Below, in pieces: positions 1 to 36,360 of a DNA stretch of 36,360 bases. The DNA comes from Bryobacterales bacterium. Lineage in GTDB: Bacteria; Acidobacteriota; Terriglobia; Bryobacterales; Bryobacteraceae. Position 1 is the first letter of the stretch, and every line of letters begins with the position of its first letter. The notes beneath the pieces were generated by a model, which saw only the letters and a list, made by a program, of their open reading frames with translations, made no database searches and was not told the origin of the DNA. The stretch covers positions 1 to 36,360 of the forward strand of contig PMSX01000257.1 of NCBI GenBank assembly GCA_003167495.1, read 5' to 3'. Both the position numbers and the translations under genes were made by a program.

Positions 1-9
1 GCCCGTATC

Positions 10-1467
10 TTAGCGCTTATGGCACATGGACCCCTGCAAACGGACCGGGCGTTGGAGGGAAGGCGTGGCGCAGAAAAATTCTCCCGCCTTTAGTTGCCCC
101 GGGTTCAACCCGCTGAGGCCGCGCTGCTCCATGGCTTCCTGGATGAACTTAACGACCTGCGTGGTGTTTGCCGTGCCAAAGATCTGAGTGGCGAAGTTGG
201 CCGTCGCATTATAGTCCAGGTCCTTTGGATTTTGTGTCGCCAAGAGTAGCCCAAGCCCGTACTTACGCGCCTGCTGTGCTAACAACATCAGTGCCGGCTT
301 CGATTCGGCATTGTTCCTGGGAAGAAAGGGTGCCGCTTCATCAAGGACAAGCAGGCCCCTCACAGATGAACGGGCCTGCGATGGGTTCCTGCGAATCCAA
401 TTGAACAATACGCTGGCCAACTGCCCGATGAATCGCGCCTGTGCGCTGACATCCGACATGGCGAACAAGCTAACAACGGAAACGCGCGGCCGTGCAGAAT
501 TGACTCCGAACAAAACGGCAGGGTCGAGGTCTTCGCCTTGTCCACCGTAGAGTGGATCGGCCACCCAGGTGGCTTGGATTCGATCAGCCATGCCAGCGGC
601 AAGCTTTCGTTCGTTCTGATAGCCCTGGAATGCTTCGGCCGGTAAGTCGCGCAATCCTGCAATCAGTCGCTCCAACTCGCTCCCGGAATGTTGCGGCTGC
701 CGCGTCAGCCACTCCACAACTTTCTTGAGTATCGCTTTTTCCACGGTAGGGTTCTTTTTCTGAACCGCGAGAGGCAGCAGTCCCGCGATGGCAACCTCTA
801 TCACTTGTTCGCGGTCGTAAGGCTCGGCGGAAGGACCACTCAAGTTGGGCAGCGGAGCCAGTTTCATAGTTCTGCCGCCAGCGTGCCCTGGTGTCCAGAT
901 ACACACATCGACGTTCTTGAAATAATCCTCCGCCAGTTGCGCGTCGCTTTCAGTCCACGACGAAGGAGGGCTCGCCCATCTGTCACCCAGCATCGACAGA
1001 TCCTTCGCTGTGTCGATGACAATCGATGAAATTCCGCACATCGCGGCCTCTTCCACCAATCGCTTGACAAAAACCGTCTTACCCCCACCCGATCCTGCCC
1101 GAAGAATCACATGCTGCGTCAGATTGACAAGCGGAAGATAGACCGGATCGCCGAGGGTTCCCCCCTCCAGACGTGAGCCAAGCGTGACCTGGACGCGAAG
1201 ATCTCGCTGTGCTTCGGCCTTATCCGCGGTAGGTCGCCCTTGGGCCTTAGCATCCGCAGCCGCTCCATCGGACTCAACTTCGTGCTCGCTGCCTTCTTGC
1301 CGGTTGCCATTCGGCGCGCTTTCAGTATGCAAAACCTCCTGCCAAGTGGGTACTAATTCTCGCAACAACGTTGTCTTGCTGAGCGGCCGGCTCCTCAAAA
1401 GCCAGGTTTTCAAATTGCGAATCGCCGCATTTCGATAACGCGACCACAGCAGCCAAAGTTTGCACAT
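10..1467 (-). CDS. HerA-like (DUF87) P-loop ATPase; possibly the C-terminal half of a broken AAA-HerA fusion
   Basis: A HerA/FtsK-superfamily ATPase, a family of ring-forming DNA translocases that often work with nucleases in repair and anti-phage defence. In the 485-residue frame the P-loop is AGSGGGKT at 124-131, Walker B is GLLVLDEA at 371-378, and a sensor-like stretch ATQNPKDLDY lies at 410-419. Residues 50-95 are a polar, low-complexity linker. The start is doubtful: no good start codon with a well-spaced ribosome site is visible, and the first 48 codons overlap the upstream ATPase in another frame. An AGGAGG sits only 2 nt before an in-frame TTG near 1330. The early segment TWLLRSRPLSKTTLLREL looks like genuine protein and reads as a natural continuation of the upstream ATPase, so the two may once have been one polypeptide. 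The ATPase core itself is intact. Family assignment is confident; the role in defence is inference. Confidence 0.8.
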   Translation of the reverse strand: MCKLWLLWSRYRNAAIRNLKTWLLRSRPLSKTTLLRELVPTWQEVLHTESAPNGNRQEGSEHEVESDGAAADAKAQGRPTADKAEAQRDLRVQVTLGSRLEGGTLGDPVYLPLVNLTQHVILRAGSGGGKTVFVKRLVEEAAMCGISSIVIDTAKDLSMLGDRWASPPSSWTESDAQLAEDYFKNVDVCIWTPGHAGGRTMKLAPLPNLSGPSAEPYDREQVIEVAIAGLLPLAVQKKNPTVEKAILKKVVEWLTRQPQHSGSELERLIAGLRDLPAEAFQGYQNERKLAAGMADRIQATWVADPLYGGQGEDLDPAVLFGVNSARPRVSVVSLFAMSDVSAQARFIGQLASVLFNWIRRNPSQARSSVRGLLVLDEAAPFLPRNNAESKPALMLLAQQARKYGLGLLLATQNPKDLDYNATANFATQIFGTANTTQVVKFIQEAMEQRGLSGLNPGQLKAGEFFCATPSLQRPVRLQGSMCHKR

Positions 1468-3162
1468 CGTGGGCGGTAATAGGGAGGAACTCTGCTCCGC
1501 ATTCTTCGATGGCTCGTTTCACAAGTTTAACGGTTTCCGCCCCCGAAGGAGGCGGCGCATTCCGCAGCAAAAACAGCCGCCGGCCGTCCAGCTTCTCAGA
1601 CATTCCAGAGGTGGTCAGAGCGGCGCTCAGCCGGACCTGGAAGGCTCTCGCGTTCGTCTTTTGTAGAATTCGAACGCAAACATGTTCCTCCCGGTCGCCT
1701 TCCACCCTGAAGATTCGGCGCATCCGTAAATGCAGGCTCTCAAACTGCCTAGTCTCGTGAAAGTCGGCATCTACAGCCAAGTCGATATTCGGCTGGGGCG
1801 GCACTTCTAGACGGAATAATCGTGCGGCTTCTCCAAGAATGTCCCCCAATTGGTCTTCGCCATCCTGATCGAGTAACCTGCGCGTGTCGACAGCGGCAAA
1901 CTCTTGGCTAAAACGGCGGTCGAGCTCAGACAGGTCAGGGCCCCCATTGATCGCCGGACCAAAGTCAGAATAGTTTCCCAGCTCCGTCACCTTGCCCGCT
2001 CGCACGCACGCTAGGCGGTGACTGTCGCAGCGATTGAGGATTTCGCGCGGCGTCAGACCCGGAGGGAGCGACTTAAAGAAACCGCGAGCGAAAGGCCAAG
2101 CTGGATAGGTAGGCGTGAAGTTGGCGCGGCGATAGCATTCAGTAAGCCGGCCTTCGACCAAGCCCTGCGGAGTGCCAGGATCACGGATAAGGTCCAGAAG
2201 TTCGATTTCTTCGAAGCGATGCTTAAACGAATCCACGGCGCGCTTTTGTAGTGCGTTCCAACTCGACTCTAGGCACGTTATGATCATGAGAGTTTTAGCA
2301 AACTCCCCTCGAACCGCCATCATGCCGTTCACAACGTCAAACAGAACGTGTAAAGCCTCCTTCATTCGGAGGCTTGTCGTATCCTCAGGATCCGCCAAAT
2401 TATTTTGTGCCACGAACGGATCCAGTTGATCGAAGGCCAGCAGCGTGGGACCAGATAGACTGAGGAACCAGGCAAGATCCGTGGCCACTCTCTTAGCAGA
2501 ATTAGGCCCGGACAAGTAGATTTTCTTCGACTCATCGTCGATCTGCTCAATGCCTTGCAGAAATGAATACGCGCGCTCTGACAAGTCGATATCTTCGGAT
2601 TCGAGCTATAAGAGTGCTCGGAACACCCGTGGGCGCGTTGTTAAATCGCGGCCATAAATTGGGCGGAGCGATGAGATGAGTTCATTAGCGAATGAGACAA
2701 GTTCCTCGCGTGGCAGAGATCGGCTGCCATTGAGGACCGCAGTGACATCATGCGCTCCATTGCCCTTGCTGAACAGAACTTTTAGGATACGTAGGAGCTG
2801 AGGCACTTCGTTCATGGACTTCCGAAGGCTTTGCAGATAGTGCATTGCCAGGAGCGGCCAGAACTCACGGACATCGGTCAAATCGCTGAGCACAAAGTTA
2901 GCTCCCTGCCGGCCGGCTTCTCGCCGGATCTCACCCAGCAGATGCGTCTTTCCGGAACCGGCGGGCCTACAAGACAGAGTCCGCGTGGGTTGATTCCGTC
3001 CTCGAGATTCCTGGCGCGCTGTAAAGTGTCCGCGAATCGCTCTAGCGCGCGCCGCTGCAAGGGAAGGTGATCGGCGGGACGATCCATCCACACCTGTTGA
3101 AGTTCGAACACGCTGTGGAACTCAACACGGCTAAACGCCGAAAAGGCCGCATCTGTCGTCAT
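1322..3162 (-). pseudogene. AAA-type P-loop ATPase broken by a frameshift and a stop codon
   Basis: Three minus-strand pieces form one ATPase of about 613 residues. The first piece starts with ATG at 3162 and runs into GLCLVGPP, after which the frame is lost. One extra G near 2958 would restore the P-loop GPPGSGKTHLL, whose second half is found in the next frame. That frame runs to TAG at 2608-2606. The codons after it continue in the same frame (LESEDIDLSERAYSF) into a third piece with Walker B LLAFDQLDPF, and then to 1322. Walker A and Walker B therefore now lie on separate open frames. The start overlaps the stop of the upstream small gene (ATGA), which indicates translational coupling. 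The family (AAA/STAND-like NTPase) rests on the two Walker motifs only. Loss of function is inferred; the indel could be a sequencing error, but the TAG would have to be a separate substitution. Confidence 0.75.
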
Positions 3163-3787
3163 TTTGGTTCGTGGTGTAGGTAGATCACGTGACGTCGGCG
3201 GTCTGCAACCTGAAACGCAGCACGCTCGTCCTCTTCATCCCGGCTCATCGGGTCGTCTTCCGGATAGAAATCTGCTTCGCCCGAACCAATCAGCTCGGCG
3301 AAGGCGCCGTCCTGCGTTTCACGGTCAAATGATAAGCGCTTACGAAGATCCTTCAATAGAATTCGGCTCTTGTAAGAGCCTCCGGACAGCGCAAGATAAG
3401 CGTGGCGAACGGTCTCCACTGCATCTGAAACATTCGCAACTGCTGGCTCTATCGTGGCTTTAAGAAAACCCTCGAACGAAAGATTATTCGCTGCCAGGAA
3501 CGCCGCTTGGCGCGAACTAGATCGAGTACCAAGCAGACAGCCTTTGCGCTTCCCTTCAGTTCCGCGTACAAATGCTCACCAGCCCAGCGAACGGATTCTG
3601 CGTTTGCCTCCAATTCTCGCGATCTCCCCTTGCGCGTAAGCTTCAGCAGGCCGGTTTGTTCCGTAAGGCTGTCAAGCGTCGCGATAGACATCTTCGTCAA
3701 GCCGAGCTGTGACTTAGTGAATGATTTACCGAATAACGCCGCATAAAGTACAAGGCATTTGTAATCTGGATCAAGTTCTTTAGACAT
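3159..3787 (-). pseudogene. Small operon protein of unknown function, frameshifted
   Basis: The first frame (ATG at 3787, 112 codons) begins like a small winged-helix-type protein (KSQLGLTKMSIATLDSLTEQ), then becomes Arg/Lys-rich and stops at 3449. From about 3516 the neighbouring frame reads smoothly without a stop through SRQAAFLAANNLSFEGFLKA and SDAVETVRHAYLALSGGSYK to a stop at 3159. One lost base around 3510-3530 explains both pieces, giving an intact product of about 210 residues. The start overlaps the end of the DUF559 gene by 8 bp, and the stop overlaps the ATPase start as ATGA, so it belongs to the same operon. The C-terminal half is acidic. I do not recognise a family with certainty. 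The helix-turn-helix idea for the N-terminus is a guess from pattern alone. Confidence 0.65.
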
Positions 3788-4592
3788 GAAATAGCTTCTT
3801 CCTGAGGTGGACGTAGCGTCGAATTTTCTGAACCACCAGACCTACGTCCTGGGAGACTTCCTGATCGGTCATTCGGAGCGTCACGTACCCCGAAGCACCT
3901 GTCTCATAGTCTCGTTGTCGATCATCGACGAAACTCTCAGGGCTTGAATGAAAGTGATAGCTGTCAATCTCTACGATGAACCGTCCCGCCCGCCACACAA
4001 AGTCTACCCGGGGCCTCGTTTGAAATACCGTTAGTAGCATGAGGTTCGGCTCAAACAGGCCCCGCAGATCCGGATCGCGCTCCAAATATGTCGCCAAGGT
4101 CTCCTCCACCGTGCTCTTCGGTACGGCGCGTTTCTGCGGCTTGGTGTCTGTTGCTCCATGGACGATCATCGTTGGTAGGCGAGAGACCCTGTCTATCCAC
4201 TCAGCCACCGTTCCTGCGTTCCGAATGCCTGTTACATCCAACAGTGGCACTACCCCTATGAAAACGCGTTCACACCCGTGATCCACCCATCGGATCAAGC
4301 GGTCAACATTTGTCTCCGCCGAATAGCCGCTAGGCAGCGGTGGCTGATTCAATGCGAGCATTGCCTGAGCAGCTTCGAGCCACTTATCGCGCGGCCTGGG
4401 GTTGATATTTCGCAATTGTCGTTCCAGAACATGACGGGCTAGCGCCAGCGTGAAATCGTCAATCGCGTGATTGGCAGCGGGAAACTGCGCGTAGATAGCA
4501 CCGATAGCCGAACCGCGTCCGATTTGTTCGCTAACAAAGCCGATCACGTCAGGCTGCTCGAATATCTCTATAGAGCCTCCACCCGTCATCAT
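3780..4592 (-). CDS. DUF559-like PD-(D/E)XK nuclease
   Basis: The C-terminal third matches the DUF559/Vsr-like endonuclease fold: RPRVDFVW with D197, then FIVEIDSYHFH with E208 and D210, then an Arg-rich helix (DDRQRDYE) and a final strand YVTLRMTDQEV. This is the usual order of a metal-dependent PD-(D/E)XK nuclease core. The first 160 residues are not assigned to a known domain. The gene is the first of the leftward operon (DUF559, small protein, AAA ATPase, HerA). A GGGAGG ribosome site lies 2 nt before ATG 4592 and 5 nt before the adjacent in-frame ATG 4589, so 4589 may be the true start. Unlike its neighbours it is intact. The likely role, by family and neighbourhood, is cutting DNA for an NTPase-driven restriction or defence module; substrate unknown. 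Confidence 0.75.
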   Translation of the reverse strand: MMTGGGSIEIFEQPDVIGFVSEQIGRGSAIGAIYAQFPAANHAIDDFTLALARHVLERQLRNINPRPRDKWLEAAQAMLALNQPPLPSGYSAETNVDRLIRWVDHGCERVFIGVVPLLDVTGIRNAGTVAEWIDRVSRLPTMIVHGATDTKPQKRAVPKSTVEETLATYLERDPDLRGLFEPNLMLLTVFQTRPRVDFVWRAGRFIVEIDSYHFHSSPESFVDDRQRDYETGASGYVTLRMTDQEVSQDVGLVVQKIRRYVHLRKKLFHV

Positions 4593-4685
4593 CGCCTCCC
4601 TCTAACGGCATGGTGCCCTCAGGAACTATACGTGACCAACTGTGGTTGGAATTCTCGTCCCAACTAGGCGAAGTCCCACAATCCT

Positions 4686-5390
4686 TCTCGACACGGTCGA
4701 ATAGGAGGGTGTTCCTTATCATGTAACCCAACGCGGCAACGGGCGCCAACAAGTCTTCTTTGAGGAACGAGACCATCGTCTTGTATTTGGATCTCTTCGG
4801 CAGTTACTGCAAGGAGGCAGGGCTGCACGTTTGGCCGACTGCCTAATGCCCAGCCACGTTCACCTCGTGGTCGTTCCGGAGCGCAGCACCGCTATGGCCC
4901 ACGCGCTGGGAAGGACGCACGCCGATTTCGCCCGTTACTGCAACTTGCGAAAGAGAGCATGCGGCCATGTGTGGCAGGCTCGCTATTACTCAACGCCCCT
5001 AGACGGCACACATCTCTGGCAGGCCATGGCCTATGTCGAACGCAACCCGGTTCGTGCACACTTGGCGGCACAAGCCGAGCCGCATGCTTGGTCGAGCGCA
5101 CGAGTGCGGTTAGCGGGTGCAGACGGCGCGGGCTTAGTTGATCTGACCCCGTGGCGAATAGAGTACGATTGGCCGCGATGGAAAAGGTGCTGAACACCAG
5201 CATTGGCGAGGAAGCGTTCGGCCAGCGACTGCAGGAAGCCAGCCGTCGCGGTCGCCCGTTTGGTGGCGAACGGTTTATTGAAGACTTGGAGAAGCGCTGC
5301 GGGCGAAGATTACGCGCTCTGCCGGTTGGACGCCCGAAGAAGGCAAGCAAAGAGGAGAAGGATCAGCTGGCGTTTGGATTTGATATTTGA
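4686..5390 (+). pseudogene. REP-associated (Y1/HUH, IS200-like) transposase, multiply frameshifted
   Basis: Pieces in successive frames rebuild one typical RAYT. VPYHVTQRGNGRQQVFFEER begins at 4711, followed by YLDLFGSYCKEAGLHVW from 4784. ADCLMPSHVHLVVVP follows in the long piece starting at 4831, and the C-terminus VLNTSIGEEAFGQRLQEA ends at 5390. The HUH motif (HVH in PSHVHL) and the catalytic Tyr region (FARYCN) are both present. Apparent indels are an extra base near 4710 and near 4783, a lost G at the TGG/GCC join near 4834, and a lost base near 5182. No frame covers the whole protein, so it should be inactive. RAYTs are usually single-copy domesticated transposases that act on REP palindromes. 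It sits beside the decaying operon on the opposite strand, overlapping its upstream region. Confidence 0.85.
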
Positions 5391-5697
5391 GTGTGTGAGC
5401 CCATCGGAGAAAAAATTTCCGAACGAAGAATCAACAACTTACAGACCCAACATTCTTGTAAGTTATAGATCTTACGTGCGACGCGATTTTCATTCCGACA
5501 GGCTCGTGTGCTGTCCCTATTTTCACTGTCTCACTTTTGGGGTGCACTCCATTTGTGTCCCGCTTTTGTCGTCCCCGCCTTTGTCCGCCTAGTTCGTTCG
5601 CGGACTCGTGACGAGGAATGCGCTCGAATGGTGTTTGAGTCCACACTGTCACTAGTTTGGACCTACTTTGGAATACTGGTTGGGACACTAAAACTGT
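5391..5697. other. Gene-free stretch between transposase remnant and permease
   Basis: This 307-bp stretch holds no convincing open frame. The only clear structure is a short inverted repeat at 5436-5464. It should contain the promoter of the downstream permease, but I see no strong -35/-10 pair and no recognisable cyclic-di-AMP (ydaO) riboswitch. Confidence 0.5.
5436..5464. repeat. 8-bp inverted repeat
   Basis: AACTTACA at 5436-5443 is matched perfectly by TGTAAGTT at 5457-5464, with 13 nt between. There is no T-run after it, so it is more likely an operator or a remnant of a transposase target palindrome than a terminator. Confidence 0.4.
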
Positions 5698-7575
5698 TTG
5701 GAGCAATCCTTGACCCTAACCGACTTCCTCATCGGCCGCCCGCTGGCAACTTCAGAAGAACGCGCAGAACAGATCGGCACTTCAGCTGGCATTCCGATTT
5801 TCGGTCTCGATGCACTCAGTTCGGCGGCATACGGGCCCGAAGCGGCGTTAACGCTGCTCATCCCGTTGGGTCTGGTGGGGTCGACCTACATTCTGCCCTT
5901 GAGCATTAGCATCATCATCCTGCTCATCATCGTATTCTTTTCGTACCGCCAAACTATAGCCGCTTATCCCGGCGGCGGCGGATCCTATACCGTAGCGCAT
6001 GAAAACCTCGGCACCTTTCCCGGTCTCCTGGCCGCAGCCGCGTTGATGATTGATTACGTTCTGACAGCGGCTGTCGGGATTTCGGCCGGCATCGGCGCGC
6101 TCGTGTCCGCTGCCCCCTCCTTGCAATCGAAGACATTGCTGCTCTGCCTCATTGCTCTCGTGCTGCTGACCATCGCCAACCTGCGTGGCCAGCGCGAAGC
6201 CGGAGGCATCTTCATGTTCCCCACTTATCTGTTTCTGATCTGTATGTTCGCGATGATAGGAATCGGTGTCGCCAAAGTACTGCTCGCGGGCGGCCATCCT
6301 AGCCCTGTTATCGCACCCCCTGCTGCCCCGAAAGCGATCGAATTCGTGGGTGCCTGGATACTGCTCAAGGCATTTGCCAGCGGTTGCACGGCGCTAACCG
6401 GCGTCGAAGCCGTCAGCAACGGAGTCAAAGCCTTTCGTGAACCAACGGTTAAGACCGCTCAGCGCACTCTCGGCATCATTATCGCGGCCTTGGTCGTCAT
6501 GCTCGCCGGCATCGCCTATCTGGTAAAGGCATATCAAGTGGTCGCCACAGATCCGAATGCCCCAGGCTACGACAGCGTCCTGTCGATGCTTCTCCTCGCG
6601 GTCTCCGGCCGCGGCGCTTTCTACTACGTCTCTATTGGGTCCATTTTGTTAGTGCTGGTCTTTTCCGCCAACACAGCCTTCGCCGATTTTCCCCGCGTGT
6701 GCCACGTAATCGCCGACGATGGTTTCCTCCCACTCTCCTTTGCCAACCGCGGCCGCCGCCTCGTCTATTCGGAGGGCATCATTGTGCTCGCTGTGATCAC
6801 AGGCATTCTGCTCACTATTTTTGGCGGTGTCACAGACCGCCTCATTCCGCTCTATGCCGTCGGCGCTTTTCTCGCCTTCACTCTCTCGCAAGCGGGCATG
6901 GTCGCTCATTGGAAGCGCGAAGGTGGAGCGGGCAAGTTTGGGAACATGTTCGTCAACGGTTTAGGTGCATTTGTCACAGGCACAACAGTGCTGGTCGTCC
7001 TCGTTGCCAAGTTCATGGACGGTGCCTGGATCACTGCCGTCATGATCCCGGCTTTGCTTTCGATCATGTATTTCGTGCGCCGTCATTACGACTATGTGCG
7101 CGAGCAAGTAAAAACGAGCACGCCTTTGGACGTCTCAAATCTGCGTCCTCCGCTTGTGATCATCCCCATGCCGCAGTGGAGCCGCATGGCCAAGTATTCG
7201 CTCCGGATGGCCTTTGAAATCACCCACGAAATCCGCGTCGTCCACGTTGCCGAAGAAGACAGAGCCGCCGAATTCTGCGGCCTGTGGAGCCACTTGGTCC
7301 TCGAACCGGCCGCCAAGGCCAAGCTGCCCGCGCCAGAGTTGATTCAGATAAATTCTCCGTACCGCTTCGTCATCGGGCCCATTGTCGACTACGTTATTAA
7401 AACCGCCAACGAAAACCCCGGCCGCCGCATTGTCACGATTGTTCCGGAGTTGGTGGAGCGCAAATGGTATGCCTATTTTCTGCATACCCAACGCGCCGCT
7501 CTGCTCAAAACTTTGCTACTGATGAAGGGCAACCATCGCATTTCCGTCCTCAACATGCCTTGGTACTTGAAATAA
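5698..7575 (+). CDS. KimA-like APC-superfamily permease
   Basis: A 625-residue inner-membrane transporter with about 12 hydrophobic segments up to residue 465 and a soluble C-terminal domain of about 155 residues. The family signature is clear: GLDALSSAAYGPE near the start, YPGGGGSYTVAHENLG, FASGCTALTGVEAVSNGV, and LIPLYAVGAFLAFTLSQAG. Length, order and the ending MPWYLK resemble Bacillus KimA (YdaO), a proton-coupled potassium importer of the HAK/KUP/KT group, but amino-acid permeases of the APC superfamily share much of this. The soluble tail resembles a USP-like regulatory domain. The start is TTG 5698; a TAA in the same frame at 5689 rules out a longer protein, and TTG 5710 is an alternative. 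It stands alone. Substrate (K+ versus amino acid) is inferred. Confidence 0.8.
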   Translation: MEQSLTLTDFLIGRPLATSEERAEQIGTSAGIPIFGLDALSSAAYGPEAALTLLIPLGLVGSTYILPLSISIIILLIIVFFSYRQTIAAYPGGGGSYTVAHENLGTFPGLLAAAALMIDYVLTAAVGISAGIGALVSAAPSLQSKTLLLCLIALVLLTIANLRGQREAGGIFMFPTYLFLICMFAMIGIGVAKVLLAGGHPSPVIAPPAAPKAIEFVGAWILLKAFASGCTALTGVEAVSNGVKAFREPTVKTAQRTLGIIIAALVVMLAGIAYLVKAYQVVATDPNAPGYDSVLSMLLLAVSGRGAFYYVSIGSILLVLVFSANTAFADFPRVCHVIADDGFLPLSFANRGRRLVYSEGIIVLAVITGILLTIFGGVTDRLIPLYAVGAFLAFTLSQAGMVAHWKREGGAGKFGNMFVNGLGAFVTGTTVLVVLVAKFMDGAWITAVMIPALLSIMYFVRRHYDYVREQVKTSTPLDVSNLRPPLVIIPMPQWSRMAKYSLRMAFEITHEIRVVHVAEEDRAAEFCGLWSHLVLEPAAKAKLPAPELIQINSPYRFVIGPIVDYVIKTANENPGRRIVTIVPELVERKWYAYFLHTQRAALLKTLLLMKGNHRISVLNMPWYLK

Positions 7576-7650
7576 AGCAGCATCCTCAAGCAAGGGACCG
7601 CACGGCTGATGACCACCCGGGGGTGATATAACTAACATTCTGCTTTCAAC

Positions 7651-9747
7651 ATGCCAAGACTTACACTGTTCGCCACCCTGCTGGTTCCTCTTGCGCTGAG
7701 CGCTCAATACCGATCATGGTCCACTTACGGAGGCGGCTTGGAGAACGCGCACTATTCCGAACTCACGCAAGTCAATAGCAAAAACGTGGCGAAGCTCAAA
7801 GTGGCCTGGACCTACGACGCAGGCGACGCGTTCCCAGGCTCCGAAATGGAGTGCAATCCCATTGTGGTGAGCGGTATTCTTTATGCCACCACGCCGAAGC
7901 TGCGTGTGATTGCGCTTGATGCGGCCACTGGCGCACTCAAATGGAGCTTTGATCCAAACCAAGGGCGCCCTGTTCTGAGCAAAATGCGCAATCGCGGGGT
8001 TACGTTTTGGACAGACCCCGCGGGTACCGTTAGCAAACGCATCTTCTTCGTATGGCGCCAATATCTTTATGCGCTCGATTCCGAGACGGGAAAACCGATT
8101 CCTGGCTTCGGCGAGGAGGGCCGGCTCGATTTGCGGCGCGATCTCGGCCGCGATCCCGCTCAGCAGTTTATTACGGATACGAGTCCGCCGGTTGTATATA
8201 AGGATCTCTTGCTTGTGGGTAGCTTGGTGAGTGAAACGCTGCCGGCCGCTCCGGGCGATTTGCGCGCTTATGATGCGCGCACGGGTAAGCTACGTTGGTC
8301 GTTCCATACCATTCCGCACCCTGGCGAATTTGGCTACGACACTTGGCCGGCGGATGCCTGGCAGTATACCGGCGGAGTCAATAATTGGGCGGGCATGAGT
8401 TTGGACGAGAAGCGCGGCATTGTGTTCGTCCCCACCGGGTCGGCGTCTTTCGATTTCTATGGTTCTAATCGGCTGGGCGACGATCTGTTCGCGAACTGCC
8501 TGATCGCGCTGAATGCGGAAACGGGCCAGCGCATCTGGCACTATCAGACCGTTCATCACGATCTTTGGGATCGCGACCTCCCAACTCCGCCCGCACTGGT
8601 CACTGTCAAGCGTGATGGCCACTCAGTGGATGCGGCTGCGCAACTCACCAAGTCGGGCTTCGTTTATTTGTTCGAACGCGAAACGGGGAAGCCTCTCTTT
8701 CCCATCGAAACGCGCAAATATCCAGCTAGCGACGCTCCCGGCGAAGTCACTGCCAATGCACAACCGCTACCCGCGAAGCCAGCTCCATTCGCGCGTCAAA
8801 TTTTAACCGCCGATATGCTCACGAACCGCACACCGGAAGCGCATGCGGAGGTTCTGGAACGGTTCAAGAAACTGCGCAGCGCCGGCCAATTCGTGCCGCC
8901 GAGCACCGAAGGGACTATCGTGTTTCCCGGCTTTGATGGTGGTGGAGAATGGGGCGGGCCCGCCTACGACCCGAAAACCGGCATTCTTTACGTTAATTCG
9001 AACGAAATGGCTTGGGTGCTCCGGCTGGTTCCGCGCGAAACAGAGCAAGCGAAGAGTGGCAAGGAGCTCTACATGAATGAGTGCTCCAGTTGCCACCGTC
9101 CCGATATGGCGGGAACGCCGCCCGAATTTCCTTCACTCCAACACATCTCCGATAAGTTGGACGAGGACGAGGTACGGAGCATGCTGAAACAAGGAGCAGG
9201 CCGTATGCCGTCGTTCGCGCGACTGAGTGCAGCCGAACTCAACGCAATTGTTAAATACGTTGTCTATGGCCAAGATTCCGCGCTGAGTGGCAGTGGAGGT
9301 AAGCCATCTCCCATCGAACAGCGCTTCCGCATCGACGGCTATAACAAATTTCTCGACCCCGACGGCTACCCCGCCGTGCAGCCACCATGGGGCATGTTGA
9401 GTGCAATTAATCTCAACACGGGCGAGTACGTGTGGAAGATACCCTTCGGCGAGTATCCTGCACTCGCGGCACAAGGCCTGCGCAATACGGGCAGCGAAAA
9501 CTACGGAGGTGGCGTGGTTACAGCGGGTGGATTGCTATTTATCGCAGCCACGAACTACGACAAGAAGATGCACGCTTTCGATAAAGCCACTGGCAAGCTT
9601 CTATGGGAGGCGGATCTCCCGGCAGCGGGCAACGCTACGCCGGCGGTTTACGAACTCAATGGCAAGGAATACATTGTTATTGGGTGCGGGGGTGGGAAGT
9701 CAAAGGATCCCTCAGGCTCGAGCTACGTGGCCTTCGCGTTACCTTAG
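7651..9747 (+). CDS. PQQ-dependent dehydrogenase with internal cytochrome c domain
   Basis: A periplasmic quinoprotein, 698 residues, with a Sec signal peptide ([19 protein letters not shown]). The beta-propeller carries repeated motifs such as [38 protein letters not shown] and [12 protein letters not shown], which form the blades that hold pyrroloquinoline quinone. Between the last blades sits a haem c domain with CSSCH at 478-482 and a probable axial Met in GRMPSF near 519. Electrons from alcohol or sugar oxidation would pass from PQQ to this haem and on to the respiratory chain. The length and the inserted cytochrome fit the glucose/alcohol dehydrogenase-like group common in acidobacteria; the substrate cannot be read from sequence. 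The gene is alone and its stop codon overlaps that of carA on the other strand, leaving no room for a terminator between them. Confidence 0.9.
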
Positions 9748-10874
9748 CCCAGGTGTTCCTTCATCGAATCGGCGAAATCGTTAAACAGATAGTGTGAATC
9801 GTGCGGACCCGGTGCGGCTTCAGGGTGATACTGCACACAGAAGACTGGCTGATTCCGATGGCGCATGCCTTCCACAGTGTTGTCGTTGAGGTTGAGATGA
9901 GTGACAGCGACCTCCGAATCCGGGAGGGAATGCGGGTCAACGCAAAATCCGTGGTTCTGAGAAGTGATCTCCACTTTGTTCGTGCGATAGTTCAGCACGG
10001 GGTGATTGGCGCCATGGTGGCCGAATTTCAGTTTGTATGTTTTCCCACCGAAAGCTAGGCCGAGGACTTGATGACCGAGGCAGATGCCGAAGATAGGCAC
10101 TTTGCCGATAAGTTTGCTGACCTGCGCGGCTTGATGTTCCAGGGGTTCGGGATCGCCAGGACCGTTGGAGAGAAAGACGCCGGTGGGCTTAAGCGCGAGT
10201 ACGTCTTCCGCAGTCGTATCGGCTGGAACGACAGTGACGCGCGAGCCAATCTCAACGAGATGGCGGAGGATATTGCGTTTAATGCCGTAATCGTAGGCAA
10301 CGACGTGGAAGCACTGCTCCGCCGCCGCCGCGCGCTTGTCGGAGACTGAGACGGCGTCAATGCCTTCAGTCCAGCGATAAGTCCTGGTCGCGGTAACGCG
10401 AGAGACAAGATTCTGGCCCGTCATGGACGGCGCGGCTTTTGCGGCATCGATGAGAGCGCTTTGGTCGTGCTGACCGACCGCGATGATGCCACGTTTTGCG
10501 CCGTGGTCGCGCAGATGACGAACAAGGCGCCGGGTATCGACTTCGGCGATGACCGGGATGCCGCTCTTGGAAAGAAAGTGTTCGGCTTTATCGTCGGCGC
10601 GCCAATTACTAACAACCGGCGAGATTTCGCGCACGACGAGCCCTTCAATGTAGGGGCCGCTGGATTCGCTGTCGGCGTGATTTGCGCCGTAGTTGCCGAT
10701 TTGTGGATTGGTGAGAACGACGATTTGGCCGGTGTAGGACGGGTCTGTGAATATTTCCTGGTAACCGGTGATGGCGGTATTGAAAACGACTTCGCCAATG
10801 CGTTGTGTGGGTGCGCCAAAACTAACCCCTTCGAAGACGCTGCCGTCTTCCAAGGCGAGGACTGCTTGCTCCAA
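9744..10874 (-). CDS. carA: Carbamoyl-phosphate synthase small (glutaminase) subunit
   Basis: Releases ammonia from glutamine and channels it to CarB to make carbamoyl phosphate for arginine and pyrimidine synthesis in the cytoplasm. The 376-residue length is typical. The N-terminal CPSase domain contains [20 protein letters not shown]. The class I glutamine amidotransferase domain has the nucleophile Cys265 in [16 protein letters not shown] and the His350/Glu352 pair in [12 protein letters not shown]. carB is not adjacent. The upstream same-strand gene (apiosidase-like hydrolase) ends 40 bp before carA, so read-through is possible, though no functional link is evident. The start ATG is the first in the frame and gives the usual N-terminus ([14 protein letters not shown]). 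Confidence 0.97.
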
Positions 10875-10914
10875 CCGATAGGCTCCTAAATTTTGCGGTT
10901 GATCGGAGGGCCGA

Positions 10915-12597
10915 TCACTTTATTTGACCATACCGCGCAGTGGCTGATTCGAGTACGACAACCCAATCGCGAAAGATGGGGAATTCAGGGGCTTGCCAAT
11001 TCCCTGCCCCGTCGGGTGCCACCGCGCCGATGGGATGTTGAGTTGCGTCGGTTGGGTTCCAAAAGAAAGCCTGCATACCGGCAGCGACATCTTTGAAGCG
11101 CAGAGCCTTCCCACCCGAAGGAGAGAACGCGATGAGGAGTTCGCCGGGAATGTGCGCTGCGAAGGGTTGCCAATAATTTTGATCGGTCCAATGCGGCTCG
11201 ACGAGATCTGGCGTAGATTCCAGTTTCCACCAGCGGTAGCGAGTGAGGAGTTTCTTAGCAAGGCCGAGTTGGCCGGAACCAGGCAACTGGTAAGCGACCT
11301 CCCAAGGAGTGTCACCCCAGGAGTGACCGTGCGGAGAGAGACCGTATGGTTTTTCGCGGGTGTTGACCTGCCAGATGCCGTTGGCGCCATAGGTGTGGCC
11401 GGCAGCGCCGGTTAAGATGGCAGCCCAAAACATGAAGCGTTGCACCTCCTCGCGACTGGCTTCCTGGATGCCTTCATAACAGACCTCACCCACGAGCACC
11501 GGCATTTTGGGTTCGGCGCGGGAGGAACGGAGAATCGTTTCGACCGTGTTGGGAGCACTGCGACGATCGTCGTGGCCAGTTTGGAGCATGTCGAAATCGA
11601 GGACGGAGGGATCGTCCACACAGTCGCGAGCGCTCCGGGAGGGATGGATGGTGATTGGGTGAGCGAAGGGATCGCTAGCACGAACATAGCGGGCGAGTTC
11701 GGTCCACCCATGCTTTTGAGTGGCGGCGTCAGTGTCGTGTGTTTTCGAGAGATAGTAAGGCATGGTGCCTTCGCCGGCGAGGCACCACATTACGGGATAT
11801 GCGCCCCAACGCGCGATGAGATAGCGCCAATGTTGCTTCATTTTAGCGACGCCCATAAGCGGCAGAAAATAGCCCCAGCAGCCGACGATGCAGGGAACGA
11901 TGCCATGATCGGCAAGGTGTTGGATGCGGAGATCGGCCATATCGAAATAGGCGGGATTGACGCGCGCGAACTCAGGCTGCCACGGAAAGCCTGCTTCGTT
12001 GGAGCCGCGTGGATCGAAGGGCGGCATGTCGGGATAAAGGCCGGCGACGATTTGCACCACGGTGAAACCTTTGGCTGCGCGATCGGCGGTGAGAGTCTGG
12101 AATCCGTCGGGCCAGGAGAGGCGGCTGGTAAGAGCCATCCACCATGTGTCGCCGAGCCAGAAGAACGGAGTGCCATCGGCGAACTGGAAGTGGCGGCGAT
12201 CGTCGCTTACGCGCACGAAGCCGCGCTGATAAAGGGGGTTGTTGCCGGTGTACTGCGTGACTTCGAGGGTGCCGGCGCGGGCGTGGAGTTCTTGGTTCGA
12301 AGAATCGGAACAGATGGTTGTGAACGAATACCGGCCGGCTTCCTGCGGGGCAAAGCGCACGCGCCAAGTGCTATTGCCTGCCCAGAATGCGGGGACGCGC
12401 AATAGGCGGCCGGAAGGCGACGTGAAGAGAACGTCGAGCTCGAGATCGTTGAAGGGATCGGGATATTGTTTGCTGGATTCGAGCGACCATTCAGTGGGAG
12501 CATGGAGGGCTGCGAAGCGGGTTTGGCCGGTGAGTGACGCAGAAGCAAGCAATGCTCCACAGAACTGGCGGCGAGAGAGCGAGTGACAGCGGGACAT
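10915..12597 (-). CDS. Tat-exported apiosidase-like (DUF4038) glycoside hydrolase
   Basis: A 560-residue exported protein. The N-terminus has a twin-arginine-type signal ([17 protein letters not shown]), so it is probably folded before export. Residues 34-115 form a DUF5060-like beta-sandwich ([20 protein letters not shown]). A DUF4038 TIM barrel follows from about 125 ([18 protein letters not shown]). Candidate acid/base and nucleophile are Glu276 in VMWCLAGEG and Glu371 in [10 protein letters not shown]. The C-terminal 90 residues look like a collagen-binding-like beta domain. Relatives include apiosidases (GH140) acting on plant pectin side chains, so plant-polysaccharide breakdown is inferred; the actual sugar is unknown. 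AAGGA lies 6 nt before the ATG and supports the start. Confidence 0.85.
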
Positions 12598-12661
12598 GAT
12601 GGTCCTTAACTTATCGCACCCTCTTGTTCTATATCCTTAAGAATTACGAAAGGACGCGCAT

Positions 12662-13036
12662 TTGGATCGGTATTTGGTAGTAATGCTGGGTGCGGCAGTG
12701 GGTGGCTTGGCGCGATATGTGGCGGGCACGGCCATTATGGAGAAGTACGGTGGCGCGTTTCCCTTGGGAACGGTGGTGATTAATGTTACGGGGTCGTTCC
12801 TCATTGGCGTGCTGATGACGTTGTTGACCGAGCGCTGGCAGACGCACCCGAACTGGCGGCTATTTCTGGTGGTTGGAGTGCTGGGCGGATACACGACATT
12901 TTCGAGCTTTGAGTATGAGACCCTGCAAACGATGCGAAGGGGCGGGCCGGGCATCGCACTGTTAAACGTAGTGGGGAGCGTGGCGTTGGGGTACGCAGCG
13001 GTTTGGCTTGGAGCATGGGTGGCGGGACGCTCGTAA
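12662..13036 (+). CDS. crcB: Fluoride channel CrcB/FluC
   Basis: A 124-residue inner-membrane protein with four hydrophobic helices, forming dual-topology dimers that export fluoride. Signature stretches are GAAVGGLARYV, PLGTVVINVTGSFLIG and the Phe-box region GGYTTFSSFEYE, which contains the pore phenylalanines and the central sodium-site glycines. The start is TTG, with GAAAGGA 7 nt upstream supporting it. The gene is transcribed away from the apiosidase-like gene from a 64-bp shared gap. I see no crcB-type fluoride riboswitch in that gap. Confidence 0.95.
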   Translation: MDRYLVVMLGAAVGGLARYVAGTAIMEKYGGAFPLGTVVINVTGSFLIGVLMTLLTERWQTHPNWRLFLVVGVLGGYTTFSSFEYETLQTMRRGGPGIALLNVVGSVALGYAAVWLGAWVAGRS

Positions 13037-13041
13037 CCTGT

Positions 13042-14319
13042 CTACTTATTGGCGGCTTCCAACAGCGGCCATTTGCCCGCGTCGAGACTGCGGGGTGTGT
13101 TTTCGATCACGCTTATTTCGTCCAATTGATCGGCGCTGGCGGGGCGGAGGTCTTTGAACTTGCGGGCGGAAGTGAGGACGTTCTTTTCGAGCGATCCAAC
13201 GGTTTGGTTGTAAGTATCGACAGTCTTAGTGATAGCGTCGCCCAGCTTTGAGAAGTGCTGGCTCATAGTCAGCAAGCGGGTGTAAAGTTCCTGGCCCGTG
13301 TCGCGGATTTTGTCGAGATTTTCCATGACCATTTGCTGACGCCAGCCATGCGCAACTGTCAGCAGAAGGGTGATGAGCGTAACTGGAGTGGCGATGACGA
13401 CGCGGCGCTCCATGCCGTAATCAAGAAGAGTTGGGTCATGTTCGAGAGCGGCACTGAAAAGAGATTCGAGCGGGAGGAATGCCACCACGAATTCTGGAGA
13501 GCCTGGGAGACGTTCCCAATAAGACTTTTCGGCAAGAGAACGGATGTGTGTTCTCACCTGATTGGCGTGATCTTTGAGATGGCGAAGGCGGTCAGGTTCG
13601 TGCTCGGCTTCGATGGCGCGGAGATAGGCTTCCAGAGACACTTTAGCGTCGACCACAACCATGCAGTGATTCGGTAGACGGACGATGAGGTCGGGGCGCT
13701 GGTTGGTTTCGCCGAATAGAGTTTTTTGTTCGGTAAAGTCACAGTGTTCGAGCATACCCGCCATTTCAACAACGCGGCGAAGTTGGATTTCGCCCCAACG
13801 GCCGCGCTGGATAGGAGACCGGAGGGCAGTTTTGAGTTGATCGGTAGACTGGCGCACGCGCTCTTGCAACTGAGTCAGGGCATGAACCTGGGCACTGATT
13901 TCAGAATAAGCGCCGGCGCGGGTGCGTTCAATGGCCTGCACTTGTTCTTCGAACCGGCGCAAAGACTGATTGACTGGCTCGACAAGATGCTGGAGCTGAT
14001 CGCGGCTGCGATCTAAGAAGAGTTGACTGTTATTTTGGAGAGCGTCCGAGGCAAGTGCGCGAAAGCGTTCTTCCACTTGCTGCTGTGTCTGGGTGAGTAG
14101 ACGGAGTTGCGCATCGGCGATTTCGCGGTGTTTGTTGGCCTCAGCCTCTTTTTGGACAACCATATGACGCGCTTGTTCCAGACTAGCGCCTTGTTGGCTG
14201 GCTTGGGCGCGGGCTTCGGCGGCGGACTGGCGCCAGCGACGAGCCTCTGAAAGCTGATAGGCGGCGAAGGCGACAGCCAGCAGCAGGCAAAGGGCGAGAA
14301 GAGCGGCAAGAATACTCAT
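13042..14319 (-). CDS. rmuC: DNA recombination protein RmuC
   Basis: A 425-residue RmuC-family protein, linked in E. coli to limiting inversion at short repeats and carrying a PD-(D/E)XK-like nuclease fold. Residues 1-22 are one membrane helix, followed by a long Glu/Gln/Ala-rich coiled coil to about residue 110. The conserved core includes RGRWGEIQLRRVVEMAGML, RPDLIVRLPN, VVVDAKVSLEAYLRA and EFVVAFLPLESLFSAAL. The start overlaps the stop of the upstream ykgJ-like gene as ATGA, so the two are translationally coupled. The stop is 6 bp from the end of crcB on the other strand. Confidence 0.95.
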   Translation of the reverse strand: MSILAALLALCLLLAVAFAAYQLSEARRWRQSAAEARAQASQQGASLEQARHMVVQKEAEANKHREIADAQLRLLTQTQQQVEERFRALASDALQNNSQLFLDRSRDQLQHLVEPVNQSLRRFEEQVQAIERTRAGAYSEISAQVHALTQLQERVRQSTDQLKTALRSPIQRGRWGEIQLRRVVEMAGMLEHCDFTEQKTLFGETNQRPDLIVRLPNHCMVVVDAKVSLEAYLRAIEAEHEPDRLRHLKDHANQVRTHIRSLAEKSYWERLPGSPEFVVAFLPLESLFSAALEHDPTLLDYGMERRVVIATPVTLITLLLTVAHGWRQQMVMENLDKIRDTGQELYTRLLTMSQHFSKLGDAITKTVDTYNQTVGSLEKNVLTSARKFKDLRPASADQLDEISVIENTPRSLDAGKWPLLEAANK

Positions 14320-14819
14320 TTCTTAAACCCTGTTTCCACTTTCCAAGCTTCGAGTGTGTTGTAGACGATGGGGCAATAGACGGCGCGATCGGGCATGTGC
14401 CAGAGGCGGCTGAGCAGCGAGCCGTTGCCCTTCACCAGGTGGGGAAACAATTCGCAGGTGTTGGGGCGGGCTTCATAGACAGAGCAGAGATTGCCGTCGA
14501 GAAAAATGCAGCCGTCTTCGTTGCGTTTAAGGATGCGGCCTTCGTCTTCGCTTTCTACAGTGTAATCGCGCAGGAAGACAGCTAATTTGACGCGCAGGAA
14601 GCGGGCCAGATGTTCGGCGTCGCGTTCGGTGACTGGCGTGGTGGCGACGCGACAGCAGTTGGCGCAGGCTGTGCAATCGATCTTTTCCTCAACATCCTGG
14701 GCGATGGCTTTGAGACGGCGCTCGACAAAACTGTGGCGTTTGAGCCAAGCGCGGAACTTCTGGTTATCAGCGCGCTGCTTTTCGCCGAAACGCTTGATCT
14801 GGACAAGATCGGTGAGCAC
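14316..14819 (-). CDS. YkgJ-family cysteine-cluster (Zn/Fe-chelating) protein
   Basis: A 167-residue protein with the YkgJ/CxxCxxCC metal-binding pattern: Cys49, 52, 55 and 56 in IDCTACANCC, followed by Cys104, 112 and 122 in GCIFLDGNLCSVYEARPNTC. The family is annotated as zinc- or iron-chelating; its cellular job is unknown. It is the first gene of a two-gene unit with rmuC (4-bp overlap), which is the only hint of its role. The start is the first ATG of the frame; about 95 bp upstream is the terminator of the aldehyde dehydrogenase gene. Confidence 0.85.
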   Translation of the reverse strand: MLTDLVQIKRFGEKQRADNQKFRAWLKRHSFVERRLKAIAQDVEEKIDCTACANCCRVATTPVTERDAEHLARFLRVKLAVFLRDYTVESEDEGRILKRNEDGCIFLDGNLCSVYEARPNTCELFPHLVKGNGSLLSRLWHMPDRAVYCPIVYNTLEAWKVETGFKK

Positions 14820-14874
14820 AGCTACCAGTATCGCAATAAATCATTCTGGCCGAATTCTGTTTTGGCAAACTACC

Positions 14875-14907
14875 TAAGGGGCTGGCATGTTGCTCGCCAG
14901 CCCCTTA
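14875..14907 (-). terminator. Strong hairpin after the aldehyde dehydrogenase gene
   Basis: TAAGGGGCTGGC (14875-14886) pairs perfectly with GCCAGCCCCTTA (14896-14907): a 12-bp stem and 9-nt loop, beginning 9 bp past the dehydrogenase stop. In the gene's direction a T-rich but not pure tract follows. It most likely ends that transcript and insulates the ykgJ-rmuC unit. Confidence 0.75.
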
Positions 14908-14915
14908 CCGGTGCA

Positions 14916-16394
14916 TTAAAGCTTAACTGTCACCGTCTTTACTTCGGAATATTGCTGAAGCCCGTATTCGCCGAGTTCGCGGCCGATACCGGACTGCTTG
15001 AAACCGCCAAACGGTGCAGCGGAATCGAAGACGTCGTAACAATTCACCCAAACTGTACCAGCGCGAACATTGTTGGCAATGGCGTGAGCCTTGCTAATAT
15101 CGCGGGTCCAAACGGCCGCCGCCAAGCCGTAAATCGTGCGATTAGCGCGTTCAATGACTTCGTCGATGTCCTTGAATTTGATGATGCTCATGACGGGGCC
15201 GAAGATTTCTTCCTCGGCAATCTTCATGTTGTCCTTAACGTCGGCAAACACGGTTGGTTGAATAAAGTAGCCTTCATCGCCTACCCGGCCACCGCCGTGA
15301 ACGAGTTTCGCGCCTTGCGATTGGCCGCTCTGGATGTAGCCCATCACCTTGTCAAATTGATCTTTGTCAACCTGTGGACCTTGTTCCGTCGCCGGATCGA
15401 AAGGATTTCCGACGGTTCTCTTGGCAGCGCGCGCTACGCTCTTTTCCACAAACTCGTCGTAAGCCTTCTCTTCAACGAACAAACGTGAACCTGCGCAACA
15501 GCACTGCCCCTGGTTGAAGAACAAGGCAAAATGCGCGCCTTCGATCGCCTCATCTAAATTCGCATCGGCAAAGACGATGTTCGGGCTTTTGCCCCCGAGT
15601 TCGAGGGTGACGCGCTTCAGATTCGATTTCGCCGCGGCTTCCATAATCAGATGGCCAACTTCTGTTGAGCCGGTGAAGGCGACTTTATCGACATCCATGT
15701 GTTTAGAGATCGCTCCACCAGCGGTAGGACCATAGCCCGGGAGCAGGTTCACGACGCCGGCGGGAAATCCAGCTTCCAGGATCAATTCGCCCACGCGTAA
15801 TGCGGTGAGCGGCGTTTGCTCCGCTGGTTTCATGACGACGGTATTCCCAGTAGCGAGCGCCGGCGCCAGCTTCCATGCCTGCATCAATAACGGAAAGTTC
15901 CATGGGATGATCTGCCCAACAACACCGATGGGCTCATGGCGCGTGTAGCAAAAATAATCGCCGTTTACCGGGATCGTTTTGCCTTGAAGCTTGTCGGCCC
16001 ACCCGGCGTAATAGCGATAGCAGGCGATGGTGAGCGGCAGATCGGCCGCTTTCGCGACCAGGAACGGCTTGCCGTTGTCGAGGGACTCAAGGCGCGCCAG
16101 TTCATCCGCATTTTTCTCGATGAGGTCGGCGAGCTTATTGAGTAAGCGGCCCCGTTCCGAGCCGGACGTTTTGCGCCAGGGTCCTTTATCGAAGGCCGCG
16201 CGGGCCGCTTTAACGGCTATGTCGACATCAGCCGCATCAGCTTCAGAGACCTGACAGATCTCCTTGCCAGTGGACGGATTAATGGTTGCGAAGGTCTTGC
16301 CGGATTGGCTATTGACCCATTGACCATTGATAAGAAGCTTGGTCGCCGACACCGCGACCTGGGACTCTATCGGGGAGGATAATACAGCTGCCAT
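14916..16394 (-). CDS. NAD(P)-dependent aldehyde dehydrogenase
   Basis: A 492-residue cytoplasmic aldehyde dehydrogenase that oxidises aldehydes to carboxylic acids. Numbered from ATG 16394, the general base is Glu265 in [11 protein letters not shown] and the catalytic Cys is 299 in [13 protein letters not shown]. The cofactor region holds [19 protein letters not shown] and FTGSTEVG, and the C-terminus has [13 protein letters not shown]. Overall it resembles class 1/betaine-aldehyde-type enzymes (ALDH1/2), so retinal-like, betaine or general aliphatic aldehydes are all possible. The frame stays open 20 codons further upstream, but AAGGAG at good spacing before ATG 16394 fixes the start. Single-gene unit ended by the hairpin at 14875. 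Confidence 0.93.
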
Positions 16395-16400
16395 TCGATA

Positions 16401-16407
16401 CTCCTTT
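16401..16407 (-). promoter_or_regulatory. Ribosome-binding site fixing the aldehyde dehydrogenase start
   Basis: On the minus strand AAAGGAG lies 6 nt before ATG 16394. No such site precedes the longer open frame beginning at 16454, so the shorter protein is chosen. Confidence 0.75.
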
Positions 16408-16632
16408 TTGCAAGTTGTGCTGGTTAAAGAGCTCACAAAACGCGGTTTCTGCACCAGACCGCGAAGAGCTACACGGACACGATATCACAATGTCTCGACG
16501 GCTACATCCATGGCCTGGACGAAGCGGTGCAAGACTGCGCAACAAGAAACGAAAAGACATTTTTTGCGGAACGAAGCCAGGGCCGACTCGCGAAGAACTG
16601 ACGAACGAGATTCACTGAGGAGGTCCACGTAA

Positions 16633-17499
16633 CTAGCTGCTGAACAATTCGTCAACGCTCTTGGCATCGATAAAGCGCAGCGAAAGCTCTTCTAATTCGG
16701 CGGTGGATAGCTTTGTCAAACGTTCGTCAACCCAGGCAGGCAAAGACCCAAAGCGTTTGTCGATCATGCCGCGGAGAATGGCGAGTTCGCCCCGCTGTAT
16801 GCCTTGTTCTACGCCCTGTCTTATCCCTTGCTCAACGCCTTGCTTCAGGCCCTGTTTTATGCCTTTACGAATGGCTGGACCAATGAGGTCGTGATCCATA
16901 ATGTCGTCCAAAATTGGCATCTGTTTCACCTCTGTGCGAATCGCATTCCCTAGCTTGCGCAAACCCGCCAGAATCAGCAGCTTCTTCAGCGAAGTGTCGC
17001 GCGCTTCACCTTCTAGTTTACCGATTCGTTCCAGAATCCGCCGGATGGTTTCCCGGCGGTCGCGGTGACGAGCCAAAATCGCAAGGATATTGTCGGCGTC
17101 GAACGGACTCGCCAACAGCTCTTCTTCCTTGAACCGGCGGATATCGATAATTTTGTAATGGCAGTGAAATGCCGGCCCGTCCAGTTTCGACGGCATCCGC
17201 AATTTCGCATTACCGACATAGAGCACATACTGCTCCGGAAACCGCCCGTACAGCCGGTACGTCCGGAGCGCGTATTCGGCCATGCGCATCGGGAGCTTGG
17301 CGTCATTGGCGCTTTGCAACTTTACGCCGATAATACGCCGCTTATCGGCGGTTTCACCCAACAAGTCTACTCGCGTCTGTTGCACTTCGGGAAACTCGAC
17401 GTTCAACCAACGATCAATTCTGTCGCCGGTCATTCTCTCGAAGATTGTGTTCTGCGGGCTCTGCAGCAAGGCTTTCAGAACGGTGTCATATTCATGCAC
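16633..17499 (-). CDS. Rpn/YhgA-like PD-(D/E)XK transposase-family protein, catalytic Glu replaced
   Basis: A 288-residue member of the Rpn/YhgA-like putative transposase family (DUF4351 type), related to recombination-promoting nucleases. The nuclease core reads RVDLLGETADKRRIIGVKLQ, with Asp45 and Gln62 in place. The position that is normally Glu in the E-x-Q motif is Lys60 (AAG), a single-base change from GAG. A C-terminal run of imperfect GxxQG repeats (GLKQGVEQGIRQGVEQGIQ, residues about 215-240) is usual for the family. The start is GTG. If the Lys is real the enzyme should be inactive as a nuclease, while the frame remains open. It stands alone between unrelated genes, as these mobile genes often do. 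Confidence 0.8.
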   Translation of the reverse strand: MHEYDTVLKALLQSPQNTIFERMTGDRIDRWLNVEFPEVQQTRVDLLGETADKRRIIGVKLQSANDAKLPMRMAEYALRTYRLYGRFPEQYVLYVGNAKLRMPSKLDGPAFHCHYKIIDIRRFKEEELLASPFDADNILAILARHRDRRETIRRILERIGKLEGEARDTSLKKLLILAGLRKLGNAIRTEVKQMPILDDIMDHDLIGPAIRKGIKQGLKQGVEQGIRQGVEQGIQRGELAILRGMIDKRFGSLPAWVDERLTKLSTAELEELSLRFIDAKSVDELFSS

Positions 17500-17656
17500 C
17501 CGTTCTTACTGTGACACGGGAGTCAAGCGGTGTTCTAACCTTGTTCGCATGTCTTCGGCAAGATTGCCACGGGCGATACCTGTGGTCGCTGTTAACAGTT
17601 GACCCCACATCTCCGTCTTTTCTACAGAACAGCCAATCCGCTGTTTTGACAGGAAA

Positions 17657-17677
17657 AAGGAGAAATAGATGGTATGA
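17657..17677 (+). promoter_or_regulatory. Ribosome site facing a two-codon ORF that overlaps the next start
   Basis: AAGGAG ends at 17662, 6 nt before an ATG at 17669 that encodes only Met-Val before TGA (17675-17677). The start of the secreted-protein gene, ATG 17674, overlaps that TGA and is 11 nt from the ribosome site. Translation could therefore begin at the mini-ORF and restart. Confidence 0.45.
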
Positions 17678-18117
17678 AGAAATTTGGTAGATGGCTTTTC
17701 GCTTTGGGGATAGTAGCTGTTCCGCTGATTGCCGGGGCATTAGTGCTCGAAGTCGGCAATCCGGCATCGAACCCCGAGGCATTGAAAAATCACGCCGTAC
17801 TGGTGGCGCGCATCACGGCCTGCCATTCGCCTGGCGAAACTACCGTGGCGGCAACGGCGGAAGGTATGGTGAATGGAACGCGAAAAAGCATTCCATTGAA
17901 GGTCATCGCGCTTTCCACGGCGGGAACATTCGCCCTAGCTCGCGAATGGCCGGAACAAGGAACATGGGCGATCAAGCTGGTCGCCACAAATCCTGAATAT
18001 AAGGATTACGCCGCTAGTGTGTTGGTGCCCATACGGAGTGATGCGGTCCAATTGTCGGCAGCCAAACACTATTTTCACGCCGCTTCCGAGGCTGAGGTGT
18101 CTTTGGCACTAAACTGA
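17674..18117 (+). CDS. Small secreted protein of unknown function
   Basis: A 147-residue protein with a clear N-terminal signal or anchor (MKKFGRWLFALGIVAVPLIAGALVLEVGN). The rest looks like a small beta-rich domain with an immunoglobulin-like feel (TWAIKLVATNPEYKDYAASV), but I do not recognise a family. It ends 13 bp before the ECF sigma factor gene on the same strand, so it is probably the first gene of the sigma-factor operon. That position suggests an envelope function tied to that regulon, which is inference. Confidence 0.65.
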   Translation: MKKFGRWLFALGIVAVPLIAGALVLEVGNPASNPEALKNHAVLVARITACHSPGETTVAATAEGMVNGTRKSIPLKVIALSTAGTFALAREWPEQGTWAIKLVATNPEYKDYAASVLVPIRSDAVQLSAAKHYFHAASEAEVSLALN

Positions 18118-18130
18118 GTGAACAACAGCC

Positions 18131-18661
18131 GTGCTCACAACAATCGAGCCGAAACTCCCTGAGGCCACTCTGGTCCGCGCCGCGCAAAGCGGTGACCGAG
18201 TGGCTTTTGGCGAGCTTTATCAGGAGTATGGGCGGTTGATTCACGGCATCCTGCTAGCGCACGTTTCGTATCAAGACGCCGAGGATCTCATGCAGGACGT
18301 GTTCATGAAGGCGATCAAGCAGTTGCCTTCGTTGCGGGAACCGGCGGCGTTCGCCGGTTGGTTGATTGCTATTGCCAGGCGGACCGCAACGGACTACCTG
18401 CGCAGTAGAAAAACGACGCTCCCGGTTGGGGAGTTTCTCAGTGTGGGGAGAGCGCCAGATGGGGAAGCGTTCGCAATACTCGCATCCATTCAGCAGTTGC
18501 CAAAAAGCTACCGTGAGACTTTGATTTTTCGCTTAGTGGAGGGTATGACAGGACCAGAGATTGCCGCGCGCACCGGCCTGACGCGAGATTCGGTGCGAGT
18601 AAACCTGTGTCGTGGAATGAAACTGTTGCGCGATCGGTTGGGGGGTCAAGGGAAGGTATGA
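18131..18661 (+). CDS. ECF-type RNA polymerase sigma factor
   Basis: A 176-residue sigma-70 family protein of the extracytoplasmic-function class. Region 2 spans about residues 10-92 and includes LIHGILLAHVSYQDAEDLMQ and FAGWLIAIARRTATDYLRSR. Region 4 is the helix-turn-helix at about 115-170 (LPKSYRETLIFRLVEGMTG, then IAARTGLTRDSVRVNLCRGM). The start is GTG 18131; an earlier ATG is absent. Its stop overlaps the start of the FecR-like gene (ATGA), the classic arrangement of a sigma factor with its membrane regulator. Confidence 0.93.
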   Translation: MLTTIEPKLPEATLVRAAQSGDRVAFGELYQEYGRLIHGILLAHVSYQDAEDLMQDVFMKAIKQLPSLREPAAFAGWLIAIARRTATDYLRSRKTTLPVGEFLSVGRAPDGEAFAILASIQQLPKSYRETLIFRLVEGMTGPEIAARTGLTRDSVRVNLCRGMKLLRDRLGGQGKV

Positions 18662-19626
18662 ACGAAGAAGACTATTTATGGGACAGAAGCGGTGAGCCGC
18701 CACCGGAGGTGGCGCATCTCGAATATGTTCTCGAGAGGCTGCGCTGGTCTGGTACCCAACCGGACCTGTCGCGCGCAAAGCCCGTCAGCTGGTTATGGAA
18801 CAAGCGCCCTTGGTTCATAGCAGCAGCGGCGCTCGTCGTGCTGGGTGTCGGCGGTGCATTTCTCGCGCGTAGGATGGGTATGCCGCAGCCCGTAACCTCT
18901 TGGGAGCTTTCGCTGGCAGGTCAGAAGCCAAGCGCTGTCCGCTCAGGACAAGTGATTGAGACGGGTACCACTAGCGCGACGATGGAATCTGAGTTCGTCG
19001 GAGAGGTCGAGATCGACCCTAATTCCCGCTTGCGTCTGCTTGCAACGCAGGAAGAACAGCACCGGCTGGCCCTCGATCACGGAACGATCCACGCCTATAT
19101 CTGGGCGCCCCCGACCAGATTTGTTGTGGACACTCCGGCTGCAAAAGCCGTTGACCTGGGATGCCAGTACACTTTGTCCGTCGGGAAAGACGGCAAAGGA
19201 TTTCTGTCAGTGGAAATGGGCTGGGTAGCATTCCAATGGAAGGCGATCGAGTCGTTCATTCCAGAAGGGGCAGCCTGCACTACGCGCATGGGGTACGGGC
19301 CGGATACGCCGTACTTTCTTGATGCAGCCGAGGCTTTTACGAAATCGTTGGCGGAGTTCGATCATACGGGGAACGAGCAGGCCATGCGGCTGGTGCTGTC
19401 AACAGCACGTCCTCGCGACGCGCTTACTCTGTGGCACATGCTGCAAAGAACACAGGGACGAGAGCGCGGCGAAATATTTGATCGCTTTGCCGAATTGGTG
19501 AATTTGCCGTCCAGCGTGACGCGCGAGGGGATTCTGCGCGGTGACCGTAAGGGTTTGGATACTGCGTGGGATGCACTGAAACTCGGCGATACAAGCTGGT
19601 GGCGAGAGTGGAAACGGAACTGGTGA
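18658..19626 (+). CDS. FecR-domain membrane protein, probable sigma regulator
   Basis: A 322-residue single-pass protein. The cytoplasmic N-terminus (about 55 residues, MNEEDYLWDRSGEPPPEVAH) is followed by one transmembrane helix (WFIAAAALVVLGVGGAFLA). A periplasmic FecR-like beta domain comes next, with GEVEIDPNSRLRLLATQEE, HRLALDHGTIHAYIWAPP and TRFVVDTPAAKAVDLGCQYT. The C-terminal third is helical and unassigned. It starts at ATG 18658, overlapping the sigma stop codon; the frame is open 17 codons further upstream but inside the sigma gene. By position it should hold or sense for the ECF sigma factor, although a canonical zinc-type anti-sigma motif is not visible. Confidence 0.82.
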   Translation: MNEEDYLWDRSGEPPPEVAHLEYVLERLRWSGTQPDLSRAKPVSWLWNKRPWFIAAAALVVLGVGGAFLARRMGMPQPVTSWELSLAGQKPSAVRSGQVIETGTTSATMESEFVGEVEIDPNSRLRLLATQEEQHRLALDHGTIHAYIWAPPTRFVVDTPAAKAVDLGCQYTLSVGKDGKGFLSVEMGWVAFQWKAIESFIPEGAACTTRMGYGPDTPYFLDAAEAFTKSLAEFDHTGNEQAMRLVLSTARPRDALTLWHMLQRTQGRERGEIFDRFAELVNLPSSVTREGILRGDRKGLDTAWDALKLGDTSWWREWKRNW

Positions 19627-19639
19627 AAGGAGAGTTATC

Positions 19640-20782
19640 GTGCGTTTACAGCATGCGTTCTTGGTTGTCTTGGTCAGTTGCCACATACGGGCCATCGGGT
19701 CCGACGATTTACAGGCAGTTCATGAATGGGGTACGTTTACGTCGGTGGCAGGCGAGGACGGGTCAGCCATGAGCTGGCAGCCACTCTCCGGACCTTCCGA
19801 CCTGCCGTGCTTTGTTCACCGGCTGGATCAGCGGAATATAAAAGCGGCTGAATACGGCACGGTGCGAATGGAAACCCCGGTCCTGTATTTCTATCCGTTG
19901 AAGCCACTGACTATTTCGGTTCACGTCGATTTTCCCAACGGCCGCGTGACTGAATGGTATCCCAAGGCGAGCAGTGTACAGCCTTCGAGCGGCAGAAACG
20001 GTTGGATTGAGTGGAAAGATATCCACGTTAGCAACTATGTCAGCAACCCCGGCGCACCTCTAGCAAAGCTCGGCGAGGCGAGCCACTATTACGCCGCCCG
20101 CGACACCGATGCGTGGCCCTTGAGCAGCGAGGGAGAGAACGAGAAGCTGCTCTTCTATCGCGGCATTGCCGATTTCGGTGTCGACCTCCGGCCCGTTGTA
20201 TCTCAAGACGCCATCTTGATACGGAATGAGGGGCTTGAGACCGTTCCCGAGGCAATCCTGTTCGAGAATCAAGGAGGCCGGATCGGGTATCGCGTCCTCC
20301 GCAATTTGCGCACGCCCGTACGTACTAACTTTCCGGCTCTCACCGGCTCGCTAGACAGCCTGCGCAGCGACTTGGAAGAAGAGCTAACGGAGATGGGGCT
20401 CTATCGGAAAGAAGCACACGCGATGGTTGAAACGTGGCGTGATTCGTGGTTTGAGGAAGGCCTGCGGGTATTCTACATTCTGCCGCGCTCAAAGGTAGAT
20501 GCTCTGCTGCCGATTTCGATTCAACCCACGGCGGGCCAAGTGGCTCGCGTATTTGTGGGGCGTGTAGAGTTGTTATCCCCGTCGATGAGCCAGGAGATTA
20601 CTGCCGCCCTGGTGAACGGAGATGTCGCGGTGCTGAAGAAATACGGCCGCTTTCTGAATGCATTCCTCCAGAAGATGGGAAGCGGACATGACGTTGCGAT
20701 GTCCGAACGCGCACGGAACTTTCTTGAGAGTTCTTTCAATCGAGTTCTTGTGGAGTCGCGGAAGACCGCATGTGTTGAATAA
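19640..20782 (+). CDS. Secreted protein of unknown function in the sigma operon
   Basis: A 380-residue protein starting at GTG with AAAGGAG 8 nt upstream. The first 20 residues (MRLQHAFLVVLVSCHIRAIG) form a signal peptide with a Cys that could be a weak lipobox. No known domain is recognised. The middle is beta-rich (TPVLYFYPLKPLTISVHVDF), and around residues 240-275 there is a helical Trp-rich stretch (YRKEAHAMVETWRDSWFEEG). It follows the FecR-like gene by 13 bp and so belongs to the same transcript. A role as exported effector or sensor partner of the sigma/FecR pair is inferred from position only. Confidence 0.7.
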   Translation: MRLQHAFLVVLVSCHIRAIGSDDLQAVHEWGTFTSVAGEDGSAMSWQPLSGPSDLPCFVHRLDQRNIKAAEYGTVRMETPVLYFYPLKPLTISVHVDFPNGRVTEWYPKASSVQPSSGRNGWIEWKDIHVSNYVSNPGAPLAKLGEASHYYAARDTDAWPLSSEGENEKLLFYRGIADFGVDLRPVVSQDAILIRNEGLETVPEAILFENQGGRIGYRVLRNLRTPVRTNFPALTGSLDSLRSDLEEELTEMGLYRKEAHAMVETWRDSWFEEGLRVFYILPRSKVDALLPISIQPTAGQVARVFVGRVELLSPSMSQEITAALVNGDVAVLKKYGRFLNAFLQKMGSGHDVAMSERARNFLESSFNRVLVESRKTACVE

Positions 20783-20806
20783 ACGCCGGGATGACTAGTA
20801 AGTTTT

Positions 20807-20866
20807 CTGGTACTCAACCTAATTCAAAAGTAGCGTATAGTAAAAGCTATAGAACTACTGGTACTC
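20807..20866 (+). promoter_or_regulatory. Pair of direct repeats before the winged-helix/KaiC operon
   Basis: CTGGTACTC occurs at 20807-20815 and again at 20858-20866, 51 bp apart (about five helical turns). Between them is a -10-like TATAGT at 20836-20841. The second copy ends 3 bp before the GTG start of the winged-helix gene. This is a plausible autoregulatory site for that protein; no binding evidence is available. Confidence 0.35.
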
Positions 20867-20869
20867 GGC

Positions 20870-21235
20870 GTGAAAAGTGATGCCTCGCCAGACACTCTTG
20901 TTCAAGAGTGCTTAAAAGACTTGGGAGTTTCGCTGTTAAGTGACTGGGATGTGCTGGTTTTTTTATACAGACATCACGCCAGTCTCACCAGTGCCGAGCA
21001 AATTGCACGGCTTCTCGGTTACCCAAGTAAGACCGTCGGTGGCGCCTTAGAAAGATTAGAGTCTCAGAAACTGCTTAAACGATCTCGCCCTTCACAGGGA
21101 GTTCGCTTTTATCAATTTGTCTTCTTCGCGGCGCACCTGAACCCAGAGAGTAGCTTTCGGCAGCTGATCAAATTTGCCGGTAATCGCAGCGGACGATTGT
21201 TGCTCGTCAAACACTTACGGCGGAGTGCGGGATAG
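20870..21235 (+). CDS. Winged-helix DNA-binding protein
   Basis: A 121-residue protein with a MarR/ArsR-like winged helix at about residues 22-80. The recognition part is LTSAEQIARLLGYPSKTVGG, followed by ALERLESQKLLKRSRP and a wing. It begins with GTG almost at the likely transcript start and without a ribosome site, so it may be leaderless. It lies 23 bp before the KaiC-like gene on the same strand and is probably the regulator of, or output for, that cassette. Ligand unknown. Confidence 0.75.
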   Translation: MKSDASPDTLVQECLKDLGVSLLSDWDVLVFLYRHHASLTSAEQIARLLGYPSKTVGGALERLESQKLLKRSRPSQGVRFYQFVFFAAHLNPESSFRQLIKFAGNRSGRLLLVKHLRRSAG

Positions 21236-21258
21236 CCAGTTACGACAAGGGGAATCAC

Positions 21259-22803
21259 ATGGTGACGGAAAGCAGTCTAGTTAAAACTGGTGTGGAAGGG
21301 CTCGACGCCATCCTGCTGGGCGGAATTCCGAAAACGAACGTAATCATGGTGCAAGGCGCGGCCGGAACTGGGAAGAGCCTGCTGGGTATGGAATTCATTT
21401 ACCGCGGCATCACGCTGTACAATGAGCCCGGTCTGATCGTCGTATTCGAAGCCACTCCCGATAAGCTGGTGCGCGACACTGCCGCGTTTGGTTGGAATTT
21501 CGCGGAACTGGAACAGCAGAATAAGCTCAAAATCGTCTTTACCAGCCCGCAGGTTTTGGAAGTGGAGTTGCGCTCTCCCGATAGCCTATTACTTGAAACT
21601 GCTGCCGAAATCGGCGCTCAGCGCATCTTCATTGATGGAATCGGGCTGCTCCGCCCAATTTTGAACAATCCTTTGCCGGTAAGCGAGGCCATTTCCTTCC
21701 GCGAGCTCTTGCAGCAGCTGCTGGAAGGACTCAATCGCGAAAATTTGACCGGCATGTTCTCGCAGGAGATGAGTACCAATCGCGATTCGCAGAACACTCT
21801 GGAAATGGCCGCTTTTCTGACCGATACGCTAATCGAGTTGACCCACGACCGCGCCTCTCGCCTGGGCCATCGCGGCCTGGAAGTAGTGAAGAGTAGAGGT
21901 CAGAATTTCGTCAGCGGCAAGCATACGCTCAGGATCACCGGCGGGAAGGGGATCGAAGTGTTTCGCCGCGTGCAGGCTCCTTTCGAGCGTGTTTTGCCCC
22001 AGCCAACCTCCATCGCTAAGCGCTCCGTCATTGGCGTGCAGGCACTTGACGATTTGATCGGCGGCGGTATTTACGACGGTTCCACAACAATGGTAGTGGG
22101 TGTTTCGGGGGTGGGAAAAACCGTTCTCGGAACGCAGCTCCTGCACGAGGGCGCTGTGAAAGAGGAAAAGCGCGGTTTGCTGGTCTCACTCGATGAGCAC
22201 CCCGCGCAGATCATTCGTAATGCCGAAACCCTCGGTATCGATTTGCAAGCGCAAATTGATGCCGGCAGACTCCACATTCTTTACGAAAGTCCGCAGGAAC
22301 TGGAAATCGATGCGCATTACGCCAAGCTCACGCGGACCATCGAAGAGAACGATATCCAACGGCTCCTGATTGACGGCGTGACAAGCTACAGCACGGCGCT
22401 TGAAGATCAGCGGTCGTACCGCGATTTCTTTCATGCGCTCGTCGCGTTTAGCAAAGGCCGCTTGATGACCACTTTCTTCAACTATGAAAACCCGGAGCTG
22501 TTCGGGCTGTCTACCTACATGCCGGAGTTTCCGGTGAGCTCCATCGTAGACAACATCATTGTCCTTTCCCTGGTAGAGCTAGGCAATACCTTGCATAGGA
22601 GCATTGCGGTTGTCAAAGCGCGCGGCTGCAAGCACGAATTCGACACGCGCGAATTTACCATAGGGAAGGGCGGAATGACCCTGGTGCCTTTGGACCAGAG
22701 CGTCACACTACCGGCGCTAGCGCTGGAAAGCTATTCCAGTGTCATGAGCCGGGCACCCACCCGCCACACTTTCAAGCGCGCCGCCGCCGCTGGAGAAAGG
22801 TAA
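21259..22803 (+). CDS. KaiC-like double-RecA ATPase
   Basis: A 514-residue protein with two KaiC/RadA-like domains, close to the 519 residues of cyanobacterial KaiC. Domain 1 has Walker A GAAGTGKS (33-40) and FEA at 63-65, where KaiC has FEE. Domain 2 has Walker A GVSGVGKT (281-288) and the catalytic pair Asp312-Glu313. The KaiC autophosphorylation sites (S431, T432) appear to align with Ser427-Ser428 in FPVSSIVDNIIVL. AAGGGG lies before the ATG. It follows a winged-helix gene by 23 bp and precedes a histidine kinase by 19 bp. KaiC homologues outside cyanobacteria work in stress and signal responses, usually without KaiA/KaiB, and neither is encoded here. A timing role is not shown. Confidence 0.9.
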   Translation: MVTESSLVKTGVEGLDAILLGGIPKTNVIMVQGAAGTGKSLLGMEFIYRGITLYNEPGLIVVFEATPDKLVRDTAAFGWNFAELEQQNKLKIVFTSPQVLEVELRSPDSLLLETAAEIGAQRIFIDGIGLLRPILNNPLPVSEAISFRELLQQLLEGLNRENLTGMFSQEMSTNRDSQNTLEMAAFLTDTLIELTHDRASRLGHRGLEVVKSRGQNFVSGKHTLRITGGKGIEVFRRVQAPFERVLPQPTSIAKRSVIGVQALDDLIGGGIYDGSTTMVVGVSGVGKTVLGTQLLHEGAVKEEKRGLLVSLDEHPAQIIRNAETLGIDLQAQIDAGRLHILYESPQELEIDAHYAKLTRTIEENDIQRLLIDGVTSYSTALEDQRSYRDFFHALVAFSKGRLMTTFFNYENPELFGLSTYMPEFPVSSIVDNIIVLSLVELGNTLHRSIAVVKARGCKHEFDTREFTIGKGGMTLVPLDQSVTLPALALESYSSVMSRAPTRHTFKRAAAAGER

Positions 22804-22822
22804 GGAGGCGGCGCGCGAAAGC

Positions 22823-24166
22823 GTGCGACCGATGCCATTCCGCAAGGGCGTTTATCGCGTCGACCCGGACGGTGTTCTGAATCGTAGCGACCTTTTCGCA
22901 CTCCACGACGCGGGGGCTCCCGAGGTCGAGTTGACGCCCGAGTTGCGTTCGGAACTGCTCGATCCTGCCGCCTGGGAGGAAATTCTCGAGCTATATGCGC
23001 ACACCATGAAGCTAGCGGTAGCACTGGTTGACGTGGCCGGGCACATGGTGGGAGCGTGCCATAATCCGCAGCCTATCTGGACATTAGCGCGTAGCGCCAA
23101 ACCCGCCTCAGTGGGCGCATGTCACTTTTGCCTTGAAGTTACCCCGCATTGCAACGCCGCTCTCGAAGCCTTCCAAACCCATTCTCCCGTCGTGACCGAC
23201 GATCAGGCTGGTTTTGCGCATGTCGCCTCACCCCTCACCTTGGGTAACCTCCGCATTGGGACAGTACTCACCGGGCAGGTTCTCGATCAATATCCCGAAT
23301 CTCTTTCCATACAAAGACTAGCCCGCGCGTTCGGCCTTTTCCCGCAGCAGGTTTGGAACTTAGCGCGTCAGCAGGTTCCGCTCGGCCGCGCTAACCTTAC
23401 GGTTTACGGCGAGCTGCTGCGCTTCCTGAGCCAAGCCTTTCTCTACAACCGCTACTATGTGATGCTGGATTCGAAATCGACAGCCAGAACTCTAAGGTTA
23501 AACGAGCAACTGCGGCGTTCCGTGGCAGAAAAGGACATTCTCCTCAAAGAGGTGCATCACCGCGTGAGGAATAATCTCCAGGTAGTCTCTAGCTTGCTGA
23601 ACATGCAGGGACTGTCGCTCAGCGACCAGCAGGCAGTAGCGGCTCTGCAAGACACGCGGGCGCGAGTCCTTTCGATGGCAGTCATTCACGAGCAGCTTTA
23701 CAGCACCGAACAATGGGAGGCAATCAACTTTGAAGAATACTGTAAGAGGCTCGTAGGCAAATTGCTCCATTCCTTCGGCACGCAAGCAGACGGCCTCATC
23801 AGCCGATTCGAAACATCGCCCGTTCTACTTTCCATCGATCAGGCGATACCGTGCGGGCTGATTCTTAGTGAGTTGGTGACCAATGTTCTCAAATACGCAT
23901 ATCCCGGCGGCGTAGGCGGCCAAATGGTAATCGCCCTCAGCGAAGAAACCGCCACTGGAATGGTGACGTTGAGCGTCTCAGACGACGGCGCTGGTTTGCC
24001 GGCGGCGGTTGACCCGGAGACTCCTGAATCAATGGGCCTGGAAATGGTAAGCATCCTTGCAAGCCAATTGGAAGGCGTTCTGACGGTTCAATCGAACCCC
24101 GGAACCCGCTTCAGCCTCAAGTTTCCTAGAGAACCTAAGGAAAGAAGCTTCACCGTTTCCGCCTAA
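22823..24166 (+). CDS. PocR-domain sensor histidine kinase (HisKA_2 type)
   Basis: A 447-residue soluble kinase. Residues 35-195 form a PocR-type sensory domain with conserved cysteines 80, 100, 103 and 110 (GACHFCLEVTPHC), which may bind a metal or small molecule. The HisKA_2 dimerisation box is LLKEVHHRVRNNLQVVSSLL with the phospho-acceptor in the His245/246 pair. The ATPase domain has the N-box SELVTNVLKYAYP (Asn354) and G-box DDGAGLP. The start is GTG 22823; an AGGAGG overlapping the KaiC stop is 14 nt upstream, rather far. The tight spacing suggests co-translation with the KaiC-like gene. No response regulator is adjacent, so its partner is unknown; KaiC-kinase interaction is inference. 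Confidence 0.88.
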   Translation: MRPMPFRKGVYRVDPDGVLNRSDLFALHDAGAPEVELTPELRSELLDPAAWEEILELYAHTMKLAVALVDVAGHMVGACHNPQPIWTLARSAKPASVGACHFCLEVTPHCNAALEAFQTHSPVVTDDQAGFAHVASPLTLGNLRIGTVLTGQVLDQYPESLSIQRLARAFGLFPQQVWNLARQQVPLGRANLTVYGELLRFLSQAFLYNRYYVMLDSKSTARTLRLNEQLRRSVAEKDILLKEVHHRVRNNLQVVSSLLNMQGLSLSDQQAVAALQDTRARVLSMAVIHEQLYSTEQWEAINFEEYCKRLVGKLLHSFGTQADGLISRFETSPVLLSIDQAIPCGLILSELVTNVLKYAYPGGVGGQMVIALSEETATGMVTLSVSDDGAGLPAAVDPETPESMGLEMVSILASQLEGVLTVQSNPGTRFSLKFPREPKERSFTVSA

Positions 24167-24211
24167 GCCGAGTCTGAATCGAAAGCCGAGCACATATCTC
24201 ATAATTGAAGA

Positions 24212-24808
24212 GTGACAGATCAACTATCCTTGTCAATTTGGCTCGAGCGTGGCAGCCGGGCGAATCGGCTCAAGCATTTTGAAAAGTTGCTGCGGTTGTT
24301 TCCGTTTTCGCAGCGCGATGAGCAGGGACAAAGCACGGTGAGTGTGCAAGCCGTTGCCGTGACGGAGCCGCCATTGCTGGAAAGCCCGATGAACGGTCCG
24401 ATTGACCCCGACGAAGTGCTAGCCGCGATAGCGGATTACGGCGGCGATGACATCGCTTACAGCGTGGAGAGCTGGTGGGATTTGTGGCAGTATGACGACG
24501 ATTGGAAACTAGCGCCAGCCCGAGTGGAACTGGCTTGCTTCGGGCCGGAATTCGATAACGGCACGGAGCGGCCGGTGGGTGAGCAGGAAGACTTGCGGAT
24601 CGACTTCGGGCTAGATTGCCATTATCTGCCACGGCCAGAGCTAACTGGCAGCGGGCGGATGACGGAATCGAACATCAAAAGCATGTTGCGGCTCGTGCAT
24701 GAATTGGATTCGGCTTTGCCGGTAGCGAAGCGGAAGCTGGAGACTGAATCCGGCGAGAATTTTGCAGACCGGCTGCAGCAGGTATTGAGCGGCAGCCAGA
24801 CTCAATAA
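24212..24808 (+). CDS. Acidic protein of unknown function
   Basis: A 198-residue, strongly acidic cytoplasmic protein (no signal peptide, no membrane segment) starting with GTG. It is Trp-rich in the middle (VESWWDLWQYDDDWKLAP). I do not recognise a family. It is 45 bp downstream of the kinase gene on the same strand, so it may be the last gene of that cassette or a single gene. Its codon use matches its neighbours, which supports it being real. Confidence 0.6.
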   Translation: MTDQLSLSIWLERGSRANRLKHFEKLLRLFPFSQRDEQGQSTVSVQAVAVTEPPLLESPMNGPIDPDEVLAAIADYGGDDIAYSVESWWDLWQYDDDWKLAPARVELACFGPEFDNGTERPVGEQEDLRIDFGLDCHYLPRPELTGSGRMTESNIKSMLRLVHELDSALPVAKRKLETESGENFADRLQQVLSGSQTQ

Positions 24809-24815
24809 TCAGCCT

Positions 24816-26123
24816 TTAGAAGAGAGTCAGTGGAACACTCTTGGAACTGAGCGATAAACCGAATGATATGCGGCTTTCGTTGAAATTACCCTGCGTGAAC
24901 AATTGGTTATAGTGCAGCAGATCGTAGCGGAAGTTGGCGCTGACATAGCGGACCAAATTCACTCCATAAGATGCACTCAGGCCGTAGTACGAATATGTCG
25001 AATTGATATCGGTCGAAACGCTCGAGAGGCGCGTAAAGTTGAGGCCAAAGCTCAGATTAGTACGGCGGGTGGAATAGGACAGGGCGGCGTTGGCGAACTG
25101 ATCGCGGGAAGCCAGAAATAGGCCGTTACCCGCCATGACGCTTTGTCCACCGCTGATGGACACGACGGAGCGACGCAGAGAATGGGATAAAACGCCCTGA
25201 AATGCGGGACTGTATATGGTTCGGTTGTACGGGACCAAATAGTAAGCGAGGAGAGTCTGTCCGTCGAAAAGAAACGTAACGGGGAGCTCGGCCGTTCCGG
25301 CGCTATGAACGCGGTTGATACCAGCCGAGAGATCAATTTGCCAGTGCTCAGGAAATTTGTGAGACAGCGTAAGGGAGACGCTGTCAACAGCGGACGTACC
25401 GGCATTCGGGGAATACCAGAAATCGGAACGGTTGTAAGTAGCGCCTATCGTGGTTTTAGCGGTTAAGCGGTACAGAAGGGAGGCGCCGCCGTTAACGCCG
25501 CGGCTGTCAATCGCCCCCGGGGTATTGGCCGCACTTCCGTAAGAGTAAGTATTGATCAGAAGACTACCAGTAAAGACATAGCTGAGGCGGCGGGTTTGTT
25601 CGTAAGTGAGACTCAACCCCGCGTTGGCAAAACGTGATTCCAAACCAAAAGGACTGCCGGGAGTGATGGAAGAACCAGCGCTCGTCGAAAAGTAGGACGA
25701 GCCGTAGCCTAGAATGGCGCCGGAAGCGAAAGCGCTCAAAGTCCAACGCCTGTTCAATCTTTTTTGATAGGCGAGTGCAAGACTCTGTTGTTGGCCGCTG
25801 CCGCTAGTCGAGCTTTGATAGTCGCGATAGGAGCCACGGTAGTTCACGGTGATCCCGCCGTCGCTGAAGGTATGCGTTGCGGTGACACCGCCGCCTGCTT
25901 CCCAGCCCAAATCGCTGCCATAGACTTCCTGACCAGTACTGGAAAGACCATTCGGAACGCGCGAATCCCAAACACCATTTCCGTATACGTAAAAATTGAC
26001 AAAATCGTGGTCGAAAAATTCGCTGCCTGCGGTTATGCTCCTAGTGATATTGCCACTGTCCGAATTTGAATCCTGGGCGGCAAGAGTTGCCGCGGCAATG
26101 CAAAGAAGAAAAAAAGACTTCAC
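24816..26123 (-). CDS. Outer-membrane beta-barrel protein
   Basis: A 435-residue exported protein. The start is taken as GTG 26123 because GGGGGAG lies 7 nt before it and the product then begins with a clean signal peptide (MKSFFLLCIAAATLAAQ). The frame is open 25 codons further but without a ribosome site. The mature part is an unbroken series of amphipathic beta-strands with alternating Tyr/Ser/Thr, for example YGSSYFSTSAGSS, RRLSYVFTGSLLINTY and YVSANFRYDLLHYNQ, as in porin-like or surface barrels of acidobacteria. No plug domain is seen. The substrate or role is unknown. Confidence 0.78.
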   Translation of the reverse strand: MKSFFLLCIAAATLAAQDSNSDSGNITRSITAGSEFFDHDFVNFYVYGNGVWDSRVPNGLSSTGQEVYGSDLGWEAGGGVTATHTFSDGGITVNYRGSYRDYQSSTSGSGQQQSLALAYQKRLNRRWTLSAFASGAILGYGSSYFSTSAGSSITPGSPFGLESRFANAGLSLTYEQTRRLSYVFTGSLLINTYSYGSAANTPGAIDSRGVNGGASLLYRLTAKTTIGATYNRSDFWYSPNAGTSAVDSVSLTLSHKFPEHWQIDLSAGINRVHSAGTAELPVTFLFDGQTLLAYYLVPYNRTIYSPAFQGVLSHSLRRSVVSISGGQSVMAGNGLFLASRDQFANAALSYSTRRTNLSFGLNFTRLSSVSTDINSTYSYYGLSASYGVNLVRYVSANFRYDLLHYNQLFTQGNFNESRISFGLSLSSKSVPLTLF

Positions 26124-26209
26124 TCCACAACTCCCCCGAAAAATTTTTAGAAATGTAGCGCCGTTTCCAAGGCCGGGCAAAAGCAAAACCCTTATCATTT
26201 AAACCTTTA

Positions 26210-26238
26210 AGTCTGACGAACATAGCCCTACCTGTCAA
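26210..26238 (-). promoter_or_regulatory. Possible promoter of the beta-barrel gene
   Basis: On the minus strand a perfect TTGACA lies at 26238-26233. At 17 bp spacing there is only a weak -10 (CAGACT, 26215-26210). It points toward the barrel gene, about 87 bp upstream of the chosen GTG. Confidence 0.35.
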
Positions 26239-26279
26239 GCATAGATTATTGAGGGCGGACTACTGCTACTCTCGTGCTG

Positions 26280-27242
26280 ATGAAGATAGCTCTCCTAGGA
26301 TACGGTAACGTTGGTAAGACTTTTGCGCGACTGCTGGAGAGCAAACACGGAGTTTACCCGTTTGCGATAGTGGGAGTGCACACAGCGAGGCATGGAAGCG
26401 CGTTCAATCCAAAGGGTTTAAGCGTGAGTCCAGCGTTTGGTCCGGCAGTGGGTTCAGTGGAAGAGTTTCTGGAGCGGGCACAACCTTCGGTGCTATTGGA
26501 GATCACTACCTTGAACCCGATGAGCGGCGAACCGGCGATTTCGCATATTCGGTCGGCGTTTTCGCGAAAGATCCATGTGATCACGGCGAATAAAGGTCCA
26601 ATCGCGCACGCATACGCGGAGTTGCGGGATGAGGCGCAGAAGGCGGGGGTGGAATTTCGTTTCGAATCGATTGTGATGGATGGGACACCGATCTTCAATC
26701 AATTTCGGAACAACCTACCGGGGCTAAAAGTACTGGGATTTACAGGAGTACTAAACTCCACATCGAAAGTAGTGGTGGCAGCGATGGCTCGGGGTCTGAG
26801 TTTGGAAGAGGGTGTCAAGGAAGCGCAGGCGATGGGAGTGGCGGAGGCAGATGCTTCGTTCGATTTGGACGGCTGGGATTCGGCGGCAAAAACGGCCGCG
26901 CTGGCGAACGTGCTGATGGATGCGCGCGTGAAACCGCAAGATGTGGAGCGCGAGGGAATACGGAGTTTTTCAGCGGAGCGGATTGCGGGTTTGGCGCGTG
27001 AGGGCAAGACGGTGCTGATTGTGAGCCGCGCGGAGAGAACGGGCGGAGGGGTGCGAATGGAGGCGAAAGCTGAAGTAATGCCGCTCACGGATCTGCTGGC
27101 GACAGCGCGCGGAACTTCGAATTTGCTGTTGTTCCACACGGACCTGATGGGAACGCTAGGAACCGTTTCGATGAACTCGGGTGTGGAACAGACGGCGTAT
27201 GGGCTCTTCAGCGATTTGGTGGATGTGGCGAGATCGGTTTGA
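26280..27242 (+). CDS. Homoserine dehydrogenase
   Basis: Reduces aspartate semialdehyde to homoserine, on the path to threonine, methionine and isoleucine. The protein has 320 residues from ATG 26280 (two codons more if GTG 26274 is used). The N-terminal Rossmann fold starts KIALLGYGNVGKTFARLL. The catalytic domain has VITANKGPIAHAY, IVMDGTPIFNQF, GVLNSTSKVVV and DLDGWDSAAKTAALANVL with its conserved Asp and Lys. There is no C-terminal ACT domain, so feedback control by threonine through that domain is absent. The gene is alone, transcribed away from the barrel gene and ending 2 bp from the fabD stop. No strong ribosome site is visible. Confidence 0.93.
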   Translation: MKIALLGYGNVGKTFARLLESKHGVYPFAIVGVHTARHGSAFNPKGLSVSPAFGPAVGSVEEFLERAQPSVLLEITTLNPMSGEPAISHIRSAFSRKIHVITANKGPIAHAYAELRDEAQKAGVEFRFESIVMDGTPIFNQFRNNLPGLKVLGFTGVLNSTSKVVVAAMARGLSLEEGVKEAQAMGVAEADASFDLDGWDSAAKTAALANVLMDARVKPQDVEREGIRSFSAERIAGLAREGKTVLIVSRAERTGGGVRMEAKAEVMPLTDLLATARGTSNLLLFHTDLMGTLGTVSMNSGVEQTAYGLFSDLVDVARSV

Positions 27243-27244
27243 AA

Positions 27245-28171
27245 TCAGCCGGGAGGGAGAGCGTCAACATCGGCCGGCGCAGCGAATTTGGAACCGCGCA
27301 AGGCCGGATTGATGGCGCGGCAAAGTCCAATGAGAACACTCCCCGGGCCGACTTCAATAAATCGCGTGATCCCGCGGCGGGCAAGTTCGCGAACGGATTC
27401 GGTCCAACGAACAGGATTGGGAATTTGCTCGATGAGTCCCTGGCGCGCAATGGCAGGATCGTCGACAAAACGCGCTTGCCAGTTGTTGATAAAGGGGAAC
27501 GACATAGGGCGAAAGGTTGTGGAATCGAGAGCGGGTTTGAGCTTTTCCTGCGCGGGCCGCATGAGAGGGCAATGGAACGGAGCGCTTACGGGCAGCAAAA
27601 CGGCGCGTTTAGCTCCGGCTGCTTTGGCAAGCTGCATGGCGCGCTCGACGGCTTGCGCATGGCCGGCGATGACGATTTGATCGGGCGAATTGAAGTTGGC
27701 AGCGGTGACAATTTCACCTTGAGCAGCTTCCTGAAGAACCCGGTCAAGCTGGCCTTCCGGCAGTTTAAGCAGAGCAGCCATGGCGCCGACGCCCTCTGGA
27801 ACAGCCTCTTGCATAAATTGGCCGCGCGCGCGGACAAGGCAGAGAGCGTCGCTAAAATCGAGACAGCCATTGGCTACTAAGGCTGAATATTCACCCAGAC
27901 TATGGCCGGCGACGATGGCGGGGCGGTGACCCAGCTCGGCGAGCACGCGGCAGGCGGCAACGGAGGTGGCTAGAATTGCGGGCTGAGTGTTGGCGGTTTT
28001 CTTAAGTTCGTCTTCCGGACCCGCGAAGCAAAGTTCCGAAAGCGGGAAGCCGAGGGCCACGTCCGCTTCGGCAAAAGTTTGCTGCGCGATCGGGAATCTC
28101 TCGGCGAGTTGCTGGCCCATGCCGGCAAATTGGGAGCCTTGTCCCGGGAAAAGGAATGCGAGATCTGACAT
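27245..28171 (-). CDS. fabD: Malonyl-CoA:ACP transacylase
   Basis: Transfers malonyl groups from CoA to acyl carrier protein for fatty acid synthesis. The protein starts LAFLFPGQGSQFAGMG and has the active-site Ser in VAGHSLGEYSAL and His in VSAPFHCPLM, with the C-terminal FIEVGPGSVLIGL. Length is 308 residues from ATG 28171, normal for FabD. An upstream in-frame ATG at 28192 would add 7 residues that the family does not usually have, so the shorter start is preferred; neither has a strong ribosome site. Other fab genes (acpP, fabG, fabF) are not in the window. Confidence 0.95.
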   Translation of the reverse strand: MSDLAFLFPGQGSQFAGMGQQLAERFPIAQQTFAEADVALGFPLSELCFAGPEDELKKTANTQPAILATSVAACRVLAELGHRPAIVAGHSLGEYSALVANGCLDFSDALCLVRARGQFMQEAVPEGVGAMAALLKLPEGQLDRVLQEAAQGEIVTAANFNSPDQIVIAGHAQAVERAMQLAKAAGAKRAVLLPVSAPFHCPLMRPAQEKLKPALDSTTFRPMSFPFINNWQARFVDDPAIARQGLIEQIPNPVRWTESVRELARRGITRFIEVGPGSVLIGLCRAINPALRGSKFAAPADVDALPPG

Positions 28172-28330
28172 TTCAATGTTGACCTTCCACATCTTACCCA
28201 GGGGATACCAAGGGTACTAGAGCCAGTTCACGGGGGGTCTTAGCATTTGGGTGTCCCGTTGAGCGGCAATATTCGCTACATTAAGCAGATACAGCCGCCT
28301 AGAAATCTAATCATTTTCGAGGGTGCATAA

Positions 28331-28894
28331 ATGCAACTTGCGAGCAGTTCTGTTCCTTATCAATACGCGGACCGGCGACGGGATGTTTTGGATAACACGG
28401 AATCCGAGTTCCCGTGGTTTGCATTACGAACACGTTCCAATTTTGAGAACGTGGCCGCCCTTTCACTACAGAACAGGGGCCTCAAGCCGTACTTGCCGGC
28501 GTATCGGAACCGGCGTCGGTGGTCGGATCGGATCGTCGTTTCAGATACTCCGTTGTTCAGGGGATATGTGTTTTGCCGGTTTAATCCAACCGACCGTCTA
28601 TCGGTGCTAACCGCGCGAGGGGTGATCTCCATCGTGTCTCACGGAACAGAGCCGGCACCAGTCGACGAAAGAGAGATCGAGGCGGTTCAAACGATTCTCT
28701 GTTCGGGTTTGGCGACGGAGCCGTGCCCGTTTCTGCGGCTGGGGCAGACAGTGCGAGTGGTGCGCGGAGCACTGACGGGAGTGGAGGGAGTTCTGGTCAG
28801 GAAGAAGTCGGACTTCCGGCTGGTGATCTCGGTAACGATGCTGCAACGGTCAGTGTCGGTGGAAATCGAGCGAGAATGGGTGAGCGTGCGGTAA
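28331..28894 (+). CDS. UpxY/NusG-like transcription antiterminator
   Basis: A 187-residue NusG paralogue. The NGN domain (about 28-125) starts PWFALRTRSNFENVAALSLQ and includes YLPAYRNRRRWSDR and PLFRGYVFCRF. A KOW-like domain follows (LRLGQTVRVVRGALTGVEGV to the end). Such specialised NusG proteins usually sit at the head of a polysaccharide or secondary-metabolite operon and let RNA polymerase read through it. Here the next gene on the same strand is 6 kb away and the intervening genes run the other way, so it is an orphan and must act elsewhere if functional. It is divergent from fabD across a 159-bp gap. Confidence 0.88.
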   Translation: MQLASSSVPYQYADRRRDVLDNTESEFPWFALRTRSNFENVAALSLQNRGLKPYLPAYRNRRRWSDRIVVSDTPLFRGYVFCRFNPTDRLSVLTARGVISIVSHGTEPAPVDEREIEAVQTILCSGLATEPCPFLRLGQTVRVVRGALTGVEGVLVRKKSDFRLVISVTMLQRSVSVEIEREWVSVR

Positions 28895-28960
28895 AGAGCG
28901 GTAAAGGTGTTTGACCCCTTTTTGGGTGGACCCCTTTTTGGGCGTGACCCTTTGGGGGGC
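28888..28960. repeat. Short tandem repeats in a convergent gap
   Basis: GCGGTAAAG occurs at 28888 and 28898. It is followed by GACCCCTTTTTGGG at 28913-28926 and again at 28929-28942, and by a decayed third copy (GACCCTTTGGGG) from 28946. Each unit is a small palindrome (CCC-T5-GGG). It fills the 78-bp gap between two convergent genes and may serve as a weak two-way terminator. Confidence 0.45.
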
Positions 28961-28972
28961 GTTTCGGTGGGT

Positions 28973-29362
28973 TCAGAGAACGGCTTCGCGCCAAGCGGTA
29001 CGAACCTGCTGGGGCAACAGCATGACGTCGAACGGTTTTTCAATGACACTGGCGGCGCCCAAGGCTCGATATTCGTCTAATTGAGATTCCTCGACGCAGG
29101 CGGTCATGAATACCACTGGGATTTGGCTGGTCGCGTGATTTTCGCGCAGCATTTTGAACGTCGCAATGCCGTCTACTTCGGGCATCATGACGTCGGTGAG
29201 AATGAGGTCCGGCTGCCAGGCGGCCGCTTGGCGAACACCTTCGTTGCCCTCCAAACAGGTGAGCAAGGTAAAACCGCCCAACGCTTCGAGAGAGATTTTG
29301 ACGATGGCAAGAATGTCAGGATCGTCGTCGATGCAGAGGATTTTATTCAATGAGGAGTTCAC
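28973..29362 (-). CDS. Single-domain response regulator (CheY-like)
   Basis: A 129-residue receiver domain with no output domain. The acidic pocket is DDD at 12-14, the phospho-acceptor is Asp57 in LILTDVMMP, the switch Thr is 87 in VVFMTA, and Lys109 lies in VIEKPFD. Its ATG overlaps the stop of the large hybrid kinase (ATGA), so it is made together with it and is its likely phosphorylation target or phosphate sink. Last gene of the leftward phosphorelay cluster. Confidence 0.93.
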   Translation of the reverse strand: MNSSLNKILCIDDDPDILAIVKISLEALGGFTLLTCLEGNEGVRQAAAWQPDLILTDVMMPEVDGIATFKMLRENHATSQIPVVFMTACVEESQLDEYRALGAASVIEKPFDVMLLPQQVRTAWREAVL

Positions 29363-31743
29363 AGTACCGGTTGCCTTTCTCTTTCATTCGGGGTGCAGAC
29401 AAGCTCTTTGCCGCGCAAGAGGGCTTTGCGTACGTGCTGCACCAGTATCTGCTGATCGATTGGCTTAGGCAGCCAGTCGACGGAGGTACAATCTCCGCGA
29501 TATCTTTGACGGGCTTCCTCGGCTCTGCCGGAGACGACCACGACGGGCATATGGCGGGTCGCGGGGAGGGAGCGTAATTCTTGCAAGAAAATCAGGCCGT
29601 CCGCGTCGGGCAAACTGAGGTCGAGCGTCATGACGGCGAAAGAGGTGTCTTGTAACTTCTGGCGGGCTTCCCGAATCAGACCCGCCGTATGGACCTCAAA
29701 GCCTGCCTGCTCGATAACGAGACGCATGATTAACGCCAAATCGCGATCATCCTCGCAAACGAGAACGCGCATAGCAGTGTCACGTACCTCGCCTAAAATC
29801 TCTTCGCGGCCCGGCTTGGGCAGTTGAAAGAAAAACGTGGTTCCCCGCCCGGCCTCGGATGTAAAGCCGATTTGCCCGCCCATGGCCTCGATCAAGTCTT
29901 TTGCTATAGACAAACCCAAACCGCTCCCTTCATAGCGGCGGGAGATGGAGGAATCAGCTTGCGCGAACCTTTCGAAAACTCGCGGGCGAAAACTTTCGGG
30001 TATTCCGCACCCACGGTCCTCGACCTCAAAACGGATATTTGCGTTCTGGTCTTTGGCCCGGAGCGTGATTACGCCGCCAGGGTTTGAAAACTTGGCGGCG
30101 TTGGACATAAGGTTCGCGATGATCTGCATCAAGCGGCCCGGGTCGGCGACGGCAGTGAGGCTCGATGGCATTTCATCGAGCACGAAGCGCACTTTGTATT
30201 TCTCGGCGTACTGGGCGTGGCACTCGACGGCTTGGCGGAGCAACTCGGCGACGGGAGTTTTGCAAAGGCCGAGCGATAAATTGCCGGAGGTGGATTTTTC
30301 CAGCGCCAATACGTCATTCACAAGCCTGGCGAGGCGTTCGGCGTTTGAATCGGCAATTCTTACCATGGCGGCAGCCTTTTCCGGCAGCTTGCCCAAGGTT
30401 TGGGCGTTTAGCAAGCCCAGCGCTCCGCGAATGGAAGTCAGAGGTGTGCGCAGTTCGTGGCTCACCTTGGAGATGAATTCGCTTTTCATCCGAGCGATGC
30501 GGTTCCGCTCAGTTTCATCAATGGCGATTTGGACAAACACCTTTCGTCCGCGGGAAAGAGTGCTCTGCGTGTGAACCTCTACGTCATAGAGGCTGCCGTT
30601 TTTACGGCGGTAGGCAGCATGATAGATGGTTTTGTCCTGTTCGCCGGCTACGAGCGGCTGGAGCAATTTTCGTAGCTGCTGCTCGGTGAACTGCGGCGCG
30701 AGATCGAGCAGGTTGATTTCCTGAATCTGGTCCTCTGTATACCCCAGGTTTTGCAGCGCGCCCTTGTTGGCTTGCAAAATTGTAAGTTTGGCCGCATCGA
30801 CAATAACGATTTCCTGAACGGATTCCTCGAGAATTACACCGAGGGTAGCAAGGTCCTGGCTTTGGCTAATCATCTGCGCCGCCTGGCGCTTAAAGTCGTC
30901 TTCGGCCTGGCGCTGCACGGTGATATCGCGCATCACGCCTACTAGTATTTTGTCGCCAGTCCGGTCGGAAAACGTGGCGCGCTTGATAGAGAACAGGCGC
31001 TGGACGCCGTCCAGATCGGCGATGCTTTGCTCGCTGACAGAGGGCTGGTCACACTTGAGCGCTAACTCATCGTGGTCCCAAAACGCGTCGCCAGGGGCGG
31101 AGGCTGACGCCGCACCGGTCAATTCACCAAAAGCTCGATTGCCCATCACAGGGAAGTGTGCGGCATTTTTGACAAAGATGGGATCGGGAATGTGATTGAG
31201 CAGGCTATTAAGAAAGTGATTGCTGTCCTCCAGATTTTGACGCTGCCGCTCAATGGTCTGACTCTGTGACTGGATGGTGCGGGCATTGCGATGGTGTTCA
31301 ATGGCGGCGAGGATAGAGCGGTGAAGGACCGCGCCCGAGACCGCAGATTTGGCGAGATAGTCATTCGCCCCCGCTTTGATACCCCGGACAGCCAGCGCTT
31401 CGTTGCCTTGGCCGGTGAGCATAATTACCGGAAGGAACGGATAGGTTTCGCGAACTTGCGCAAGCACAGCGAGGCCGTCGCTGCCGGGCAGAGAGTAATC
31501 GAGCAGCAAGACATCCGGCGTGTTCGAGGCGATGGCTGCCAAACCGCTTGGACCGTCGGCGGCTTCGGTGAAGGAATACTCGACTCCGCTCACGTAGCGG
31601 AGCGCACGGATATAAGCTTCGCGATCATCGGGATTGTCGTCGATGATTAATGCCTGTATTACTGAGTCAACGGAAGTGTCGCTCAAGGAAATGGACGCCG
31701 CTTCGTCGATGATCAGGGTCCGCAGGTCGGCTTGGTTGGACAT
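29359..31743 (-). CDS. Hybrid sensor kinase REC-PAS-PAS-HisKA-HATPase-REC
   Basis: A 794-residue soluble protein. An N-terminal receiver has Asp82 in VLLLDYSLPG. A coiled linker (150-178) leads to two PAS domains (about 178-280 and 298-412, each ending in an RDITxQR or DETERNR-type motif). HisKA follows with His429 in ISKVSHELRTPLTSIRG. The HATPase has N-box Asn548 in ANLMSNAAKFS, then DRGCGIP and GSGLGLSIA. A C-terminal receiver has Asp708 in VMTLDLSLP. Receivers at both ends suggest that it takes phosphate from an upstream kinase and passes it on. It lacks membrane segments and an Hpt domain. The start lies 160 bp after the preceding regulator gene, across the 45-bp tandem repeats. Confidence 0.93.
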   Translation of the reverse strand: MSNQADLRTLIIDEAASISLSDTSVDSVIQALIIDDNPDDREAYIRALRYVSGVEYSFTEAADGPSGLAAIASNTPDVLLLDYSLPGSDGLAVLAQVRETYPFLPVIMLTGQGNEALAVRGIKAGANDYLAKSAVSGAVLHRSILAAIEHHRNARTIQSQSQTIERQRQNLEDSNHFLNSLLNHIPDPIFVKNAAHFPVMGNRAFGELTGAASASAPGDAFWDHDELALKCDQPSVSEQSIADLDGVQRLFSIKRATFSDRTGDKILVGVMRDITVQRQAEDDFKRQAAQMISQSQDLATLGVILEESVQEIVIVDAAKLTILQANKGALQNLGYTEDQIQEINLLDLAPQFTEQQLRKLLQPLVAGEQDKTIYHAAYRRKNGSLYDVEVHTQSTLSRGRKVFVQIAIDETERNRIARMKSEFISKVSHELRTPLTSIRGALGLLNAQTLGKLPEKAAAMVRIADSNAERLARLVNDVLALEKSTSGNLSLGLCKTPVAELLRQAVECHAQYAEKYKVRFVLDEMPSSLTAVADPGRLMQIIANLMSNAAKFSNPGGVITLRAKDQNANIRFEVEDRGCGIPESFRPRVFERFAQADSSISRRYEGSGLGLSIAKDLIEAMGGQIGFTSEAGRGTTFFFQLPKPGREEILGEVRDTAMRVLVCEDDRDLALIMRLVIEQAGFEVHTAGLIREARQKLQDTSFAVMTLDLSLPDADGLIFLQELRSLPATRHMPVVVVSGRAEEARQRYRGDCTSVDWLPKPIDQQILVQHVRKALLRGKELVCTPNERERQPVL

Positions 31744-31750
31744 AGTTAGC

Positions 31751-31885
31751 GCGTACTCGCTGGTAACGCCGGGTTAGGTCGCGGGCGATTGCGGTGCGGT
31801 TTCCGTGTGGACGCCAACTCAGAGTGCGGACGGTTGCGGTGCCGTTTCGGTGTGGACGCCAAGTCAGAGTGCAGGCGGTTGCCGT
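31751..31885. repeat. 45-bp tandem repeat, two good copies and one degenerate
   Basis: Copies at 31796-31840 and 31841-31885 differ at 6 of 45 positions and share GTGTGGACGCCAA and TCAGAGTGC. A third copy at 31751-31795 keeps the period and matches at about 28 of 45. They fill the gap between the Rcp-like regulator and the hybrid kinase. The period is a multiple of three and a frame stays open through it, but its product is a repetitive Arg/His/Pro string, so I do not treat it as a gene. Confidence 0.75.
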
Positions 31886-31903
31886 GCGGTTGCGGTTGTA
31901 GTG

Positions 31904-32365
31904 TCATGTGAGCTGAAGGGCGGGCAGGACCTCCGGGAAGATCGCGATGCCGAACCAATATCCTTTTAATCGCCTTGCTGCTTCGATCAAACCCTGAAAA
32001 CCGACTGGCTTCTGAATGTAAGTGGCGGCGCCTAGGTCGTAGCACTTGTTTATATCGTTAGGGTCCGATGAAGTGGTGAGCACAACCACTGGCAAAGCCC
32101 TTAGCCGAAGGTCGGTTTTGATGGACTGGAGCGTTCTGCGGCCATCCATGCCAGGCATGTTCAAGTCGAGCAGAATGAGTTTCGGAATGACGACCGCTGG
32201 ATCGCCGTTGTACCTGCCTCGCTTGTGCAGGTAGTCGAGCGCATCCTCTCCGCTCTGGCTCCAGTGGAGGGGATTTAACAGGTTTGCCTCCTTGAAACTG
32301 CGCACGGTGGATTCGTAGTCGTCGGGATTATCCTCAACAAGGAGTATGTGTCCCAGTCCATTCAT
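31904..32365 (-). CDS. Rcp1-like single-domain response regulator
   Basis: A 153-residue receiver of the Rcp type that partners phytochrome-like PAS kinases. Glu11-Asp12 and Asp15-Asp16 form the acidic pocket, Asp67 in LILLDLNMPG accepts phosphate, Thr97-Thr98 and Lys119 in YIQKPVG complete the site, and an extra C-terminal extension follows. The start is ATG 32365, overlapping the TGA of the upstream PAS kinase (ATGA). The frame is open 22 codons further upstream inside that gene. Coupled translation makes it the likely direct partner of that kinase. Confidence 0.92.
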   Translation of the reverse strand: MNGLGHILLVEDNPDDYESTVRSFKEANLLNPLHWSQSGEDALDYLHKRGRYNGDPAVVIPKLILLDLNMPGMDGRRTLQSIKTDLRLRALPVVVLTTSSDPNDINKCYDLGAATYIQKPVGFQGLIEAARRLKGYWFGIAIFPEVLPALQLT

Positions 32366-34272
32366 GTTTTCTGCCTTTCCTGAATCGTGAAGAAAAACGT
32401 CGTGCCTTGGCCTTGTTGCGACTCGAGCCAAATGTGGCCGCCGTGCCGTTCCACGATCTTCTTGGCGAATGTCAGGCCGACGCCTGAACCGCGGACTGCA
32501 TCGTCCTCCGGGTGCAGTCGCTTGAAAATAGTAAACACTTCGTTTTGAAACTCCGCTGGGATACCGATGCCGTTGTCGCGGACATAGATGACGTTGTGTT
32601 GTCGGCCATATTCGCTTAGGTAGCCAATTTCGACGAGTTTTTCCGGTTTGTTGTTGTATTTGATTGCGTTGGCAATGAGATTGCGGAATACCTCGCCGAT
32701 GCGGGTGGCATCGCAGACCAAGGCTGGGAGCTTTTCGTTGATTTTTACCGACACGCCTGGTTCCCCAGAGGCGCTTTCCGATTGTTCCAAAATGTCATGT
32801 ACCACCGTATTAAGATCGGTGTTAGAGTACGCCAGTTCCTGCCGCCCGAGGCGCGACAGGTAGAGCAAATTGTCGATCAGTAGTACCATTCGATTGCAGA
32901 GAAAACAGATGCGGTCGAGCCGCTTGATACCTACCTCATCGACCTGCGCGGCATAATCTTCCTTAAGAAACTGCGCATTATTAGACAACCCACGCAGTGG
33001 TTCTCTAAGGTCGTGCGAGGCAATGTAGGCAAAGTCATCCAGTTCCTGATTGCTCTGTTTGAGGTTCGCAATAAGGTTGGAGCGCTCGTTTTCGACCTGT
33101 TTGCGGGCGGTGATGTCGCGGACAATGCTGGAGGCGCCGACAATTCGCCCGCCGGCGTCGAGCAGCGGCGAGACATTCAACGAAACGGCAACGGTCCGGC
33201 CACTTTTGTGCTGGCGTAGGGTCTCGAAATGCTCGACGTGTTCGCCTTTCCTGAGGCGGTTCAGAATATAGGTTTCGTCGGCTTGCCCTGGGGGGATGAT
33301 TATGCCGATGTGGCAGCCGATGGCTTCGCTGGCGCAATAGCCAAACATGCGTTCCGCGCCGGCATTCCATGACGTGATGATGCTTCCCAACGTCTTGCTG
33401 ATGATGGCGTCGTCTGACGAGTCGACAATCGCCGCCAACAGCGTATTTTTTCCCTCGGCGCGCTTACGCTCGGTGATATCGACGATGGAACAGAGGACCC
33501 AGGTTTCGCTGTCGGACTCGATGGGGTTGAGTCCGATTTCGACCGGGAACTCGGAGCCGTCTTTACGGGTGGCGAAAAGGTCGCGACCGGTTCCCATGGC
33601 GCGTGCTTGCGGGTTGGAAAAGAACGCGGAACGGAGTGCCGGATGGGCGCCACGCAGCGCTTGCGGCAGCAGGATTTCGACGGGCTGCCCCATCAGCTCT
33701 TCGCGCTCGTAGCCAAAGAGTTTTGTAGCAGTGTCGTTAGCCAACGTGATAGTACCGCTCCGATTCATGCCGAGGATTCCGATGGGCACCGAATCGATGA
33801 CCATTTGCGCATGGTGGCCGGCAGCGAGCACGCCAGCTTCGGCGCGCTTACGCTGACTGATGTCGCGGATTAGACCGATGAAGAAATGGCCGCCGGGCAA
33901 TTCCACTTCGCTGACGCCGAGCTCGATGGGGAAGATTGTTCCGTCGGCGCGGCGGGCGGGCAATTCGCGTTGCCCCTGGCCAATCACCTTCCCTTCTCCG
34001 GTTGCGTGAAAGTGCCGCAGGTATCCGTCGTGAGCGGAGTGGTGTGGCTCGGGCATCAGCACGCTGACGTTGCGGCCAATGACATCGGCGGCCCGATAGC
34101 CGAAGATTTGTTCGGCGGCCCGATTGAACGAGCGAACGGTACCGTCGAGGCCAATGGCGATAATGGCGTCTACCGCTTGATGGAGTACGGCCTGGAGGTA
34201 GCCTTTATCGGCGGCAGTGGATTCGAGGGAATCGCGGAGGGCCGTAAGATCCGCCCGCGTTTCAGTTTCCAT
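32362..34272 (-). CDS. Triple-PAS sensor histidine kinase
   Basis: A 636-residue soluble kinase. Three PAS domains span about 28-140 (AIIAIGLDGTVRSFNRAAEQ), 159-270 (GILGMNRSGTITLANDTATK) and 281-392 (AIISKTLGSIITSWNAGAER). The dimerisation box has His420 in YIASHDLREPLRGL. The ATPase domain ends the protein with NLIANAIKYN, RDNGIGIP and GSGVGLTFAKKIVERHGG. The arrangement resembles bacteriophytochrome-type kinases without the chromophore module. ATG 34272 is chosen because the PAS-kinase pattern starts soon after it. The open frame extends 106 codons further, but those read as Lys/Pro/Asn-rich filler over a hairpin. It is the first gene of the leftward phosphorelay operon. Confidence 0.9.
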   Translation of the reverse strand: METETRADLTALRDSLESTAADKGYLQAVLHQAVDAIIAIGLDGTVRSFNRAAEQIFGYRAADVIGRNVSVLMPEPHHSAHDGYLRHFHATGEGKVIGQGQRELPARRADGTIFPIELGVSEVELPGGHFFIGLIRDISQRKRAEAGVLAAGHHAQMVIDSVPIGILGMNRSGTITLANDTATKLFGYEREELMGQPVEILLPQALRGAHPALRSAFFSNPQARAMGTGRDLFATRKDGSEFPVEIGLNPIESDSETWVLCSIVDITERKRAEGKNTLLAAIVDSSDDAIISKTLGSIITSWNAGAERMFGYCASEAIGCHIGIIIPPGQADETYILNRLRKGEHVEHFETLRQHKSGRTVAVSLNVSPLLDAGGRIVGASSIVRDITARKQVENERSNLIANLKQSNQELDDFAYIASHDLREPLRGLSNNAQFLKEDYAAQVDEVGIKRLDRICFLCNRMVLLIDNLLYLSRLGRQELAYSNTDLNTVVHDILEQSESASGEPGVSVKINEKLPALVCDATRIGEVFRNLIANAIKYNNKPEKLVEIGYLSEYGRQHNVIYVRDNGIGIPAEFQNEVFTIFKRLHPEDDAVRGSGVGLTFAKKIVERHGGHIWLESQQGQGTTFFFTIQERQKT

Positions 34273-34879
34273 TTTGTTCGCCGTTGCCCAAGAGAGCCCT
34301 CTTGATGGATGGTGAAGGTTTCGTGAGATATTTCTCAGGATTGGCTTGGTGAAGGCTGGAAATGGGGTCCTATTCGATGATGGATTGCCGCGATTTTTGC
34401 CGGTTGCGAGAGGGGTGATTTTGGGGGGCTTTTTACCGCCCCTTAAAATATATAGGCAGACGCGGTAAAAAGTCCGGTTTTTGGCGGTGCACAAAATCCG
34501 TTTTTGCCGGTTGTTTTGCCGGGTGTTCGTGGCCGGCGAAACTTGGCCCTGAACTTTGTGTGAAGGCGTTTTTTCGACGATTTTCGGCATTGGTTTGCGG
34601 TGCTTTCCTGAGTATCAAAGTTGGCGGCGGCCGACGGGATGCGAGCACGCCTTTCCTTTGCCAAGTTTAGGAGGAGGGGCGAACAGGCCGAAGGTGAAAA
34701 GTATCGCAAATGATTGAAACCACAGGAGAAAGAATATTTTACATTTTTGCTAATCGCTCGCAGCGCCGGTCAGCGCAGCCGCTCATTACGTTCAAAATTC
34801 CAAGCCTAAAATTTCAGTGACCTAAGCAGCGTGCTGATGCAGCGGTCCGGGCGGCATCCAGCGGCGCTAAACTCGGGAG
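34273..34879. other. Gene-free leader and intergenic region
   Basis: About 600 bp without a credible gene, between two divergent units. It holds the large inverted repeat at 34426-34475 and a direct repeat TTTTTGCCGGTTG (34394-34406 and 34481-34493). A shorter TTTTGCCGG follows at 34494-34502. Near 34740 there is an AT-rich patch. The open frame that crosses the left half is the unlikely N-terminal extension of the PAS kinase. Confidence 0.5.
34426..34475 (-). promoter_or_regulatory. Long inverted repeat around an AT-rich -10-like core
   Basis: GGGCTTTTTACCGC (34426-34439) faces GCGGTAAAAAGTCC (34462-34475): 13 Watson-Crick pairs and one G-T. The 22-bp centre is AT-rich and on the minus strand contains TATATAT. 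It lies about 155-200 bp upstream of the PAS kinase start and could be an operator over its promoter, or an RNA hairpin in its leader. There is no T-run to make it a clear terminator. Confidence 0.45.
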
Positions 34880-35104
34880 ATGAAGATGCTTCGGCCACTG
34901 ACTCCGGCAGAGCTCAGCCGTGCCGAGGAACGTCTTCTTCACCCAGCTCCTGGAAGCCGAATCGAAGGGGCGAAAAACCACGGCATTGATCTGACGCTTC
35001 TGGTGGAACAGCTCCGTCTGACACCCGCCGAACGGGCAAAGAAACTGGAACTCGCTTCAACAGCACTGGAACAAGTGCGCGGAGCCGCACGCAAACGTTA
35101 TTAA
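34880..35104 (+). CDS. Small helical protein paired with a nucleotidyltransferase
   Basis: A 74-residue, helix-rich basic protein (LTPAELSRAEERLLHPAPGS, then IDLTLLVEQLRLTPAERAKK). ATG 34880 directly abuts the GGGAG ribosome site; ATG 34886, 6 nt from it, is the better start. The stop codon overlaps the start of the next gene (TAATG), so the two proteins are made together. Small proteins of this kind commonly precede a nucleotidyltransferase in two-gene modules, which suggests an antitoxin or partner role; this is inference. Confidence 0.65.
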   Translation: MKMLRPLTPAELSRAEERLLHPAPGSRIEGAKNHGIDLTLLVEQLRLTPAERAKKLELASTALEQVRGAARKRY

Positions 35105-35580
35105 TGCAATTTCAAAAGGCAGTGCAAGTACTCTCCGACGCAGCCGTCGAATTCATTGTCATCGGTGGCGTCGCCGCCACGTTTCATGGAAGCGCCCGGG
35201 TGACCTACGACTTGGATATTTGCTACGCAAAGAGCTCGGGCAACCTGAGGCGGCTCGCCAAAGCGCTCGCGCCATTCCATCCAAGGCCGCGAGGCTTCCC
35301 CTCCGACGTTCCTTTTGTTTGGGACGAAGTCACACTCCGCAATGGGATAGTTTTCACTTTGCAAACCGATATCGGTGAAATCGATCTTCTGAGGGAGGTC
35401 TCAGGTTTGGGCGGGTACGAGGACGTAAAGCACCACTCGATTATCGTCCAAGCTTTTGAACGGGAAATTGCTACGCTCGATCTTCCGGGGCTGATCCGTG
35501 CAAAACGCGCCGCCGGCCGCGAGAAGGACCTATCAGCCCTCGATGAACTTGAAAGCCTTCTTGAAGCTCGTGAGGAGTAA
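35104..35580 (+). CDS. Nucleotidyltransferase-fold protein (AbiEii/MenT-like), possible toxin
   Basis: A 158-residue protein of the minimal nucleotidyltransferase fold. The core is IVIGGVAATFHGSARVTYDLDI: the Gly21-Gly22 loop and the metal-binding Asp36 and Asp38. A third acidic strand, GEIDLLREV, lies near residue 95. The C-terminal helical part includes LPGLIRAKRAAGREKDLSAL. Relatives include AbiEii/MenT toxins and MNT-domain partners that transfer nucleotides to tRNA or proteins. The start overlaps the preceding small gene by one base. Function as a toxin is inferred from family and pairing; it could also be a housekeeping transferase. Confidence 0.78.
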   Translation: MQFQKAVQVLSDAAVEFIVIGGVAATFHGSARVTYDLDICYAKSSGNLRRLAKALAPFHPRPRGFPSDVPFVWDEVTLRNGIVFTLQTDIGEIDLLREVSGLGGYEDVKHHSIIVQAFEREIATLDLPGLIRAKRAAGREKDLSALDELESLLEAREE

Positions 35581-35744
35581 ACCGTCGTCCGCATCATGGC
35601 TTTGACCTCGGCTTCTTCCATTGCTAGTAGAGCAACCAGCCGCCAACTCACTGAAACCGAACCATTTGCGCCAAATCCATGAGTTCTGTTCAGCTTAATT
35701 AATCTCCATACAACCGCCAAACAGCGCAGTTCGCTTTCATTTCG

Positions 35745-35774
35745 TTTTCAAGCCCTTACCGACGTTCTTATACT
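35745..35774 (+). promoter_or_regulatory. Possible promoter of the radical SAM gene
   Basis: A good -10 (TATACT, 35769-35774) lies 56 bp before the ATG, with a poor -35 (TTTCAA, 35746-35751) at 17 bp. The 250-bp gap from 35581 otherwise shows nothing clear. Confidence 0.3.
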
Positions 35775-35830
35775 AAATAGGTCCCTAATCAACGGAGAGG
35801 ATCTCGAGCAAGTCTAAGGTCGCAAAGCAC

Positions 35831-36360
35831 ATGCATAAACCAGTAAAGTATTTCGAAAAAGTAGTTACGGTCGGCGCCAATGCCGTCTGGCAAGTCTTTG
35901 ACCGGGTCAATCAGATTAAGCAGAACGAATCCTTCACGCCGAAGTGGTCGGATAAACCGTTGCTTAAGAGTTATGAGAAGGCGAAGCCGCCACTCGGTTG
36001 GCCGCGCGAAACCGATTCGCTGTGCCCGCGCTGCATTCCGGAAATCCGCCAGAGGATTGTGGACGGCGAAGTGGATTACAAAATCCTTCTGAACGAACCA
36101 GTCGGCGAAATCAAGGCCAAGATCATTGAGCGCGATGGCAAGATCCTGATGGTGAAAGAGTGCCCCAAGCATGGCGTGTTTGAGGACTTGATGTCCATTG
36201 ACCCAGCTTTCTCCAAACACCTGGAAGACGTTTTCCCGGGCCGCGACATCCGCGCCCATAGCGACGAGAAACTCCATAACCATGGCACCAGCACGATCAC
36301 GCATGGCCGCGGTTCGGTGCTGACCATCGATCTCACCAACCGCTGCAACATGATGTGCGA
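35831..36360 (+). CDS. Radical SAM enzyme, MJ0619/tetraether-synthase-like (N-terminal part)
   Basis: The gene runs off the window; 176 codons are visible. The N-terminal domain has TDSLCPRC (Cys65, Cys68) and, after a beta strand (AKIIERDGKILMVKECPKHG), Cys111 in the CPKHG motif followed by FEDL. This CPxC...CPxHG.FED layout is the mark of the COG1964/MJ0619 radical SAM group, which includes archaeal tetraether lipid synthase (Tes). The radical SAM domain then begins with LTIDLTNRCNMMC, the first two cysteines (172 and 176) of CxxxCxxC; the third lies beyond the edge. Homologues in acidobacteria have been discussed for membrane-spanning lipid synthesis. The exact reaction cannot be read from this part. 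The start ATG follows a weak ribosome site. Confidence 0.8.
   Translation, partial: MHKPVKYFEKVVTVGANAVWQVFDRVNQIKQNESFTPKWSDKPLLKSYEKAKPPLGWPRETDSLCPRCIPEIRQRIVDGEVDYKILLNEPVGEIKAKIIERDGKILMVKECPKHGVFEDLMSIDPAFSKHLEDVFPGRDIRAHSDEKLHNHGTSTITHGRGSVLTIDLTNRCNMMC

What the first reader, a model, noticed from the sequence alone, without database searches (positions are those of the whole stretch)
10..4592. Candidate undescribed DUF559 nuclease - small protein - AAA ATPase - HerA operon
Four overlapping minus-strand genes combine a PD-(D/E)XK nuclease, an unknown acidic protein, a Walker-type ATPase and a HerA-like translocase. The nuclease plus HerA logic is that of anti-phage or DNA-processing systems, but I cannot match this gene order to a named system (it is not a Wadjet, BREX or Dnd layout that I can recognise). 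The local copy is damaged; intact relatives would show the true architecture.
Basis: partly seen in the sequence, partly recalled or inferred. Interest (0 to 1): 0.7.

Follow-up and report, generated by a model that had tools for sequence, protein, structure and literature searches.

The report
Broken copy of HerA defence operon
The window holds a decayed copy of a widespread but apparently unnamed bacterial gene cassette, in which a DNA-pumping motor and a small probable DNA-binding protein are paired with a nuclease that, in other bacteria, is swapped for other suspected defence proteins.

Summary
The minus-strand block 10-4592 is a three-gene operon: a DUF559 nuclease, a ~220-aa winged-helix-like protein, and ONE ~1085-aa protein that fuses an AAA+-like ATPase to a HerA translocase. 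Frame changes and a stop make it look like four or more genes; this copy is decayed. Intact relatives are abundant: 293 were confirmed in one genome scan (a lower bound) and the best 80 loci were examined. In the 78 loci not cut there, the small gene directly precedes the ATPase-HerA gene. The partner slot varies by clade: DUF559 (52 of 80), TIR plus KGGVGR ATPase (8), AIPR (5), a WD40 giant with Trypco1 (7, weaker link), TPR (1), none seen (4), cut (3). On a tree these labels need 8 changes, about four of them partner swaps. I read it as a counter-invader system: a constant sensor/translocase core with interchangeable effectors. The closest described kind is the 'HerA/FtsK capture systems' of Rakesh et al. 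2024; PADLOC and NCBIfam name no system for it (best model mad8). The HerA and DUF559 domains and the gene pairing are shown; the REase-like middle domain, the trigger and any anti-phage action are inferred.

The parts
3780..4592 (-). DUF559 nuclease gene (270 aa ORF). C-terminal PD-(D/E)XK-type domain; the conserved D, E-x-D and DxxRD positions are kept, but the G after E-x-D is S and the following H is displaced by one residue; N-terminal part shorter than the ~350 aa of relatives
   Evidence: PF04480 27.3 bits; alignment with three relatives; tblastn 41% over relative residues 231-343, E 3e-22; sequence printed
3159..3787 (-). small winged-helix-like gene, broken: N-terminal piece 3449-3787, C-terminal piece 3159-3419, frame change between 3524 and 3503
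   Evidence: two collinear tblastn pieces in frames -3 and -2 against one G320 protein, joint E 2e-14; alignment
10..3162 (-). one gene for an AAA+-like ATPase fused to HerA, broken by frame changes at ~2962-2965 and inside 1355-1425 and by an in-frame TAG at 2606-2608; C-terminus cut short near the contig end
   Evidence: intact fused relatives
1322..3162 (-). ATPase half (AAA+-like part plus a middle domain); P-loop at ~2940-2975, DQLD motif kept
22..1146 (-). HerA translocase half, with Walker A (GSGGGKT), Walker B (LDEA) and the RKYGLG...ATQ motif kept
   Evidence: PF01935 23.2 bits; tblastn 39% identity, E 1e-62

Best explanation
The operon is a decayed copy of a modular counter-invader system. 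Its core is two coupled genes: a small winged-helix-like protein (probable DNA sensor) and a fused AAA+-like ATPase-HerA translocase (probable hexameric DNA motor). The core recognises some feature of incoming or replicating foreign DNA and, using ATP, delivers DNA to or switches on a partner. In the window's branch the partner is a DUF559 nuclease that cuts the DNA; in other branches it is a TIR protein with a KGGVGR ATPase, an AIPR protein, or possibly a WD40 giant, whose known relatives point to cell-level shutdown. Shown here: domains, gene order, tight spacing, partner swapping. Inferred: the recognition step, the motor state, DNA delivery and any anti-phage or anti-plasmid effect.
For: In 79 of 79 ATPase-HerA copies with upstream sequence (78 loci) the small gene adjoins; spacing -3 bp in 53, 0 in 24, 3 in one, 14 in one (my script preferred start codons near the neighbour's stop, so the exact spacing is partly by construction). 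Partner slot of the 80: DUF559 52, TIR+KGGVGR 8, WD40 giant+Trypco1 7, AIPR downstream 5, TPR 1, none seen 4, cut 3. DUF559 lies -67 to +17 bp from the small gene in 52 of 52; KGGVGR -3 to +28 bp in 8 of 8; AIPR -66 to +34 bp in 5 of 5. In 1269 flank proteins of 83 loci the four alternative-partner profiles hit only their own slot, save 2 TIR hits in L075; the only DUF559-like flank hit is a weak one in L086 (25.6 bits). On the tree all labels need 8 changes ('none' and 'cut' counted as labels) against a shuffled mean of 26.2; TIR and AIPR types are each one supported clade. One strain has two loci with different partners (L072 DUF559, L093 AIPR). Motifs in 81 full-length proteins: ATPase Walker A 80, DQxD 79, HerA Walker A 77, DEAQ 81, RKYGLG..AT 81. 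The model matches HerA of HerA-NurA, SIR2-HerA and DUF4297-HerA, best E 5e-13, TM by target 0.43. The DUF559 profile finds 3hrl by sequence, E 5e-14, and its model domain fits 3hrl at TM 0.85 (Foldseek E 0.016).
Against: No experiment. No relative in phage records or IMG/VR (one scan). Three plasmid-collection records, of which one is 11.85 Mb and one carries ribosomal protein genes, so both are probably chromosomal. Partners follow host clades and some positions are syntenic, so part of the pattern is vertical. The WD40 gene is divergent and 485-721 bp away, so its link is weak. Four loci have no obvious partner, and G320 has none. No shared docking domain among partners was found. A strict DUF559 motif pattern fits 44 of 54 proteins.
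Confidence: 0.7

Rival explanations
1. A chromosomal DNA-end processing or repair machine, working like archaeal HerA-NurA, with DUF559 in the place of NurA.
For: HerA plus nuclease gene pairing; best fold match is HerA of the HerA-NurA complex; shared flanking genes in a group of Micromonospora loci.
Against: The nuclease is replaced by TIR, AIPR or other proteins. Rare in the window's phylum: with the window's ATPase piece as query, of 396 genomes only the window's and G320 hold real relatives; two further hits are shadow frames of sigma factor genes. Swapping of the acting enzyme is not expected of housekeeping repair.
Confidence: 0.14
2. The core is the functional unit (for example DNA segregation or transfer control), and partners are unrelated neighbours kept by synteny.
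For: Partners cluster by clade; the WD40 gene is divergent; four loci and G320 have no partner.
Against: Tight same-strand spacing of DUF559, KGGVGR and AIPR to the core in many genera; one strain with two loci and two partners.
Confidence: 0.1
3. A remnant of a mobile element's own transfer machinery (coupling-protein-like ATPase).
For: HerA is related to conjugation ATPases (TrwB among fold matches); an IS200-like transposase fragment lies beside the window copy.
Against: No match in phages or IMG/VR; only one plausible plasmid record. Flank genes were clustered but not annotated for transfer genes, so this was not tested directly.
Confidence: 0.06

Closest known systems
HerA/FtsK capture systems (Rakesh, Aravind, Krishnan 2024, PMC10853773; section 22 read)
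   Same: HerA/FtsK coupled to an Orc/CDC6-type AAA+ ATPase, an active REase and a wHTH; a REase-like middle domain after the AAA+ is suggested here by topology only
   Different: Here ATPase and HerA are one polypeptide with the small protein separate; the REase is DUF559 (not named in the main text); partners TIR+KGGVGR, AIPR and perhaps a WD40 giant replace it. Figure 7 and supplements were not available, so exact overlap is unknown
SIR2-HerA and DUF4297-HerA anti-phage complexes
   Same: HerA motor with a separate effector gene; among the top fold matches
   Different: No SIR2 or DUF4297 among the representative partners scanned; extra ATPase fused to HerA; extra small protein
MADS (mad1-mad8)
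   Same: Best PADLOC model for the HerA half is mad8, 54.8-77.4 bits
   Different: No other mad model matched the operon proteins scanned
HerA-NurA
   Same: HerA plus nuclease
   Different: DUF559 (3hrl-like) is not a NurA; ATPase and small protein have no counterpart there (recalled)
DndFGH / Dpt
   Same: HerA/FtsK domain with REase and wHTH partners (PMC10853773, passages)
   Different: DndH is one multi-domain protein (PADLOC model of 1715 positions); only 13.3 bits to it here

Membership tests
HerA/FtsK capture systems | HerA/FtsK translocase domain | tested here: met
   PF01935 37.6 bits over a cut-off of 23.2 in L007; fold match E 5e-13; motifs in 77-81 of 81
HerA/FtsK capture systems | coupled Orc/CDC6-family AAA+ ATPase | tested here: inconclusive
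   P-loop and AAA_16 hit just under cut-off, 32.0 against 32.6; alpha/beta ATPase-like region in the model; Orc versus STAND not resolved
HerA/FtsK capture systems | inactive REase domain between AAA+ and a C-terminal wHTH | tested here: inconclusive
   model residues 420-516 run helix-strand-strand-strand-helix-strand, and no D..(D/E)xK motif is conserved there; no wHTH seen after it; the domain could not be searched alone
HerA/FtsK capture systems | REase gene with a conserved catalytic motif | tested here: met
   DUF559 in 52 of 80 loci; strict motif in 44 of 54 proteins. Absent or replaced in the other 25 uncut loci; activity not tested
HerA/FtsK capture systems | REase from one of the authors' two families (one AbiJ-like) | not testable with these tools
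   families are defined in figure and supplements that were not available
HerA/FtsK capture systems | wHTH protein | tested here: inconclusive
   winged-helix PF22665 below cut-off in 3 of 5 intact small proteins scanned: L007 E 0.0011, L024 0.0032, L041 0.029; none in L052, L081. MarR-family ZitR E 0.005 among chance calmodulin hits
HerA/FtsK capture systems | HerA domain in the authors' clades 2, 4 or 5 | not tested
   their alignment and figure were not available
MADS | genes mad1 to mad8 together | tested here: not met
   only mad8 matches; no other mad model for the window's pieces or for the L007, L008, L009 proteins scanned
SIR2-HerA / DUF4297-HerA | SIR2 or DUF4297 partner gene | tested here: not met
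   representative partners are DUF559, TIR, KGGVGR ATPase, AIPR, WD40, TPR
DndFGH | DndH multi-domain protein with DndF and DndG | tested here: not met
   13.3 bits to DndH only, no DndF or DndG
BREX / Wadjet | PglZ, PglX, BrxC or JetABCD | tested here: not met
   no such PADLOC hit for the operon proteins scanned

The most novel reading that the evidence does not exclude
A large, unnamed family of immune systems in Actinomycetota and Methylobacteriaceae in which one constant DNA-sensing motor (small winged-helix-like protein plus fused AAA+-HerA) licenses mechanistically unrelated effectors (DNA cutting, TIR, AIPR, perhaps proteolysis), so that one sensor has been re-armed several times in evolution.
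Probability: 0.5. Interest if true: 0.78.

Novelty: new variant of a known kind. Interest (0 to 1): 0.6.

Why it matters
If right, the same motor core works with at least three unrelated partner types that lie tightly beside it. That makes one question directly testable by swapping partners: does HerA in defence act as a DNA feeder for a nuclease, or as a sensor that triggers any effector? It also gives boundaries to a common actinobacterial cassette that PADLOC and NCBIfam do not name as a system.

Tried and rejected
Rejected: four separate genes (one ORF in 77 of 80 loci, three cut). Rejected: hits in G272 and G364 (shadow frames of sigma factor genes). Rejected: MADS, BREX, Wadjet, Dnd, SIR2-HerA membership. 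Rejected as relatives: 33 of 149 phylum genomes match only within the HerA half, never the ATPase part. No shared docking domain between partner types (the positive control, DUF559 of Methylobacterium against Actinobacteria, scored 99.9% probability). The N-terminal domain of the DUF559 protein gives only weak P-loop-NTPase-like fold matches, none at E 0.001 or better, so I leave it unnamed. Calmodulin hits of the small protein are taken as chance. One search ran but its comparison table was not parsed; one search repeats it. Several loci (L021, L030, L033 and others) gave more than one profile piece; the longest was used. A spurious inner match in L051 was left out of the spacing count.

Limits: the 80 loci are the best of 293 by similarity to the query, so partner frequencies are biased; partner types were named from scans of representatives and extended by similarity; flank genes were called by a simple GC-position script of mine; the tree is a quick one without bootstrap; only two structure jobs were allowed, so the small protein was not folded.
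Full report
What is there. The minus strand of 10-4592 carries a DUF559 nuclease ORF (3780-4592), two small ORFs (3449-3787 and 3159-3419), an ATPase in pieces and a HerA-like domain. Intact relatives show the true plan. Methylobacterium aquaticum, Nonomuraea gerenzanensis and Tsukamurella tyrosinosolvens records each hold DUF559 (345-366 aa), a 223-235 aa protein, and one 1084-1108 aa protein that starts with an ATPase and ends with HerA. Against these the window copy is broken: the small gene changes frame between 3524 and 3503; the ATPase-HerA gene changes frame at its first P-loop (~2962-2965), has a TAG at 2606-2608 and changes frame again inside 1355-1425. Only one copy was found in the assembly. 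Long neighbouring genes are open, so I favour real decay. The DUF559 ORF keeps the conserved D, E-x-D and DxxRD positions, though the G after E-x-D is S and the next H is shifted by one residue.

How common. They come from Methylobacteriaceae and many actinobacterial families. In the window's own phylum it is rare: with the window's ATPase piece as query, of 396 genomes only the window's and G320; with the profile, of 149 genomes in a second draw only the window's matched over the ATPase part. The window piece groups with G320 (support 94) and, beyond, with Methylobacteriaceae (100), but its branch is long.

Gene order. Local profiles found the small gene beside the ATPase-HerA gene in the 78 of 80 loci not cut there (L026 and L027 begin inside HerA; the small gene of L085 is partial). 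Over 79 copies the spacing is -3 bp in 53, 0 in 24, 3 in one and 14 in one. My script preferred starts near the neighbour's stop, so this exact spacing is partly by construction; the order is not. L031 holds a tandem second copy of the core without DUF559.

Partner swapping. DUF559 stands directly upstream in 52 of 80 loci. In 8 loci the slot holds a TIR protein (TIR_2 over cut-off in the two scanned, L081 and L036; L081 also hits FxsC_Nterm below cut-off) followed by a KGGVGR-type ATPase (NF047398, 152 bits over a cut-off of 90 in L081). In 5 loci an AIPR protein (PF10592, 139 and 158 bits in the two scanned) follows the core directly; one of the five is cut by the contig end. In 7 loci a divergent gene for a very large WD40 protein, whose N-terminus I read by eye as trypsin-like plus a P-loop NTPase, lies upstream; a Trypco1 gene beside it was confirmed in the two scanned (L046, L061). 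One locus has a TPR protein (L080). Four have none I could name (L033, L034, L060, L094; the last two have a divergent PIF1-like helicase). Three are cut. Among 1269 flank proteins from 83 loci the four alternative-partner profiles hit nothing outside their own slots, save two TIR-like hits in L075; a weak DUF559-like hit lies in L086. On the tree the labels need 8 changes, with 'none' and 'cut' counted as labels (shuffled mean 26.2, as low in 0 of 200): TIR (100) and AIPR (99) are single clades, 'none' needs 3. If DUF559 is the older state, as its presence in both the Methylobacteriaceae and the actinobacterial halves suggests, that is four swaps, three apparent losses and one cut row. Micromonospora sp. 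NBRC 107566 has two loci, one with DUF559 (L072) and one with AIPR (L093).

Proteins. The model of the L024 ATPase-HerA protein (pLDDT 83, pTM 0.58) shows an ATPase-like part (36 to about 310), helices to 377, a stretch of helix-strand-strand-strand-helix-strand order (420-516, with further elements to 564), a disordered linker (595-672) and HerA (679-1087). Top fold matches are HerA of HerA-NurA, SIR2-HerA and DUF4297-HerA complexes; the 50 matches listed are HerA or coupling-protein-type chains, so the other parts were not placed by fold. The middle order is that of the REase fold (recalled), and no D..(D/E)xK motif is conserved there, so an inactive REase is possible but unproven. Mean column identity is 45% for ATPase-HerA, 34% for the small protein and 28% for DUF559 (different row sets), in line with faster change of the outer parts.

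Function. The alternative partners carry names from conflict biology: AIPR (abortive infection phage resistance, recalled), TIR, and Trypco1, which was defined in biological-conflict systems (PMC7159879, abstract and passages seen). Together with the tight gene order this supports a counter-invader role. The simplest mechanism: the small protein and ATPase part recognise DNA, HerA moves it or senses its movement, and the partner acts. Whether HerA feeds DNA to DUF559 or merely triggers it is open; TIR and AIPR partners argue for a trigger role at least in those branches. All of this is inference.

Relation to known systems. PADLOC's best model is mad8 (54.8-77.4 bits), with no other MADS model matched. 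NCBIfam models match the window's and L007's operon proteins far below cut-off. The nearest description in print is the Orc/CDC6-coupled branch of the HerA/FtsK capture systems (section 22 of PMC10853773 read; passages), extended to BREX-related capture systems (PMC12839542, passages). DUF559 is not in the main text of either. No paper in the held library has both DUF87 and DUF559; HerA with KGGVGR gave none; HerA with DUF559 and 'defense' gave two, and HerA with AIPR and TIR gave two, all four judged from the listing not to concern this. PMC10482375 (actinobacterial defence), PMC13092281 (DefensePredictor) and PMC12458937 (YprA) do not name HerA or DUF559 in their main text (term look-ups). 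Subscription papers and supplements were not searched, so absence from print is not shown.

Noticed in passing
window 4831-5193 (+): IS200-like (Y1_Tnp, 24.7 bits over a cut-off of 23) transposase fragment, matching only the C-terminal part of the profile, directly beside the DUF559 gene; possible mark of a mobile or decaying region
   Followed up: partly
L009, L031, L041; also L065, L084: In Tsukamurella and two Rhodococcus loci the cassette sits, with other genes in two of them, between rplN and rpsQ inside the ribosomal protein operon; in Williamsia and Kitasatospora loci it adjoins rpsQ. It looks like an insertion hotspot in an essential operon
   Followed up: partly
L031:610-9579: Tandem duplication of the core; the second copy lacks DUF559 and is followed by a 441-aa protein with no relative among the flank proteins
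   Followed up: no
L080:7463-9361: A single locus with a 632-aa protein (weak TPR hits below cut-off) 23 bp upstream of the core; a possible further partner type
   Followed up: no
L012 and L011 (G320): Phylum mate with the two-gene core but no partner gene next to it; the gene appears split over two overlapping contigs
   Followed up: partly
L007:12780-13844 and kin: PAS-domain protein with a possible HTH, its family repeated downstream of the cassette in seven Methylobacterium loci
   Followed up: no
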